From: Desulfosediminicola ganghwensis
Lineage (GTDB): Bacteria; Desulfobacterota; Desulfobulbia; Desulfobulbales; Desulfocapsaceae
DNA: 64,000 bases
Direction of reading: 5' to 3'
Assembly: GCF_005116675.2 (NCBI RefSeq)
Contig: NZ_CP050699.1
Span: 930,001 to 994,000, forward strand
Below are positions 1 to 64,000 of the stretch, piece after piece (position 1 is the stretch's first letter; each line of letters starts with the position of its first letter). A program made the position numbers and the translations under genes. Under the pieces are notes generated by a model that saw only the letters and a program-made list of their open reading frames with translations, was not told the origin of the DNA and ran no database searches.

Positions 1-2
1 TT

Positions 3-698
3 ATGAAACGAATTTCCTCTATCGTCGTTCCTGTTCTCATTCTTTGTCTTTTTGTCATTCCCTTCTCATATGCGAGTGTAATTATCGGCAAGGTCACACA
101 TGTGGCTGATGGTGATACCATAACCGTCCGGGATTCGCTGAACCAGAAACACAGAATTCGCCTTTACGGGATTGATTGCCCGGAGAGTGGCCAGGAGTTT
201 GGCCGGGAGGCAACCCGTTATGCCGCCCGACTGACTGCCGGTAAAAAGGCCGAAGTGATCAAGTATGATAAGGATCGGTATGGGCGTGTTGTCGGTGTGG
301 TGATGGTTGACGGGGTGAATGTCAATCAGCGTCTCATAGAACAGGGTTATGCCTGGAAATACGGAAGGTATTGCAAAGAGCCTTTTTGCCGGGATTGGCG
401 CAGGCTGGAAGAAAAAGCCAGAAATGAAAAAATCGGTCTCTGGAACGATGATACCGCGGTCGCGCCCTGGGACTGGCGCAGAAATAAACGGGATGGAAAA
501 TCTGGTGTTTCCAAATTTTTCAACCGTGTTGTAAGCAAAGGTGAGGCAAACCGAAGTTATAGCGGCAATGTGAACAGCCGGGTATTTCATGGTTCGGATT
601 GTAAACATTATGACTGCAAGAATTGCCTGGAGAGTTTTACTGATCGTAATCAGGCGAAGAATAAGGGCTACAAACCCTGTAAGATATGCTCGCCCTGA
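3..698 (+). CDS. Secreted thermonuclease-family (SNase-like) nuclease with C-terminal Cys-rich domain
   Basis: The 231-residue protein begins with a signal peptide (about residues 1-24) and should be exported. Residues 28-160 form a staphylococcal-nuclease fold: the segments RIRLYGIDCPESGQEFG and DKDRYGRVVGVV carry the Arg, Glu and Arg expected for the SNase active site, and TVADGDT-type residues precede them. The tail (about 195-231) has four cysteines in a CKHYDCKNC...CKIC arrangement, like the Ada-type zinc-binding tails often found on this family. Predicted role is extracellular or periplasmic cleavage of nucleic acid; substrate is not testable here. The start lies two bases from the window edge, so an upstream RBS cannot be checked. 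Next gene is on the same strand after 150 bp. Confidence 0.88.
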   Translation: MKRISSIVVPVLILCLFVIPFSYASVIIGKVTHVADGDTITVRDSLNQKHRIRLYGIDCPESGQEFGREATRYAARLTAGKKAEVIKYDKDRYGRVVGVVMVDGVNVNQRLIEQGYAWKYGRYCKEPFCRDWRRLEEKARNEKIGLWNDDTAVAPWDWRRNKRDGKSGVSKFFNRVVSKGEANRSYSGNVNSRVFHGSDCKHYDCKNCLESFTDRNQAKNKGYKPCKICSP

Positions 699-860
699 CC
701 GGGATGGCACAGGGTTATGGTGTTTAAATAGAGAAAGACTCTGTATTTTTCGGATGTATGCTGAATACGCCGCTCCAGCATGAACCGATGAGAATTTCAC
801 CTCACGTGTTTGTAACTGAATCGGCTAGAAATGTTTTTTTGACTTTATATGAGAGGGATT

Positions 861-1640
861 ATGTTATCAGCTGTGACCCATGTTCCATCACCCGCCCTGC
901 AGGATTGTGAGCTGACTTTTGTCGAAAGTGAACGTATCGATTATGAACAGGCAGTGCTTCAACACCGCAACTATTGCAAGATGCTTGAGCGCTGTGGGGT
1001 TCGCGTAATAATATTAGAGGAAAACAGCGTGCTTCCGGACAGTGTCTTTGTGGAGGATCCGGTTATCGTTTTTGATGAGGTTGCAGTTCTCACTTCCATG
1101 GGGGTTGAGTCACGCCGCAAGGAACGGGCCACCCTGAAAGAATTTTTCAGCCGCCATCGACGGGTTGAGGAAATTAATCTGCCCGCCAGGATAGAGGGTG
1201 GAGATGTGCTGAAGATCGGTAAACGGGTATTTGTCGGCGAATCGCCCCGAACGAATATCGCAGGTATCCGGGCCCTGGAGCACATTATTGCTGGTTATGG
1301 TTATAGCGTGACCCCGGTAAAAGTGTCTGGCTGTCTGCATCTTAAAACTGGTTGCACCGCCCTGGACGAGTCGACAATTATCATCAACCCTGCCTGGGTT
1401 GACAGCAGCGCTTTTGCTGAGTTTAAACATATCAATACCTTGCCCGGGGAACCGTTTGGGGCTAACGTGTTGCGTCTGAGTGGTAATGGCTCTGACACAC
1501 TGTGTATGAATGAGGCCTTTCCGCAAACTATCGATCTGGTTGGCTCTGGCGGGTATAGTCTGGTTACTACGGATATATCTGAGTTTGTAAAGGCCGAGGC
1601 GGGGCTTACCTGTATGAGTGTACCGTTTCTTGCAATGTGA
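861..1640 (+). CDS. Dimethylargininase-like guanidino-modifying enzyme (DDAH family)
   Basis: The product (259 residues from the chosen start) matches N(G),N(G)-dimethylarginine dimethylaminohydrolase over its length. Visible hallmarks are the Asp/Glu segment PDSVFVEDPVIVF, SRRKE, the EGGDVLKIGKRVFVGESPRTN loop, the catalytic-His segment CLHLKTGC, NPAWVD, and the C-terminal nucleophile segment KAEAGLTCMSVPF. These enzymes hydrolyse methylated arginine to citrulline and methylamines through a covalent Cys adduct; whether this one uses dimethylarginine, arginine or another guanidine is unknown. An ATG at 849 is in frame, but GAGAGG at 851-856 is well placed for the ATG at 861, so the shorter form is preferred. 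It is convergent, with a 27 bp gap, to the ATP-grasp fusion gene, suggesting a shared pathway by inference only. Confidence 0.88.
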   Translation: MLSAVTHVPSPALQDCELTFVESERIDYEQAVLQHRNYCKMLERCGVRVIILEENSVLPDSVFVEDPVIVFDEVAVLTSMGVESRRKERATLKEFFSRHRRVEEINLPARIEGGDVLKIGKRVFVGESPRTNIAGIRALEHIIAGYGYSVTPVKVSGCLHLKTGCTALDESTIIINPAWVDSSAFAEFKHINTLPGEPFGANVLRLSGNGSDTLCMNEAFPQTIDLVGSGGYSLVTTDISEFVKAEAGLTCMSVPFLAM

Positions 1641-1667
1641 GCTGATTTGGCCCCCTGCAGGATGCCC

Positions 1668-3818
1668 TTAATTCCCGTTTAGCAGCAATGTCAGTAGCAG
1701 CGCTCTGTCTATCACGCTTCGCCGTAAAATAAATTCAGATTTCAGACCATTGAACCCACCCATGGGGCCGAGTCCGTCTATTCGGGGGATATCTATGGGG
1801 ATATTACAGATATCCGCGGAGTTCCAGCGGTGCTCTTCGATGATCGTGCTGTCGATACTTTTAGAAATCCTCGATAAGCGGGAGAGTAGTTCTTTGCTCT
1901 GGTCACTGGCGGATAGTGGTTGACGGTTCATTCCACCTTCAAGTTGACTCTGTAAAATCTTTGTGAGCTTCCTTGGTAATGTTGTAATTTTTCGTATACG
2001 CTGATCGATTTTTTCGAAGTTCTCGACAGTATTGAACCTGACGCTGATTTTGGCTGAGCCGTATGCGGTTATCTTGAAGATATTGGAATGAAAATTGGCA
2101 CGGTAAGGGGCAATCACATTCTCTTGTTCACTGTCTCTGAGATCAAGTATTGAACTGATGGTCCCAAAGAACTGTTTAGAAGCTAAAGCAACATTTTCAG
2201 AGCAACTTGAATCAATCAGCCTCGAACTGTAGTGGTATGATGCCGATCCAGATCGGCTGGTTATGACGCTGCCATCGGTGCTTCCCCCATGCAGGCCGAT
2301 GACATGACGTGCTTTCAAGGCTTTCTGGGCAATGAGGTTTTTGGAAAACCTGCCGGACGCGGAAGAGTCTGTAATTACTAAAATACCTATTTTAATTTTC
2401 TTTAACGACTTGATAAAGCGGAGAGCCTGCAGCGCCGAGAGACAGGTAACAATACCTCCTTTATTCTCCCAGATGCCGGTGCCATAGAGTCGGTGTTCAG
2501 TGGCCCGATAACTTTCATGACGTTCCATTGGCACCGAGTCATCGACAGGCATGAGGAGCAGATAGTCAAGGTCATCCCCCATGGAGTTCGTCAGATACAT
2601 AAGATTGCCGACTTCAAATTGAGGGTAAATCTCACTGGTGAAATTCAGTTGCGCAAGATGACTTTTCAGAAATTCCGTGCACTTGTTGACGCCTTCGGTG
2701 TTCCGTGAATATGTGTTTGTATCTATGAGCTTTTCAAGCATTTCCTCGGTGTTTTGCTGGCGACCCCGCAAGAAGGTGCGCAGGCGGCTTGCCAGGGGTG
2801 ATTTTCTGGTTTTCTCATTGGGCAGGGAAGAAAGAAGCGGGGCGGAGAAGTAGCGCACAGTTGCGACGTCGAGCATTTTATTCACCAGTGAACAATAGTC
2901 GTAACCAGCAACTTTCGCGGCTGCCACATATGAGCCGCCTTGGCCGAGACTCGCCATTGAGTTGATCTCAAGCAGATAGATGTTGCCGCTGGCATCTACA
3001 CGGATATCCACCCGTGCAAAGTCTCTCAATTCAAGGGCGTGAAAGGCGCGACAGCTGAAGTCGGTAAGCTTGTCGGCGAATTCCTGCGGGATCTCTGCCG
3101 GGCAGATTTTGCGCCGCGGCTTTCTCTTTTTGTCATCTTCAGTCTGGATCGCGTCCGGGTCTCCCTCAAGGTCAAACTCCAGAACAGGGAATGCCTCGGC
3201 GGGTGAATTTCCCAGCAAGCCAACAGCAAACTCCCTGCCAGGTATAAACTGCTCCACGAGGGCCTGTTGCTGGTATTCGGTGACAATAAAATGTATGGAT
3301 TCCCGTAATGCGTTTTCATCATAGACGACTTTCAGGCCGAATGAGACGCTCTCCATTTTGGGTTTTACAATTACTGGATATCTGACGTCGGATAGAACTT
3401 CGCTGGATGAACTAAAAACCCAGAAATCGGGTGTGGGGAGTCCTTTGTTTTGCCAAACCACCTTGGTTATTACTTTGTCAAGCGCGAGCGCATGGCCTGA
3501 TGGAGTCGATCCGACATATGGTATTCCAAGCATTTCAAGCATTGAAGGGAGATGGGTGTATCGGCTTTCGCCCTGAATGCCGTAGGCCATATTGAAGACC
3601 ATCCCTATCTGTTCGCCATTAATGGTGCGTGGCATAAAGTTCTGCAGTCGCTCTATAACGTACATATTGCCGTCTATGATCGCCGTATCATGACCGGCAA
3701 GTTCAAGACAGTGAGCTACGTTTTTAACATTTTTCTGGGAATAGAATTCCTTGTTCTGCATGCCAAATTTATTCAGCACGCCGGTAAGGTCCATATTGTA
3801 TATAATTGCTACTTTCAT
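1668..3818 (-). CDS. ATP-grasp ligase (D-Ala-D-Ala ligase-like) fused to a degenerate M20/carboxypeptidase-G2-like domain
   Basis: This is a 716-residue two-domain protein. Residues 1-340 form a D-Ala-D-Ala-ligase-type ATP-grasp: VIVKPK (about 149-154) supplies an ATP-binding Lys, EQFIPGREFAVGLLG follows, and FARVDIR...LLEINSMAS (about 270-290) supplies the Mg-binding Asp/Glu/Asn. Residues about 350-716 align with M20 peptidases of the CPG2 type, but the metal site is lost: the HMDTV-type strand reads PVDDSV (about 418), ADDKGG reads WENKGG (about 450), DEE reads DSS (about 482), and the C-terminal GGG-His segment reads GGFN (about 685). The first half probably ligates a carboxylate to an amine using ATP; the second half may bind substrate or hold a partner. 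GGAGAAG lies before the ATG. It follows the glutaminase gene by 22 bp in one operon. The real reaction is unknown. Confidence 0.85.
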   Translation of the reverse strand: MKVAIIYNMDLTGVLNKFGMQNKEFYSQKNVKNVAHCLELAGHDTAIIDGNMYVIERLQNFMPRTINGEQIGMVFNMAYGIQGESRYTHLPSMLEMLGIPYVGSTPSGHALALDKVITKVVWQNKGLPTPDFWVFSSSSEVLSDVRYPVIVKPKMESVSFGLKVVYDENALRESIHFIVTEYQQQALVEQFIPGREFAVGLLGNSPAEAFPVLEFDLEGDPDAIQTEDDKKRKPRRKICPAEIPQEFADKLTDFSCRAFHALELRDFARVDIRVDASGNIYLLEINSMASLGQGGSYVAAAKVAGYDYCSLVNKMLDVATVRYFSAPLLSSLPNEKTRKSPLASRLRTFLRGRQQNTEEMLEKLIDTNTYSRNTEGVNKCTEFLKSHLAQLNFTSEIYPQFEVGNLMYLTNSMGDDLDYLLLMPVDDSVPMERHESYRATEHRLYGTGIWENKGGIVTCLSALQALRFIKSLKKIKIGILVITDSSASGRFSKNLIAQKALKARHVIGLHGGSTDGSVITSRSGSASYHYSSRLIDSSCSENVALASKQFFGTISSILDLRDSEQENVIAPYRANFHSNIFKITAYGSAKISVRFNTVENFEKIDQRIRKITTLPRKLTKILQSQLEGGMNRQPLSASDQSKELLSRLSRISKSIDSTIIEEHRWNSADICNIPIDIPRIDGLGPMGGFNGLKSEFILRRSVIDRALLLTLLLNGN

Positions 3819-3840
3819 TTGCTCTTCTCCAACGCCAGGG

Positions 3841-4416
3841 TTATGCAGGCACCCCGCACATCTTAAGAAAATTCCTCACCATGCGGAGGCCAGGTACTCC
3901 TGAAACTTCCGGGTGAGATTGGAAACCGTAAATGGGTTTTTCCTTATGCCGAATTATTTCGTTGGGAGTCGTGTCTGACTCAGCCAGGGCGATAAAATCC
4001 GGGGAGATCTCAGAGACGTGATAGGAGTGTCTTTTGATCAGACTGATCTCTGTTGTGCCCAATCCTTCGAATATCGGGTCGTCGTGGATGATTCGGATGG
4101 TCTCCTTTTTCTGGAGGTATTTTTCCAGCTTTTTTATTCGCCCCCGGTATGCCGCCGCGATTATCTCATGGCCCAGGCAAAAGCCGATTGTTGGTACGTC
4201 AAAGTTCATAAGGGCCACAAAATTGGTGGTGAGGTTCAGGGGTTCGTATGGATTGCCTTTGCCACCTGAGAGAATGATCCCATCGATCTCGGTTTTCGCA
4301 GAAAGCGTTATGGGTTGATTATGATCAAAAAACACATAGTCAAAGTCTTGTTCAGAGAGATATTGTCGTTTGAATTTCTTAATGAAGCTTGATTGGTTGT
4401 CGATTATGAGGATCAT
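3841..4416 (-). CDS. Stand-alone class I glutamine amidotransferase domain protein
   Basis: The protein (191 residues from the preferred start) is a class I GATase like TrpG/PabA/GuaA-N. The nucleophile elbow GFCLGHE holds Cys80 and the catalytic His/Glu pair is in FQSHPEVSG (His169, Glu171); ILSGGKGNP resembles the usual oxyanion-hole strand. Such domains hydrolyse glutamine and pass ammonia to a partner synthase. Here no chorismate or GMP synthase adjoins it; the next gene, 22 bp downstream, is the ATP-grasp fusion, so ammonia delivery to that ligase, or hydrolysis of a gamma-glutamyl compound, are the two obvious ideas (inference). An in-frame ATG at 4431 exists, but AAGGGA is spaced for the ATG at 4416. 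Confidence 0.85.
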   Translation of the reverse strand: MILIIDNQSSFIKKFKRQYLSEQDFDYVFFDHNQPITLSAKTEIDGIILSGGKGNPYEPLNLTTNFVALMNFDVPTIGFCLGHEIIAAAYRGRIKKLEKYLQKKETIRIIHDDPIFEGLGTTEISLIKRHSYHVSEISPDFIALAESDTTPNEIIRHKEKPIYGFQSHPEVSGVPGLRMVRNFLKMCGVPA

Positions 4417-6365
<1,949 letters not shown>

Positions 6366-6520
6366 TAAGAACTCTGTGCCGGGCCGGACGAGAGCGGGCT
6401 ACGTAGAGGGATGTACAAAAGAGACCTTGCCCATTTTCGCTTGTGCTGGGATGACCTGCACGGGAGAGAAGGGTCATCATCACCAGTTTTTTGGGAGCCT
6501 TTTCATCAATGTTGTCTGTC

Positions 6521-6640
6521 TCAGCCATTGTCACTATTGGCGAGTATTTCCAGGATCCTGCGATTGAGCTCTTCAAGTGAGTTTTCTTGCACAACTTCGG
6601 CAAGAGCAGTTCCGATACTAATGATTCCTAGTGAAAGGCT
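6521..6640 (-). pseudogene. Possible C-terminal relic of a lost gene
   Basis: One minus-strand frame reads coding-like amphipathic sequence (...GTALAEVVQENSLEELNRRILEILANSDNG, then stop) with no start codon and an upstream in-frame stop. I read it as a short remnant of a decayed gene; family not recognised. Confidence 0.25.
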
Positions 6641-7010
6641 GCCCTAACAACAATGGGCCTCTAACCTTATGGTTGAAGATTTATGCAAGGGTAATCAGCA
6701 AAATTGCATGGGAAATTCTGGAATTGCTATTGTGGTAAAGCGCAGAGTGATGGCGTTTAGGCCGGGGCCAATCAGTCACAGGGAACTGTTTTCGAAGACA
6801 GAAATAGTGATGATCAATAGTAGTGTGGTGAGCGCGGAATAGCCGGGGTAATAGTTTCCAATGGCAGCGCCGCGGCTCCAGCAAGTCTGAAAGAAGGTGT
6901 ACACACCGCAATGATCGCCACAACTGATCTCCATGGCAGGAGTTGAGTGGAGAACATCACCTTTAAAGTACGCGATCAACGTCCACCTGCGATTTTTCAG
7001 ACAGAGCCCT

Positions 7011-7313
7011 TTAACTCATTGATGCAGGAAATGTGAAGAAGCTCACAATCTCCCCCGGTGCCACTGTCCGCGCTGTCTTCAAGTGCTTATGTACCACGGG
7101 TGCCATTTTCTCCTGAAACGGTGATATATACGGTTTAAAATGGGTTGTAACTATATCTTTTTCGGTGAAAATCGACCTGTCCTGACAAAAAATAACATCG
7201 TAATATTTTTCAGGACGGGTATTATGGTACTCGGAATCGGGCATGGGTGAGTCGAATTTGCGGTTCTTGTGGAAAAAGGTGTAGATTAACAAGATTGTAC
7301 TTTTTTCCCGCAA
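7011..7313 (-). CDS. Hypothetical protein, doubtful
   Basis: A 100-codon open frame from a TTG (or a shorter version from the ATG at about 7243) in an otherwise empty 1.2 kb stretch between the glucosidase and moeA. The composition is protein-like (PDSEYHNTRPEKYYDVIFCQDRS) but there is no clear RBS, no recognised domain and no partner gene. It may be a relic or chance. Confidence 0.25.
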   Translation of the reverse strand: MREKSTILLIYTFFHKNRKFDSPMPDSEYHNTRPEKYYDVIFCQDRSIFTEKDIVTTHFKPYISPFQEKMAPVVHKHLKTARTVAPGEIVSFFTFPASMS

Positions 7314-7382
7314 TCAACTGTACGTGGAGTTTAGCAGGGCAGTGTAGGGGACGGTAATCCTGCAAAATGCTATGCGGGAAAG

Positions 7383-7421
7383 CGGAAGACCAGGTGAGGT
7401 TCGCCTGGTCTTCCGTCTTTT
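7383..7421 (+). terminator. Strong Rho-independent terminator with no obvious gene upstream
   Basis: A perfect 12 bp stem (CGGAAGACCAGG at 7383-7394 with CCTGGTCTTCCG at 7404-7415) and a 9-base loop are followed by TCTTTT. The T-run marks plus-strand termination. The nearest plus-strand gene ends 1 kb upstream, so the transcript it ends is unknown. Confidence 0.75.
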
Positions 7422-7593
7422 AAAGGCTGCCTCACATCTTATTGCTGTTCATTCCAGATCACTTTCTCATTTTTTCAAATAGAATCAATTTCAAATCCCT
7501 AAAACCTGACAGGCGTACGGCATCTGCCCGATCTCGTTTCGCCTATTGTAGCACCAACCACGCCCACCACCAGATAGGCATTTTGATATAACT

Positions 7594-8808
7594 TTACGGC
7601 TCGCCGACAGTTGACGAAAAGGGTGCTAAGGTAAGTTGAACGGCAATTGGTTCACCTTTTTCAAAAGATGCGCGGTCGGCAGGAATGATCAGGTAGCAAC
7701 ACGGTGGCATAAGTTTGCTGGCTTCTTTCACTTCGCATCTGCCGTTATTGAAAGAGAGTATGCCACCTTTCAATTGCATTACTCCGGGCCGTTTAACAGC
7801 AAAGTCATGGGTGAGGTGGGCCTGGATCGTAATGGGATAATGCTTTACAATACCCTGCATTTGCAAGAGCGCCGGACCGACGATACAATTCATCAGGGCC
7901 CGAACGGCGGTCGGTGGTCCAGGCAGGCCGAAGAAGAGAGTGCGTGCCAGGGTGCCGCAGAGGGTGGCTTTGCCGGGGCGGAGGTCCAGCCCGTTATAGA
8001 GTACATCGCCACCGGTATTTATAAACGCCTGTTCTATAAGGTCATACTTTCCGGGACCCATGCCGCCGGTGCTGATCACCAGATCATAGCGATCGTAGGA
8101 GAGTTTGTCGATGATGGCCGCAAGTTTATCCGCCGAATCATGCACTGTGCCAAGATAGGCAGGAACAGCGCCAAACTGACGGATAAGGCCATCAAGCAGG
8201 TAACGATTTGAAGAGACCTTAAGCCCGGGATGCAGCTCCTGAGGGGTGTCGACCAGTTCACTGCCGGTGCAGAGATAGCCGACCCTGGGCCGGTTGTATA
8301 CTTCAATATCCTCACAACCCACAGCTGCCAATGTACTGATATGATCAGGCAAGAGTACGGTCCCCGCCTGGACGACTTCAGCCCCGGCTGCAATCTCCGA
8401 ACCCTGCTCCTGAATGAAGGTGTTGCGGCGTTTGAGCGCGGCAAGAGGGACTTCGATCCCTCTTGAAGTCTCGACACAGTCTTCCTGAGGCAGTACCCGT
8501 GTTCCACCTTTGGGCACCATGCCGCCGGTCATGATTCGTGAGGCTTTCTCAGGTTCCAGCGAGGGCGGTGCAATTCTTCCTGCGGGGATCATACCTGAAA
8601 CCGGGAAAAAAACAGTCTCGCCAACGTGTTGTCCATAATCACCGATAACGTAGCCATCCCGAAGTGATTGCCTGAACTCCGGTTGTGGAACAATGGCCTT
8701 GTGCAAAGAGGCGGTAACCCGTGCCAGAGCGGCCTCAAGAGAGACACGTTCACTGCCGAGCGTGTTAATTTTACAGGCTATTAGCTGCTGACACGACTGG
8801 AAATCCAT
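7594..8808 (-). CDS. moeA: Molybdopterin molybdenumtransferase MoeA homologue
   Basis: The protein (404 residues from ATG 8808; GTG at 8823 is an alternative) has MoeA architecture: an N-terminal region with QSLRDGYVIGDYG, keeping the DGY of the usual SAMDGYA motif, a central MoCF-biosynthesis domain with LCTGSELVDTP and ISTGGMGPGKYDLI, then FFGLPGPPTAVRAL and a C-terminal beta domain. MoeA inserts molybdate or tungstate into adenylated molybdopterin. The consensus TTGGVS and GLPGNP motifs are altered here (TGGMGPGK, GLPGPP), so this may be a specialised paralogue. No other mo-cofactor gene is nearby and it looks monocistronic. Confidence 0.85.
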   Translation of the reverse strand: MDFQSCQQLIACKINTLGSERVSLEAALARVTASLHKAIVPQPEFRQSLRDGYVIGDYGQHVGETVFFPVSGMIPAGRIAPPSLEPEKASRIMTGGMVPKGGTRVLPQEDCVETSRGIEVPLAALKRRNTFIQEQGSEIAAGAEVVQAGTVLLPDHISTLAAVGCEDIEVYNRPRVGYLCTGSELVDTPQELHPGLKVSSNRYLLDGLIRQFGAVPAYLGTVHDSADKLAAIIDKLSYDRYDLVISTGGMGPGKYDLIEQAFINTGGDVLYNGLDLRPGKATLCGTLARTLFFGLPGPPTAVRALMNCIVGPALLQMQGIVKHYPITIQAHLTHDFAVKRPGVMQLKGGILSFNNGRCEVKEASKLMPPCCYLIIPADRASFEKGEPIAVQLTLAPFSSTVGEP

Positions 8809-8869
8809 AGTAGGCTGCTCCACTGACTTCGGCTACTTTTTTATCGAGGTTGTATATCGATAGCCTGAA

Positions 8870-9094
8870 ATGGCTAACAGATTTTTGTGCATCATACCCA
8901 GATTGGCAGTGGTACGAAACAGCCATTATCTGCCGGCCACTCGAAAAGAGAGCGAAGTTCTTCTTCCAGTAAAGGATATGACCGAGGCCGTTCGTTCGTT
9001 TATCGGCGAAAGCTACAACGATATCAATTGCTATGAGCTGCTGGTCAAGGGACTGCGGCAAATGGATATTCAGTATGGCTGGAATCGTCGGTAG
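8870..9094 (+). pseudogene. Truncated N-terminal fragment, possibly of an NlpC/P60-like protein
   Basis: A 74-codon frame ends abruptly at TAG. Its second half (VRSFIGESYNDINCYELLVKGL) recalls the N-terminal Cys-helix of NlpC/P60 cysteine peptidases, which are normally at least twice as long. No continuation is visible in other frames downstream. Remnant status and family are tentative. Confidence 0.3.
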
Positions 9095-9370
9095 TGACCC
9101 TGGGTAGACTCGAGCCCTCGCGTATCGTTGCTCAATGTGACCCTGCTGCGCGAAGCTTTTCGAACAACCCGTTCAAAGGCGGGGGCTGATTGAGCCAGGC
9201 GCGAAACTATCCTGTCCAATACATTGATTATTCAGGAAAAAAACTACTAAAGAATCTAAGTGGGTTGAGAGGCCTGGGGCGGTGTTGTAACAATTTGTAA
9301 AGATTGTAATAATCGTAATTCAAGTGTGTTGGTCAGACCCTTACCGGTGCTTCCTGTTCCTCGAATTATA

Positions 9371-9398
9371 TTGCAAAAACCATACGTTATCGTATAAA
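9371..9398 (+). promoter_or_regulatory. Sigma-70-like promoter for the binding-protein gene
   Basis: TTGCAA (9371-9376) and TATAAA (9393-9398) are separated by 16 bp, about 105 bases upstream of the binding-protein start. Match by eye only. Confidence 0.4.
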
Positions 9399-9504
9399 AG
9401 GAATCTTGGCATTTAAGGATTTTATATACCAGGTACGCGAGCTGTCACTGGTTCTCGTCAGGTGAAGATTTCCAGTTGTGATGAAGGAAAAACGGAGAGA
9501 AATC

Positions 9505-10680
9505 ATGTCCCTCAGAAAGTTTGGAAAGATCAAGAGTATTTTCAGCGCACTTGCTCTGTCATTATTGGTGACCGGAGCTCAGGCAGCTGAGACCATCAAG
9601 ATAGGTATCAACCTGCCGCTCAGCGGGGGGATGAAGAATCTTGGAAGCAACAGCCTTGAAGGTGCGAAAATTGCGAAAGATGAAGTTAATGCGCAGGGGG
9701 GACTGCTCATAGGTGACAAGCGTTATCTGGTTGAATTTGTGGAGGGGGACAACCAGTCGAATGTGGAGGTGGCAGTACGTGAAGCGCTTTCCCAGATAAG
9801 CGGTGAGAATGTATTGGGTATCGTCGGTCCCATTATCAGTTCCATAGCTATCCCTGTCGGCGGTATCAGCGAATCGTTCAAAATTTCCATGATTTCTCCT
9901 ACTTCCACAAATCCGAGAACCACCCAGAAGAGACCGTTTGTTTTTCGCGCCTGCTTCCTTGACGATTTTCAGGGTGAAGTGATGGCACGGTTTGCGACCA
10001 GGGACCTGAAGGCTGAGAAAGCCGCGGTACTTTTTGACTTTGATAACGCATACCCCAAAGGGTTAGCAGAGTTTTTCAAGCTTTCTTTTGAGAAGGAAAA
10101 AGGTGAAGGTTCGGTTGTTTTTGAAAGTTGGGAAAGCGATGCGAGCGACCTCTCCAAGCAGATAGCCCGGATAGTTGAATCTGATGCGGATGTGCTTTTT
10201 GTTCCGCAATACTCCAGTGAGTTGCCCAACATCTTTAAACAGCTCGAGGCAGGTGGTTGGAGTAAGCCTGTGCTGGGCGGTGACGCCTGGGAAGCATCTG
10301 ATCTTCTAGAGATATGTGGAGAATCCTGTAAAGGGCAATACTTCAGCTCTCACTTTGCAGCACTTGGTGCCAAAGGAATTGCCGGGGACTTCGTCAAGAA
10401 ATTTAATGAGGTGAATGGCTCAACGCCTACCGCGTTCGGCGGCCTGGGCTACGATTCCGCCAAACTGTTAATGGAGGCGATCTCAAGAATAGATGGTTTC
10501 AGCGGTAATCTTTTTATCGATCGCGCCAAGATCAAGGAGCAGATGGCGGCTATAAAAGATTTCCAAGGGGTCTCGGGTGTGATCAATATGAACCCAAGTG
10601 GTGACCCGCTGAAAGGTGCCGTTATTATCCGCATCACCGATACCGGTGAGTTTGAGTCCTACACCACTGTGAATCCGTAA
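9505..10680 (+). CDS. LivK-type periplasmic amino-acid-binding protein
   Basis: This 391-residue protein has a signal peptide ending near TGAQA-AE, then a type I periplasmic binding fold: ETIKIGINLPLSGGMKNLGSNSLEGAKIAKDEVNAQ at the N-terminus and a VLGIVGPIISSIAIPVGGISES loop are typical of branched-chain amino acid and amide ABC receptors. It should bind a small ligand in the periplasm. No permease or ATPase gene adjoins it, so it is an orphan receptor that may feed a transporter elsewhere or a sensor. GGAGAG lies 7-8 bases before ATG 9505, which is preferred over the upstream in-frame starts at 9478-9481. An intrinsic terminator is not obvious after it. Confidence 0.88.
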   Translation: MSLRKFGKIKSIFSALALSLLVTGAQAAETIKIGINLPLSGGMKNLGSNSLEGAKIAKDEVNAQGGLLIGDKRYLVEFVEGDNQSNVEVAVREALSQISGENVLGIVGPIISSIAIPVGGISESFKISMISPTSTNPRTTQKRPFVFRACFLDDFQGEVMARFATRDLKAEKAAVLFDFDNAYPKGLAEFFKLSFEKEKGEGSVVFESWESDASDLSKQIARIVESDADVLFVPQYSSELPNIFKQLEAGGWSKPVLGGDAWEASDLLEICGESCKGQYFSSHFAALGAKGIAGDFVKKFNEVNGSTPTAFGGLGYDSAKLLMEAISRIDGFSGNLFIDRAKIKEQMAAIKDFQGVSGVINMNPSGDPLKGAVIIRITDTGEFESYTTVNP

Positions 10681-10734
10681 CGCACAAAAACAACAGGGGT
10701 CAGATCTTTCAGATGGACTCGATAAAACTAAGTG

Positions 10735-10760
10735 TTGACAAGTTGCCGGCTTTCTATAAT
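10735..10760 (+). promoter_or_regulatory. Possible promoter of the Trp-attenuated operon
   Basis: A consensus TTGACA (10735-10740) and consensus TATAAT (10755-10760) lie upstream of the leader peptide. Their spacing is only 14 bp, shorter than the 16-18 preferred by sigma-70, so the exact -10 may be offset. Confidence 0.4.
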
Positions 10761-10814
10761 TCTTAGGTCACTGATTTTTAAACCAGCAAATAAAACAGGT
10801 AACAGACTTTGATT

Positions 10815-10898
10815 ATGCATACTATTTCTTCTTCCAATAACTGGTGTATCTGGCGCAATTGGCGTAACTGGCGCGGATACGTCGACGGAAGTTGGTAG
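10815..10898 (+). CDS. trpL: Tryptophan leader peptide
   Basis: This 27-codon frame starts at ATG 10815 and ends at TAG 10896-10898. It encodes five Trp, at positions 10, 13, 16, 19 and 27, the last directly before the stop; the core reads NNWCIWRNWRNWRGY. A regular run of Trp every third residue is very unlikely by chance. It lies between a promoter-like sequence and an intrinsic terminator that precedes an anthranilate synthase gene, exactly the layout of a ribosome-mediated trp attenuator. Scarce charged tRNA-Trp would stall the ribosome here and favour read-through. No RBS of strong consensus is visible before it. Confidence 0.85.
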   Translation: MHTISSSNNWCIWRNWRNWRGYVDGSW

Positions 10899-10974
10899 TG
10901 GCATAGTCTCTTTAGTATGCATTGATATAAGGGCCCTTGTGAACCGACTTCAGGTTTGCAAGGGCCTTTTTTTT
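10888..10974 (+). terminator. trp attenuator: terminator and competing antiterminator
   Basis: The terminator stem GGCCCTTGTGAACC (10932-10945) pairs with GGTTTGCAAGGGCC (10953-10966), 14 pairs with two G-U, and is followed by eight T (10967-10974). A competing helix is visible: GAAGTTGG (10888-10895), inside the last codons of the leader peptide, can pair with CCGACTTC (10944-10951), which occupies the terminator loop and part of its stem. AGTATGCAT at 10915-10923 can also pair with ATGCATACT at the leader start codon. These are the parts required for transcription attenuation. Confidence 0.85.
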
Positions 10975-11083
10975 CTCCCTTACCATGCTTTTAAGGGAGA
11001 AAACGAGGTCGGGCAGATCCTGAAGAAAAGACGGAATCAGGTCGCTTTTCGGGCGCATGAAAATCATCTATCAGGAGAGCAAA

Positions 11084-12979
11084 ATGAAAACCATTCTCGA
11101 ACGCCTTACCTCCGGTTCGACCCCGTTCTGTATAATCCAGAAGCAGGATAGTGAAGAGATTCTTATCGTCACCGGTGAGACCGCCAGCTACCGTAACATC
11201 AAGGATATTCCCCGACAACATGGTGCAACAGGGAACGGCAGGGTGTACGACACCATCAGTGTGGTGCCGTTTTGCCAGATCCGGGAGCGTGGCTATGTGG
11301 TCCGTGATGGTGGTGAGGAGATCCTGACCATCAAGATTCACGAGCAGTATGAGGTTGATGCCGAGGAGTTCATTGGCCAGCTGCCCGTGGAGGAGATCCA
11401 TCTCGACGGGGAGATAACGTACGAAACCAGTGAGGAAGAGTACGGCAGGATAATCAGAAAAATTGTCGAGGATGAGATTGGTAACGGCGAGGGGGCCAAT
11501 TTTGTTGTGCCAAGAAATGCCAAGGGGCAAATTAATGACTTTTCGGTGGCTTGCGGTCTGACAATTTTCAAATCACTGCTCGAAAACGATTACGGAACCT
11601 ACTGGAAATATATCTTCTATAACGGTGAGCGATTCTTCATCGGCTCCACCCCTGAGCGACATCTGCTGGTGGAAGGGGGAAGGGTGAAAATGAACCCGAT
11701 CAGTGGCACCTTCAGAAAGGGTGGCGATTGGGCGAACAGAAAAGAGTTCAAAAAGGATCTGCTCACTTTTCTGACCGATCAGAAAGAGATCAACGAGTTG
11801 TTCATGGTAGTGGATGAAGAGCTGAAGATGATGGCCAAGATGTGTGATCGTGGTGGTGCCATTGTCGGCCCTCTGCTCAAAGAGATGTCACAGCTGATCC
11901 ACTCTGAATATCTGCTGGCGGGGGAGAGTGACAAAGATATCTTTGAGCTGTTTACCGATTCGATGTTTGCCGCCACTGTAGTTGGCAGCCCGGTGGAGAG
12001 TGCCTGTAAAATCATCGCCAAATACTCTGATTCATCCAGAAGGTACTACGGTAGCGCAATGATGCTGGTTGGCCGGGACCAGGATGGTGAGGACTTTCTC
12101 GATTCTCCAATCACCATACGTACAGCGGAGATAAGCGTTGATGGCAGTATGCATTTAAGTGCCGGGGCGACCCTGGTCAAAGATTCCGTGGCCGAATCTG
12201 AGGTACTGGAAACCAAGGCCAAGGGTGCAGCTATTCTCTCCTCAATTGTCAATCCCGGCAAAAAAGAGCAAACCCAGCCGCTGTTGATGCGCCTTTACAA
12301 TGATGACGAGATCGTGGAAACCATGGTCCAGCGCAACCAGAATCTTTCAAATTTCTGGTTCTTCAAACAGGAGACCGGTGACATCGCCGGCAGTAATGGT
12401 GAGCGGGTGAAGATAACTATCATCCACAACGAGGATGATTTTGTCTATATGCTACGTCATATGTTCAGCTGCATGGGGATCACGACCCATGTAGTGCGCT
12501 ATGATGAATATGATTTTACCAAAGATGAGAGCGATATAACCTTACTCGGGCCTGGTCCGGGTAACCCCAACGATACGGGTTCCCCAAAAATCGCCAGGAA
12601 TCTCGAGATTGCCGGCCAATTAATCAGCTCCGGGAAAAAATCGCTATTTATCTGCCTTGGCCATCAGATTCTCAGCCGCAGTCTGGGGCTTGAGGTGGCG
12701 CGCAAGGAAAACCCCCTGCAGGGCTCCCAGGTCAGAATTAATTTGTTCGGCCGTGAGGAGCTGGTTGGTTTTTACAATACTTTTGCTCCTAAAGTGCCCT
12801 TGCAGTTACCCGAGCAACTGCAGGGGCAGGAGATAGCCACCATGCCTGAACTTGGAGAAATTGTCGGTATTAAGGCAGAGAATTTTATAGGTTACCAATT
12901 TCATCCTGAATCTCTGCTAAGCAAGAACGGCTTCTCAATTCTCCACACCAGCGTGAACCACCTGCTTTCGAAAAAGTAA
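11084..12979 (+). CDS. PhzE-type fused anthranilate synthase (synthase + glutaminase)
   Basis: The 631-residue protein joins a chorismate-binding synthase domain (about 1-400; GSTPERHLLVEGG, MNPISGTFRKGG, IRTAEISVDG) to a C-terminal class I GATase (about 440-631; LLGPGPGNP, LFICLGHQILS with the nucleophile Cys, GYQFHPES). Its overall pattern, including VPFCQIRERGYVV and DEIGNGEGANFV, resembles PhzE of phenazine synthesis more than classical TrpE. PhzE makes 2-amino-2-deoxyisochorismate; anthranilate synthases of the same architecture exist. The Trp attenuator upstream argues that this copy makes anthranilate for tryptophan. AGGAGAG precedes ATG 11084, preferred to the ATG at 11057. No other trp or phz genes follow. 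Confidence 0.9.
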   Translation: MKTILERLTSGSTPFCIIQKQDSEEILIVTGETASYRNIKDIPRQHGATGNGRVYDTISVVPFCQIRERGYVVRDGGEEILTIKIHEQYEVDAEEFIGQLPVEEIHLDGEITYETSEEEYGRIIRKIVEDEIGNGEGANFVVPRNAKGQINDFSVACGLTIFKSLLENDYGTYWKYIFYNGERFFIGSTPERHLLVEGGRVKMNPISGTFRKGGDWANRKEFKKDLLTFLTDQKEINELFMVVDEELKMMAKMCDRGGAIVGPLLKEMSQLIHSEYLLAGESDKDIFELFTDSMFAATVVGSPVESACKIIAKYSDSSRRYYGSAMMLVGRDQDGEDFLDSPITIRTAEISVDGSMHLSAGATLVKDSVAESEVLETKAKGAAILSSIVNPGKKEQTQPLLMRLYNDDEIVETMVQRNQNLSNFWFFKQETGDIAGSNGERVKITIIHNEDDFVYMLRHMFSCMGITTHVVRYDEYDFTKDESDITLLGPGPGNPNDTGSPKIARNLEIAGQLISSGKKSLFICLGHQILSRSLGLEVARKENPLQGSQVRINLFGREELVGFYNTFAPKVPLQLPEQLQGQEIATMPELGEIVGIKAENFIGYQFHPESLLSKNGFSILHTSVNHLLSKK

Positions 12980-13025
12980 ATCAGCAAAAGCTGTTGTTCA
13001 GCTGCTTCGATAAACTCACCTTACG

Positions 13026-13065
13026 ACATCAGCACCGGTGACGATAGAGTCATCGGTACTGATGT
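13026..13065 (+). terminator. Hairpin downstream of the anthranilate synthase gene
   Basis: ACATCAGCACCGGTGAC (13026-13042) pairs imperfectly with GTCATCGGTACTGATGT (13049-13065) around a 6-base loop, 45 bases after the stop codon. It lacks a T-run, so it may be a mRNA 3-prime stabiliser or weak terminator. Confidence 0.4.
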
Positions 13066-13652
13066 TCAGCCAAGTAATTCAAAATATTCGCTGGCTGATC
13101 ATTTTTGACGCCTAACTTCTTGATTCGGTAGCGTCAGATTGCTTCTAAGCCAATAATCTTACCGCAAACCGGCTGTAATCTGTCAATTCCCGTCGTGCGT
13201 TTGGTCTTTGTCTCTGTTCGTGGAGGTGAGCGGGAATGTGGTGCATCGATGCCAATACGGATACGATGACCCTGAAGTAAATGAATATTGTGGAAAGGGC
13301 GGAAAACTACTGCATGACGTAGATGTAGAATCGGATCTTGAAGTGAAAATCCGAACCATCATAGGCAGGCAAAGAGGTAAAGGTTTCAGGGATAAAAGAG
13401 TGGCGAGTACAAAGCTTCCGGATTTGGGATCAACTTCACTCAATCAGAAAGGGCTCCAGGTGAAGGTGGATGAATGTACTGGTTCGTTCCCTGGCTGAAT
13501 ATTATACTTGCAGCTGTAAAAGCAGCCCGATTCTTCAATAGGGTAGAAACATGTCTTTTGAAATCGATGATGCCGAAGCGGCCGGGCTATTTGCGGCGCA
13601 GAGGCAACTTGTGCGGTTATGCTGGTAGATGCGTTTGATCCTGCTATAAAAG
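13066..13652. other. Gene-poor stretch before the IS3 element
   Basis: About 590 bases with only short overlapping frames on both strands, none with RBS or recognisable domain. Probably former coding or intergenic DNA into which the IS landed. Confidence 0.4.
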
Positions 13653-13701
13653 AGTGGACACTCAGATAAGCCAATATTAAAGAGATTGGCAGGAGGAAGA
13701 T

Positions 13702-14004
13702 ATGAGTGTTCAAAGAAGAAGATACGATCCAGATTTCAAGCGCAATGCAGTTCAGCTGACCGATGATCCCGGCAGGTCAGTGCAAGATGTAGCCGACAGT
13801 CTCGGTATCTCTAAAGACCTTCTCTACAAGTGGAGGCGTGAGTTTCGAGCCAAAGAAGAACTAGCTTTCCCTGGGAACGGTCGTGAGGCTCTGACTGAGC
13901 AGGAAAAGAAAATCAGGGACCTTGAGAAAAAGCTCAAGGATGCCGAGATGGAACGAGATATCCTAAAAAAAGCTGTGGCCATCTTCAGCAGAGCACCGAA
14001 ATGA
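13702..14004 (+). CDS. IS3-family transposase OrfA
   Basis: The 100-residue protein has an N-terminal helix-turn-helix (YDPDFKRNAVQL...SVQDVADSLGISKDLLYKWRREF) that binds the IS ends and a C-terminal leucine-zipper-like coiled coil (EKKIRDLEKKLKDAEMERDILKKA), both standard for IS3 OrfA. AGGAGGAAG precedes the ATG. Its TGA overlaps the ATG of orfB (ATGA at 14001-14004), where IS3 elements normally couple or frameshift. Confidence 0.93.
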   Translation: MSVQRRRYDPDFKRNAVQLTDDPGRSVQDVADSLGISKDLLYKWRREFRAKEELAFPGNGREALTEQEKKIRDLEKKLKDAEMERDILKKAVAIFSRAPK

Positions 14005-14679
14005 AATATAGATTCATTGAAAAGAACCGCTCAGCATTTCCGGTGAAGAAGATGTGCCAGGCTTTAGAAGTTACCCCGAGTGGTTTCTATCGTTGGGAGA
14101 AAGCCCCTATCTCCACGCGAAAACGAGAAAATATACGGATTAAAGAGCGCGTGAAGGAAATCTTTAGCGCTCATAAAGGCATGGTCGGCAGCCCGCTTGT
14201 TACCGCTGACTTGCGAGATGAGCGTGAATTTTCCAGCGTTAGTCGGCCTCGCGTTGCGCGATTAATGAAAGAAATGGGGTTGAGGTGCAAAACAACAAAG
14301 AAATTCGTAGTAACAACCGATTCAAAACATAAGCAACCTGTAGCGTCGAATCTGCTCGATCGTAAATTCTCAGTTTCAGCTCCAAACACCGCCTGGGTGA
14401 GCGATATCACCTACATCAAGGTCGGTGCAAAATGGCATTATCTCACAGTGTTTATTGATCTATTCTCTCGCGCGATTGTTGGCTGGGATCTGAGCGATTC
14501 CCTGGAGAGTAAATCTGCAATATATGCACTTAAAAAAGCAATAATGAGGCGCAGGCCTGCACCAGGTTTGATGATCCATAGTGATCGTGGCATTCAGTAT
14601 GCAAGTTCCAGTTTCAGGGCTGTACTAACACAGAATGGATATATTCAAAGCATGAGTCGCAAGGGAAATTGTTGGGATA

Positions 14680-14885
14680 CTCAGTTATAGTGGTATTGAA
14701 TGTCAGGCTAGCCTGACCCGTGCTGGGATTGGCTCTATTGCCTTTGCGTTGACCTGTCGGCTGGCCCTGGCGTTCCCCATGCATCACTGGGCCGATTGCT
14801 TGTGACCTAATAGGAGCTTTGTCCTGCATCTTGAGTGTCCTGTCCTGTAATCCGGGCTGGTGATACCTACTAAACTTTTAGGAGG
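14680..14885 (+). ncRNA. Candidate bridge RNA in the left end of IS110
   Basis: IS110-group elements encode a bridge RNA in the long left-end non-coding region, which guides recombination. This region has the right place and size. It starts with a palindromic hairpin GTCAGG-CTAG-CCTGAC (14702-14717), and GGCCC (14763-14767) can pair with GGGCC (14789-14793) around an internal loop. The six bases TGGGAT at 14724-14729 repeat the left target flank (14673-14678), which might be a guide match but could be chance. Structure not computed. Confidence 0.45.
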
Positions 14886-14891
14886 TAGTCG

Positions 14892-15950
14892 ATGAGCAGC
14901 CAACTGACACGTGAGGTAATCCTTGGTGTTGATACCCACTTGGACCAGCACATTGGAGTCGTCATTGATAGCGTAGGCAAACTTTTAGGTCATTTATCAG
15001 TTACAGCTAATTCAAAAGGATATAAACAATTAGCTAAATGGGCTCGATCTTTTGGAGACCTGCAAAGAGCGGGGATTGAAGGTACTGGAACTTATGGTGC
15101 GGGCCTGGCCAGGTATCTTGCTGCGGAGGATGTTTTAGTTCTGGAAATTAATCGACCAGATCGTTCAATGCGCCGATTTCGTGGAAAATCTGATCCAACA
15201 GATGCTGAGAGTGCAGCCCGCACCGTTTTATCAGGTACCGACTGTGCAGTTCCAAAATCACAGTCAGGTGCAGCAGAAGCAATGCGTATTATTTCAGTTG
15301 CTCGACGTAGCACGGTTAAATCCAGGACACAGACAATCAACCAGCTAAGAGGCTTGTTAATTTCTGCGCCAGATGAAATAAGATCAAGATTATGGAAATC
15401 AAATGCTGCCGAGTGTGCGAAATGCTGTGCACGCCTTCGTTCTTTGGGTGAAACAAACTGGTCGAAAACCTTGGCAACAACACTTCGCCTCCTTGCTAAG
15501 CGCTGGTTATACTTGACAGAAGAACTGAAGTTATTAGACAAAGATCTGGAACAATTGACTGCAAAAGCAGCTACGCGGGTGCGTAAGCAGTTTGGTGTCG
15601 GGCCTCAAACAGCTGCCATATTGCTATCTGTAGCCGGCGATAATCCTGAACGTTTACGAAGTGAATCAGCACTTGCATCGTTGTGCGGTGTTAACCCTTT
15701 GGAAGCATCTTCTGGGAAAACAGTCCGTCACCGCCTGAATAGAGGTGGTAACCGAGCTGCAAACAATGCTCTCTGGACGATCGCCATGGTACGCATGAGG
15801 AGTGATCCACGCACCCAGGTTTATGTCGCTCGTAGAACTGCAGAAGGAAAATCCGTGAAAGAGATACATCGTTGTTTGAAACGTTATATTGTCAGAGAAT
15901 TGTACCCATTAATTTTGGCTGATTTGGAAGATGCCGCCTTGACCTCTTGA
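14892..15950 (+). CDS. IS110-family DEDD transposase/recombinase
   Basis: The 352-residue protein has a RuvC-like N-terminal domain with the family acidic residues in VILGVDTHLDQH, AGIEGTGTYG and GKSDPTDAESAART, a middle coiled coil, and a C-terminal Transposase_20 domain with FGVGPQTAAILLSVAGDNPERL, CGVNPLEASSGK (the serine motif proposed to be catalytic) and RLNRGGNRAANNALW. AGGAGGT lies just before the ATG. It looks full length and intact, so unlike the host IS3 copy this element may still be active. Confidence 0.94.
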   Translation: MSSQLTREVILGVDTHLDQHIGVVIDSVGKLLGHLSVTANSKGYKQLAKWARSFGDLQRAGIEGTGTYGAGLARYLAAEDVLVLEINRPDRSMRRFRGKSDPTDAESAARTVLSGTDCAVPKSQSGAAEAMRIISVARRSTVKSRTQTINQLRGLLISAPDEIRSRLWKSNAAECAKCCARLRSLGETNWSKTLATTLRLLAKRWLYLTEELKLLDKDLEQLTAKAATRVRKQFGVGPQTAAILLSVAGDNPERLRSESALASLCGVNPLEASSGKTVRHRLNRGGNRAANNALWTIAMVRMRSDPRTQVYVARRTAEGKSVKEIHRCLKRYIVRELYPLILADLEDAALTS

Positions 15951-16349
15951 CATAGGAGCGTCAATGCAGTCGCTGAATCCTTCTTTGCCTCTTTGAAGAC
16001 ACAGCTGACTCATCACGTGAAATTTCGCGACAAATTGGAAGCCGAGCATTCACTGTTCAACTATATAGAGGTCTATTTTAATCGTCAGAGGAAGCACTCG
16101 ACGAACGGTTACAAAGCACCAGCTCTTTTTGAGCAGGAGTGGTGGGATAGGGACAAAACGGCTTAACTAGGGTTCCACTTTATTGTTGCAAGATCAGTTC
16201 ATCGATAGGTCAGCGTGATTCAGATAAGTTAATCGCCGCTACCATAGCATTGCTGAGTTATGGGGAGGATACGCGTCTGTAACCCGGCCTATGGCGCTGT
16301 CCCGGGTTACGTGCAGTAATTTGTCGCAAAAGATTGCCCGGCCGTCCGG

Positions 16350-17441
16350 TTAAGGACGTTCCCCCGAAGTCTCGTCAAGCCACTCCAGAAATCTCTCCTT
16401 TACCCGCTTGGAGAGAATCCGATCAAACTTTTCCCGGTCATGGAGAAAGAGACTGTGGCGAATTGAGGTATATGGGCTAAAGGTCTTGTCGGGATTTTCC
16501 TGGAGAAACTTTTCCCGGTATTCTCTCACTGTTTTCAGGTTTTCGATGAGACATTTATGCAATTCAGATTTCTGAAACTCTTCATCCAGGCGCAGAATAT
16601 CGTGTACGAAGCCATCCACCTTATAGTCAACGAATTCGAAATCACGGAAGAAATGCCCGGCAATCCTAAGGAAATTAAAGGCATTCAAGCTTTTTGCATG
16701 GGATGATATTCCGGCTTCGTCAAGAGCCTGCCTGGCGTCATCGATCAGGTCTGTAACCGGTTGCACAGTCTCCTGTTGGATCAGGGCTGTGGTGGCATTC
16801 CGGATCTCTTTGAATTCACGATCGGCAAGTTCAAAAAGTGCGGCAAGAATATTGATCCTTCTCTTAAGGTCGCTGGGGATTGATTTTTTGTACTTTATCT
16901 TGTGGTCAAGCACGCTCCAGGCATCCTGGATAAGGGATCGGATCTGTACTTCAAATGAGAAACCTGCATATTGGTGATACTTAGGCAGCCCGGCCATTTC
17001 GTCATTGAGGGCAAGATCAAGATGAAGCCCTTTGTAGCCAAAGGAATGTTCAGTGCTCTCCATTGAAGAAATCTTATCAGTCACATCAAGTACTTTGAAG
17101 TGCTCCTCCAGCAGCCGATACACCTGGTCGATCTGATCTTCATAGAGGCAGACAATGCGAATGCCGATGAGGTCTGAGATGAAGTCTTGTATTTCATACG
17201 GATGCTCGGCCGCTTCTACCTGCCGCAGGTATTTACGATGGAATTTTTTAATACATTCTTCCCTGCTCTTGATTCGTCCTTCAACCTTTGGAATTTCACC
17301 AACATTGACGTTGTCGAATCGTTTGATCTGGGCATTGATAATGTTGATATAGCTGTTCATCGCTTCCACGAGCAGACGGCGATTGCTGTCGTAGAACTGC
17401 CTGAAGTTAACTTTTTCCGTTTCGAAGTCTAGTGATGCCAT
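16350..17441 (-). CDS. RelA/SpoT-domain (p)ppGpp synthetase-like protein
   Basis: The 363-residue protein has a RelA/SpoT nucleotidyltransferase domain at about 55-225: VEGRIKSREECIKKFHRKY, DLIGIRIVCLYEDQID, the GYKGLHLDL strand and FEVQIRSLIQDAWSVLDHKIKYK match the synthetase motifs. There is no HD hydrolase domain and no TGS/ACT regulatory tail; instead about 140 helical residues follow. It is therefore like a small alarmone synthetase with an extended C-terminus, expected to transfer pyrophosphate from ATP to GTP or GDP; some members instead modify tRNA. It is monocistronic and next to a nucleotide cyclase gene. Confidence 0.82.
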   Translation of the reverse strand: MASLDFETEKVNFRQFYDSNRRLLVEAMNSYINIINAQIKRFDNVNVGEIPKVEGRIKSREECIKKFHRKYLRQVEAAEHPYEIQDFISDLIGIRIVCLYEDQIDQVYRLLEEHFKVLDVTDKISSMESTEHSFGYKGLHLDLALNDEMAGLPKYHQYAGFSFEVQIRSLIQDAWSVLDHKIKYKKSIPSDLKRRINILAALFELADREFKEIRNATTALIQQETVQPVTDLIDDARQALDEAGISSHAKSLNAFNFLRIAGHFFRDFEFVDYKVDGFVHDILRLDEEFQKSELHKCLIENLKTVREYREKFLQENPDKTFSPYTSIRHSLFLHDREKFDRILSKRVKERFLEWLDETSGERP

Positions 17442-17719
17442 GGTGTTCTATTATATGAAAATCTTCTTTAGCGGCCAATCTGTTGAGTAGCTGTATAGAG
17501 AATAATATATGAATTGTTTTAGACCCAACGCAAAATAGTTCGTCTTTGAGGAAATTACTACCTGCAACTCCAGTCGCTCAAGTTTGGTTTGCGGGACAGT
17601 TGACAAATATTAAAAGCGGGTCAGTGTTAGGATATCAGTTTTGGGGTCGAAAAAGAGCACACAGTTCGTTGCTTAATGTACTCATTACCTGCAGAAAAGA
17701 AGTATCAGCCCAGATCGTC

Positions 17720-18898
17720 TTATCCAACCGCCGGGGCTGTGACTTCCGGCTGATGCTGGGGAATGATCCCTTTGGTACTCAGCTCGGCTTCCAGCTCTGC
17801 CTGTTTCTGGCGACGTTGCTGGGAGGCGAGCATCCACTGTTCGTTCGTGGCGAGAACTTTGTAAACCCTAATTGTCGCGTTGTAATGTTTCGACTTCAGG
17901 ATCTTGGGGTGGGCAAAAACAAATTTTTGTCTGGTATATTTGTAGGTCGATGCAGAAACACATATCTGATCGCCGGGGCAGGCTGATTCGAGTCGTGATG
18001 CCAGGTTTACGCCGGTGCCGAGGACTGTGTAATCAAAAAAATCTTCTGAGCCAATTGTACCGGCAACCACTTCGTCAGTGTTTATGCCTATACCAAGCTT
18101 AATATCGACATTGAGCTTGGTCTTATAGGCTTTCTTGAGTTCCTGCATGGCTTTCTGCATCTCAAGCGCGGCATTAAGAGCTTTCTCTGGGTGATTATCA
18201 ACGGGCTCGGGATTGCCCCAGACAACCATCATTGAGTCACCGATCAATTTATCGACAGTGCCTCCATGGGTCTTGACGATAGTGATCAGCTTACTGAAGC
18301 AAACTCTCAGCATGCCGATCACTTCCTCTGCGGGGATAACTTCACACAGTTTGGTGAAGCCGCGAAGGTCGGCGAACATGATGGTCACTTCTTTTCTCTC
18401 ACCGCCTTGCTGACAAATATTGGGATTTTTGATCAGCATGTCAGCTACGGACGGTTCGACATAGCTGTCCAGAGTTCTTCGTATGCCCTCTTTTTCTTCA
18501 ATGAGAAATGCTTCTTCCCAGCCAAGCACACGAATTATAGAAATGATGCAGCCCATCAGCGGGGCGATGATCGGTACATAAACGGTACTGTCCGATGCGT
18601 AGGAATAGGCGAGCAGGATATAAAAGAACCAGATGATAGTTGTATAGAGGATGCCTTTGTTTGCTCCTTCTTCAGTAATAATAAAACCCGGCATGAAGGT
18701 GTGAAACATAATGATGAATATCATTATAGGAGCAGGCAGAGCAACGAGATCGCCGGGATTCACCCTGGTGATCAGCAACGCGTCGAAAGTGGCAAACTTA
18801 TCGATGTACTGCAGGGCGCAGAGGGTTGCTCCTATTAGCAGGGAGACCCAAAGAAACATTTTCAGTCTGGAATATTCGTTTTTCAGGTGTAAGTCCAT
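17720..18898 (-). CDS. Membrane-bound class III adenylate/guanylate cyclase
   Basis: The protein (392 residues from ATG 18898; a GTG at 18904 also fits) has about four N-terminal membrane helices (residues 15-135) and a class III cyclase catalytic domain at about 170-345. Metal-binding Asp residues are in MFADLRGF and IGDSMMVVW, and YTVLGTGVNLASRLES carries the Asn/Arg transition-state pair. It should make cAMP (or cGMP) at the inner face of the membrane; the substrate-specifying residues were not resolved. A cyclic-nucleotide-binding protein and an HD phosphohydrolase lie 10-13 kb away, a possible pathway by inference. Confidence 0.88.
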   Translation of the reverse strand: MDLHLKNEYSRLKMFLWVSLLIGATLCALQYIDKFATFDALLITRVNPGDLVALPAPIMIFIIMFHTFMPGFIITEEGANKGILYTTIIWFFYILLAYSYASDSTVYVPIIAPLMGCIISIIRVLGWEEAFLIEEKEGIRRTLDSYVEPSVADMLIKNPNICQQGGERKEVTIMFADLRGFTKLCEVIPAEEVIGMLRVCFSKLITIVKTHGGTVDKLIGDSMMVVWGNPEPVDNHPEKALNAALEMQKAMQELKKAYKTKLNVDIKLGIGINTDEVVAGTIGSEDFFDYTVLGTGVNLASRLESACPGDQICVSASTYKYTRQKFVFAHPKILKSKHYNATIRVYKVLATNEQWMLASQQRRQKQAELEAELSTKGIIPQHQPEVTAPAVG

Positions 18899-18904
18899 AC
18901 GCAC

Positions 18905-19403
18905 CGATATGGTTTAGTTTCATGCAAACATTGATATTAGCGAGATTCGGGCAGGACACCTGTCCATATCCGAAAATAGCTCTATGTCATACAACTTACT
19001 GAATTTCTCAAATATTCCCCTGCATCAAGTTAACGGAAGGTGAAGCTTACTTCAACTGGAAAAACAATATGAAGTAATTATTTTAGCTATTTAAGCGATG
19101 TGCGAGGTCAGGGTGTAGCCCTTTCAAGATGTGAGACATATCTTTTAACATTATGATATAACGACGTATGTTAGAAGAGGGGATCGGTGAGCCCTGGCAG
19201 GAGGATAACCAGCAGCCAATGGGATAAAGATTTGATTAGGAGAAACGGGAACTAACGTTTCTGGTGTAATTTGTTGTAAAATTTGATTTCAGGCAACAAC
19301 TACAGGCGGGAGGATTGAGCGGCCCGGTAGCAAATTCGGCACGTGCAGGTTCTGGATTGAGGCGTGTGAGAAAATCAGGCCGGGAATTCGTGATTACCGA
19401 ATA
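18905..19403. other. Gene-poor stretch between divergent genes
   Basis: About 500 bases between the cyclase gene (minus) and the DEP-reductase gene (plus). No supported ORF or structured RNA was seen; promoters for both are expected here. Confidence 0.4.
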
Positions 19404-19433
19404 ATGAGGTGCGTTGTGGTTAAGGAGAAGGGC

Positions 19434-21407
19434 TTGAGTGAAAATGTGTCATTGGGAAATGAGGAACTGGAGTCTCTGGCCACCGAGTTCAGGTCGATAT
19501 TTGATATTCAGCACAGAAAATATGGCTTTCCTGCCAGGACCTACCGGAATTGTTTTGTCGGTGAAGAAGCGGTTGCCCGCCTTCTCGAAACCGGCATGGC
19601 CATAGATGAAGGGGATGCCTTGCGTCTTGGCAATCTTCTAATGGCGCATGGGGTGTTCCACCACGTGCAGCGAGCGCATTCGTTTAAAAATGAATATCTC
19701 TTTTATCGGTTTGCTGTCGATGAGGATCATGGCGGGGTGGCTGCTGAAGCGAGTCAGGAATCCTGGGTCAAATGGGCCGATTTTTTGAGTAGCGGAGGGG
19801 CCGGCAGGAGAGGTGAGAAGGTATTGCAACCGACTCTCCCTGAGCCGGATGTCAATCTCGCCAGTATGGATCAGGTTTGCCTCGAAGAAGTGGGGATCTC
19901 GCCACTCGATGAATATAATGCACAACTTCTTGATAATGTCCATCCCAGAGCCTGGCGTGATCCTGAACCGAAGCCGAAATATAACCTGGTGGTGATAGGT
20001 GCCGGAGCCGGTGGATTGATTACAGCGGCGGGCGCAGCGGGCGTTGGTGGCAGGGTGGCGTTGGTGGAGTCACATCTTCTCGGAGGAGACTGCCTGAATG
20101 TGGGCTGTGTACCTTCCAAGGCGCTTCTTGCCTGTGCAAAGGCGGCGGCCCATACCCGTGAGGCCCATCACTATGGAGTGCGGATCGAAGGGGAGGTCCG
20201 TGTCGATTTTGGTTTTGTCATGGAGCGGATGAGGCGGCTGCGAGCACAGATCTCGCCGGTGGATTCAGCTGCACGGTATGCGAACCAGCTCGGTGTCGAT
20301 GTCTTCCAGGGCAGGGCAAGATTTATTGGTAAAGACCGGGTGGAGGTTAACGGCAAAGAACTGAACTTTGCAAAAGCTGTGATTGCGACCGGAGGGACTG
20401 CGGCTTTGCCGAATATCCCGGGGTTAAAAGAGTCACGGTATCTGACCAACAGCTCAATATTCAATCTTACAGAGCTGCCGGAACGTCTCGGAGTTATAGG
20501 TGTTGGCCCGATCGGAATGGAGCTGGCCCAGGCATTTCAGCGTTTTGGCTCCAGGGTTACGGCCTTTTCCAGATCTGGCAGGATATTGCCCAAAGAGGAC
20601 AGGGAAGCAGCAGAGCTCGTCAGGGAATCTATTGAAAGAGATGGTGTGAAGATAGTCTTTCATGCACAGTACCAGAGGATTGAGGGCAAAGATAGTGAAG
20701 CTCCAATCCGGTTGGTTCTTGCAAAGGACGGTGGAGAAGAGGTGCACGAATTTGATGCGCTTCTGGTCGCGGCGGGTCGAAAACCAGCGGTTGCTGATCT
20801 TGGTCTTGAAAAGGCGGGGGTGGATTTTGACAGTCGCAAGGGCGTGCTGGTCAACGATCAACTGCAGACCTCAAATCCGGATATCTTTGCTGTGGGGGAT
20901 GTTGCCGGGCGCTATCAGTTTACTCATATGGCCGATTTCATGGCACGGCAGGTGATAAAGAATGCACTGTTTTTCGGCAAGGATAAAGTATCTGAGCTGA
21001 TAGTCCCATGGGCCACCTATACCGATCCGGAGGTCGCGCATGTGGGGCTGTACCAAAGGGATCTCAAAGAACGAAATATCGCCTATACTACCTATAGCCG
21101 CGAGTTCAGACATCTGGACCGGGCCATAGTTGATGGTCGGGAACAGGGGTTTGTAAAGATTCATGTTGCCAGAGGGAAAGGGAATATTCTCGGTGCCACC
21201 ATTGTGGGTAGTGGGGCTGGAGATATGATCAGCGAGATAACGCTGGCGATGCAATCGGGGACAACTTTAGGGAGCCTTGCCGCTGTCATACACCCATATC
21301 CCACAATGGCGGAGGCGATTCGCCAGTGCGGGGACGCGTACAATCGCGATCGGCTGACTCCGACCATAAAGAGTATTTTTCACAAACTGATGGCCTTGAG
21401 ACGGTGA
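19434..21407 (+). CDS. DEP domain fused to a mercuric-reductase-like flavin disulfide reductase
   Basis: The N-terminal 100 residues form a DEP domain (NCFVGEEAVARLLETG...ALRLGNLLMAHGVFHHV...YLFYRF), a fold used in signalling and membrane recruitment. After an 80-residue linker comes a complete pyridine-nucleotide disulfide oxidoreductase: FAD-binding VVIGAGAGGL, the redox pair in GGDCLNVGCVPSK, the NAD(P)-binding GVIGVGPIGMELA, VGDVAGRYQFTHMAD and the HPYPTMAEAIRQ active-site His/Glu of the dimer interface. It lacks mercury-binding terminal cysteines. It likely reduces a disulfide or quinone-like substrate; the DEP domain may tether or control it. AAGGAG at 19422-19427 favours a TTG start at 19434 over the ATG at 19404. 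Confidence 0.85.
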   Translation: MSENVSLGNEELESLATEFRSIFDIQHRKYGFPARTYRNCFVGEEAVARLLETGMAIDEGDALRLGNLLMAHGVFHHVQRAHSFKNEYLFYRFAVDEDHGGVAAEASQESWVKWADFLSSGGAGRRGEKVLQPTLPEPDVNLASMDQVCLEEVGISPLDEYNAQLLDNVHPRAWRDPEPKPKYNLVVIGAGAGGLITAAGAAGVGGRVALVESHLLGGDCLNVGCVPSKALLACAKAAAHTREAHHYGVRIEGEVRVDFGFVMERMRRLRAQISPVDSAARYANQLGVDVFQGRARFIGKDRVEVNGKELNFAKAVIATGGTAALPNIPGLKESRYLTNSSIFNLTELPERLGVIGVGPIGMELAQAFQRFGSRVTAFSRSGRILPKEDREAAELVRESIERDGVKIVFHAQYQRIEGKDSEAPIRLVLAKDGGEEVHEFDALLVAAGRKPAVADLGLEKAGVDFDSRKGVLVNDQLQTSNPDIFAVGDVAGRYQFTHMADFMARQVIKNALFFGKDKVSELIVPWATYTDPEVAHVGLYQRDLKERNIAYTTYSREFRHLDRAIVDGREQGFVKIHVARGKGNILGATIVGSGAGDMISEITLAMQSGTTLGSLAAVIHPYPTMAEAIRQCGDAYNRDRLTPTIKSIFHKLMALRR

Positions 21408-21467
21408 GCAATTGCCGGATTTTTATATTCTCAGGTAATAGTTAAGCATAACAATGGAAAGACGAAT

Positions 21468-22916
21468 ATGAAAAACACATTTGGTCTGGCCGGCCTGGCG
21501 GTAATGGGCGAAAACCTGGTGCTGAATATCGAATCACGAGGGTTTTCCGTTTCTGTTTATAACCGCACGTATGCGAAGACGGAAAAGTTTATGGCGGGCA
21601 GGGCCCGGGGGAAAAATATAACGGGCTTCGAGAGTGTGAAATCATTTGTTGAGAGTCTTGAATCACCTAGAAGAATCATGATGATGCTGAAGGCTGGTGA
21701 TCCGGTGGATCAGTTTATTGACCAGCTCATTCCTTATCTTGAAGAAGGTGATATCATCATCGACGGGGGTAATTCCAATTTTCACGATACCATACGCCGA
21801 CTGGAGTATGTCGAGCAGAAAGGATTTCGCTTTATCGGTAGCGGCGTTTCCGGCGGGGAGGAGGGAGCGCTGAAAGGCCCCTCGATTATGCCCGGTGGTT
21901 CGGTAGCTGCCTGGCCCTATCTTGAACCTGTATTTATGGCAGCGGCTGCTAAAGTTGATGACGGTACTCCCTGCTGCGCCTGGATGGGGCCGGGAGGCTC
22001 AGGCCACTTCGTGAAAATGGTGCATAACGGCATAGAGTATGGCGATATGCAATTGATCTGCGAGGCCTACCATTTCATGAAAGAAATCATGGGCATGGAT
22101 AATAATGAGATCCACTCAACATTTGCCCGTTGGAATAAAGGGGAGCTGAGCTCCTACCTGATAGAAATTACCGCAGAGATAATGGCGTTTCGCGATCAGG
22201 ACGGCTTTGCCGTTGTCGACAGAGTTCTCGATGCCGCAGGCCAAAAGGGCACAGGCAAGTGGACTGTTGATGCCTCACTTGATTACGGGATCCCGCTCTC
22301 GCTGATTTCAGAGTCGGTATTCGCTCGCTGCTTGTCGAGTTTTAAGGAGTTGAGAACGGAGGCGTCGAAAGTTCTTTCAGGGGATGTGGCGAAATTCGCA
22401 GGCGACAGACCCGCTCTCCTGGAAGATCTGGGCAAAGCACTCTATTGTGCCAAGATTATCTCATATACCCAGGGATTCGGGTTGTTGCAGGCAGCGTCAG
22501 AGGAGTATGGCTGGCAGCTGAATTATGCCGATATTGCCAGGATATGGCGTGGCGGGTGTATAATTCGTTCGGCATTTCTCGACCGCATAGCCGAGGCGTA
22601 TACTGAAAATCCGAAGTTGGCAAACGTGCTGCTGGCGCCATACTTCAAAGAACAACTTGTCGGTTCGCAGATGAGCCTGCGGCGGGTGGTTGCCACAGCG
22701 TTGATGGCAGGCATTCCCATGCCCTGTCACAGTGCAGCCATCAACTATTTTGACGGATTACGGACCCAAAGGCTACCTGCCAATCTGCTCCAGGCCCAGC
22801 GCGATTATTTTGGCGCGCATACCTACGAGCGTGTTGATAAACCGCGTGGTGAGTGGTTTCACACAAACTGGACCGGCAGGGGCGGGACGACTACTTCAAC
22901 AAGCTATTCGAAATAG
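21468..22916 (+). CDS. gnd: 6-phosphogluconate dehydrogenase, decarboxylating
   Basis: The 482-residue protein is a standard long-form 6PGDH: the NADP fold FGLAGLAVMGENLVLN, DGGNSNFHDT, the signature GSGVSGGEEGALKGPSIMPGG, the catalytic-Lys segment GHFVKMVHNGIEYGDMQ, and the C-terminal FHTNWTGRGG. It oxidises 6-phosphogluconate to ribulose-5-phosphate, CO2 and NADPH in the oxidative pentose phosphate path. It follows the DEP-reductase gene by 60 bp on the same strand and may share its transcript, tying NADPH supply to that reductase (inference). Confidence 0.96.
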   Translation: MKNTFGLAGLAVMGENLVLNIESRGFSVSVYNRTYAKTEKFMAGRARGKNITGFESVKSFVESLESPRRIMMMLKAGDPVDQFIDQLIPYLEEGDIIIDGGNSNFHDTIRRLEYVEQKGFRFIGSGVSGGEEGALKGPSIMPGGSVAAWPYLEPVFMAAAAKVDDGTPCCAWMGPGGSGHFVKMVHNGIEYGDMQLICEAYHFMKEIMGMDNNEIHSTFARWNKGELSSYLIEITAEIMAFRDQDGFAVVDRVLDAAGQKGTGKWTVDASLDYGIPLSLISESVFARCLSSFKELRTEASKVLSGDVAKFAGDRPALLEDLGKALYCAKIISYTQGFGLLQAASEEYGWQLNYADIARIWRGGCIIRSAFLDRIAEAYTENPKLANVLLAPYFKEQLVGSQMSLRRVVATALMAGIPMPCHSAAINYFDGLRTQRLPANLLQAQRDYFGAHTYERVDKPRGEWFHTNWTGRGGTTTSTSYSK

Positions 22917-22988
22917 TGTCCGCCGAACAGGCGGAAACGCTCAGCGACGGTGTTGATTGCGCTTATCCATCACAATGGGAACGGCGGG

Positions 22989-23174
22989 TCAGATAAGGCC
23001 AGCCGTTTTCCAGAAAGGCTTGATGTTCAGAGCTTCTGTTAAATACTCTTCCCAGTGTTCCTCCGAATTGTCATTGCCGAATTGTCGCCGGTACTCTAGC
23101 CTGATCATATGCCGCACCTTGTGGCTGGTTCGGCGCCACTCTATTGCCAGATCGTAACGTTGCTCCGGTGTCAT
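22989..23174 (-). CDS. Small hypothetical protein
   Basis: A 61-codon frame (MTPEQRYDLAIEWRRTSHKVRHMIR...) starts at ATG 23174 with GGGAGAAGA at good distance upstream. The product is charged and soluble with conserved-looking aromatic residues; no domain recognised. It is convergent with gnd across 72 bp. The good RBS and composition make it likely real. Confidence 0.5.
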   Translation of the reverse strand: MTPEQRYDLAIEWRRTSHKVRHMIRLEYRRQFGNDNSEEHWEEYLTEALNIKPFWKTAGLI

Positions 23175-23316
23175 CACTCTTCTCCCCCCGATGTTTTAAA
23201 GATATGGAACAAATTACCGGGGCAGTCTTACTATTACCTTAAAGTCCCTGCTTATACAGGATAAAATATCTTGGTTATCACCAATCCTCAGCTTTAAAAG
23301 GTGAGGAGAGAACGTC

Positions 23317-23344
23317 AGGCGTTGGGCGTGAGGCGTTGGGCGTT
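23317..23344. repeat. Tandem 14 bp repeat
   Basis: Two copies of AGGCGTTGGGCGTG/T (23317-23330 and 23331-23344) stand in tandem in a non-coding stretch (23175-23826) that has no other visible feature. Such GTTGGGCGTGAGG units often form small interspersed arrays. Confidence 0.6.
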
Positions 23345-23826
23345 GTGGATTGTAAAGTGGTTATCTCCTATAATAATCAATTATGTCGGATTGTTGAGGA
23401 GTCCTGTTTGGTTTTTAGTTGTACTCCCAGGCCACTTGTTCCTGCTCCTCCTCACAAATCTTATGTCGGGAAGGTAGGAGCCAGCACCCCACCCGGCACG
23501 TCAGGCAAATTTGCTGATTATCAGATGTGCAATGAAAAGAGTCGAATACGATTATGATAGTTGGGTGATTTCATTTAATAGATGATCCTCTTGTTGGTTT
23601 TTCGTCGGCCAGATGTGATTGGCAACCCCATTGTATTTTGAGGTAGAATTAAACACGAAGCGTTGCAAATTCAGGTAGACCCGCCTGATTGAAGCGGGGC
23701 GCGTTAACGGAACAGGTTGCAGGGATTGAAATAATATGGAAAAATCAATTGCTTGTGGGCTGTTCCCTGTGGTGGAGTTTTGACCGGTAGATATTCGTTG
23801 TTCAAATACTCAAACCTGGGTGGGCT

Positions 23827-24435
23827 ATGGATACTGATCATCCCGTCGGGAAAGCGACAGACTTTGAGTTGGAGAAGTTATTCAACTCTATTACGGATAT
23901 AATATCAGTTCATGACAGGAACTTCAGGATCGTCCGGGCGAACAAGTCGTTTTACAGTTTCATTGGTAAATCGCAGGAGGATTTGCTGGGCAAGCACTGT
24001 TATGAGGTGTTTCACGGGAAAAGTGAGCCATGGCCAAACTGCCCGTACAAAAAGAGCCTGGAATTTAACAGTACAGTCAGCGAGGTAATTGAAGACGACA
24101 ATTTGCCTGTGCCTTTGCTGGTAAGCTGTTGCCCCATCTATGATGAAACAGACCAGATTGTTGCTGTTGTCCACATCGCCCGCAATATCTCCCGGGAGAG
24201 GCATCGCGAACGAAAGCGGGAAGAGCTCATAAGAGAATTGAGTGAAGCCCTTACCGAACTGAAGGTGCTTAACGGAATTTTGACAATCTGCGTGTCATGT
24301 AAAAACATTAAGGAAGGTGATGGCGCCTGGGTACGTATTGAGAAATTCATAGCTGAAAATACCAAGGCGACGTTCAGTCATGGAATCTGCCCGGATTGCG
24401 CTCAAAAGCTCTATCCTGATCTCGATGATGAGTAA
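23827..24435 (+). CDS. PAS-domain sensor protein with cysteine-rich C-terminus
   Basis: The 202-residue protein has one PAS domain (about 15-130; SITDIISVHDRNFRIVRANKSF), a short coiled coil with ERHRERKREELIRELSEALTELK, and a tail with two CxxC-type pairs, ICVSCKNIKEGDG...W and FSHGICPDCAQKLYPD. There is no kinase or output enzyme, so it probably senses a ligand or redox state and acts by contact. It starts a plus-strand series; the SpoIIE-type phosphatase gene follows within 10 bp (from its first possible start), so the PAS protein may feed that phosphatase. Confidence 0.85.
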   Translation: MDTDHPVGKATDFELEKLFNSITDIISVHDRNFRIVRANKSFYSFIGKSQEDLLGKHCYEVFHGKSEPWPNCPYKKSLEFNSTVSEVIEDDNLPVPLLVSCCPIYDETDQIVAVVHIARNISRERHRERKREELIRELSEALTELKVLNGILTICVSCKNIKEGDGAWVRIEKFIAENTKATFSHGICPDCAQKLYPDLDDE

Positions 24436-24444
24436 CGCTGGTCT

Positions 24445-26340
24445 TTGAGCGTTAAAGATGTCTCTGACCTAATCGACTGTTCACAAAAACACTTTCAAAC
24501 AATTCTCATGACCTTCAACCTGCGCGAATTTCTGCTGCCGAGAACACTTCAGCAGCGCAATATGTATTATATAATCTTGCCCACGATGATCATTTTGCTG
24601 GTTGTCGGGGTGGTCTGCTTGCGCCTTGCCCGCGATGTTTTGCTGGAGCAGTGGGAACAGACGGCAGTCGCCCGTATGCAGCAGGCCGCTCACCATGTTG
24701 ATATGCTGCTGATGCAGCCAAAAGAACTGCTGTTTATGTATCAGGAGAATCTGGAGCAGAACCAAAACAGACGGGTGGCAAGCTATCTGCTTGATGAGAT
24801 TCGACAGCAGGAGGGAGTGATTACAGCTCAGGTCATCTGGTATAATAATGAGAGCAGATCCGGTGAGAGGGGGCATGTAATGGAGGGAATGCGTGTCAGG
24901 CGCAAGCAGCCTCTTGAGCTTACGATCCCGGAATATGATGCCGAGTTGAAAGGTCCCACGACATCGCTGGTAAGTGAGTTTTATAACAATGATGGCCAGC
25001 GCGTGGGAAGAGTGGAGGTGAAAATCCTTTTTTACAGCCTTATCAAGGACATTGTCGATTCTGAGGTCTGGCAGGAAAATTTGGCCTTCATCGTCGATAA
25101 CCAGGGTAACGTCCTGACCCGAAAAAACATTCTCGAGTTTGATGATCAGTACCGGGTAAACGAGAAATTCGGGGAAAGTGGAAGGCTGGAAAAAATTACC
25201 ATGGAAGAGATCAATAAAAAGCATCACGGCATTGTCTATGGTGCCGGAATGCCGCCGGAACGGGTGAGTGCTTTTTATCGATTGCAGGAGGCACCCTGGG
25301 CATTGGTTGTGGTCGCACCGGGAGAGAGGATTCTTAAGGATATTATCACTTTTCGCCGCTATTTTTTCTGGGTGGCGGGTATCGGTATGCTTACTGTGCT
25401 GATTTTTATCAAGCTTGCGACCAGCGCTCCAGCAAAATTGATCAGAAACGTCTCGGAGTCGGCCCATAACCTGGCAAATGGTCAATTTGGGCCGGAGTTG
25501 GAAGAGAGAGGGCGGGACGAAGTAAGCCAGCTGGTGAGAAATTTTAACGTCATGACCCGGCAGCTCAAGGAGCGGATGGAGTTGCAGGAAGCAATGACCG
25601 TTGCCAGGGAAGTGCAACAGAACCTGCTGCCAAAATCAAGCTATAAAGAAGATGGCATAGATATCTTCGGGCTGAGTCAATACCACGATGAAACGGGTGG
25701 TGATTATTATGATATACTGCCTGATCCGAAGAATTGTCAGCGGGTTGGGGTTGTCGTGGGCGATGTGGTTGGGCACGGCATCGGCGCAGCGTTGCTGATG
25801 GCATCTGTGCGGGCGCTGGTCCGTTGTCGAAGTGAACAACCGGGAACCTTGGTGGAGGTCGTCCGGGATGTCAATGAGCTGCTATACAAGGATACTGAAA
25901 AGACAGGCAATTTTGTGACTCTGTTTTTTCTGGTTGTTGAGCGGGACAAAAATATTCTTCGCTGGGTTCGTTGTGGTCACGAGCCTGCCATACTGTATGA
26001 CCCGGCTGCCAGAGAATTTGTCGAGGTGAGGGGGGACGGCCTGGTTCTCGGCTTTGATAAGGATTGGCAATTTCAGGAAAACAGTATTGAGATAAAAGAT
26101 CGCGAACTTCTGCTGATGATCGGCAGTGATGGTATATGGGAGGCACAAAACACCTCGGGAGAGTGTTTTGGCAGGGCGCGGGTCGAAGCGCTTATGCTTG
26201 CCAACTCAGCCTGCACAAGTGAAGAATTGTGCAGAATTATCACAGACGCGGTAATTCATTTTTGCGGTGAAAAATCGCTGGGAGATGACGTTACCCTGGT
26301 TATGGTCAAAATTAATAGCAATGGGCAGGCTGTGACCTGA
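24445..26340 (+). CDS. Membrane SpoIIE/RsbU-type PP2C serine phosphatase with HAMP domain
   Basis: The protein (631 residues from TTG 24445; ATG 24508 is an alternative) has a membrane helix at about 38-60, an extracytoplasmic sensory region to about 310, a second helix at about 312-335, a HAMP domain (VSESAHNLANGQFGPELEERGRDEVSQL) and a C-terminal PP2C/SpoIIE domain. EVQQNLLPK, DETGGDYYDILPD, VVGDVVGHGIGAALLM and the closing LGDDVTLVMVKI carry the Asp residues that bind the two metals. Such enzymes dephosphorylate a STAS-domain antagonist; a STAS gene lies 3.6 kb downstream on the same strand. It is the signal input of the partner-switching set. Confidence 0.9.
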   Translation: MSVKDVSDLIDCSQKHFQTILMTFNLREFLLPRTLQQRNMYYIILPTMIILLVVGVVCLRLARDVLLEQWEQTAVARMQQAAHHVDMLLMQPKELLFMYQENLEQNQNRRVASYLLDEIRQQEGVITAQVIWYNNESRSGERGHVMEGMRVRRKQPLELTIPEYDAELKGPTTSLVSEFYNNDGQRVGRVEVKILFYSLIKDIVDSEVWQENLAFIVDNQGNVLTRKNILEFDDQYRVNEKFGESGRLEKITMEEINKKHHGIVYGAGMPPERVSAFYRLQEAPWALVVVAPGERILKDIITFRRYFFWVAGIGMLTVLIFIKLATSAPAKLIRNVSESAHNLANGQFGPELEERGRDEVSQLVRNFNVMTRQLKERMELQEAMTVAREVQQNLLPKSSYKEDGIDIFGLSQYHDETGGDYYDILPDPKNCQRVGVVVGDVVGHGIGAALLMASVRALVRCRSEQPGTLVEVVRDVNELLYKDTEKTGNFVTLFFLVVERDKNILRWVRCGHEPAILYDPAAREFVEVRGDGLVLGFDKDWQFQENSIEIKDRELLLMIGSDGIWEAQNTSGECFGRARVEALMLANSACTSEELCRIITDAVIHFCGEKSLGDDVTLVMVKINSNGQAVT

Positions 26341-26466
26341 AAAAGGCAAGACACATGTCACCCGTAAATTTCGTGTTAAGGCCGAAGATGATTATTCTGG
26401 AAATTTTTAAAGGTAGCTCTGCAATAGCACCCCTGCGAGTTGACAGCGAGGTCAAGGAGCCTGTGA

Positions 26467-28992
26467 ATGGCTGAAAAGAAGGCGACAGAGCTGACCCGCA
26501 GATCGATTTTTTACTGGGTGCTGCATGGAAATCTCAAGCTCCAGCTGCTCCTGTTATTCATAATTCTCCTCGTGGTTGTGGCCAGGGTTTTGCCGCTTGA
26601 GATGCAGAAGAGGATCATCAATGACTCGATCGCTCTCCGAAAATTCGACAATCTCATTCTTTATTCCTGCATTTACCTGGCAGCCGTCGCGGCGGCAAGC
26701 GGGCTGAAGCTGGCTATCAACTATATACAGACCATCATCGGCGAAAAGGCCATGGTGGAGATGCGCAGGGAACTCTACAGGCATATCGTAACCCTGCCTC
26801 TTTCCTTTTTCAGAAAAACCCAGCCGGGAATGGTTGTCTCTTCCCTGGTAACTGAACTGAGCACGGCAGGAGCATTTGCAGGTATGGCGCTCTCGGTGCC
26901 GGTCACTAATATTTTAACCCTGCTGGCCCTTGGCGTTTATTTGCTATGGTTGAACCCTAAGCTCGCAATGGCGACACTGGGAATATATCCTTTCATAGTA
27001 TTTGTACTTCCGCGCATGCAGAAAAAAGCCAACATTGCCAATGCCGAGCGGGTGGATCTTTCCAGAAAATTCTCAAGCCAGATAGCCGAGTCGATCACGG
27101 GAATTCAGGAAGTCCAGGTTCATGGTGCCTATACCAGGGAGAATGTAAAATTCGGGTTGTTGGCGGAGGCGCTCAGAAAGGTCCGAATTCGCTGGACGTT
27201 ACTGCGGCAGGGTATAAAGACGACCAACAACTTCTTTGTCAGTCTGGGCCCGTTCATCGTCTTTATTTTCGGTGGTATTCTTATCCTGCGTGGTGAACTT
27301 GAGTTGGGTGCCATGGTGGCTTTTCTGTCTGCCCAGGAGAAGCTCTATGACCCCTGGAAGGAGCTTGTTGATTATTACCAGGTGTATCAGGATGCGCAGG
27401 TAAGGTATTCGCGCACTATGCATCAATACTCGGCCATGCCCGATTTTGACCCGACCATCACCAGGGACGAGCAATTGACCCTGCAGGGGGAGATCGAGAT
27501 TAAAAATCTCGTCTATCAAACGCCGGAAGGCGCCCGGTTGCTCGATGGCGTGAGCATGAAACTTGCACCCGGGCAGCATCTGGCTGTGGTTGGTTTTTCA
27601 GGAAGTGGCAAGTCAACACTTGTTCAGTGTATTGCCAGAATGCACAAGTACCGATCGGGCACCATCACCCTGGATGGTCATGACCTGCTTGATTTCACCA
27701 AACAGGATATAATTAAAAATATAGGCTACATCTCCCAGAGCCCATTCGTCTTTACAGGAACCATCAGGGAGAATCTGCTTTATGCAGAACGGGCTGTAAG
27801 CGAGATTGCGGCTACACCGGAGAACCTGCCGCAACTTGAAGCACCTCCGCTCGACAGAATGATTCTTTGCCTGCAGCAGGCTGGTTTGTTTGTTGATGTA
27901 TTGAGATTTGGGCTCAAATCACTGCTCGACAATTCCGATACGGCAATGATGGAGAAAATAGTGCGCATGCGCGCAAATTTCCGGAAGAATTTCGGCGAGC
28001 AACTGGCAGATTATGTGGAGTTTTATCAGGTCGATGTGTTTCTCTATCAGGCGACGCTGGCAGAGAATATCCTGTTTGGTATGTACCATGACAGAAGCTG
28101 GAATATCGACCGGCTCATCGGCCATGATGACTTTAAAGCGTTCATCAGGCATGCAGGTCTTGAAGAATTGCTGATAGACCTCGGTATTGAGATCGCCCAT
28201 CAGACCGAAGATATACTCTCTGGTTTTGGCTCGGTGGAGATGTTCTTCAGGTTTAGCCCTGTTGAACCTGAACGTATGCAGGACTACCGGTTATTGCTGG
28301 ATAGAATCCGGCCTGCGGAAAATTACCGTATGGCTGATGCTGACAAGCAATCCCTGATTCACCTGGCCCTTAATTACAGCCCTGGACGCCACAAGGTCGC
28401 AACCTTTACCGACGAGATTGAAAGGGAGATTCTTAATGCGAGAAAAGCCTGGGTAAGCTGGAGTACTGAGAAATATCCTAAAAGATTCAGTCATTACGAT
28501 GAGAAAGAGTATATTGTTGATGAGCCCATTCTCAACAATATTTTCTTTGGCAGAGTTGTGACAGATCTGCCCCACGCCCAGGAAAAAATAAATATAGCCA
28601 TGATCCAGTTACTCATTGAAGAAGATCTTCTTGAGCAGGTCGCGAGCATTGGCATGGATTTCGGGGTCGGTAGTATGGGAGACAAGCTTTCCGGCGGGCA
28701 GCGGCAGAAACTGGCAATTGCCCGTGTTCTGCTGAAAGAGCCGAGAGTGATTATTATGGATGAGGCGACATCTGCCCTGGATAATAAGTCTCAGGCCCGT
28801 ATTCAGCAGTTGATGGATACCCGCTGGAAAGGGAAATCGACGGTTATCTCTGTGGTTCACCGACTCGATTCAATTGCCAATTTTGATTTTGTGGCGGTGA
28901 TGAAGGCGGGAAAAATTATCGAGTTCGGCAATTATAAGGAATTGATGAAAAAGAAGGGGGTGCTCCATGAGCTCGTCTCTGGAAGACGGTAA
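26467..28992 (+). CDS. ABC exporter-like permease/ATPase with a large repeated insertion in the ATPase domain
   Basis: The 841-residue protein has a type I exporter membrane domain (about 25-330, six helices) and an ATPase domain with Walker A VVGFSGSGKST (about 374-384), Q-loop YISQSPFVFTG (Gln about 424), signature KLSGGQRQ (about 740), Walker B VIIMDEATSALD (about 761) and H-loop VVHRLDS (about 797). The Q-loop and signature are normally about 55 residues apart; here about 317. The extra segment twice repeats the post-Q-loop pattern: GTIRENLLYAE, ATLAENILFG (about 530) and PILNNIFFG (about 690), each followed by a helical stretch. All key ATPase motifs persist. It overlaps the next gene by 26 bp. 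Substrate unknown. Confidence 0.88.
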   Translation: MAEKKATELTRRSIFYWVLHGNLKLQLLLLFIILLVVVARVLPLEMQKRIINDSIALRKFDNLILYSCIYLAAVAAASGLKLAINYIQTIIGEKAMVEMRRELYRHIVTLPLSFFRKTQPGMVVSSLVTELSTAGAFAGMALSVPVTNILTLLALGVYLLWLNPKLAMATLGIYPFIVFVLPRMQKKANIANAERVDLSRKFSSQIAESITGIQEVQVHGAYTRENVKFGLLAEALRKVRIRWTLLRQGIKTTNNFFVSLGPFIVFIFGGILILRGELELGAMVAFLSAQEKLYDPWKELVDYYQVYQDAQVRYSRTMHQYSAMPDFDPTITRDEQLTLQGEIEIKNLVYQTPEGARLLDGVSMKLAPGQHLAVVGFSGSGKSTLVQCIARMHKYRSGTITLDGHDLLDFTKQDIIKNIGYISQSPFVFTGTIRENLLYAERAVSEIAATPENLPQLEAPPLDRMILCLQQAGLFVDVLRFGLKSLLDNSDTAMMEKIVRMRANFRKNFGEQLADYVEFYQVDVFLYQATLAENILFGMYHDRSWNIDRLIGHDDFKAFIRHAGLEELLIDLGIEIAHQTEDILSGFGSVEMFFRFSPVEPERMQDYRLLLDRIRPAENYRMADADKQSLIHLALNYSPGRHKVATFTDEIEREILNARKAWVSWSTEKYPKRFSHYDEKEYIVDEPILNNIFFGRVVTDLPHAQEKINIAMIQLLIEEDLLEQVASIGMDFGVGSMGDKLSGGQRQKLAIARVLLKEPRVIIMDEATSALDNKSQARIQQLMDTRWKGKSTVISVVHRLDSIANFDFVAVMKAGKIIEFGNYKELMKKKGVLHELVSGRR

Positions 28993-29482
28993 AAAGCATG
29001 TTTCAGAACTGCAGCGTAATCTGGAAATAGTCAGAGAAATCGAGTTTTTTGAAGGTTTTCCCCCAGAGGTGGTGAAGCTGATCGCATATCTCTTTGAGCA
29101 GGGGAGATATCGGGCCGGTGACGTTTTGATAGAGAGAGGCGATGATCCGGGAATGGCATTTTATATAATTTCAGGGGCTTTGGGGGTCTATCTGGAGGTG
29201 GACAAAAAAGAGAGACTCCTGAGAAGTTATGGCGAAAAAGAATTCATCGGGGCCTTTTCTCTGGTGGGCAGCATGCCGTCCCTGTTCACCCTGAAAGTGG
29301 AGGAACCTTCGACACTGCTCATTCTCAACCGGGATCAATTTTTGACTATTCGTGAAAAACACCCGCAGCTTGCGCCTCTGTTGAGGAAAACGATGTTGAA
29401 GCAGTTGCGGCTCTGGGAGCAGAGGAACCTGGAAAACCTGGATCTTTGTTGTCTACAAAAAGTGGGCGTGACCCTATTATAA
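28967..29482 (+). CDS. Cyclic-nucleotide-binding-domain protein
   Basis: The 171-residue protein is a single CRP-type beta-barrel (about 20-150): FFEGFPPEVVKLIAYLFEQGRYRAGDVLIERGDDPGMAFYIISGALGVYL and EFIGAFSLVG resemble the CAP effector domain, though the classical GExxLxxxxRxA phosphate cassette is not clearly kept. It has no DNA-binding domain. It overlaps the ABC gene by 26 bp and precedes the RsbW-like gene by 3 bp, so it is probably translated with both and may act as an allosteric partner of the transporter or of the switch. Confidence 0.82.
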   Translation: MSSSLEDGKKHVSELQRNLEIVREIEFFEGFPPEVVKLIAYLFEQGRYRAGDVLIERGDDPGMAFYIISGALGVYLEVDKKERLLRSYGEKEFIGAFSLVGSMPSLFTLKVEEPSTLLILNRDQFLTIREKHPQLAPLLRKTMLKQLRLWEQRNLENLDLCCLQKVGVTLL

Positions 29483-29485
29483 AGA

Positions 29486-29887
29486 ATGAACGTTACTTTT
29501 CAACTGACAGACGCCACCCTGGATCAACTGGATACGCTCAGTAATGCGATAGAGAATCTTCAGGAGTCAATCCAGTGCTCAGACAAGCAGATGTTTGAAA
29601 TTCTGCTGGTCATAGAGGAGTTGTGCGCTAATGTTGTAAGGCATGGGAAAGGTAAAAACATAGAAATATCCCTTGTTAAGGACTGGGATCAGCTGATCAT
29701 TACCATGGTCGATGACGGCGCGCCTTTCGATATAACCAAGCAGCCATTGCCTGACACCTGTGAAGCTTTGGCGCAGCGTGTACCGGGAGGGCTGGGGGTG
29801 CATCTGGTACATTGTTATACTGACAGTATTGAGTACCAGCGCCGGGACAAAAAGAATGTAACTGTGGTTCGTAAAACTATAGATTAG
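29486..29887 (+). CDS. RsbW-like anti-sigma-factor/serine kinase (HATPase)
   Basis: The 133-residue protein is a GHKL ATPase of the HATPase_c_2 type: LVIEELCANVVRHGKG is the N box, MVDDGAPFDI the G1 box and GGLGVHLVH the G2 box. Proteins of this kind phosphorylate a STAS antagonist and hold a target, often a sigma factor. It has no His-kinase phosphoacceptor. It lies 3 bp after the cyclic-nucleotide-binding gene and 97 bp before the STAS gene. No sigma factor is encoded nearby, so the target may be another protein, possibly the ABC transporter (inference). Confidence 0.88.
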   Translation: MNVTFQLTDATLDQLDTLSNAIENLQESIQCSDKQMFEILLVIEELCANVVRHGKGKNIEISLVKDWDQLIITMVDDGAPFDITKQPLPDTCEALAQRVPGGLGVHLVHCYTDSIEYQRRDKKNVTVVRKTID

Positions 29888-29984
29888 CAGAAGACAGGGA
29901 ACTATCGTAGAACTGGAGCCATCTGCAAATCGTCACAGACAGCGGGCGGTTGCCCGGTGTGAATATTTTCATGAGGCTTTAAAT

Positions 29985-30323
29985 ATGGAATTTACCATTG
30001 CAAAGGAAGCAAACACAATCATTGTAAAACCGGTCGGTCGGCTGGATTCGCTCACATCACCCGATTTTGAAAGAGAGATGGAAGAGTATGTGCGCACACC
30101 GAAAAACAATTTGCTGCTGGATTTTAACGATCTGGATTATATATCGAGCGCCGGACTCCGGGTGGTGCTGAATGTGGCGAAGGTGTATCGGGGGATTGAC
30201 TGGCAGTTTGCAGCATGTAATATGCAGGATCATATCCGCGAGGTTTTTGAAATTTCGGGATTTGACAGTTTTATCAAGATCCATAATTCCATTGGTGATT
30301 TTATTCTTGCCCAAGGAGATTGA
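29985..30323 (+). CDS. STAS-domain anti-sigma-factor antagonist (RsbV/SpoIIAA-like)
   Basis: The 112-residue protein is one STAS domain. The segment LDFNDLDYISSAGLRVVLNV holds the serine that RsbW-type kinases phosphorylate and SpoIIE-type phosphatases release. With the phosphatase at 24445 and the kinase at 29486 it completes a partner switch. It follows the kinase gene by 97 bp. Confidence 0.93.
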   Translation: MEFTIAKEANTIIVKPVGRLDSLTSPDFEREMEEYVRTPKNNLLLDFNDLDYISSAGLRVVLNVAKVYRGIDWQFAACNMQDHIREVFEISGFDSFIKIHNSIGDFILAQGD

Positions 30324-30352
30324 TAAACGCATTTGTTGCCATGGAGGTACGC

Positions 30353-30673
30353 ATGATCACCACGTATCCATTTTATTTTCAATATCAGGTTCGACCGACG
30401 GGTGAAAACGATGGATATTCAGACCTGAGCGGTGCGATAGCGACAGTGATGGTTTTTGCCGAGGATATTGAACTTGCCAAGGCGAGGGCTGGACGGCATG
30501 TGGCAAGGAACCACTGGGAAATTATAGAGGTCAAACGGACCATGATGGTGCGCAGACATCATGTGGAAAACATGGAAGGCATGCTGAAGTCGGTTTATAA
30601 AAAGGCGGAGCAGGCTGGCGTGGCAGCTGTTTTCGATGGGTGGTACAGCTCTGGTACAAGGGTGCAGGCCTGA
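30353..30673 (+). CDS. Conserved-looking hypothetical protein
   Basis: The 106-residue product (MITTYPFYFQYQVRPTGEND...) starts at ATG 30353 with GGAGGT five bases upstream; an upstream TTG at 30320 is less likely. No domain recognised; it is soluble and contains a central segment with alternating charged and aliphatic residues and Arg-rich MMVRRHHVE. It sits 30 bp after the STAS gene and is probably co-transcribed with it. Confidence 0.65.
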   Translation: MITTYPFYFQYQVRPTGENDGYSDLSGAIATVMVFAEDIELAKARAGRHVARNHWEIIEVKRTMMVRRHHVENMEGMLKSVYKKAEQAGVAAVFDGWYSSGTRVQA

Positions 30674-30774
30674 AAGAGATTCTACAGCAAAAGAAGAATC
30701 TTATCGGGTCGCGATTCCTGCAAAGATTTGGCCTGGCAGAAATTACAGGCAATTAACAGGTAAGGACGAAAGGC

Positions 30775-30978
30775 GTGAAGGATACTATTGGAGAGAAGCT
30801 GGTAGAAGCAGTGAAAGAACCGCAGAAATCACAGAGCCATGAAAGTTTCGTGAAGGCAATGGAGCTGAGTAAGGCGTATGCCAGTTCAGGCTCAGTTACC
30901 CACTACAGTGCCGTGGCCAGAACTTTTTATGAACTGTTTGAAATGTTTGAAACAGGTAAGGATCCCAGACAGAAATAG
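30775..30978 (+). CDS. Small hypothetical protein
   Basis: A 67-codon frame from GTG 30775 encodes a hydrophilic, probably helical protein (KDTIGEKLVEAVKEPQKSQSHESFVKAMELSKAYASSGSV...). No family recognised. It ends the plus-strand signalling series before a minus-strand gene. A weak purine-rich RBS (GGACGAAAGG) precedes it. Confidence 0.45.
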   Translation: MKDTIGEKLVEAVKEPQKSQSHESFVKAMELSKAYASSGSVTHYSAVARTFYELFEMFETGKDPRQK

Positions 30979-31022
30979 CATGTTCGGAGCATAGAGACAA
31001 GGTCGCCGGGGCTGGCATGGGG

Positions 31023-32003
31023 TCACCTGTTTTGTGGATGACGCCGCTTGAGGTAGTGACCCAGCAAGGCGGGATTTTTCTCGCTTTTGGGGACTATCAT
31101 TTTCAGGTACTGGATATTCTTTTCGATATAATCGAGATAGAGATTTTTATCTATGCCCCACCACTCCCTGAAATGGGTCTGCATTGCAAGGCATCTGTTT
31201 TTGAACTGAACGGCTAGTCTGTTTTCAATAACTTCATAGTAGAAGGTTGCCGTTCCCCGCATCAGGTCCATCGAGGAGTCGAACTCTTCAATGCCGGCAT
31301 CTTTTTGTTCCATATACAACAGTGGAAGGCTCTCCAGGTAATACCTGTCCCCCATTTGGGCGAGAATATCAGCAGTGCCGAGCACGTGGCCGGTCAGTTC
31401 GATCTCTTCCGATTCAAAAGGCAGGGTTTCCGGCTTTATATCCAGATTTGTACAGTTGATAATTGGTTCACAGTTGTCAACGTAGGCGTCGGGCAAGCCA
31501 AGCTCAGAGATATATTCCCTGGCGAAGTTTATTGAGCGTTTCTCGTGGCATTTGAGATACGCGGAGCCGTTTGATTCTGAATCATGAATTGTGAGAAGCA
31601 TGCCGGTATCGTGGAAATACGCGCATAATATGCCAAGTTTTATCACATCGTCCGGCAAATGATGGCCGTCGCATTTCAGGCCATGAAAGAGCCGCATCGT
31701 GGCCAGAACAACACTTCTGGTATGGCGGAGGTCATGATATTTGATGTTACTTTTTCGAAAACCTTGCTTTTTGCCATCAAATATTGCGTCAATATCATTA
31801 TGCAACCGGATGATAAAACCATCTTCCGTGGCTGGAAGCAGATCATTGGAAATTCGGATCAGTTCCGGGAGCGGATCTGTATCGGTACCACTCTCGAAGA
31901 CATTTCTCAATTCGATATCAGAGAAATTGCGTGGAGTGGACTCAGGAAGCTCGTCGTGCTGTTTCAGGGCTTCCTCGGTTTTATCAGCCTGCCAATTCGT
32001 CAT
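31023..32003 (-). CDS. HD-domain phosphohydrolase, phosphodiesterase-like
   Basis: The 326-residue protein has an HD/PDEase-type domain: YHDLRHTRSVVLATMRLFHG gives the first metal-binding His residues and CAYFHDTGMLL the His-Asp pair, with more acidic residues to about 240. It resembles the class I cyclic nucleotide phosphodiesterase arrangement (YHxxxH...HD). Hydrolysis of cAMP/cGMP would fit the nearby cyclase and cyclic-nucleotide-binding genes, but other phosphomonoesters are possible. GGAT-like RBS is weak. It is divergent from the GGDEF response regulator across 180 bp. Confidence 0.75.
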   Translation of the reverse strand: MTNWQADKTEEALKQHDELPESTPRNFSDIELRNVFESGTDTDPLPELIRISNDLLPATEDGFIIRLHNDIDAIFDGKKQGFRKSNIKYHDLRHTRSVVLATMRLFHGLKCDGHHLPDDVIKLGILCAYFHDTGMLLTIHDSESNGSAYLKCHEKRSINFAREYISELGLPDAYVDNCEPIINCTNLDIKPETLPFESEEIELTGHVLGTADILAQMGDRYYLESLPLLYMEQKDAGIEEFDSSMDLMRGTATFYYEVIENRLAVQFKNRCLAMQTHFREWWGIDKNLYLDYIEKNIQYLKMIVPKSEKNPALLGHYLKRRHPQNR

Positions 32004-32220
32004 ACGGTAATCCTATCTATTCAATTGATCCAAAGCAATTGAAAGATAAATTTATTAATGATTTCGGTGTTAACGGCTGATATTGCCCTATTCGGAGAGA
32101 AATTGCAAAAGACTTTTTCCATACTGGATTTTAATCATTTCAATATGCTACTATTGGTGATTGTAAATCCGTAATTGTCAATATTTGGAACCAAATCCAA
32201 AAGGTTGCGAAATATACAGC

Positions 32221-33117
32221 ATGGAAAAACCTAAGGATAGTGCCAAAATACTCGTCGTGGATGACGATAGCCCTGTGCGTTTGGCGCTGAAGGCTATGGT
32301 CACTTCGCTTGGTTACGATTGCCTGGTTGCCGAGGGGGGCGAGCAGGCGCTGGCGATTATGGCGGAAAACGATATCGACATGGTGTTGTCAGATATTGTC
32401 ATGCCCGGCATGGATGGTATGGAGCTCCTTGGAAAAATCAAGAAAACACATAAAGATACCGATGTGATAATTGCTACGGGCTTTAGCGGCAGGGTCAATT
32501 ATGCCGATGTAATCAGCGCGGGCGCCATGGATTTTATCAAGAAGCCGATAGAGCTTGCAGAGTTGGAAGCAAAGCTTGCCAGAGGCTTCAGGGAGAGGGC
32601 TCTGGTACGGCGTCTGGAGCAATTGTCGCTCAGCGATGGTTTGACCGGGCTTTTGAACAGGCGTGCCTTCGACCAACGATTCACCCGAGAGGTTGAGCGT
32701 GCGAATCGTCAGGGCTATCAGCTTTTCCTGGCAATCATTGACGTGGACAGATTCAAGGAATTCAACGATACCTACGGTCACCAGGAGGGTGATCAGGTGT
32801 TGGTGGCTCTGGCCAGGGTAGTCGTCGATTGTACCCGGACTAATGTGGATATGTGCTTCCGCCTCGGTGGAGATGAATTTGCAATCCTGCTGCCGCAGAC
32901 GAATTCAAGGCAGGCTCAGGGGATAATGAAAAGGGTGCTGAATGGCTTTAATGCGTATCAATTTGGTACAACTACTCTTTCCATAGGCCTGGCAACATGC
33001 AGGAGAAATATTGATGTGCCGGTAGCTGAAGATGAAGAGATGATGAAGGCCAGAGCAGATCAGGCAATGTATGACGCGAAAAACAGCGGCAGAAATCGTA
33101 TCGTCTGTCGCGGCTGA
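32221..33117 (+). CDS. Response regulator with GGDEF diguanylate cyclase domain
   Basis: The protein (298 residues from ATG 32221; TTG 32185 is an alternative) has a receiver domain (about 8-125; ILVVDDD, phospho-Asp in LSDIVMPGMDG, Lys in FIKKPIE) and a GGDEF domain (about 135-298; LTGLLNRRAFD, DVDRFKEFNDTYGHQEGD, FRLGGDEF). It should make cyclic di-GMP when phosphorylated. The inhibitory RxxD site five residues before GGDEF reads TNVD, so product inhibition is probably absent. No cognate histidine kinase is adjacent. Confidence 0.92.
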   Translation: MEKPKDSAKILVVDDDSPVRLALKAMVTSLGYDCLVAEGGEQALAIMAENDIDMVLSDIVMPGMDGMELLGKIKKTHKDTDVIIATGFSGRVNYADVISAGAMDFIKKPIELAELEAKLARGFRERALVRRLEQLSLSDGLTGLLNRRAFDQRFTREVERANRQGYQLFLAIIDVDRFKEFNDTYGHQEGDQVLVALARVVVDCTRTNVDMCFRLGGDEFAILLPQTNSRQAQGIMKRVLNGFNAYQFGTTTLSIGLATCRRNIDVPVAEDEEMMKARADQAMYDAKNSGRNRIVCRG

Positions 33118-33263
33118 GTCGGACTTTCTATAAGCCGCTACTCTCTGGAATCATTGTGCAATCTACTGGTAGGGAAGAGTGTTGTAGCTTTACCTTGTTA
33201 CTCCTGTCACCGTTCTCCTCACGCCGAACTCCTTGCAGCGAAGCTCCAGCAGTAATCAGATAA

Positions 33264-33300
33264 AAAAAGCCGTAACTCCTATAGAGAGTTACGGCTTTTT
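33264..33300. terminator. Bidirectional terminator between the GGDEF gene and purF
   Basis: A perfect 15 bp stem (AAAAAGCCGTAACTC, 33264-33278, with GAGTTACGGCTTTTT, 33286-33300) around a 7-base loop has T-runs in both directions. It serves both convergent genes. Confidence 0.9.
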
Positions 33301-33343
33301 CTTTTCAGATTATCCTGTAGTTGCCTTCGAGCTGAGCAGAATC

Positions 33344-34759
33344 CTAGTCCAGGGCTTCTTTCTTGAACATTTTATCAGGCTCGACCGGATAAACTCCGTT
33401 GAAACAGGCAAGGCAGAAGGCATTTTTATCCATGCCGGTCGCTTCCACGAGGCCTTCGAGGCTCAGGTAGTGCAGGGAATCGAGGCCGAGGTATTTGGCG
33501 ATTTCGTCAATGGTCTTCTGATTGGCAATCAACTGCGATTCGGAAGGGAAATCGATACCATAATAGCAGGCGTTGCGAGTCGGAGGACAGCTGACCACCA
33601 TATGCACCTCTTTGGCGCCTGCCTCACGCAGGGCACGGACACGGCTCTTGCCGGTCGTTCCGCGAATGATGGAATCCTCAACGATAATTACTCTTTTATC
33701 TTTCAGGAAACCCCGAACCGGATTGAGCTTCACGCGGACATTAAAGTCGCGCATGGACTGTGTTGGTTCAATAAAGGTGCGTCCGACATAATGGTTTCGG
33801 ATAACGCCCATCTCCAGCGGAATGCCGGATGCCTGGGAGTAACCGAGAGCGGCGTAGTTGCCAGAGTCGGGAAACGGCATTACAAAGTCGGCATCGATCT
33901 TGGCTTCTTTGGCCAGGATTTCTCCCATCCTTTTGCGGGCCATGTACACACTGGTGCCGAAAATATCAGAGTCGGGGCGGGCAAAGTAGACCTGTTCGAA
34001 GATACAGAAGTTCGTCTCCTGTCTTGGCCAGGGGTAGAGTGAGCGCATGCCCTCCTTATCGAGAATCAGCATCTCACCCGGAGCGATATCGCGAACGTAC
34101 TCGGCGTCAACGAGGTCGAGAGCGCAGGTTTCAGAGGCGACAATATAACCACCATTGGTCAATTTACCGAGACACAAGGGGCGGAAACCGTCTGGGTCGC
34201 GCACTGCCACCAGGGTATCGGGGGTCATAACCAGCATGGAGTAGGCACCCTTCATGGCCCTGAAGGTTTCTTTTAACGCATCTTCGAGCCCCTTCTTGGC
34301 GGCGCGTACCATCAGGTGAAGAACAACCTCGCTGTCCATTGTGGTCTGGAAAATTGAACCGCGATCTTCCAAAACACGACGTAATTGCATGGAGTTGGTC
34401 AGGTTGCCATTGTGGGCGACAGCAAGTGTCGTCCCCTGGTGGCTGACCATCAGTGGTTGAGTATTTACAATGTTGGAGGCACCGGTGGTGGAGTAGCGCA
34501 CATGGCCGATGGAGATGTTGCCCTTGAGCCGCTGAAGGACATCTTCAGAGAATACCTCGGGAACCAGCCCCATATCCTTGTGCATGCAGACCTTCTTGCC
34601 GTCGGAGGTGACGATACCGGCACTCTCCTGACCACGGTGCTGCAGGGCGTAAAGGCCGAAGTAGGCGAGTTTTGAGGAATCATCGTGCCCGTAAATACCG
34701 CAAACTCCGCATTCATGGGTTGGTTTCAGTGAGTTGTGGTGAATGGTGTTGTCTGACAT
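33344..34759 (-). CDS. purF: Amidophosphoribosyltransferase
   Basis: PurF makes 5-phosphoribosylamine from PRPP and glutamine, the first step of purine synthesis. The mature N-terminal nucleophile is the Cys of ECGVCGIYGHDD, after a 16-residue propeptide from ATG 34759 (an ATG at 34810 would give 33). The PRPP loop VIIVEDSIIRGTT and iron-sulfur-type cysteines in CPPTRNACYYG and FCLACFNG are present, as in the propeptide-containing Bacillus-type enzyme. Length 471 residues from the preferred start. It appears to be monocistronic, ending in the bidirectional terminator. Confidence 0.95.
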   Translation of the reverse strand: MSDNTIHHNSLKPTHECGVCGIYGHDDSSKLAYFGLYALQHRGQESAGIVTSDGKKVCMHKDMGLVPEVFSEDVLQRLKGNISIGHVRYSTTGASNIVNTQPLMVSHQGTTLAVAHNGNLTNSMQLRRVLEDRGSIFQTTMDSEVVLHLMVRAAKKGLEDALKETFRAMKGAYSMLVMTPDTLVAVRDPDGFRPLCLGKLTNGGYIVASETCALDLVDAEYVRDIAPGEMLILDKEGMRSLYPWPRQETNFCIFEQVYFARPDSDIFGTSVYMARKRMGEILAKEAKIDADFVMPFPDSGNYAALGYSQASGIPLEMGVIRNHYVGRTFIEPTQSMRDFNVRVKLNPVRGFLKDKRVIIVEDSIIRGTTGKSRVRALREAGAKEVHMVVSCPPTRNACYYGIDFPSESQLIANQKTIDEIAKYLGLDSLHYLSLEGLVEATGMDKNAFCLACFNGVYPVEPDKMFKKEALD

Positions 34760-35078
34760 AAACCCGTCCGTTGAAGTACATTCTGCAAGAGGAATACGTG
34801 TCGTTTCCATAAGCTGGAATTCCGATCGGCTCTACGCAGAGGCTTGAAATTAAAGGAAAACTAAATAAACTAGGCTATTGGGCTTAGCTTGGTGCAAAGC
34901 CCATCTTGTACCATGTGATGCTATAATTCAACAAGAAAGAACGTCCTGGAGATACTTTATAAACGAAAATACCATGCTTTAGCTTTCGTTATAGAGTGCA
35001 TAACCGTCGTTAGATGTTCTTATCTATACTGATAATGCCGATTTCCTCATCAGGCTGCTGATTCAAACAATGAACAGC

Positions 35079-36227
35079 TTAATTGCCGGAGGCAATTCCA
35101 TAAACAAGTTCTGTAACCCGCACCAGATGGTTCAGATCCAGTTGCTCGTCGGTGGTGTGTACTTTTTCCATACCGGTGGCGACAATGGCAGTGGGGATGC
35201 CGAAGCCATTGAGTATATTGGCATCGCTTCCTCCACCGGCAATCACGAACTGCAACTCTCTTCCCATTTGTTCTCCAACCTTTTGGATGCGTTGAATAAC
35301 GGGTGATTCGATTTCGAGCAGCATCGCCGGATAATCTGTGGTGGTCTGGATGGAAAGTGCAGGCTTGAGAGTGTTTTCAGGGGATGGATTCTGCCAATCC
35401 TCTATCACCTGCTGAAAGGTGTCCGCGATCAGCCTGGTTTGTTGCTCAAGCTTCTCGATTTTATGGCTACGGACCTCTCCTTCGATGATCACTGTTTCCG
35501 GAACGATATTGGTTGCCGAGCCACCGCTGATAACGCCGAAATTGGCAGTAGTTTCGTTATCAATTCGTCCTAACTGGATACTGTTGATTGCTTTAGCCGC
35601 AACCTGGATGGCGCTGATGCCTGCTTCCGGGTTGAGCCCGGCATGGGCGGCAGCACCGGTCACTTCAATGCGAAACTTGTTGGCGGCCGGAGCGCCTATC
35701 ACCACACTGTCGATGCCGCTGGAGTCCAGGGCGTAGCCATATTTTGCAGTGATGTTGGAATGCTCGAGGTGCTTGGCCCCGAGCAGGCCGACCTCCTCGC
35801 AGGTTGTCAGCACCACTTCGATGAGTCCATGCTCAATTTTCTGTTCTTTGAGAATAGTGAGGGTCTCGATAATAGCGGCAATGCCGGATTTGTCATCCCC
35901 GCCAAGTATGGTCTCGCCCTTGCTGGTGAAGATGTCGCCGGTGCGTACAACTTCGACACCAGTGCCGGGTTGTACGGTATCCATGTGAGCAGAGAAGAAA
36001 ACGCCTTCAGTATCGTCTTTGGTCGCATTGAAGCGGATGATCAGGTTGCCGCACTCACTGCCGGTTCCTGTGGCTGAATTATCTTCGATGATTTGATCTG
36101 CACCGAGGGAAGCGAACACCTCTTTCAGATGATCCGCAACCGACTTTTCACTTCGCGACGGGCTGTCAATCTCGCACAGTGTGGTGAAGGTTTTGGCTAT
36201 ACGTTCTCTATCGATATATTGAGTCAT
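35079..36227 (-). CDS. M20-family peptidase, peptidase T-like
   Basis: The 382-residue enzyme keeps all metal-site motifs: SAHMDTV, GGDDKSG, CEEVGLLG (catalytic Glu), the LDSSG region and the C-terminal GGGSDANI with HTTDEQ. It is most like the short peptidase T (PepT2) group that removes N-terminal residues from tripeptides. This intact active site is a useful contrast to the degenerate M20 domain at 1668-3818. GCAGGAGACAGC precedes the ATG. It lies 15 bp upstream of ispDF on the same strand in the opposite order of transcription: ispDF is first, then this gene. Confidence 0.88.
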   Translation of the reverse strand: MTQYIDRERIAKTFTTLCEIDSPSRSEKSVADHLKEVFASLGADQIIEDNSATGTGSECGNLIIRFNATKDDTEGVFFSAHMDTVQPGTGVEVVRTGDIFTSKGETILGGDDKSGIAAIIETLTILKEQKIEHGLIEVVLTTCEEVGLLGAKHLEHSNITAKYGYALDSSGIDSVVIGAPAANKFRIEVTGAAAHAGLNPEAGISAIQVAAKAINSIQLGRIDNETTANFGVISGGSATNIVPETVIIEGEVRSHKIEKLEQQTRLIADTFQQVIEDWQNPSPENTLKPALSIQTTTDYPAMLLEIESPVIQRIQKVGEQMGRELQFVIAGGGSDANILNGFGIPTAIVATGMEKVHTTDEQLDLNHLVRVTELVYGIASGN

Positions 36228-36242
36228 GCTGTCTCCTGCTGA

Positions 36243-37451
36243 CTAGTTGGCTGAAGTGAGTAAAACAACGGCGTGGCAGCTAATGCCTTCGCCCCGGCCG
36301 GTATATCCCATCTTCTCTGTGGTGGTGGCCTTGAGGTTGATGGCATCTTCGGGTGCCTGGCAGCTTTTCGCCAGCACCTCTTTCATCCTGGGGATATGGG
36401 GGGCAAGTTTTGGTTTCTGGCACACCACAGTGATATCGGCGTTACCGATCCTGTAGCCTTTTTTCCTGGCAAGCTCAATGGTTCGATCAAGTAGCTTGAT
36501 AGAATATATATCCTTGAAAGCACCGTCACTGTCGGGGAAATGGCTGCCGATATCGCCGGCACCCAACGCGCCGAGAATCGCATCACACAGGGCGTGGGTA
36601 AGCACGTCGGCATCGGAGTGGCCGGCGAGGCCCAACTCGTAGTCGATCTCAATGCCGCCCAGCACAAGTTTTCTCCCCTCGACAAGCCGGTGGGCATCAA
36701 AGCCGTGGCCTATCCTGCAGGCGGCCGCCCCCTCGGGTGCGTCGGGCGACGGGTTGTCGTTTTGTAGTGATCTCTGCATAATGATCTCAGCCAGTGCCAG
36801 ATCTTCGGGTCTGGTGATTTTGAGATTAGTCTCCTCGCCCATGACCAGAGTCACAGGGATTCCGGCGTGCTCAAGCAGCATCGACTCGTCGGTGACATCT
36901 TGACCGGCAGCGGCCTGATACCCTTTTCTCAACAGGGCGAGGGTGGCGGCCTGGGGGGTCTGGGCCTGCCAGAGACCTTCACGGTCTACGGTATCTGTAA
37001 CCAGGTTGCCGTCTCCACCACGCTTCAGGGTATCCTTAACGGGAACTGCGGCAATTGCAGCGCCATGCTGCTCCACCGCCTGACAACAACGGTCGATCAG
37101 CTCAGAGGAGAGCAGGGGTCTTGCCCCATCGTGGACCAGCACGATTTCAATGTCATCGTCCAGCGCCTCAAGTCCGTTGAAAACCGAGTCCTGTCTTCTA
37201 CGGCCACCGGCGGTGACAATAAGCGACGGGCAGTTAAGGCCGTGTTCGGCCAAAAGGTGCTCGGTCTTTTCCAGCCACTCGGCAGGGACCGCAACGACGG
37301 TCTGATCAATGGCCGGATGGCGGACAAAAGCCCGGACGGTATGGACCAGAATCGGAGCATCTCCGAGGGAGTGATACTGTTTGGGATGATTGGATTTCAT
37401 CCGGGTGCCGGAACCGGCCGCAGGGATGATGGCGGCAACTTTCGATGTCAT
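36243..37451 (-). CDS. ispDF: Bifunctional IspD-IspF (MEP cytidylyltransferase / MECDP synthase)
   Basis: The N-terminal half (VAAIIPAAGSGTRMKSNHPKQY, VLVHDGARPLL) is IspD, which couples MEP to CTP. The C-terminal half from about residue 240 (RIGHGFDAHRLVEGRKLVLGG, GHSDADVLTHALCDAILGALGAGDIGSHFPD) is IspF, which cyclises the later intermediate; His/Asp zinc ligands are present. Both act in the non-mevalonate isoprenoid pathway. Fusion is known in alpha-, epsilon- and some deltaproteobacteria. The ATG at 37451 fits the family start; the frame extends to 37499. It lies 82 bp downstream of the RNase P RNA gene. Confidence 0.95.
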   Translation of the reverse strand: MTSKVAAIIPAAGSGTRMKSNHPKQYHSLGDAPILVHTVRAFVRHPAIDQTVVAVPAEWLEKTEHLLAEHGLNCPSLIVTAGGRRRQDSVFNGLEALDDDIEIVLVHDGARPLLSSELIDRCCQAVEQHGAAIAAVPVKDTLKRGGDGNLVTDTVDREGLWQAQTPQAATLALLRKGYQAAAGQDVTDESMLLEHAGIPVTLVMGEETNLKITRPEDLALAEIIMQRSLQNDNPSPDAPEGAAACRIGHGFDAHRLVEGRKLVLGGIEIDYELGLAGHSDADVLTHALCDAILGALGAGDIGSHFPDSDGAFKDIYSIKLLDRTIELARKKGYRIGNADITVVCQKPKLAPHIPRMKEVLAKSCQAPEDAINLKATTTEKMGYTGRGEGISCHAVVLLTSAN

Positions 37452-37533
37452 TACGTCAATAGTTGAAAATAGAAGAAGGCTGCCCCGATCTGTCAACAAA
37501 AGTGTCAGCAGCAGAACAGCCTCAAAAAAATTG

Positions 37534-37882
37534 GAGTGGGCTATAAGCCGAATTCTGTCTCCCCTTGCGGGGCCATGATCATTTAACTGGGATGCTGATT
37601 GCTCAGCACCTCTTGCAACCTACCCGGAGATTTCGAGCGGGCAACTCTCAAGCATCTCTCTATTTGGTCTTGCTCTGGATGGGGTTTACCGTGCCTCTCT
37701 TGTCGCCAAGAGAGCGGTGAGCTCTTACCTCGCCGTTTCACCCTTACCTGAAAAATCAGGCGGTTTAATTTCTGTGGCACTTTCCCCCGGTCACCCGGAG
37801 TTCGTGTTACGAACCATCCTGCCCTGTAGAGTTCGGACTTTCCTCTCCGGCACCAGGGCCGGAGCGATCATGCGCCCACTCC
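37534..37882 (-). ncRNA. rnpB: RNase P RNA, bacterial class A
   Basis: Read on the minus strand the RNA begins GGAGUGGGCGCAUGAUCGCU and ends in GGCUUAUAGCCCACUC, the pairing P1 ends. The universal GAGAGGAAAGUCCGAAC with ACAGGGCAGGAUGG, GGGUGACCGGGGGAAAGUGCCACAGAAA, GGGUGAAACGGCGAGGUAAGAGCUCACCGC and CCGGGUAGGUUGCAAGAGG are all present. A T-run (complement of 37524-37530) right after the 3-prime end can terminate it. It is the catalytic RNA that matures tRNA 5-prime ends. Long motif segments are cited in parts; total about 349 nt. Confidence 0.97.
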
Positions 37883-38076
37883 AAAACTTACAATAATGAG
37901 AAAGCTGAAAAGATGAAAGTGTAAAGATCAGCCTCCGCACATACCCTGCATGCCTGGGCAGGCAGCAGGTCAACTTCTATGTTGTTCTGCTCTAAAGCAA
38001 AACCCGTATCGCGATCATGCGCACCTTACGATACGGGATATGCAGCTTCAGTCCGCAGAACAGGCACAGCCGGAGT

Positions 38077-38796
38077 TTATTCGGCGGTGACAGGCTCCTG
38101 GTGATAGACGATACGCTGGCACGACGGGCAGTCGAGCATGGTGTCGCCTTTCAGCAGCATGTTGTATTTCTGGGGCGGGATTGACATAAAGCAACCCTGG
38201 CAGACGCCCTGGAGTACATTGGCAACCGCCAGACCGTTACGGTGTGAACGGAGGGTGTCGTACTTTTTCAGAAGGCGGGCCTCGATAACCTGGGCCTGAT
38301 TGGCGCGCTGGTTATCTTTGGATTTCTTGCCCTTGTTGATGGCCTCGATGGCGTCACGAACTTTGGCTTTTTCTTCTTCGACCAGCTTCTTCTCGCCTTT
38401 GAGCAGGTTTTTCTCCTCATCGATCTGAGTGGACAACGCTTCAGACTGTTCCATGAGAGCGACGATTTTGTCTTCGTTCTCCTTGACGCTTTTCTTGCCG
38501 TCTTCGATCTCTTTTAAGAGAGCGGTCTGCTCACGTCCGGTCTGGACCTGCATCATCTTGGACTGACGATCCTTGACGTGATCGAGCTTGTCACTTGCTT
38601 CAGTCTCAAGGACACGCTTTTCTTTTTCAATTTCAGCGATTTGCTCGGTGAGGTCGGCGATATTCTGCTCGCGCTGGGCAAGGGCGGTAATACGCTCATC
38701 AAGGGCATTCTGTTCAGACTTGATCTGGTTGTCGATTTGGTCAATTTCCAGGTCAATGCCCTGGAGGAGGATGAGCTGAGCTATGTGATCGTTCAA
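38077..38796 (-). CDS. Coiled-coil protein with C-terminal zinc ribbon (DUF164 / CdsZ-like)
   Basis: The 239-residue protein is a long coiled-coil hairpin (residues 5-175, rich in Glu, Lys, Gln) followed by a four-cysteine zinc ribbon, VCQGCFMSIPPQ...LDCPSCQRIVY. This family is often encoded beside Nif3-family genes, as here. Function is not established; roles in nucleic-acid contact or secretion scaffolding have been proposed for relatives. The start is TTG 38796 with AGGAG seven bases before it. It follows the Nif3-like gene by 20 bp in the same operon. Confidence 0.85.
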   Translation of the reverse strand: MNDHIAQLILLQGIDLEIDQIDNQIKSEQNALDERITALAQREQNIADLTEQIAEIEKEKRVLETEASDKLDHVKDRQSKMMQVQTGREQTALLKEIEDGKKSVKENEDKIVALMEQSEALSTQIDEEKNLLKGEKKLVEEEKAKVRDAIEAINKGKKSKDNQRANQAQVIEARLLKKYDTLRSHRNGLAVANVLQGVCQGCFMSIPPQKYNMLLKGDTMLDCPSCQRIVYHQEPVTAE

Positions 38797-38816
38797 GGTA
38801 CTTCTCCTGTCTGGGG

Positions 38817-39650
38817 TTATGCTTTGGTAAAGCTGTCTTGTTGCAGGCAGACAAAAGGGTGCTTCTCTTGTCTTGACTGCATTATTTTTATTTTCCAGCC
38901 ATTGGCTGAGGCAAGCCGTTCGAGCTTGGTTGCCAGCAGTTGTACCGCAGGCTGTTCTGTTCCGTAATGGGTGCCTTCAATAAGGCAGAAGTCACGTTCT
39001 TCCGCCCAGCGGGCGATATTGTGTTTGATCTCACCGGTGAGGTAGATATCCGCACCTGCTGCATATGCCGCTGGGGCAAAATCTGAGCCACTGCCACCGC
39101 AAACCGCTACCCTGCTGACAAATTCAGGCATAGGGCCTGCAACCTGCAGTGTAGGTAAGTCAAGAACGTCGATGGCTTTGGCGATAAAGTCGGTTATGGG
39201 CAGTGGTTGCTGAAAACTGCCTATGCGTCCTGTTCCAACACCTGGTTCGGCAGAGCCGGCTGCGGGAAGCAGTGGTGTAAGTTCTGTAAGGCCAAGAGAG
39301 GAAGCGAGAATGTCGCTGACGCCTTCTTTGGCGCTATCGAGATTGGTGTGGCAGGCGATGATCGAGATTTTTTGAGAGAGGGCTTTTTCGAGAATCTTTC
39401 CCTCGGGGGAGGCGGTGTTGATGTTGGGCAGGGGGCGGAAGATAACTGGATGATGGGTGAGGACTGTGTCGGCGCCCAGGGATGTTGCCTCGTCCATCAA
39501 GGCGTTTGTTGCATCCAGGCCAATTAATACTGAGCGTATCTCCTGGTCTGGATTGCCGACAAGCAGGCCGACGTTATCCCAATCTTCCGCAAGATCGAAG
39601 GGAGCCTCCCGATCTAGCGCGGCGAGAATGTCAGAAATTGTTACTTTCAT
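38817..39650 (-). CDS. Nif3-family dinuclear metal protein
   Basis: The 277-residue protein has the Nif3 metal ligands: LTHHPVIF, ACHTNLDSA and LIEGTHYGTEQPA, plus AEDWDNVGLLVG at the N-terminus. Family members form hexameric toroids; a GTP cyclohydrolase-type activity has been reported for one, but the general role is unsettled. It heads a two-gene operon with the zinc-ribbon protein, a pairing common in many genomes. Confidence 0.9.
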   Translation of the reverse strand: MKVTISDILAALDREAPFDLAEDWDNVGLLVGNPDQEIRSVLIGLDATNALMDEATSLGADTVLTHHPVIFRPLPNINTASPEGKILEKALSQKISIIACHTNLDSAKEGVSDILASSLGLTELTPLLPAAGSAEPGVGTGRIGSFQQPLPITDFIAKAIDVLDLPTLQVAGPMPEFVSRVAVCGGSGSDFAPAAYAAGADIYLTGEIKHNIARWAEERDFCLIEGTHYGTEQPAVQLLATKLERLASANGWKIKIMQSRQEKHPFVCLQQDSFTKA

Positions 39651-39686
39651 AAGAAATATTCTGTAATTTCAATGCCACAATAAAAA

Positions 39687-39713
39687 AAGGTACAATCCTC
39701 TGGATTGTACCTT
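39687..39713 (-). terminator. Terminator for the tRNA transcript
   Basis: AAGGTACAATCC (39687-39698) pairs perfectly with GGATTGTACCTT (39702-39713), loop TCT. On the minus strand the stem is followed by a run of T (complement of 39682-39688). It stops the tRNA transcript about 140 bases after the tRNA and before the Nif3 gene. Confidence 0.8.
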
Positions 39714-39853
39714 CAACTTCGTACCGTCTTGGACGGGACTGTAGACCCGAAACGACGCTGGTAGAAAAGGGTTGGTTTAATACCTCCCCTGTATATATAT
39801 GTCGTTTTTGTTGTACTCAAGGAACCCCAGGCCTATGGTAAATCACTTTGTTA

Positions 39854-39930
39854 TGGTGGGCGCAGTAGGACTCGAACCTACGACCGACCGGTTATGAGCC
39901 GGTGGCTCTAGCCAACTGAGCTATGCGCCC
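39854..39930 (-). tRNA. tRNA with CAU anticodon (tRNA-Met or lysidine tRNA-Ile2), CCA encoded
   Basis: On the minus strand the 77-base gene has the acceptor GGGCGCA/UGCGCCC, D arm AGCUCAGUUGGCUAGAGC, anticodon stem ACCGG/CCGGU with loop CUCAUAA, and T loop GGUUCGAGUCC. The 3-prime CCA is encoded at 39854-39856. The CUCAUAA loop occurs in both elongator tRNA-Met and tRNA-Ile2, so the amino acid is not settled by eye; the lack of three G-C pairs at the base of the anticodon stem argues against initiator tRNA. Confidence 0.93.
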
Positions 39931-39949
39931 TTCGATAATGCAACACAGT

Positions 39950-39978
39950 ATATAAAGTGTAACAGCTAAAAAAGTCAA
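39950..39978 (-). promoter_or_regulatory. Sigma-70 promoter for the tRNA gene
   Basis: On the minus strand TTGACT (39978-39973) and TTATAT (39955-39950) are 17 bp apart, about 20 bp upstream of the tRNA 5-prime end. Confidence 0.7.
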
Positions 39979-40235
39979 TGCAAAAATGAGGGCGCATTTA
40001 AAAAACAGCTTTACACCCGAACAAAATAGTACCGAAATTTGCTTTGACCAGTCTCCCTGGCAAAAAAACGCAGGAGAACTACAATGTCATGGAAACAGTA
40101 TGCGATGTGAATTATCTTTAACACTCCTGTATTTTTGTAAAAATATGACATTGGTGGGCCTGGTTAGAACATCTTGCAACCCGGTTTAAAGTATTACTCA
40201 AATGTTTACAGTGCTCCCGTTGTGCTCAATGAGGC

Positions 40236-42035
40236 TTGATTTTGATCTATAATAACCTGCTGCTCTTTCTGGTTGCCATATTCCTCTTCGCCATGGATAC
40301 CGTGCCTGAGGCCCCGATGCTCTCGCCCTGGTATGGGTTGGGTATCTTTGTTGTTTCACTCTATGGCTACGAGAGGATCTGTATTTATATCTATTCCCGC
40401 CCATGGGCCCGGCGCTCTGCGGGCTACTTCGCCGCAGAAAAGCGTTTGTCCCTGATGGCATTGATCATCTTCGGGGCAGGGGCGCTCTATCTCAGCGATG
40501 CCAAATATTACCTGTCGGCATTTTCGCTGGGTGACAGGGTCCCGGCGCTGGTGAATATTGCCGGCCTTTTCCTGTTTATGCTGTATCTTGCCGTTATGTG
40601 GCGGGTTGCCAGGCCGCGCTATGAAAAAATATTTGGTCGTGAGTACACCCCGGCCGAATTTGTCGCCCTGAATATAAGAGCCAACCTGCCAATCGTACTG
40701 CCCTGGATCATTCTTTCAGTCTGTTATGACCTGCTGGTACTGCTGCCCTATCATGGCATGCAGAAGTTGCTCGCGTCAAGCTGGGGGGACCTGGCCTTCT
40801 TCGTCCTGTTCCTGCTCTTTGTGGTGTTGTTTTTCCCGCCGCTGGTGCGAAGATTATGGGGCTGTAAGCCGTTGCCCGATTCAGAGCTGAAAAGTGAGCT
40901 GACCCGCTTTTGCCAGAGCCAGAATTTTCGGGCAAGGCTCTACGAGTGGCCGCTCTATGAAGGCAAGGTGCTTACAGCCGGGGTAATGGGTATAGTGCCG
41001 GGCCTTCGCTATGTGCTGCTTACGCCCGCGATAATGCAATCAATGAGCAGGGAAGAGCTCGAGTCGGTGATGGCCCACGAGATCGGCCATGTTAAACGCC
41101 ATCATCTGCTGCTGTACATTTTTCTGATCGCAGGTTTCAGCCTGTTGGCCACTCTCTTGATAGAGCCGTTCGCTTCATTTCTGATATCGCATCACCTGTT
41201 TGTAGATGCAGTGATCACCACCGGCATGGATGTGGAAACGCTGGTCTCTGTAATCAGCGCGGTGCCGCTGCTTATTTTTCTTGTTATCTACTTTCGGTTC
41301 ATCTTCGGGTACTTCATCCGCAATTTTGAACGACAGGCAGACTTGCATGTCATTGGCGCAGTAGGGCATGGCCGGGCTCTTGTTTCTGCTTTTGAGAGAA
41401 TCTCCTGGCTCAGCGGCGGTATTCGGGAAGAAAAGAACTGGCATCACTTCGGTATCGGTGAACGGATCGATTGTCTGCAGGATGCGGAACGTGACCCGTC
41501 CACAATTTCCCGTCACGACAGAAAAGTACGCAACAGCCTGCTGGTTTATGGCCTGGTACTGGTCATAGCCGCAGTTGCTGCATGGCAAATTCCCGACAGA
41601 CAATCATCCGTCACCGGCCAGGAGAGGGTGATACTGCACATGGCGCAGAAGGAGCCGGACAAGGCCCTGTGGCAGTTGCTGGTTGGCAACCTGATGATGA
41701 GCAGGAAGATGGAGGCCCAGGCTCTGGCGGCGTATGAAAAGGCCTTCAGCCTCGAGCCGATCAACCCGGAGGTGATGAACAACCTGGCCTGGCTGTTGCT
41801 GACCGCAGAGGACAAGAGCCTGCGCGAGCCCTTTGAGGCACTCACCCTGGCTAAAGCTGCTGCGACTCTCGCCCCGAGAGGTCATATTCTCGATACCCTC
41901 GCCCATGCGTACTGGGCAAACGGCATGAAGGAAGAAGCAGTTCAGGCCGCCAACCAGGCCGCGCTTGCCGACCCGGAACGCAGACGCTTCTACCAGGGCC
42001 GCGCTCAGCAGTTTGAGCAGGAAGTGTATGAATGA
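40236..42035 (+). CDS. Membrane M48-family metalloprotease with C-terminal TPR repeats
   Basis: The 599-residue protein has several N-terminal membrane helices (to about 210), an M48 peptidase domain with the zinc motif AHEIGHVKRHH (about 278-288) and the third-ligand region NFERQADLHVIGAVG (about 365), a further membrane helix near 430, and TPR-like repeats at about 470-590 (EPDKALWQLLVGNLMM, NPEVMNNLAWLLL, ILDTLAHAYWANG). It probably degrades or processes membrane or periplasmic-face proteins, like HtpX/Ste24 relatives. No ATG opens the frame; TTG 40236 or TTG 40242 (GAGG seven bases before the latter) is the likely start. Confidence 0.85.
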   Translation: MILIYNNLLLFLVAIFLFAMDTVPEAPMLSPWYGLGIFVVSLYGYERICIYIYSRPWARRSAGYFAAEKRLSLMALIIFGAGALYLSDAKYYLSAFSLGDRVPALVNIAGLFLFMLYLAVMWRVARPRYEKIFGREYTPAEFVALNIRANLPIVLPWIILSVCYDLLVLLPYHGMQKLLASSWGDLAFFVLFLLFVVLFFPPLVRRLWGCKPLPDSELKSELTRFCQSQNFRARLYEWPLYEGKVLTAGVMGIVPGLRYVLLTPAIMQSMSREELESVMAHEIGHVKRHHLLLYIFLIAGFSLLATLLIEPFASFLISHHLFVDAVITTGMDVETLVSVISAVPLLIFLVIYFRFIFGYFIRNFERQADLHVIGAVGHGRALVSAFERISWLSGGIREEKNWHHFGIGERIDCLQDAERDPSTISRHDRKVRNSLLVYGLVLVIAAVAAWQIPDRQSSVTGQERVILHMAQKEPDKALWQLLVGNLMMSRKMEAQALAAYEKAFSLEPINPEVMNNLAWLLLTAEDKSLREPFEALTLAKAAATLAPRGHILDTLAHAYWANGMKEEAVQAANQAALADPERRRFYQGRAQQFEQEVYE

Positions 42036-42054
42036 TCGAAGTGAGGAAATTGAA

Positions 42055-42113
42055 GTGAGGAGTGAGGTGTAAGGGGATAGGAGGAAAACTTTATTGGCCA
42101 CCTCACTCCTCAC
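42055..42113. repeat. Inverted repeat of GTGAGGAGTGAGGTG
   Basis: GTGAGGAGTGAGGTG (42055-42069) and its exact complement CACCTCACTCCTCAC (42099-42113) flank a 29-base spacer between the protease gene and nfo. It can form a long hairpin in RNA; there is no T-run directly after. The purine-rich GTGAGGAGTGAGG motif is repeat-like and may be an interspersed element. Confidence 0.7.
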
Positions 42114-42191
42114 CCCTTTCTCCTCACAGTGAAGTTGTGAAACACTGAACCAGCAATAACCATAAATTAAGATAGATAGAACGAGGTATAA

Positions 42192-43037
42192 ATGCCGTTA
42201 TTCGGAGCACATGAGTCAGTAGCAGGTGGTTTGCATCTGGCCTTTAAACGTATAGAGAGTGTCGGCGGTGATTCACTGCAGATTTTTACCCGCAACCAGC
42301 GCCAGTGGAAGCCGAAACCGCTGAGCGAGAAAGAAGTGAAAGACTTTTTAACGACTCGTGAGCAATATGCGGGAATGCCGGTGGCATCTCATGCTTCGTA
42401 TCTGATCAACCTGGCGACGGCCAAGGAGGAGCTGCTGGCAAAATCGGTGGATGCGCTGGCGATGGAATTTACGCGCTGCCATCAACTGGCTGTCCCTTAC
42501 GTGGTCATTCATCCGGGTTCCCACGGTGGAGACGGTGTGGAAGCAGGGCTTGAGCGTTTTGTTGCCGGCATGGATAACGCCCTGGAGTCGGGATATGATG
42601 ATGTAATGCTCCTGATCGAAACCACGGCCGGGCAAGGTACAGGGCTGGGGAGCCGTTTTGAGGAGATTGGCTATATTCGGGCCAATTCGAAATTTCCTGA
42701 GCGTATCGGGGTGTGTGTGGATACCTGCCATATTTTCGCGGCGGGCTACGATCTGCGCACCGCGGAGGCGTATGAGGCGACCATGCAGGCGCTTGATGAG
42801 CATGTCGGCGTGGAGCATGTGAAGTTCATTCACCTGAATGACTCGAAAAAAGATCTCGGTTGCCGTGTCGACAGGCATGAGCATATCGGTGATGGCATGA
42901 TTGGCCTGGAGGGTTTCCGCCTGCTGGTGAACGACCCTCGCTTTGCAGAAATGCCCATGACGCTTGAGACACCAAAAGGCGAAGACCTTGCGGAAGACCG
43001 GGAGAATATCGCCAAGCTGAAGAATCTGCTCAACTAG
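42192..43037 (+). CDS. nfo: Endonuclease IV (AP endonuclease, DNase IV)
   Basis: The 281-residue TIM-barrel enzyme carries the family zinc-site motifs: FGAHESVAGGL at the N-terminus, VIHPGSHGG, IETTAGQGTGLG, CVDTCHIFAAGYD, KFIHLNDSKKDLG and TLETPKGED. It cuts DNA at abasic and oxidised sites in base excision repair. GAGGTATAA precedes the ATG. Its TAG stop is part of the CTAG that flanks the MITE-like repeat immediately downstream, so the repeat landed on the last codon without changing the protein length noticeably. Confidence 0.95.
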   Translation: MPLFGAHESVAGGLHLAFKRIESVGGDSLQIFTRNQRQWKPKPLSEKEVKDFLTTREQYAGMPVASHASYLINLATAKEELLAKSVDALAMEFTRCHQLAVPYVVIHPGSHGGDGVEAGLERFVAGMDNALESGYDDVMLLIETTAGQGTGLGSRFEEIGYIRANSKFPERIGVCVDTCHIFAAGYDLRTAEAYEATMQALDEHVGVEHVKFIHLNDSKKDLGCRVDRHEHIGDGMIGLEGFRLLVNDPRFAEMPMTLETPKGEDLAEDRENIAKLKNLLN

Positions 43038-43284
43038 CCCGGATATTTCACGATTCTGGCGGATTCATGTGCAAGGCATCAAGGGTGAAGCTGTAGCAAT
43101 TTACCGCAAGCACTTGATAACGCTGCACATGAGTCTGTCAGAAACGCCCGAAGGGTGAAACGTCAGACTCTGATCACGGGTGCAAACTGTACCGTGAAAA
43201 ATAGAGGTATTGTTAGACCCAAGTGACCGATACAATTTGGTAAAATATCATTCACTCAAGCATTTCATGAAATATTCGGGCTAG
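43034..43284. mobile_element. MITE-like palindromic repeat with CTAG target duplication
   Basis: A 243 bp non-coding element (43038-43280) has near-perfect terminal inverted repeats, CCCGGATATTTCACGA at 43038-43053 against TCATGAAATATTCGGG at 43265-43280 (two mismatches), and is flanked by CTAG on both sides (43034-43037, 43281-43284). Inside, 43054-43083 and 43113-43143 form a second, imperfect inverted repeat. No ORF is present, so it would depend on a transposase in trans. The rest of the stretch to 43560 shows nothing more. Confidence 0.65.
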
Positions 43285-43560
43285 AGCCCGGTCTTCAGGC
43301 GGTTGTCCCGTGGTAATTCCCTGAAGACACTTGCATTCGTGCCGGGAGTAGTGAACTATACATTTTCTTTACATGGCAGGTGTGTGAATGAAGATAAAGC
43401 GGGAATTCTTTTTAAAAAATCGAGGCGTGCGGGAATTTTCACCGCAGACATATGGAGATATGTGTCGAAGATGAAATTCGGAGTGCACCGAAAAGTTGAA
43501 AGAAAAGAGCCGTTTTAGAGGGGTGGGGAGAAGAGAGCAACAAGAGATATTAGGTGGAAG

Positions 43561-45363
43561 ATGAAATTTTTGAACAGTGATGCGCTTCTCGACATGCTGG
43601 TCCGGCATGGTGTGATGAACATCAAGCAGCGTCAGTTTATTACCCTTGAGAAGGGCAAGCAGCGTCAGAAGCTGATAAAGCAGGCCCAGAAGGCCAGGGT
43701 TGCCGAGAAAGCCAACCCCGACCTGGTTGACATAATTGTCTCATTCCAGATGCAGGTTCCCGGAACCAAAGGGGAGATTCTGGATGAAGAGACCATTATG
43801 CGGGTGGTGAGCAAGGAGTATGACCTGCCGTTTAAAAAGCTCGATCCGCTTGATCTTGACATGGATATTGTCACCAAGACAATCCCCAGGAACTTTGCCA
43901 TTAAACAGCTTATCCTGCCGGTGGGCATGCAGGACGGAGTGCTTGAAGTGGCAATGTACCACCCGGACCGTCAAGCAGTATTGACGGATATCGAGCAGGC
44001 CAACCAGGTGAAAGTCCGGCCCTGTATCTCCACCAAAAGTGATATCAAACGAATTGTCAGTGAGTTCTTCGGGTTTCAGAAGTCGATCAGCGCGGCTGAA
44101 GATCATATCGGTGTAATCAGTCAGGGCAGTGCCTCCGTCGATATCGGCAATCTTGAGCGCTATGTGAAAATCTCTTCGGCCAAAGAGATTACTTCATCAG
44201 ACCAGCATATCAAGACCGCGGTCAACCATATCTTCAACTATGCCCTGGAGCAGCGGGCCAGTGATATCCACATAGAGCCCAAGCGCGAAGTGACCATGAT
44301 TCGCTTTCGCATAGATGGCGCGCTGCACACAATTTATAAGCTGCCCAAAGCGGTACACTCTGCCATTACCTCCCGCGTCAAGTTCCTGGCCCGGCTCGAT
44401 ATCGCCGAGAAGAGAAGGCCGCAGGACGGTCGCATCAAGATCGGTGTAAAGGGCGAAAAAGATGTGGAAATTCGTGTCTCAACCGTGCCGGTCTCCTTTG
44501 GCGAGAAGACCGTTATGCGTATCCTGGACCCGGATGTGATCTTTCAGGATGTGAACCAGCTCGGTTTTTCCAGGCGCGATCTGTCGGTGTATAACTCCTT
44601 TATCAACTCACCCCACGGCATCGTGCTGGTTACCGGTCCCACGGGTAGCGGTAAATCGACCACCCTCTATTCAACCCTGAAGAAGATCGCCACGCCCGAG
44701 AAGAATATTGTCACCGTCGAAGATCCGGTGGAGATGGTCTATGAAGAATTCAACCAGATCTCGGTGCAGCCGCTGATCGACGTAACCTTTTCAACGATTC
44801 TCAGAAATATCTTACGGCAAGACCCGGATATCATCATGATTGGTGAGATCCGCGATAAAGACACGGCGGCACAGGCGGTACAGGCGGCCATGACCGGCCA
44901 TCTGGTCTTTTCGACCTTGCACACCAATGACGCGGTCTCCTCCATCATCCGCCTGCAGGATCTCGGGCTGCAACCCTTCATGATCGCCTCGACCCTGCTC
45001 GGCTGCATGGCCCAGCGGCTGGTGAAGACCATCTGCCCGGAATGCAAAACCACCGTCGAAGCAGACAGCCAGGAGCTGGCGAGAATAGGCTTCCCCAGCG
45101 CGGGCAGTGGTACTGTGATCTTGAGTAAAGGCGAAGGCTGCAGGCATTGTCGCGGCACCGGTTATCGGGGGCGCTGCGGTATCTTTGAGATTTTCCCCAC
45201 GTCTTCCGCGATCAAGCGCATGACTGTGGAGGGCGAGTCCGGCGAGGTTATGCGACAGGTTGCAATCCGTGAAGGAATGACTACACTACGCGAGGACGCC
45301 TGGGCCAAGGTGAAGGCGGGTATCACCACCATTGAAGAGGCAATCCGGGTCACCGGCGAATAA
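43561..45363 (+). CDS. Type II secretion / type IV pilus assembly ATPase (GspE/PilB family)
   Basis: The 600-residue protein has an N-terminal T2SSE domain (to about 190) and a hexameric ATPase domain: Walker A VTGPTGSGKSTTL, the Asp box VTVEDPVE, Walker B MIGEIRDKDTA, the His box LVFSTLHTNDAVSS, and the tetracysteine zinc motif in ICPECKTTV...CRHCRGTG. It powers pseudopilin or pilin assembly at the inner membrane. No other gsp or pil gene is adjacent, so the machine it serves cannot be told here. AGGTGGAAG precedes the ATG; the N-terminal region has an unusual Lys/Gln-rich stretch at residues 27-48. Confidence 0.92.
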   Translation: MKFLNSDALLDMLVRHGVMNIKQRQFITLEKGKQRQKLIKQAQKARVAEKANPDLVDIIVSFQMQVPGTKGEILDEETIMRVVSKEYDLPFKKLDPLDLDMDIVTKTIPRNFAIKQLILPVGMQDGVLEVAMYHPDRQAVLTDIEQANQVKVRPCISTKSDIKRIVSEFFGFQKSISAAEDHIGVISQGSASVDIGNLERYVKISSAKEITSSDQHIKTAVNHIFNYALEQRASDIHIEPKREVTMIRFRIDGALHTIYKLPKAVHSAITSRVKFLARLDIAEKRRPQDGRIKIGVKGEKDVEIRVSTVPVSFGEKTVMRILDPDVIFQDVNQLGFSRRDLSVYNSFINSPHGIVLVTGPTGSGKSTTLYSTLKKIATPEKNIVTVEDPVEMVYEEFNQISVQPLIDVTFSTILRNILRQDPDIIMIGEIRDKDTAAQAVQAAMTGHLVFSTLHTNDAVSSIIRLQDLGLQPFMIASTLLGCMAQRLVKTICPECKTTVEADSQELARIGFPSAGSGTVILSKGEGCRHCRGTGYRGRCGIFEIFPTSSAIKRMTVEGESGEVMRQVAIREGMTTLREDAWAKVKAGITTIEEAIRVTGE

Positions 45364-45501
45364 AACCGGCTGATAGTGGCGCAGGGTTGCATTGATTTCG
45401 TGCAATCGCCGGGATTATGGTGTAAGTTGTGCTGCTGCGCTTCAGGCCGATTGGCTTAAAGCCGAGTTAATGATCAATAGTAGCAGGAGATGTGAGCCGA
45501 T

Positions 45502-45966
45502 ATGGGCATCAAGATAGTCTGTCAGAACAAAAAAGCGTTTCACGATTACCATATCGACGCGAAATTCGAAGCCGGCATGGTGCTGAGCGGGCCCGAGGTG
45601 AAATCCCTGCGTGCCGGCAAGGCCAATCTGCGTGACGGCTATGTGCAGATCGACAGTCGCGGTGAGCTGCAGATGTTCAACGTGCACATCTCGCAATACA
45701 GCTATGCCACGCATAACCCAAATGAGCCTATGCGGGCCAGAAAGTTGTTGATGCACAAGCGCGAGATCAAGAAATTGATCGGAAAGCTGCAGGAGAAAGG
45801 CCTTGCCCTGATCCCATTAAAGATTTACTTTAATGAGAAAGGTAAGGCCAAGGTAGAACTCGGGCTTGCCCGGGGTAAGAAGCAATACGACAAGCGGGAC
45901 ACCATCAAACAACGTGATAGTGACCGCGAACTCCAGCGCGCCATGCGCAGGAACAGTTACTCATAG
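45502..45966 (+). CDS. smpB: SsrA-binding protein
   Basis: The 154-residue protein matches Smp[86 protein letters not shown]. It delivers tmRNA to stalled ribosomes. It is directly followed, after 7 bp, by the tmRNA gene, so the two partners are encoded together. Confidence 0.97.
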
Positions 45967-45973
45967 AATATAT

Positions 45974-46341
45974 GGGGGCGAAACGGATTCGACGGGGATG
46001 TGTAAGCTCGTCGTGGCATGCCGAGCTTTCTGTTTGCTCGTTAAACCGACAGTAAAAAACTTATAATCGCCGACGATTATAACTACGCAGTAGCAGCTTA
46101 ATAACCTGTAGTACTGCCGTCCATCCAGTCTTCGCCCGTAAGGCTGGAATTGGGCGCCGACCTAACGGGCTGGCCTTCGCTGATGGTGTCTGTACTTCAG
46201 CTGGCGAGAACTTCATAGACTAGTATCAGGCCGCTACGTTTCCGCGGCAAGCCTGATGCGAAACTTAAGCCGGAGACTAAGCATGTAGATACGAGAGGGG
46301 AGCATTTGCGGACGCGGGTTCGACTCCCGCCGCCTCCACCA
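45974..46341 (+). ncRNA. ssrA: tmRNA
   Basis: The 5-prime end GGGGGCGAAACGGATTCGAC and 3-prime end GGTTCGACTCCCGCCGCCTCCACCA form the tRNA-like domain (given here in parts; acceptor GGGGGCG with CGCCTCC, CCA encoded). The resume frame reads GCC GAC GAT TAT AAC TAC GCA GTA GCA GCT TAA, giving the tag peptide ADDYNYAVAA and stop at about 46066-46099. It rescues stalled ribosomes with SmpB, encoded 7 bp upstream. Length about 368 nt, normal for a one-piece tmRNA. Confidence 0.97.
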
Positions 46342-46376
46342 GTTAATCTCATCGGGGAATTCTGCCTCGGAGACTG

Positions 46377-46421
46377 AAAGGCCGGGTTGTTAGTTGTTTA
46401 ACTAGCAACCCGGCCTTTTTT
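46377..46421 (+). terminator. tmRNA terminator
   Basis: AAAGGCCGGGTTGTTAGTT (46377-46395) pairs with AACTAGCAACCCGGCCTTT (46400-46418), with one G-U pair and loop GTTT, followed by a T-run. It lies 36 bases after the tmRNA CCA. Confidence 0.92.
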
Positions 46422-47316
46422 GTTTTCACATGACGTTATGCAGATTATGAGGGCTATTCAACGGTTCAGAGTCACCTCACAGTTTCGATATGTTTCTCAA
46501 ATTCATTGAGGATGTTCTTCAGCGTTGAAATGCTACGCTGGTGTCCCGTCAGTGCTTGTGTATGAATAACTCCGCACATATCCGAAAAATCTTCTGTTTA
46601 TGAAGAAAGATTGTTGCCCCTGACACCTTCTCGTAGATCCGGGAAAGGATGTTGTCTCGATCGCGCATGATTCCGATGAGCCTTCTGCAATCCGTGTGAG
46701 TGTTAAACGTGTGAACTCTTAATCTCGATTTGCCTTCGTTTTCGATTCCGGGTGAACTGATTTCGAACAGTTGAAATCTGCAGCAAGGCAAACTTCAGAA
46801 ATACCGTCCCGAAAAAATACTGCATGGAATCTGCGTGAGGTTGGGCCGTTGTGTTATGTGAAACCATTACCACTCTCATTGCTGCACTCTCCTCTTGCTG
46901 ACAGTTCCGTATGTACGAGCAGTACTAATCAAGAGTTACCTTAAGGCATTTGCGCACCATCGTAAGTTGTATCCTGTCCGGTAGTCCGATTATGCAACAA
47001 CTCCCCTGGCGTTGAGGAAGGGGGTGAAGCACATATTGTTCTGAAAGTTTTCGATTACGAACGTTAATTGTTCCCTGTGAGTGTTGTTTGGGGTTGTTTT
47101 GTTATGTCGTTGTTATCGCATTGTATGTAGGTGGTGGATTATGGGTTTTTGTATTCGTTTTGTTCATAATTGAATGTGGTATTCAATAAATCTTGGCGAT
47201 AAATGTTCATTTCGTGTACTATAATGAAAAATACGAAACATGAAAAAGAAAATTATTCTTCGGTATATTTTGGCGATAATGGCTATGTGCACAAGGTACT
47301 GACGAAGTTATGGTTG
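46422..47316. other. Gene-poor, AT-rich stretch upstream of glpA
   Basis: Nothing here is convincingly coding; an 80-codon minus-strand frame at 46549-46791 lacks RBS and domain. The last 300 bases are AT-rich and contain several GTTCAT-type motifs (for example near 47161 and 47205), resembling half-sites of GlpR-type DeoR-family repressors. Confidence 0.4.
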
Positions 47317-47346
47317 TGAAAGTGAAGTGCAAAATGTTCACTTTCA
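47317..47346. promoter_or_regulatory. Operator-like perfect dyad upstream of glpABC
   Basis: TGAAAGTGAA (47317-47326) and its exact complement TTCACTTTCA (47337-47346) are separated by 10 bases, so both halves face the same side of the helix. It lies 88 bp before glpA. The inner ATGTTCA also resembles a GlpR half-site. A glycerol-responsive repressor or activator site is likely by context. Confidence 0.55.
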
Positions 47347-47433
47347 TATTTGGCCAAGGATGGAAACTGGTAAATCCTGGGATATTGTTTCAGCGGCTAC
47401 ACACAACTAATCATCGATTACTTACAACCCATC

Positions 47434-49053
47434 ATGAATAAAACCAATGAATACGATGTTATAATTATCGGAGGAGGGGCCACCGGTGCAGGTACAGCAC
47501 GGGATTGCGCGATGCGCGGCCTGAAGGTGTTGCTTGTGGAGCGCCATGATTTGGCGACCGGGGCGACCGGAAGAAATCACGGGTTGATGCATAGTGGTGC
47601 GCGGTATGCAGTCACTGATCATGAGTCGGCTTCCGAATGTATAAAAGAGAATATGATCTTGCGTCGGATAGCAAGTCATTGTGTGGAAGAAAACGATGGA
47701 CTCTTTATTACACTGCCTGATGATGAACTTTCCTTTCAGTCCCTTTTTGTACAATCGTGCCAGAAGGCCGGAATCAAAGCTGAGATTATCGACCCCGATT
47801 TTGCTCGAAGAATAGAACCTTCTGTCAATCCTGATCTTATTGGTGCTGTCAGAGTTCCTGATGGATCTATCGATCCTTTTCGGCTTACTCTTTCTAACGT
47901 TCTTGATGCCAAGATACATAACGCCGATCTCCTGACCCATCATGAAGTCACAGGAATAATCCGTCAAGGCGACAGGGTTACAGGCGTTGAGTTGATGAAT
48001 CATCAGGCTAATGAAAAAGTCAGCTATTACGGGAAGGTCATCGTGAACGCCTCTGGTATTTGGGGGCAGCACGTCGCAGGGCTCGCCGGTGTTACGGTAA
48101 ATATGTTCCCGGCAAAAGGTTCTCTGCTCATTTTCGGGCACCGGGTCAATAAAATGATTCTTAACAGATGTCGAAAGCCTGCCAATGCTGACATCCTTGT
48201 ACCGGGTGATACCATCTGTCTGATTGGTACAACTTCAGAACGCATCCCCTATGATGAGATCGATAATATGTACATATCTACTGCAGATGTCGACGAGCTC
48301 ATCCGTGAGGGGGAAAAGCTGGCACCATCATTGGCGACAACCCGTATCCTGCGTGCGTATGCCGGTGTTCGTCCTCTGGTCGCAGCTGATAATGACCCGA
48401 GTGGTCGTTCTATAAGCCGCGGAATTGTATTGCTCGATCATAAAGAGCGTGATGGTCTATCGGGCTTCATCACTATCACCGGCGGGAAACTGATGACCTA
48501 TCGTCTGATGGCAGAGTGGGCAACCGACCTGGTGTGCAGGAAGTTAGCTGTAGATACGCCGTGTGAAACTGCTGAAAAACCATTGCCTGGGTCTGATAAG
48601 GATGATTTCTCGGTCAAGTCAGCCACTCGGAAAATCTATTCCGGCTTACGTGTTGTACATAGGTCAGCGCAAGACCGTCACGGTTCTCTGGCGCCGAATA
48701 TTGCATCCAGGGACGAAGTTGATGACGCCATGGTCTGTGAATGTGAAGGGGTTTCTATTGGTGAGGTAAAGTATGCGATTAAAGACCTGCATGTTCATAA
48801 CCTCAAAGACCTGCGTCGACGTACTCGTGTTGGCATGGGAACCTGTCAGGGAGAGCTTTGTGCATGTCGGGCAGCTGGCTTGCTCGGTGAAGCCTTGGAA
48901 GACGCGGGCAGGGCAAAAGATGATTTGGCCAACTTCCTCCAGGAGCGCTGGAAAGGGATGCATCCTATTGCCTGGGGAGAAGCGATCAATGAGGCTCAGT
49001 TCACCTCGTGGATCTATGAAGGCATTTATGGGTTAAAAGCAGAGAATAACTAA
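47434..49053 (+). CDS. glpA: Anaerobic glycerol-3-phosphate dehydrogenase subunit A
   Basis: The 539-residue flavoprotein starts with the FAD fold VIIIGGGATGAGTARDCAMRGLKVLLVE and TGATGRNHGLMHSGARY, and ends with a BFD-type [2Fe-2S] segment: CECEGVSIGEV and GTCQGELCACRAA supply four cysteines. It oxidises glycerol-3-phosphate to dihydroxyacetone phosphate and passes electrons through GlpB and GlpC to the membrane quinone pool. First gene of glpABC, with 12 bp to glpB. The RBS is weak. It pairs functionally with glpF, glpK and the glycolytic genes on the other strand. Confidence 0.95.
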   Translation: MNKTNEYDVIIIGGGATGAGTARDCAMRGLKVLLVERHDLATGATGRNHGLMHSGARYAVTDHESASECIKENMILRRIASHCVEENDGLFITLPDDELSFQSLFVQSCQKAGIKAEIIDPDFARRIEPSVNPDLIGAVRVPDGSIDPFRLTLSNVLDAKIHNADLLTHHEVTGIIRQGDRVTGVELMNHQANEKVSYYGKVIVNASGIWGQHVAGLAGVTVNMFPAKGSLLIFGHRVNKMILNRCRKPANADILVPGDTICLIGTTSERIPYDEIDNMYISTADVDELIREGEKLAPSLATTRILRAYAGVRPLVAADNDPSGRSISRGIVLLDHKERDGLSGFITITGGKLMTYRLMAEWATDLVCRKLAVDTPCETAEKPLPGSDKDDFSVKSATRKIYSGLRVVHRSAQDRHGSLAPNIASRDEVDDAMVCECEGVSIGEVKYAIKDLHVHNLKDLRRRTRVGMGTCQGELCACRAAGLLGEALEDAGRAKDDLANFLQERWKGMHPIAWGEAINEAQFTSWIYEGIYGLKAENN

Positions 49054-49065
49054 TCTGGGACTATT

Positions 49066-50307
49066 ATGAAATTTGATACAGTTATAATTGGAGGTGGGCT
49101 CAGTGGCCTCACATGCGGAATCCAATTAGCGGAGCAGGGCATCACGTGTGCTATCGTTTCATCGGGTCAGAGTGCAATCCATTTCTTTTCAGGGTCGTTT
49201 GATCTTCTTGGCAAAGTGGAAGGGCGCGAAGTGACGAATCCGCTGGAGAGCATTAAAATGTTACCTCCTTCGCATCCCTATCAGCGTGTAGGTCATCACA
49301 ATGTCGAGAGACTTGCCGGTGAGGTGCCTCGATTATTAGCCAGGGCCGGGTTGCACTTCTCCGGTATGGCTGAAAAGAATCATTTTGTGCTCACGCCAAT
49401 GGGTACCATGAAACCGACATGGTTGACGCTGGAGGATTTTACCTGTTTTGAACAGAATGGGGAGCTCCCCTGGAAGCGTGCAACTGTTCTTAATTTTAAA
49501 GGATTCCTGGATTTTCACACCCTCTTCATTAAGGATGGCCTGACCCGATACGGGGTTGAGGTGCAAACCAGGGATATTGCGATGAAGCAGTTTGAGGCAA
49601 TTCGTCGTAATCCTAGTGAGATGCGTTCATCCAACATTGCCAAAGTCTTTGATGCAGGTGATGCCCTCAATCAATTTGCAGAGAAAGTCAACGAGTTGAC
49701 GGAAGATGCTGATGTTGTGATATTGCCGGCCGTATTTGGGCTGTTTAATACAACTGTTACAGCAGATCTTAAAGCCAGGGTGAAAAAGCCTGTAGTCCTT
49801 CTGCCAGCCTTGCCTCCATCTACCCCGGGAATAAGAAGCCAGATTCTGCTTCGTCAACGTTTTCAGGAATTAGGCGGTACCTATTTACTTGGGGACATAG
49901 TGCAGGAAGGGGAATTTAAAGAGGGCAGGCTACAGAATATTACCACCGCAAACCATGGCGATATCAAGCTGGAAGCAGATCACTTTGTTCTCGCCAGTGG
50001 CAGCTTTTACAGCAAAGGGATTGTGGCAGGGCCGGACAAGCTGTACGACCCCATCTTTGGCCTGGATATCGATGGCGAAAGTGATCGCTCACAATGGTTT
50101 GATAAGCAGCTGTTCAATGACCAGCCATTTATGCACTACGGGGTCAAGGCCGATGAGCATTTCCGGGCGTTGTTGAACGGTCAGCCAATAGAAAATCTCT
50201 ATGTGGCAGGGTCGGTACTGGGTGGGGCGAACCCTCTCAAAGAGGGGAGTGGTGCAGGAATCTGTATGGTCACTGCGCTGCATGTAGCTGAGCAAATTTT
50301 GCAATAA
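49066..50307 (+). CDS. glpB: Anaerobic glycerol-3-phosphate dehydrogenase subunit B
   Basis: The 413-residue protein has an FAD-binding start (TVIIGGGLSGLTCGIQLAEQGI) and the GlpB-type C-terminal NLYVAGSVLGGANPLKEGSGAGI. It is the small flavin subunit of the GlpABC complex. It follows glpA by 12 bp and precedes glpC by 7 bp, so the three are one operon. Confidence 0.93.
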   Translation: MKFDTVIIGGGLSGLTCGIQLAEQGITCAIVSSGQSAIHFFSGSFDLLGKVEGREVTNPLESIKMLPPSHPYQRVGHHNVERLAGEVPRLLARAGLHFSGMAEKNHFVLTPMGTMKPTWLTLEDFTCFEQNGELPWKRATVLNFKGFLDFHTLFIKDGLTRYGVEVQTRDIAMKQFEAIRRNPSEMRSSNIAKVFDAGDALNQFAEKVNELTEDADVVILPAVFGLFNTTVTADLKARVKKPVVLLPALPPSTPGIRSQILLRQRFQELGGTYLLGDIVQEGEFKEGRLQNITTANHGDIKLEADHFVLASGSFYSKGIVAGPDKLYDPIFGLDIDGESDRSQWFDKQLFNDQPFMHYGVKADEHFRALLNGQPIENLYVAGSVLGGANPLKEGSGAGICMVTALHVAEQILQ

Positions 50308-50314
50308 CAGAACA

Positions 50315-51577
50315 ATGAAAAAACAACAAAATAAACCATTTAATATAAGTGACAACAACTTCGAACAGTGTGTCAAGTGTACGGTTTGCACTGTGTATTG
50401 TCCTGTGGTGCAGGTGAATCCAGACTACCCCGGACCCAAGCAGGCAGGGCCTGATGGAGAACGGTTGCGCCTTAAAGATCCGAACTTTTTTGATGAAGAG
50501 GCTTTAAAACTCTGTCTTAACTGCAAACGATGCGAGGTAGCCTGCCCATCGGGTGTGAAAATAGGCGATGTAATACAGGCAGCCAGGATCAAGTACAGCA
50601 GGAAGCGACCGAAATTGCGCGATTCTATCATGGCAAATACCGATCTGGTTGGTACCGTGGCGAGCGCTTTTGCACCTATCGTAAACACAACTGTCGCTTT
50701 AAAGCCTGTCCGTCAGATCATGGACAAGGTCCTCAAAATTGATCATCACCGTATATTTCCGAAATACTCCGGTGAGAAGTTCGAAACCTGGTACCGGAAG
50801 CATGCAGCAGCTCAACAGCAGGGTTTCAGTAAGTATGTAAGCTACTTTCATGGTTGCTATGTAAATTACAATTTTCCTCAGCTTGGTAAGGATCTGGTGA
50901 AGATCATGAACGCAGCGGGATATGGCGTCGATCTTCTGGAAAAAGAAAAGTGCTGCGGTGTTGCGTTGATCTCTAATGGTCTCATTAAGCAGGCAACGAA
51001 ACAGGCGCGCCAGAATGTGCGGGCTTTGCGGAAGTCTATTCTGCAAAATGGTGCACCGGTGGTCTCTACATCCTCAACATGTACCTTCACCATTCGGGAT
51101 GAATATCCTCATTTGCTGGGGGTGAAGAATGACGATGTTCGTGATCAGACTGAGTTGGCCACCAGGTTCCTTTTTCGTTTAATAGATTCGGGTGAGTTGA
51201 AGCTTGTTTTCAAGAAGGACTACACAACCCGGGTTGCCTACCATACGCCATGCCACATGGAGAAGCTGGGATGGTCTATCTACTCAACCTCTTTGTTACG
51301 CATGATACCCGGGCTTAAATTGGTGCAGCTTGAGTCGCAGTGTTGCGGTATTGCCGGCACCTATGGGTTCAAGAAAGAGAACTATGAGACGGCCCAGGGA
51401 GTAGGACAGCCCCTTTTTACACAGATTGAGAATACAGACGTCGATTATATCGTTACGGATTGTGAAACGTGTAAATGGCAGATTGAGATGTCTACCTCCG
51501 GAAAAGTCAAAAATCCAATATCTATCCTTGCCGAGGCGTTAGACGTCGAAGCAACACAAAAACTCTGGCAGAAGTAG
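50315..51577 (+). CDS. glpC: Anaerobic glycerol-3-phosphate dehydrogenase subunit C
   Basis: The 420-residue iron-sulfur protein has two [4Fe-4S] motifs, CVKCTVCTVYCPVV and CLNCKRCEVACPSG, and two CCG-type domains, FHGCYVNYN...KCCGVALI and YHTPCHMEKLG...QCCGIAGTYG, which bind a further cluster in heterodisulfide-reductase-like proteins. It anchors GlpAB and carries electrons to the quinone pool. Last gene of the operon. Confidence 0.95.
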   Translation: MKKQQNKPFNISDNNFEQCVKCTVCTVYCPVVQVNPDYPGPKQAGPDGERLRLKDPNFFDEEALKLCLNCKRCEVACPSGVKIGDVIQAARIKYSRKRPKLRDSIMANTDLVGTVASAFAPIVNTTVALKPVRQIMDKVLKIDHHRIFPKYSGEKFETWYRKHAAAQQQGFSKYVSYFHGCYVNYNFPQLGKDLVKIMNAAGYGVDLLEKEKCCGVALISNGLIKQATKQARQNVRALRKSILQNGAPVVSTSSTCTFTIRDEYPHLLGVKNDDVRDQTELATRFLFRLIDSGELKLVFKKDYTTRVAYHTPCHMEKLGWSIYSTSLLRMIPGLKLVQLESQCCGIAGTYGFKKENYETAQGVGQPLFTQIENTDVDYIVTDCETCKWQIEMSTSGKVKNPISILAEALDVEATQKLWQK

Positions 51578-51607
51578 TGGCGTTGAGTCATTCACCCGGC
51601 TTTTGAG

Positions 51608-51641
51608 AACACTCAGGCTGTCATTCGGCAGCCTGAGTGTT
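51608..51641 (+). terminator. Hairpin after glpC
   Basis: AACACTCAGGCTG (51608-51620) pairs perfectly with CAGCCTGAGTGTT (51629-51641), loop of 8, 30 bases after the glpC stop. It lacks a good T-run, so it may act with Rho or as a stabiliser. Confidence 0.6.
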
Positions 51642-51894
51642 AAAGTGTGCATCCTGTCATCCCGGTTGATAGCGCTGCTTTCCACCATCCCGCATTCGCA
51701 TCTTCACAGTCCTCCGAAAAGACTCCTTTCCAGATTTTTCGCCTATCAACTCAACTCCCCTGAATTGTATTTCAAAATATCGGTTGAATGGGTTTGGCAG
51801 GGCGCATCGAATATCCCACTGTCGTACGAATATAATCAAGCCCGAAGGGGTGATCTCCTTATAAGCGGGAGACTGGGAGATCTATGCGGCCAGC

Positions 51895-51934
51895 AAAAAA
51901 AACCGAAGCAGCTTTGCGGGCACGCTTCGGTTTT
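51895..51934 (-). terminator. Terminator after gpmI
   Basis: AAAACCGAAGC (51899-51909) pairs with GCTTCGGTTTT (51924-51934). On the minus strand the stem runs into eight T (complement of 51895-51902), ending the gpmI transcript. In the plus direction only four T follow. The stretch 51642-51894 has no supported gene. Confidence 0.82.
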
Positions 51935-52023
51935 CTGTCTGGGGTGACTATTTGGTAGCTGAGACGAATTCTTTCAGGGAATAGCCGAGATTACGCTTCT
52001 GGCCAGATGCATGGATGTTAGCA

Positions 52024-53670
52024 TTATTTGTGTATGTCGCAGGAAGACTGCTGCAGTTTGATGATCGAGGGTTCGAACTCTGCAGGTGCCTCAAGGCCTA
52101 ACAGAGTCAATGCCGTTGAGGCCACATTGACAAGGCCTGGCGAGTTGACATCAGAGAGGCCAAATTGCTTATTCCCACTAAAATCAGCAACAAAGAATGG
52201 AACGGGGTTAAGGGTGTGGGCGACCATTGGTGCCCGTTTTCCATCTTTTTCTTTCCACATGCAGTCAGCGTTGCCGTGGTCTGCGGTGATCAGGGCGACA
52301 CCTTTTGCTTTTTGTGTTGCTTTCAGCAACCGCCCAAGGCAGAGATCAACGACCTCTACTGCAATTCTGGTTGCTTCCGGGTTTCCGGTATGGCCAACCA
52401 TATCGCTGTTAGGGTAATTGAGTCTGATGAACTTGGCATGGCCTTGTTCTATTTTCTCAAGAACCTTGTCTGTAATCTCGGCCGCTTTCATCCATGGTCT
52501 TTCCTCAAAGGGAACCGTATCAGAGGGGATCTCTTCGTATGTTTCAAGAGATTCATCTATGTATTCCGATTTGTTTCCGTTCCAGAAGTAGGTGACATGG
52601 CCGAATTTCTGTGTTTCTGAAATGGCGTACGATGGAATATTTGCCTTGCAAAGGTATTCACTCAGAGTCCGTTGGATTTTTGGAGGTGAAACGAGATAGT
52701 TCCTGGGGATATCTGCATCGCCGTCGTATTGCATGATGCCGGCATAAAAGACATCAGGAGCTCTTTGTCGATCAAACTCTGAAAAATCAGGCTCCTCAAA
52801 AGCCCGGGAAATTTCGATAGCTCTATCACCGCGAAAATTAAACAGGATAACACCGTCCCCATCTTCTATCGTGCCTATCGGCGCATCATTTTCCGTTATG
52901 ACGAAGCTTTCCATGTACTGATCGGTGCAGCCGGGGTTTTCCTGGTAGTAGGTGTTCACCGCTTCCGAAGCTGATGGGAAAGGTCTGCCTTGACCAAGCA
53001 CATGAGCATTCCAGCCGTTTTCAACAACCGACCAATTCGCCTTGTACCGATCCATAGTAGTGACCATTCTGCCGCCGCCAGAGGCTATGCGGTAATCTCT
53101 GCCTTCTGATGACAAACTGGCCAGCCTGGCTTCGAGAGGTACCACGTACTTCAACGCACTTGTGGCGCCAACATCACGACCGTCCAGCAGGGCGTGAACC
53201 CTCACTCGCTCAATGTTTTCCTGTGCACATCGATCCAGCATGGCATAAAGATGCTCGATATGACTATGCACATTGCCGTCAGAAACAAGGCCGATGAAGT
53301 GAAGGGTCCCTCCGTTTTCGGCGCGTTGTCTGAGTGTGGACCAGGCAGTGCCCTGAAATATCTCGCCGCTCGCAAGTGACTCGTTCACGAGTCGGGCTCC
53401 TTGTGCAAAAACTCGGCCTGCGCCTAACGCGTTATGACCAACTTCTGAGTTGCCCATGTCAGAATCTGAAGGCAACCCTACTGACGTTCCATGGGCACGG
53501 AGCTCTGCGTACACTGCATTTTTGCGAAGAGTGTCGAGTACAGGGGTATGGGCCACCTGTACTGCATCGCTTTCATCGCTGGCACCTATGCCCACGCCAT
53601 CCATGATGATCATGACGACAGGGCCGGAAAAAGGGGTGTAGTCTGCTATTGTGTTCAATGTTAATGACAC
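52024..53670 (-). CDS. gpmI: Phosphoglycerate mutase, 2,3-bisphosphoglycerate-independent
   Basis: The 548-residue enzyme of the alkaline-phosphatase superfamily interconverts 3- and 2-phosphoglycerate. MIIMDGVGIG gives metal-binding Asp, SDMGNSEVGHNALGAGR the phosphoserine nucleophile, and the C-terminal LITADHGNAD the further metal ligands. It is about 35 residues longer than the E. coli type. The start is GTG 53670 with GGAGA before it. It is the last gene of the glycerol-glycolysis series, 500 bp after tpiA, and may have its own promoter in that gap. Confidence 0.94.
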   Translation of the reverse strand: MSLTLNTIADYTPFSGPVVMIIMDGVGIGASDESDAVQVAHTPVLDTLRKNAVYAELRAHGTSVGLPSDSDMGNSEVGHNALGAGRVFAQGARLVNESLASGEIFQGTAWSTLRQRAENGGTLHFIGLVSDGNVHSHIEHLYAMLDRCAQENIERVRVHALLDGRDVGATSALKYVVPLEARLASLSSEGRDYRIASGGGRMVTTMDRYKANWSVVENGWNAHVLGQGRPFPSASEAVNTYYQENPGCTDQYMESFVITENDAPIGTIEDGDGVILFNFRGDRAIEISRAFEEPDFSEFDRQRAPDVFYAGIMQYDGDADIPRNYLVSPPKIQRTLSEYLCKANIPSYAISETQKFGHVTYFWNGNKSEYIDESLETYEEIPSDTVPFEERPWMKAAEITDKVLEKIEQGHAKFIRLNYPNSDMVGHTGNPEATRIAVEVVDLCLGRLLKATQKAKGVALITADHGNADCMWKEKDGKRAPMVAHTLNPVPFFVADFSGNKQFGLSDVNSPGLVNVASTALTLLGLEAPAEFEPSIIKLQQSSCDIHK

Positions 53671-54173
53671 TGTTCATTCTCCATTCAACTTCTATTGTGA
53701 CAATGGTAATTGGAATTGCGTTAAAAAATAATCTGTTGGTGGGTTTGCCTCTGTCCCCGGCGTTGGGTTAAAGGTCGTAATCATCTGAATATCTCATGAA
53801 AAGCGGCAATGATTTGCAAGTATATATAATCAGTAGCTCAGGAAGATGACCGCTCTGTATTGGCGAGGTTGCACTCTGGCCCTTGCTTTTTGGTCATGGT
53901 TGCCGCGCTTCGGTGGCGTTTGCCGGTATCGTGCTCTTTGTTGTCACGTAAGACAGTGGGGTGCTGTTGCGGCACCCTTAGTGGTTCGATTGTGAAATCA
54001 GCAGAGATGCAGAGTGCTCAGATGAGAGGTGATCGACTCCTTTATGTCAGGTGATGGGGCGAGTGGTACACGGAGCGGCAATATAGGCCGCCGCTCCGTG
54101 TATTCAGTATGACGTTTCACTACAAGCTTGCAGAAAAAAGAGAACTGAAGTGTGAGGCTGGCAAAGCGGGTTG
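53671..54173. other. Spacer between tpiA and gpmI with a hairpin
   Basis: No supported gene. ACACGGAGCGGC (54068-54079) pairs exactly with GCCGCTCCGTGT (54090-54101), a stable hairpin 70 bases after the tpiA stop, without a T-run. It may attenuate or stabilise the tpiA mRNA end. The rest probably carries the gpmI promoter. Confidence 0.55.
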
Positions 54174-54929
54174 CTATTGAAAGTTCACAATTCTGCCGAA
54201 AGATTCTGCCTTCAGTGCTGCTCCTCCAACCAGGGCCCCGTCGATATCGTTTTGTGCCATGAGGGCGTCGACATTATCGGGTTTGACTGAGCCGCCGTAT
54301 AGGATTCGAATAGATTCAGCAGCTGAGGTGTCAAACATTTCAGAGAGGCTGCTTCGTATGAATGCATGTGTTTCCTGGGCTTGCTCTGTTGATGCGGTTT
54401 TCCCCGTACCAATTGCCCAAACCGGTTCATAAGCGATGACAATACCTGCCGCTTGCTCCTTGTTGATCCCGGCAAGGCCGTTTTTGAGTTGGCTCTCGAG
54501 TACGCTGAAGGTGTTACCTGCTTCACGCTCCTCAATTGTTTCGCCAATACAAAAAACGGGAATCAGGTCGTTTTTGAGAGCTGCTGTTACTCGCTTGTTG
54601 ATAAGCGCATCGCTTTCATTAAACAGCTGGCGTCGCTCTGAGTGCCCGATGATAGGCATGGTTACGCCTATGTCTTTGAGCATGAGAGGTGATATCTCGC
54701 CAGTGAATGCCCCTTCGGTTTCATAGGCCACATTCTGTGAACCGACGTGTACATTTGACTCTTTGAGGGTCTTGGCTACTGCATCGAGCGCAGTATAGGC
54801 TGGGGCGATCATAACTTCCCGATCGTCTAACTGCTCACTTGCTGTAGCAACCAAGCGGGCCAGTTCTACAGATTCCGCAATTGTCAGGTGCATTTTCCAA
54901 TTGCCGGCAATGAGTGGTTTTCTGCTCAT
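54174..54929 (-). CDS. tpiA: Triosephosphate isomerase
   Basis: The 251-residue TIM barrel has the substrate Lys in AGNWKMH, the catalytic His in IIGHSERR, the catalytic Glu in VIAYEPVWAIGTGKTA and ILYGGSVKPDN. It converts dihydroxyacetone phosphate, the product of GlpABC, to glyceraldehyde-3-phosphate. GGAGAGAACC precedes the ATG. It follows pgk by 70 bp. Confidence 0.97.
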   Translation of the reverse strand: MSRKPLIAGNWKMHLTIAESVELARLVATASEQLDDREVMIAPAYTALDAVAKTLKESNVHVGSQNVAYETEGAFTGEISPLMLKDIGVTMPIIGHSERRQLFNESDALINKRVTAALKNDLIPVFCIGETIEEREAGNTFSVLESQLKNGLAGINKEQAAGIVIAYEPVWAIGTGKTASTEQAQETHAFIRSSLSEMFDTSAAESIRILYGGSVKPDNVDALMAQNDIDGALVGGAALKAESFGRIVNFQ

Positions 54930-54999
54930 GGTTCTCTCCTGATCATCTCTAAATTATTGCTCCATGTTCGTTTCTGATAGCTCAAATCCGAAATGTGAT

Positions 55000-56184
55000 T
55001 TACTTCGTGGTAAGTGCTGTTACCCCAGGTAGTGACTTGCCTTCCATTAGCTTCAAAAAGGCTCCGCCTCCTGTTGACATATAAGAAATATTGCCAGCTT
55101 CGCCGGATTTTTTAACAGCAGCATTAGAATCACCACCACCGGTTATCGACAGGGCGGAAGAACTTCCTACAGCTTTCGCGATCGACAAGGTTCCATGGGC
55201 AAACTGGTCTATCTCGAAGGCGCCCAGCGGGCCGTTCCAGACAATAGTCCTGGCTTCTGCAAGTACACTTTGGAAAAGGCTGACGGTAGCTGGTCCTATG
55301 TCGAGGGCAAGGTGACCTGCAGGGATGTCCTGTACTTCAACAACCCTGGCGCTGCTGTCTGCAGAGAGTTCTTTTGCAACAACCACATCGACTGGCAGAT
55401 GGATTTTTACATTTTTTTCACTCGCATACGTGAGTAACCGTTGAGCAGTTTCCAGCAGATCGTTTTCAACGAGGGAGTTACCGACGCTATATCCCTGACT
55501 TTTCAGAAAGGTATTTGCCATAGCGCCACCGATGACCATAGCGTCCACCCGATCGAGCATATTCTCAAGCACCTGCAATTTGCCTGAAACTTTGGCGCCA
55601 CCAATGATCGCCACAAGTGGCGGTGCTGGTTGCTCAACGGATCTACGAAAATAATCGAGTTCCTTTTCCAGGAGCAGGCCAGCGGCTTTTTCCTTAATGT
55701 ACCCGGTTACGCCGACAACAGAAGCATGGGCGCGATGGGATACGGCGAACGCGTTATTGATATAGACGTCTGCCAGCGAGGCGAGTTGGCGTGAGAATTC
55801 CGGGTCATTCTTCTGTTCTTCCTCATGAAATCGGAGGTTTTCCAGCATGACCAGATAGTCATCGTCATCCATTCCCTCTACCAGTTTGCTGGTTTCTTCA
55901 CCAACGCAGTCAGGCGCAAGTTGTACTTCCCGATTTATGAGGCTGGACAGGTATGCGGCAACAGGGCCCAGAGAGAATTCCTGTTTTCGCTCTCCGTTTG
56001 GGCGTCCAAGGTGGGAACAAAGTATTACTTTTGCGTTGTGCTCTAACAGGTATTCAATTGTGGGTAATGCGGTTTGAATCCTGAAATCATCATTAATGAA
56101 ACCGGCCGGGCTCATTGGTACATTGAAATCAACCCGTACCAGGACTCGTTTTCCTGCAAGATCAGTATCTTTAAGCGACTTCAC
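55000..56184 (-). CDS. pgk: Phosphoglycerate kinase
   Basis: The 394-residue protein has the N-terminal KRVLVRVDFNVP, CSHLGRPNGERK, the central AIIGGAKVSGK and the C-terminal nucleotide site GPLGAFEIDQFAHGT with TGGGDSNAAV. It makes ATP from 1,3-bisphosphoglycerate. The start is GTG 56184, and its RBS GGAGG lies inside the last codons of eno, 2 bp between the genes, so translation is probably coupled. Confidence 0.96.
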   Translation of the reverse strand: MKSLKDTDLAGKRVLVRVDFNVPMSPAGFINDDFRIQTALPTIEYLLEHNAKVILCSHLGRPNGERKQEFSLGPVAAYLSSLINREVQLAPDCVGEETSKLVEGMDDDDYLVMLENLRFHEEEQKNDPEFSRQLASLADVYINNAFAVSHRAHASVVGVTGYIKEKAAGLLLEKELDYFRRSVEQPAPPLVAIIGGAKVSGKLQVLENMLDRVDAMVIGGAMANTFLKSQGYSVGNSLVENDLLETAQRLLTYASEKNVKIHLPVDVVVAKELSADSSARVVEVQDIPAGHLALDIGPATVSLFQSVLAEARTIVWNGPLGAFEIDQFAHGTLSIAKAVGSSSALSITGGGDSNAAVKKSGEAGNISYMSTGGGAFLKLMEGKSLPGVTALTTK

Positions 56185-56186
56185 AC

Positions 56187-57491
<1,305 letters not shown>

Positions 57492-57624
57492 TTAAGGGGA
57501 GGGGATTGCTCAAAAAATATGTGGACGGTACTGTTGGAAGCTACCGTCCTGGATCTTTCATCTCGTCGGAAATAATCTTCGTATGTCCTGATATCCGGCG
57601 AAATGTGATGTTCTGGGATGAAAA

Positions 57625-58629
57625 CTAGATAAGTTTTTGACCATCCATATGCAGGATCAGGTCAAGCATACGGTTGGAGTATCCCCACTCATTGTCATAC
57701 CAGCTCATGACTTTTACTGTCTTGCCGATGACCTTTGTTGATTGAGCATCGACAATTGAAGAGCGACTGTCTCCCTTGAAGTCTATGGAAACCAGAGGGA
57801 GTTCGGTGTATCCAAGGTAGCGGCTTGAGGCATCATTGAGTGCCTGGTTAACCTGCTCTACTGTTGCTTCCTGCTCCATTTCAATTACAGCGTCGACCAG
57901 GGAAACGTTAGGAGTAGGAACACGTACTGCCAGGCCGTCAAATTTACCTTTGAGTTCGGGGATGACCAGGGCAACGGCAGAGGCTGCTCCTGTCTTGGTC
58001 GGGATCATGGAGAGTCCCGCTGCTCTGGCTCTGCGTGGATCCGAGTGTGGTGCGTCAAGTAAACGCTGGTCACCGGTATAGGCATGAACAGTTGTCATCA
58101 GGCCGGATTTGATACCGAAATTGTCGAGAATGACTTTGGCAATTGGCGCCAGGCAGTTGGTGGTGCAGGAAGCATTGGAGACAACGTGGTGCTCGGTGTG
58201 GTCATATTCCTGCTCGTTTACGCCCATGACGAATGTCTTGACACCTGCCTTGGCAGGGGCGGAAATGACGACTTTCTGTGCGCCACCGTCGATATGTGCC
58301 AGGGTTGATTCTAAATCTCTGAACAAGCCTGTGCATTCAGCCACATACTCGACCTCAAGAGAAGCCCATGGGATTTCTGCCGGATTTCTGTGACTGGTTA
58401 CCGCGATTTTGCGTCCATTTACGACAATGTAATCTGCCTCTGCGGTCACTTCTGCATCAAGGGTTCCCATTACTGAGTCATACTTGAGCAGGTGCGCCAG
58501 AGTCTGGGTGTCAGTCAGGTCGTTAATTGCTACGATTTCTATATCTTTGAATGTTGCGTCCTGAAGGCAGGCTCTGAAAACGCTTCTCCCTATACGGCCA
58601 AAGCCGTTGATACCTACTTTAATAGCCAT
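57625..58629 (-). CDS. gap: Glyceraldehyde-3-phosphate dehydrogenase, type I
   Basis: The 334-residue enzyme starts at ATG 58629 (MAIKVGINGFGRIGRSVF) with AAGGAGAATATC before it; the open frame extends further upstream but overlaps pyk. The catalytic Cys is in NASCTTNCLAP, with HAYTGDQRLLD, RRARAAGLSMIPT and WYDNEWGYSNRM. It oxidises glyceraldehyde-3-phosphate to 1,3-bisphosphoglycerate with NAD. The gene is 19 bp after pyk. Confidence 0.96.
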   Translation of the reverse strand: MAIKVGINGFGRIGRSVFRACLQDATFKDIEIVAINDLTDTQTLAHLLKYDSVMGTLDAEVTAEADYIVVNGRKIAVTSHRNPAEIPWASLEVEYVAECTGLFRDLESTLAHIDGGAQKVVISAPAKAGVKTFVMGVNEQEYDHTEHHVVSNASCTTNCLAPIAKVILDNFGIKSGLMTTVHAYTGDQRLLDAPHSDPRRARAAGLSMIPTKTGAASAVALVIPELKGKFDGLAVRVPTPNVSLVDAVIEMEQEATVEQVNQALNDASSRYLGYTELPLVSIDFKGDSRSSIVDAQSTKVIGKTVKVMSWYDNEWGYSNRMLDLILHMDGQKLI

Positions 58630-58648
58630 GATATTCTCCTTAATAGTA

Positions 58649-60064
58649 TTACTGTTTCTGAAGGTCAATAAGTTCAATTCGGGTATTTCTGTCCGGATAT
58701 TTTTCAGAAGGTCCTTCTGTAAGAACGGCCCAGTTGCCTTTCAGGCCGTGTTGTTTCAACTGCTCATGAATCCAGCTTCGCCAATGCGTCGGATGGTCTG
58801 ACTCGTGTACAGGAATAACTCCGTAGGAAAATACGAGGTCCTGACACGTCTTTTTCTGTGAGCTGACTCCCAGAACCCAGACAGGTAAGCGATAACGGGT
58901 GATATTTCGTGTTGTCGCTCCGCTGCGGGTGGGAACAATGACCGCTGCGGGCTTGAGCTGTTTTACGGATGTTTCAACACTTGAGGCGATGATTTCGGTA
59001 GTCTTGGCGGTCGCTTCGATACCAGCCGTCAAATCAGGGCGGCATGCACGGATATTTTCAGCTTCTATGGCGATAGAGCTGAGTGTTGCAACGGCCGCAG
59101 CGGGGTGCATGCCAACTGCTGATTCGCCGGAAAGCATAACGCAGTCAGTGCCATCAAGGATTGCGTTTGCAACATCAGTCGCTTCTGCGCGGGTGGGAAT
59201 GATATTGGTGATCATTGATTCAAGCATGTGTGTTGCCGTGATCACGGGTTTTCCCGCTGCATTCGCTTTTTGGACAATTTGTTTCTGGACACCGGGGATT
59301 TTGCAAATGGGAATTTCAACACCGAGATCCCCTCTGGCAACCATAATGCCGTCTGCAGCCGCAAGAATGCTGTCGAGATTGTGGATAGCCTGGGAACGCT
59401 CAATTTTGGCAATAAGGAAAGGGGAATAGCCACGAGCGGCTGCAAAGTCCCGTAATTCGATGATGTCCTCACCATTCTCAACAAACGAAAGGCTGATGGC
59501 ATCGACACCGTTTTCCAGGGCAAAGCTTGTGATATCCTTATCTTTGGAGGTGAACACATCAATTCCCAGAGCTGCTTCCGGCACATTCAGGCCTTTCCGT
59601 GATCTGAGGCTGCCGCCGACTTCTACCCGGCAAAGTATGTCTTTGCCAACGACGTCTTCAATTTCCAGTTTGATAAATCCGTCGTTAAGGAAGATCTTCT
59701 TTCCTGGTTGAACGGTTTCATGGAGGTTCGGCAGGTTAACTGAGATTCTTTCCAGGGTACCCAGAGTTGGTTCGGTTGTTAAAGTTATCTTTTGATCCTT
59801 AACAAGTACAATTTCCTCTTCAGCAAGATCGCCGATCCGAATCTTGGGGCCTGGCAGATCTGCCATGATCGCGACAGGTCTGTTGAGTTTTTTCGCGACC
59901 TCTCGAATGGTATTTATGTCGTGTTTGTGTTGGTCGAACTCGCCATGGGAAAAGTTGAGTCTGGCAATGTTCATACCGGCATTCATGAGCTCTTCGAGTG
60001 TTTCGGCAGATCGTGAGGCCGGGCCGATAGTGCAGACAATTTTGGTTTTATTTCTTGCCAACAT
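58649..60064 (-). CDS. pyk: Pyruvate kinase
   Basis: The 471-residue protein has KIVCTIGPASRS, MNIARLNFSHG, LIAKIERSQAIHN, the active-site segment GIMVARGDLGVEIP and ATHMLESMI, then a C-terminal allosteric-type domain (VPTRSGATTRNITRYR). It makes pyruvate and ATP from phosphoenolpyruvate, the last step of the path encoded here. It is 180 bp after glpK and heads the tightly spaced pyk-gap pair. Confidence 0.96.
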   Translation of the reverse strand: MLARNKTKIVCTIGPASRSAETLEELMNAGMNIARLNFSHGEFDQHKHDINTIREVAKKLNRPVAIMADLPGPKIRIGDLAEEEIVLVKDQKITLTTEPTLGTLERISVNLPNLHETVQPGKKIFLNDGFIKLEIEDVVGKDILCRVEVGGSLRSRKGLNVPEAALGIDVFTSKDKDITSFALENGVDAISLSFVENGEDIIELRDFAAARGYSPFLIAKIERSQAIHNLDSILAAADGIMVARGDLGVEIPICKIPGVQKQIVQKANAAGKPVITATHMLESMITNIIPTRAEATDVANAILDGTDCVMLSGESAVGMHPAAAVATLSSIAIEAENIRACRPDLTAGIEATAKTTEIIASSVETSVKQLKPAAVIVPTRSGATTRNITRYRLPVWVLGVSSQKKTCQDLVFSYGVIPVHESDHPTHWRSWIHEQLKQHGLKGNWAVLTEGPSEKYPDRNTRIELIDLQKQ

Positions 60065-60243
60065 AGTATGTATTATTGTGGTGTCTCTGGGTGGATAGGA
60101 TGCATTTTTTTCAACGGGAATGTGCTTATTCAGCGTTGATGAAGTGAACTCCGCAGGTGCATTGTGTGGGTCAATGCAGCCCCGGCCAGCCTTGCACTGG
60201 CCAGGGCTACAGGGTAAAGCAAATGCAATATCAGGAGGCGGTA

Positions 60244-61779
<1,536 letters not shown>

Positions 61780-61816
61780 TTAAAAAAACAAGTCACAGCA
61801 AAGCGATTATCAGGTG

Positions 61817-62524
61817 TTAGCCAAGTAAAGTCTTATACAGTAATGCTCCGGTAACGCCTCCGCAAATAGGTGCAACAACGGGGATCCAGGCGTAGCCCCA
61901 GTTGCTTGATCCTTTTCCTGGTATTGGCAGGATTAAATGAGCAATACGAGGTCCAAGGTCACGGGCAGGGTTGATGGCGTAACCGGTAGGTCCGCCGAGA
62001 GAGAGACCAATAGCCACGATGAAAAAGCCAACGATGAGCGGATTGAGTCCCTTGCTGAATTCATTTGCGCCAATACCCAGCAGGACAAAGAGCAGGATCG
62101 CGGTACCGATGAATTCACAAATAAAGTTAGCAAGTGTATGAGGTACTGCCGGTCCGGTGGAAAATACTGCAAGCTTGAGGTCTGAGTCTTTTGTGGGTTC
62201 CCAGTGCGCGGCATAAACGAGATAAACGAGTGTTGCACCAATCAATGCTCCTGACATCTGGCCGGCAATATAGATTGGTACATCGGCCCATGGAAATGCG
62301 CCAATAGTCGCCAGGGCGATGGTAACTGCAGGGTTGATATGGGCACCAGAATACTGTCCGGCTACGTAGACAGCGAATGCAACCGCAAATCCCCAACCCA
62401 TTGTGATAACAATCCACCCACCGTTCTGACCTTTGGATTTTTCTAAAAGAACATTGGCAACAACACCGCAACCAAACAGTGTTAAAATCATTGTTCCAAT
62501 GAGTTCACTTAAAAACAGGTCCAT
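61817..62524 (-). CDS. glpF: Glycerol uptake facilitator (aquaglyceroporin)
   Basis: The 235-residue membrane protein has six helices and the two MIP pore motifs: SGAHINPAVTIALA and GYAINPARDLGPR; the Asp after the second NPA-Arg (NPARD) is the glycerol-type signature. It lets glycerol cross the inner membrane. GGAGG eight bases before ATG 62524 decides this start over an in-frame TTG at 62539. First clear gene of the minus-strand glycerol series. Confidence 0.95.
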   Translation of the reverse strand: MDLFLSELIGTMILTLFGCGVVANVLLEKSKGQNGGWIVITMGWGFAVAFAVYVAGQYSGAHINPAVTIALATIGAFPWADVPIYIAGQMSGALIGATLVYLVYAAHWEPTKDSDLKLAVFSTGPAVPHTLANFICEFIGTAILLFVLLGIGANEFSKGLNPLIVGFFIVAIGLSLGGPTGYAINPARDLGPRIAHLILPIPGKGSSNWGYAWIPVVAPICGGVTGALLYKTLLG

Positions 62525-62648
62525 ACGTACTACCTCCAAAAAAAAAGAATTAGGAACACAATCGATTCAACATGAATCGCAAAACCGGTTGCAACTGCCA
62601 CATCCGTTGAGGAGGTGACTGTTGCCTCTCCTATTGCGTCTGCTGCAG

Positions 62649-62819
62649 CTAAACAGCGACCTTTTGTAAAGGTGTCTTGTTTAGGCGCAGAGACCTCCTG
62701 ATTTTCATCCATGCCGCCTGCTCAATGATCGCAGTTTGCAGTTTGATGAAATTTGCTACCTGCTCGCTGATCAATTCCTTCCCTTTGCCAAGATCTATTG
62801 CGGTTATCTCAGCGGCCAT
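62649..62819 (-). CDS. Possible small protein or gene relic in the glpF leader
   Basis: A 56-codon frame from ATG 62819 reads MAAEITAIDLGKGKELISEQ... and looks coding (amphipathic helix FIKLQTAIIEQAAW), with AAGG about ten bases upstream. The same frame stays open upstream of the ATG (PGRYANAILKAPL), so it could be the end of a decayed larger gene. Family not recognised. Confidence 0.3.
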   Translation of the reverse strand: MAAEITAIDLGKGKELISEQVANFIKLQTAIIEQAAWMKIRRSLRLNKTPLQKVAV

Positions 62820-62922
62820 GAGCGGTGCCTTGAGGATGGCGTTCGCATAGCGACCAGGGGAGTGTTGTTTTACAGAGTACGTTTTTGACGGTTATGGCCC
62901 TTCATTTTGAAGATCCAGGTAC

Positions 62923-63252
62923 CTATGCTTCTGCTTTTTCGATACAATATCCTATGGTGACCGAAACTATTTTTGCCTCATCTTCGAAAATTATGAGATT
63001 ACATTCTTTCGATTTGTCTTTCGTTTTAGAGATATAATGAGGATGTCGCATACTTCCTTCATCCGCAGCACTGTGATAAAAACGTAAATTAAATATATCT
63101 CCAACGAGGTGCTGTAACTGATAACTGTTTGTTATTGTATGGTAAGTGTTGTCAGTATCAATCTGCGGTGTGTCTTTTTGCTGTAAAATCGCACAAGCCT
63201 GATTGTAGTTTCCTCGTTCACAATGGTCTTTCAAGTGAACCAATATTTGCAT
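62923..63252 (-). CDS. Hypothetical protein upstream of glpF
   Basis: A 109-codon frame (MQILVHLKDHCERGNYNQACAILQQ...) with protein-like composition; the N-terminus could be helical. No RBS of note, no recognised domain. Same strand as glpF. May be a small regulatory protein or a chance frame. Confidence 0.35.
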   Translation of the reverse strand: MQILVHLKDHCERGNYNQACAILQQKDTPQIDTDNTYHTITNSYQLQHLVGDIFNLRFYHSAADEGSMRHPHYISKTKDKSKECNLIIFEDEAKIVSVTIGYCIEKAEA

Positions 63253-64000
63253 ACATTTGAAAAAAGGACAACAGTATATTTTCGAAAATGAAAATAAATT
63301 TAATAAGTGCCGAAATATTAATGAGTTAATTTCGCTTGTAAAACTTGGGAAATGAAAGTGTAGTGTTTTTGGTAAGTTGGCAATTTTATGAGATATGTGG
63401 CGCTTGTGGATGCCTGATTGAGTGGTGGGTGTGTCGCAAGGTGAGCAGGGGAGGTTGCGAATGTGATTTGCGATAGGTGAACATTTTATGTTGTTTTAGA
63501 TTGGATGATTGTGTTAATTGAACATTCTGGGAAAGAGAGAAAAGCATGAAAGTGAAGGTTGTGAATTTGGTATATTGTTTTGCCGGATGTCTTTTTCGTT
63601 CCTTTCCCAAAGGTTGAAGGAGTAACTATTGTTGCGGGGAAGTTTGTCTGACGGCCAGAAGTGTTGGCTGGTGCCTCGCTTCTAAAGCATGGATATGGTG
63701 TGGAAAAACGTTGGTGCAGTGTCTTGGGGCAAGGCGGGGATAAGTGGTAAGTAACGTGGTGAAGATTGTCTGAGATCGTCCGCATGGCAACCACTTACTC
63801 AAAGGATGCAGCTTGAGTATTCCTAAATGTAATGGAACGGGCGTTTCATTTTATGGTTCATAACTCGTAAAATGAAAGCTGATGTGAATATGGGCTTTCC
63901 TGTAATCGACATGAGCTGCAACTGATGCCGGGACTTGCCTGGTAGTGCTTGTCGTTCTGATGCCTGGAGAAGGGTGAATACTTTTCTGTTCATCACGTGA
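63253..64000. other. Gene-poor right edge with operator-like dyads
   Basis: No supported gene. A perfect 10 bp dyad TTTCATTTTA/TAAAATGAAA spans 63844-63877 (spacer 14), and a single TGAAAGTGAA, identical to the half-site of the glpABC dyad, occurs at 63547-63556. Short frames on the minus strand lack RBS. Confidence 0.35.

Follow-up and report, generated by a model that had tools for sequence, protein, structure and literature searches.

A predicted tryptophan attenuator upstream of a solitary fused TrpE-TrpG gene in Desulfosediminicola ganghwensis

The genome of Desulfosediminicola ganghwensis (5.65 Mb), a bacterium from a lineage of sulfate reducers, contains a fused anthranilate synthase-like gene whose nearest solved structure is the phenazine enzyme PhzE (3r74, 426 bits), and a short Trp-rich reading frame and a hairpin stand in front of it. 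The locus raises two questions: whether these elements form a tryptophan attenuator, and whether the enzyme behind them belongs to the tryptophan or to a phenazine-type pathway. We addressed them in a window of 64,000 nucleotides, the whole stretch of DNA that was analysed (G000:C1:930001-994000), and in relatives of the same genus and the same family, among them Desulfopila sp. IMCC35008 and further Desulfobulbales. We consider it highly probable that a ribosome-mediated Trp attenuator controls a solitary fused TrpE-TrpG that makes anthranilate and serves as a second, Trp-starvation-inducible synthase. The sequence elements, the degree to which they are conserved, the competition between the folds and the position of the protein in the tree are observed; how the switch responds to Trp, what the enzyme makes and how it shares work with the canonical enzyme are inferred.

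Elements of the leader region

The region and the gene that it precedes comprise the following features, all on the forward strand.

10735–10763, + strand: putative promoter, predicted from sequence, with −35 element TTGACA at 10735–10740; the −10 element is either TATAAT at 10755–10760 (14-nt spacer) or AATTCT at 10758–10763 (17-nt spacer), the choice being uncertain
10815–10898, + strand: predicted leader peptide ORF MHTISSSNNWCIWRNWRNWRGYVDGSW of 27 codons, with ATG at 10815 and stop codon TAG at 10896–10898
10842–10871, + strand: regulatory Trp codons W10, W13, W16 and W19, in UGGCGN-type repeats kept in the alignment of relatives
10888–10896, + strand: region 2, the 5′ strand of the antiterminator, GAAGTTGGT; overlaps W27 and the stop codon
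10929–10974, + strand: intrinsic terminator with a 17-bp stem, a 7-nt loop and eight T at 10967–10974; covaries strongly over 14 genomes
10943–10951, + strand: region 3 core, the 3′ strand of the antiterminator, ACCGACTTC; end of the terminator 5′ arm and loop
11084–12979, + strand: predicted fused anthranilate synthase gene, 631 aa, monocistronic, with Chorismate_bind at residues 117–380 and class-I GATase at 446–623

The predicted leader peptide contains Trp at positions 10, 13, 16, 19 and 27 (TGG codons at 10842, 10851, 10860, 10869 and 10893), exactly as an earlier note on this DNA had read it. In a shuffled 64-kb sequence, ATG-initiated ORFs of at most 30 aa with at least five Trp are expected at 0.025 per window. 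The fifth of these residues, W27, falls within region 2, and its presence is probably incidental to the region 2 sequence. The Shine-Dalgarno sequence of the leader ORF is weak; the synthase ATG at 11084 is preceded by AGGAGAG at 11073–11079. Most relatives possess a TTGAC element at a similar place upstream.

The intrinsic terminator with eight T described in the earlier note is present between the leader and the gene, its arms spanning 10929–10945 and 10953–10969. The competing helix proposed there (10888–10895 with 10944–10951; GAAGTTGG and CCGACTTC) is complementary at 8/8 positions and reaches 9 bp (10888–10896 with 10943–10951), one pair beyond the original description. The fold has a z-score of −4.7, and 0/200 shuffled sequences were equally stable.

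Folding of the RNA up to the terminator loop, a check that the earlier note had suggested, gave the antiterminator when a ribosome was placed at W10, W13 or W19, and the terminator when the ribosome was at the stop codon or when none was present. The leader thus contains a competing antiterminator which, in these folds, is masked by a ribosome on the stop codon and available when the ribosome stalls at Trp codons; its covariation is modest. In full-length RNA at equilibrium the terminator is always preferred (−33.4 vs −24.4 kcal/mol). The choice between the two folds must therefore depend on kinetics, as it does in known attenuators, that of the E. coli trp operon among them.

These elements suggest the following mechanism. 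With ample charged tRNA-Trp, the ribosome would reach the leader stop codon and mask region 2, allowing the terminator to form. When charged tRNA-Trp is scarce, it would stall at W10–W19 and leave region 2 free to pair with the terminator 5′ arm and loop during their transcription, resulting in read-through into the synthase gene. The fused enzyme would then make anthranilate for tryptophan. An Rfam scan produced no Trp-leader match at the gathering score, and a match to the trpB motif (17.7 bits vs 59) was rejected as being at chance level.

Conservation of the leader in relatives

Upstream of the gene, a leader ORF with Trp codons and then a terminator are found in 16/16 Desulfobulbales genomes for which both the gene and its upstream DNA were available (the window, L005–L012, L034, L037, L041, L042, L044, L196 and L197), and a W-R-x-W core is common to most of these leaders. 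A covariance model built from 14 genomes recovers L196 at 88 bits and L197 at 80 bits, neither of which was in its training. Among 58 relatives' genomes, strong matches to this model (E below 1e-16) occur at this gene only. Weaker matches elsewhere in the genomes were set aside as probably ordinary terminators, with no convincing Trp leader near those scanned.

A strong terminator positioned downstream of an ABC-transporter substrate-binding gene could be the terminator of that upstream gene, in which case the Trp-rich ORF would be there by chance. However, the leader and the hairpin accompany the synthase gene even where the DNA upstream and the gene neighbourhood vary between relatives, so that conservation contradicts this explanation, as do the low chance expectation for such a leader given above and the fact that region 2 and the loop change together. 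We regard its probability as negligible. Since its neighbours differ between relatives, the synthase gene is a solitary one.

Covariation in the terminator was reached by 0/500 shuffles. Antiterminator pairing is retained in 77% of cells, compared with 28–57% in slid versions. Column-wise covariation of the apical antiterminator is only modest (53/500 shuffles reach its score), and a partner-swap energy test was used for that reason. In this test the pairing of region 2 is on average stronger with the terminator loop of the same species than with the loops of other species: 149/20000 permutations were as good overall and 31/20000 after dereplication. Pairing of basal region 2 with the base of the terminator arm was no better than in permutations (4191/20000). 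Taken with the anatomy and the ribosome-stalled folds, the conservation of the leader, which the earlier note had named as a test, and the covariation support its reading of the region as an attenuator.

Fused TrpEG or PhzE

The gene combines Chorismate_bind and GATase domains in one solitary reading frame, and the earlier note had called its product PhzE-type. The name stands as far as the nearest solved structure goes, but not in the tree, where phzD-linked PhzE proteins, whose genes have phzD immediately upstream, form one clade of 13 rows (support 100/99; phenazine and related clusters of Burkholderia, Pantoea, Rhizobium, Rhodococcus, Xenorhabdus, Streptomyces and an E. coli plasmid) that excludes the window protein. 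The latter sits in a Desulfobulbales clade (100/99) and clusters with solitary fused genes, among them the Streptomyces type; many of these solitary genes carry Trp leaders. These solitary fused genes form a grade rather than a single clade, and the root is uncertain. The tree favours PhzE nested among Trp-leader genes, while rooting beside PhzE is not rejected (AU test, p 0.22).

Genomic context points the same way. No phzD adjoins the gene, and no PhzA/B was found in the genome in searches where phenazine plasmids matched as positive controls. Across the fused genes surveyed, a Trp leader does not occur together with phzD upstream: phzD-linked fused genes showed no convincing Trp leader, the sole exception being a chance-looking ORF in L131.

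A real attenuator could nevertheless precede a PhzE-like 2-amino-2-deoxyisochorismate (ADIC) synthase that feeds a pathway other than tryptophan. The best structural match to PhzE, the identical domain order and the presence of two of the three PhzE-specific residues in the first shell of the active site all agree with this possibility, and the product, anthranilate or ADIC, is not revealed by sequence (PMC5958127). A published account distinguishes PhzE from anthranilate synthase by first-shell residues (PMC5906492), but the same residues are found in a Rhizobium TrpE(G)-type protein, and they were rejected as product markers because they do not discriminate. Moreover, the gene lies outside the phzD-linked clade, lacks the phenazine context, and control of an ADIC product by Trp starvation would make little sense. 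We therefore find an ADIC synthase improbable here.

“Fused TrpEG anthranilate synthase” is a better label than “PhzE-type”, because the protein falls outside the PhzE clade and among solitary fused genes that often have Trp leaders, with neither an adjoining phzD nor PhzA/B; anthranilate, as the earlier note also proposed, is accordingly the probable product. That note had held that sequence similarity alone would miss this label; careful sequence comparison, which places the gene outside the PhzE clade, arrives at it too. Regulation and phylogeny together provide a ground for labelling “PhzE-like” genes of Desulfobulbales as tryptophan-pathway rather than phenazine enzymes. The contrast between Trp-leader and phzD-linked proteins also yields a short list of candidate positions that may separate anthranilate synthase from ADIC synthase (window residues 196, 240, 289, 323 and 545, among others).

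Fused genes of other lineages were seen in further settings. In the Nocardioides loci L048, L049, L055 and L058, a distinct TrpG-TrpE-like pair lies close to the fused gene and is encoded on its strand. The WW leaders of Aeromicrobium-type fused genes are very short, e.g., MTVQPSSWWLHL (L083, L097, L112, L133–L135 and similar upstream regions); in most Nocardioides fused genes no such leader was seen.

A second synthase beside canonical trp genes, and known systems

The gene had been described as standing alone, without other trp genes. This is true of the locus and not of the genome, which possesses a full set of separate tryptophan genes, with trpE-trpG-trpD-trpC-trpF near 3.878 Mb and trpB-trpA near 5.239 Mb, and also a PabB-type protein. 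With canonical trpE-trpG elsewhere in the genome, the fused gene represents a predicted second anthranilate synthase. No Trp leader was found before the canonical trpE operon or before trpBA; one genome thus has two predicted anthranilate synthases, with a Trp attenuator on the fused one only. Lacking a Trp leader, trpE-trpG-trpD-trpC-trpF would leave the starvation response to the fused enzyme, which is probably a Trp-starvation-inducible second synthase sharing labour with the canonical one.

The trpE-trpG-trpD-trpC-trpF operon (L114, 10205–11707; relatives L115 and L117–L122) is preceded by a small gene with a terminator hairpin at its end; in these loci the leader of the operon is short and contains no Trp ORF. 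A genome of the same genus (G002:C47; L116, 6418–8456) has a third TrpG/TrpE-like or PabA/PabB-like pair, next to oxidoreductase and transporter genes. In the window, genes for an IS3-like transposase (13702–14690) and an IS110-like one (14892–15950) lie shortly 3′ of the synthase gene (13702–15950).

The fused gene is patchy in the family, occurring in 13/93 genomes and 6/18 genera. Canonical TrpE is present in nearly all of its carriers; two genomes with the fused gene and no canonical TrpE (G031 and G063) were left out, as PabB matches are also absent from them and they are probably incomplete bins. The fused gene is therefore dispensable for basal Trp synthesis, which, like its patchiness, would fit an enzyme making anthranilate mainly for some other anthranilate-derived compound, with Trp starvation merely the cue. 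However, linked biosynthetic genes were not seen beside it and the neighbourhood varies between relatives, so we judge this possibility slightly less probable even than the ADIC synthase considered above.

We retain a starvation-inducible tryptophan-pathway enzyme as the preferred reading, and from it we tentatively speculate, with rather less than even confidence, that some Desulfobulbales split the first Trp step between an unattenuated TrpE-TrpG and an attenuated isozyme used in starvation only, and that PhzE arose from Trp-attenuated fused synthases that gave up both the attenuator and the pyruvate-eliminating step on joining phzD-linked clusters.

The leader shares the logic of the E. coli trp operon attenuator, which consists of leader Trp codons, mutually exclusive 2:3 and 3:4 helices and a U-run. 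Unlike in E. coli, the region 3 core is formed here by the top of the 5′ arm and the loop, and a single gene rather than an operon is controlled. In Rhizobium and Sinorhizobium, trpL-trpE(G) likewise places a Trp leader and attenuator before a solitary fused synthase gene, which is the arrangement found in the window; trpL also appears in PMC7298713. Their fused proteins, however, form the subfamily TIGR01815 (TrpE-clade3, Rhizobium type), against which the window protein scores 132 bits, compared with a curated cut-off of 739.

PhzE (3r74) has the same fused domain order and gives the best structural match at 426 bits, but its genes are phzD-linked, are devoid of a Trp leader and form a clade of their own.

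The Streptomyces trp attenuator resembles the window leader in its Trp leader peptide, Rho-independent terminator, monocistronic synthase gene and related fused family. The attenuator of the solitary synthase gene of S. venezuelae is cited as experimentally studied (Lin, Paradkar and Vining 1998, as referred to in PMC1262725), and PMC5958127 refers to its fused enzyme as an anthranilate synthase. In S. lividans the trpL1 leader precedes a monocistronic trpE (PMC8079986), and the L154 leader MFAHSTQTWWWTAHPAAH of our Streptomyces-type group is nearly identical to it. Leaders of that group follow the pattern MFAHST..WWW, a run of Trp, whereas the window leader has spaced W-R repeats (WRNWRNWR); the Streptomyces protein belongs to another phylum and to a separate clade only distantly related to the window protein. 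Among the open-licence papers searched, we found no description of a Trp-attenuated fused synthase in Desulfobulbales. The kind of system is thus already known from Streptomyces and Rhizobium, and the new elements are the lineage and the coexistence with a canonical operon devoid of a Trp leader.
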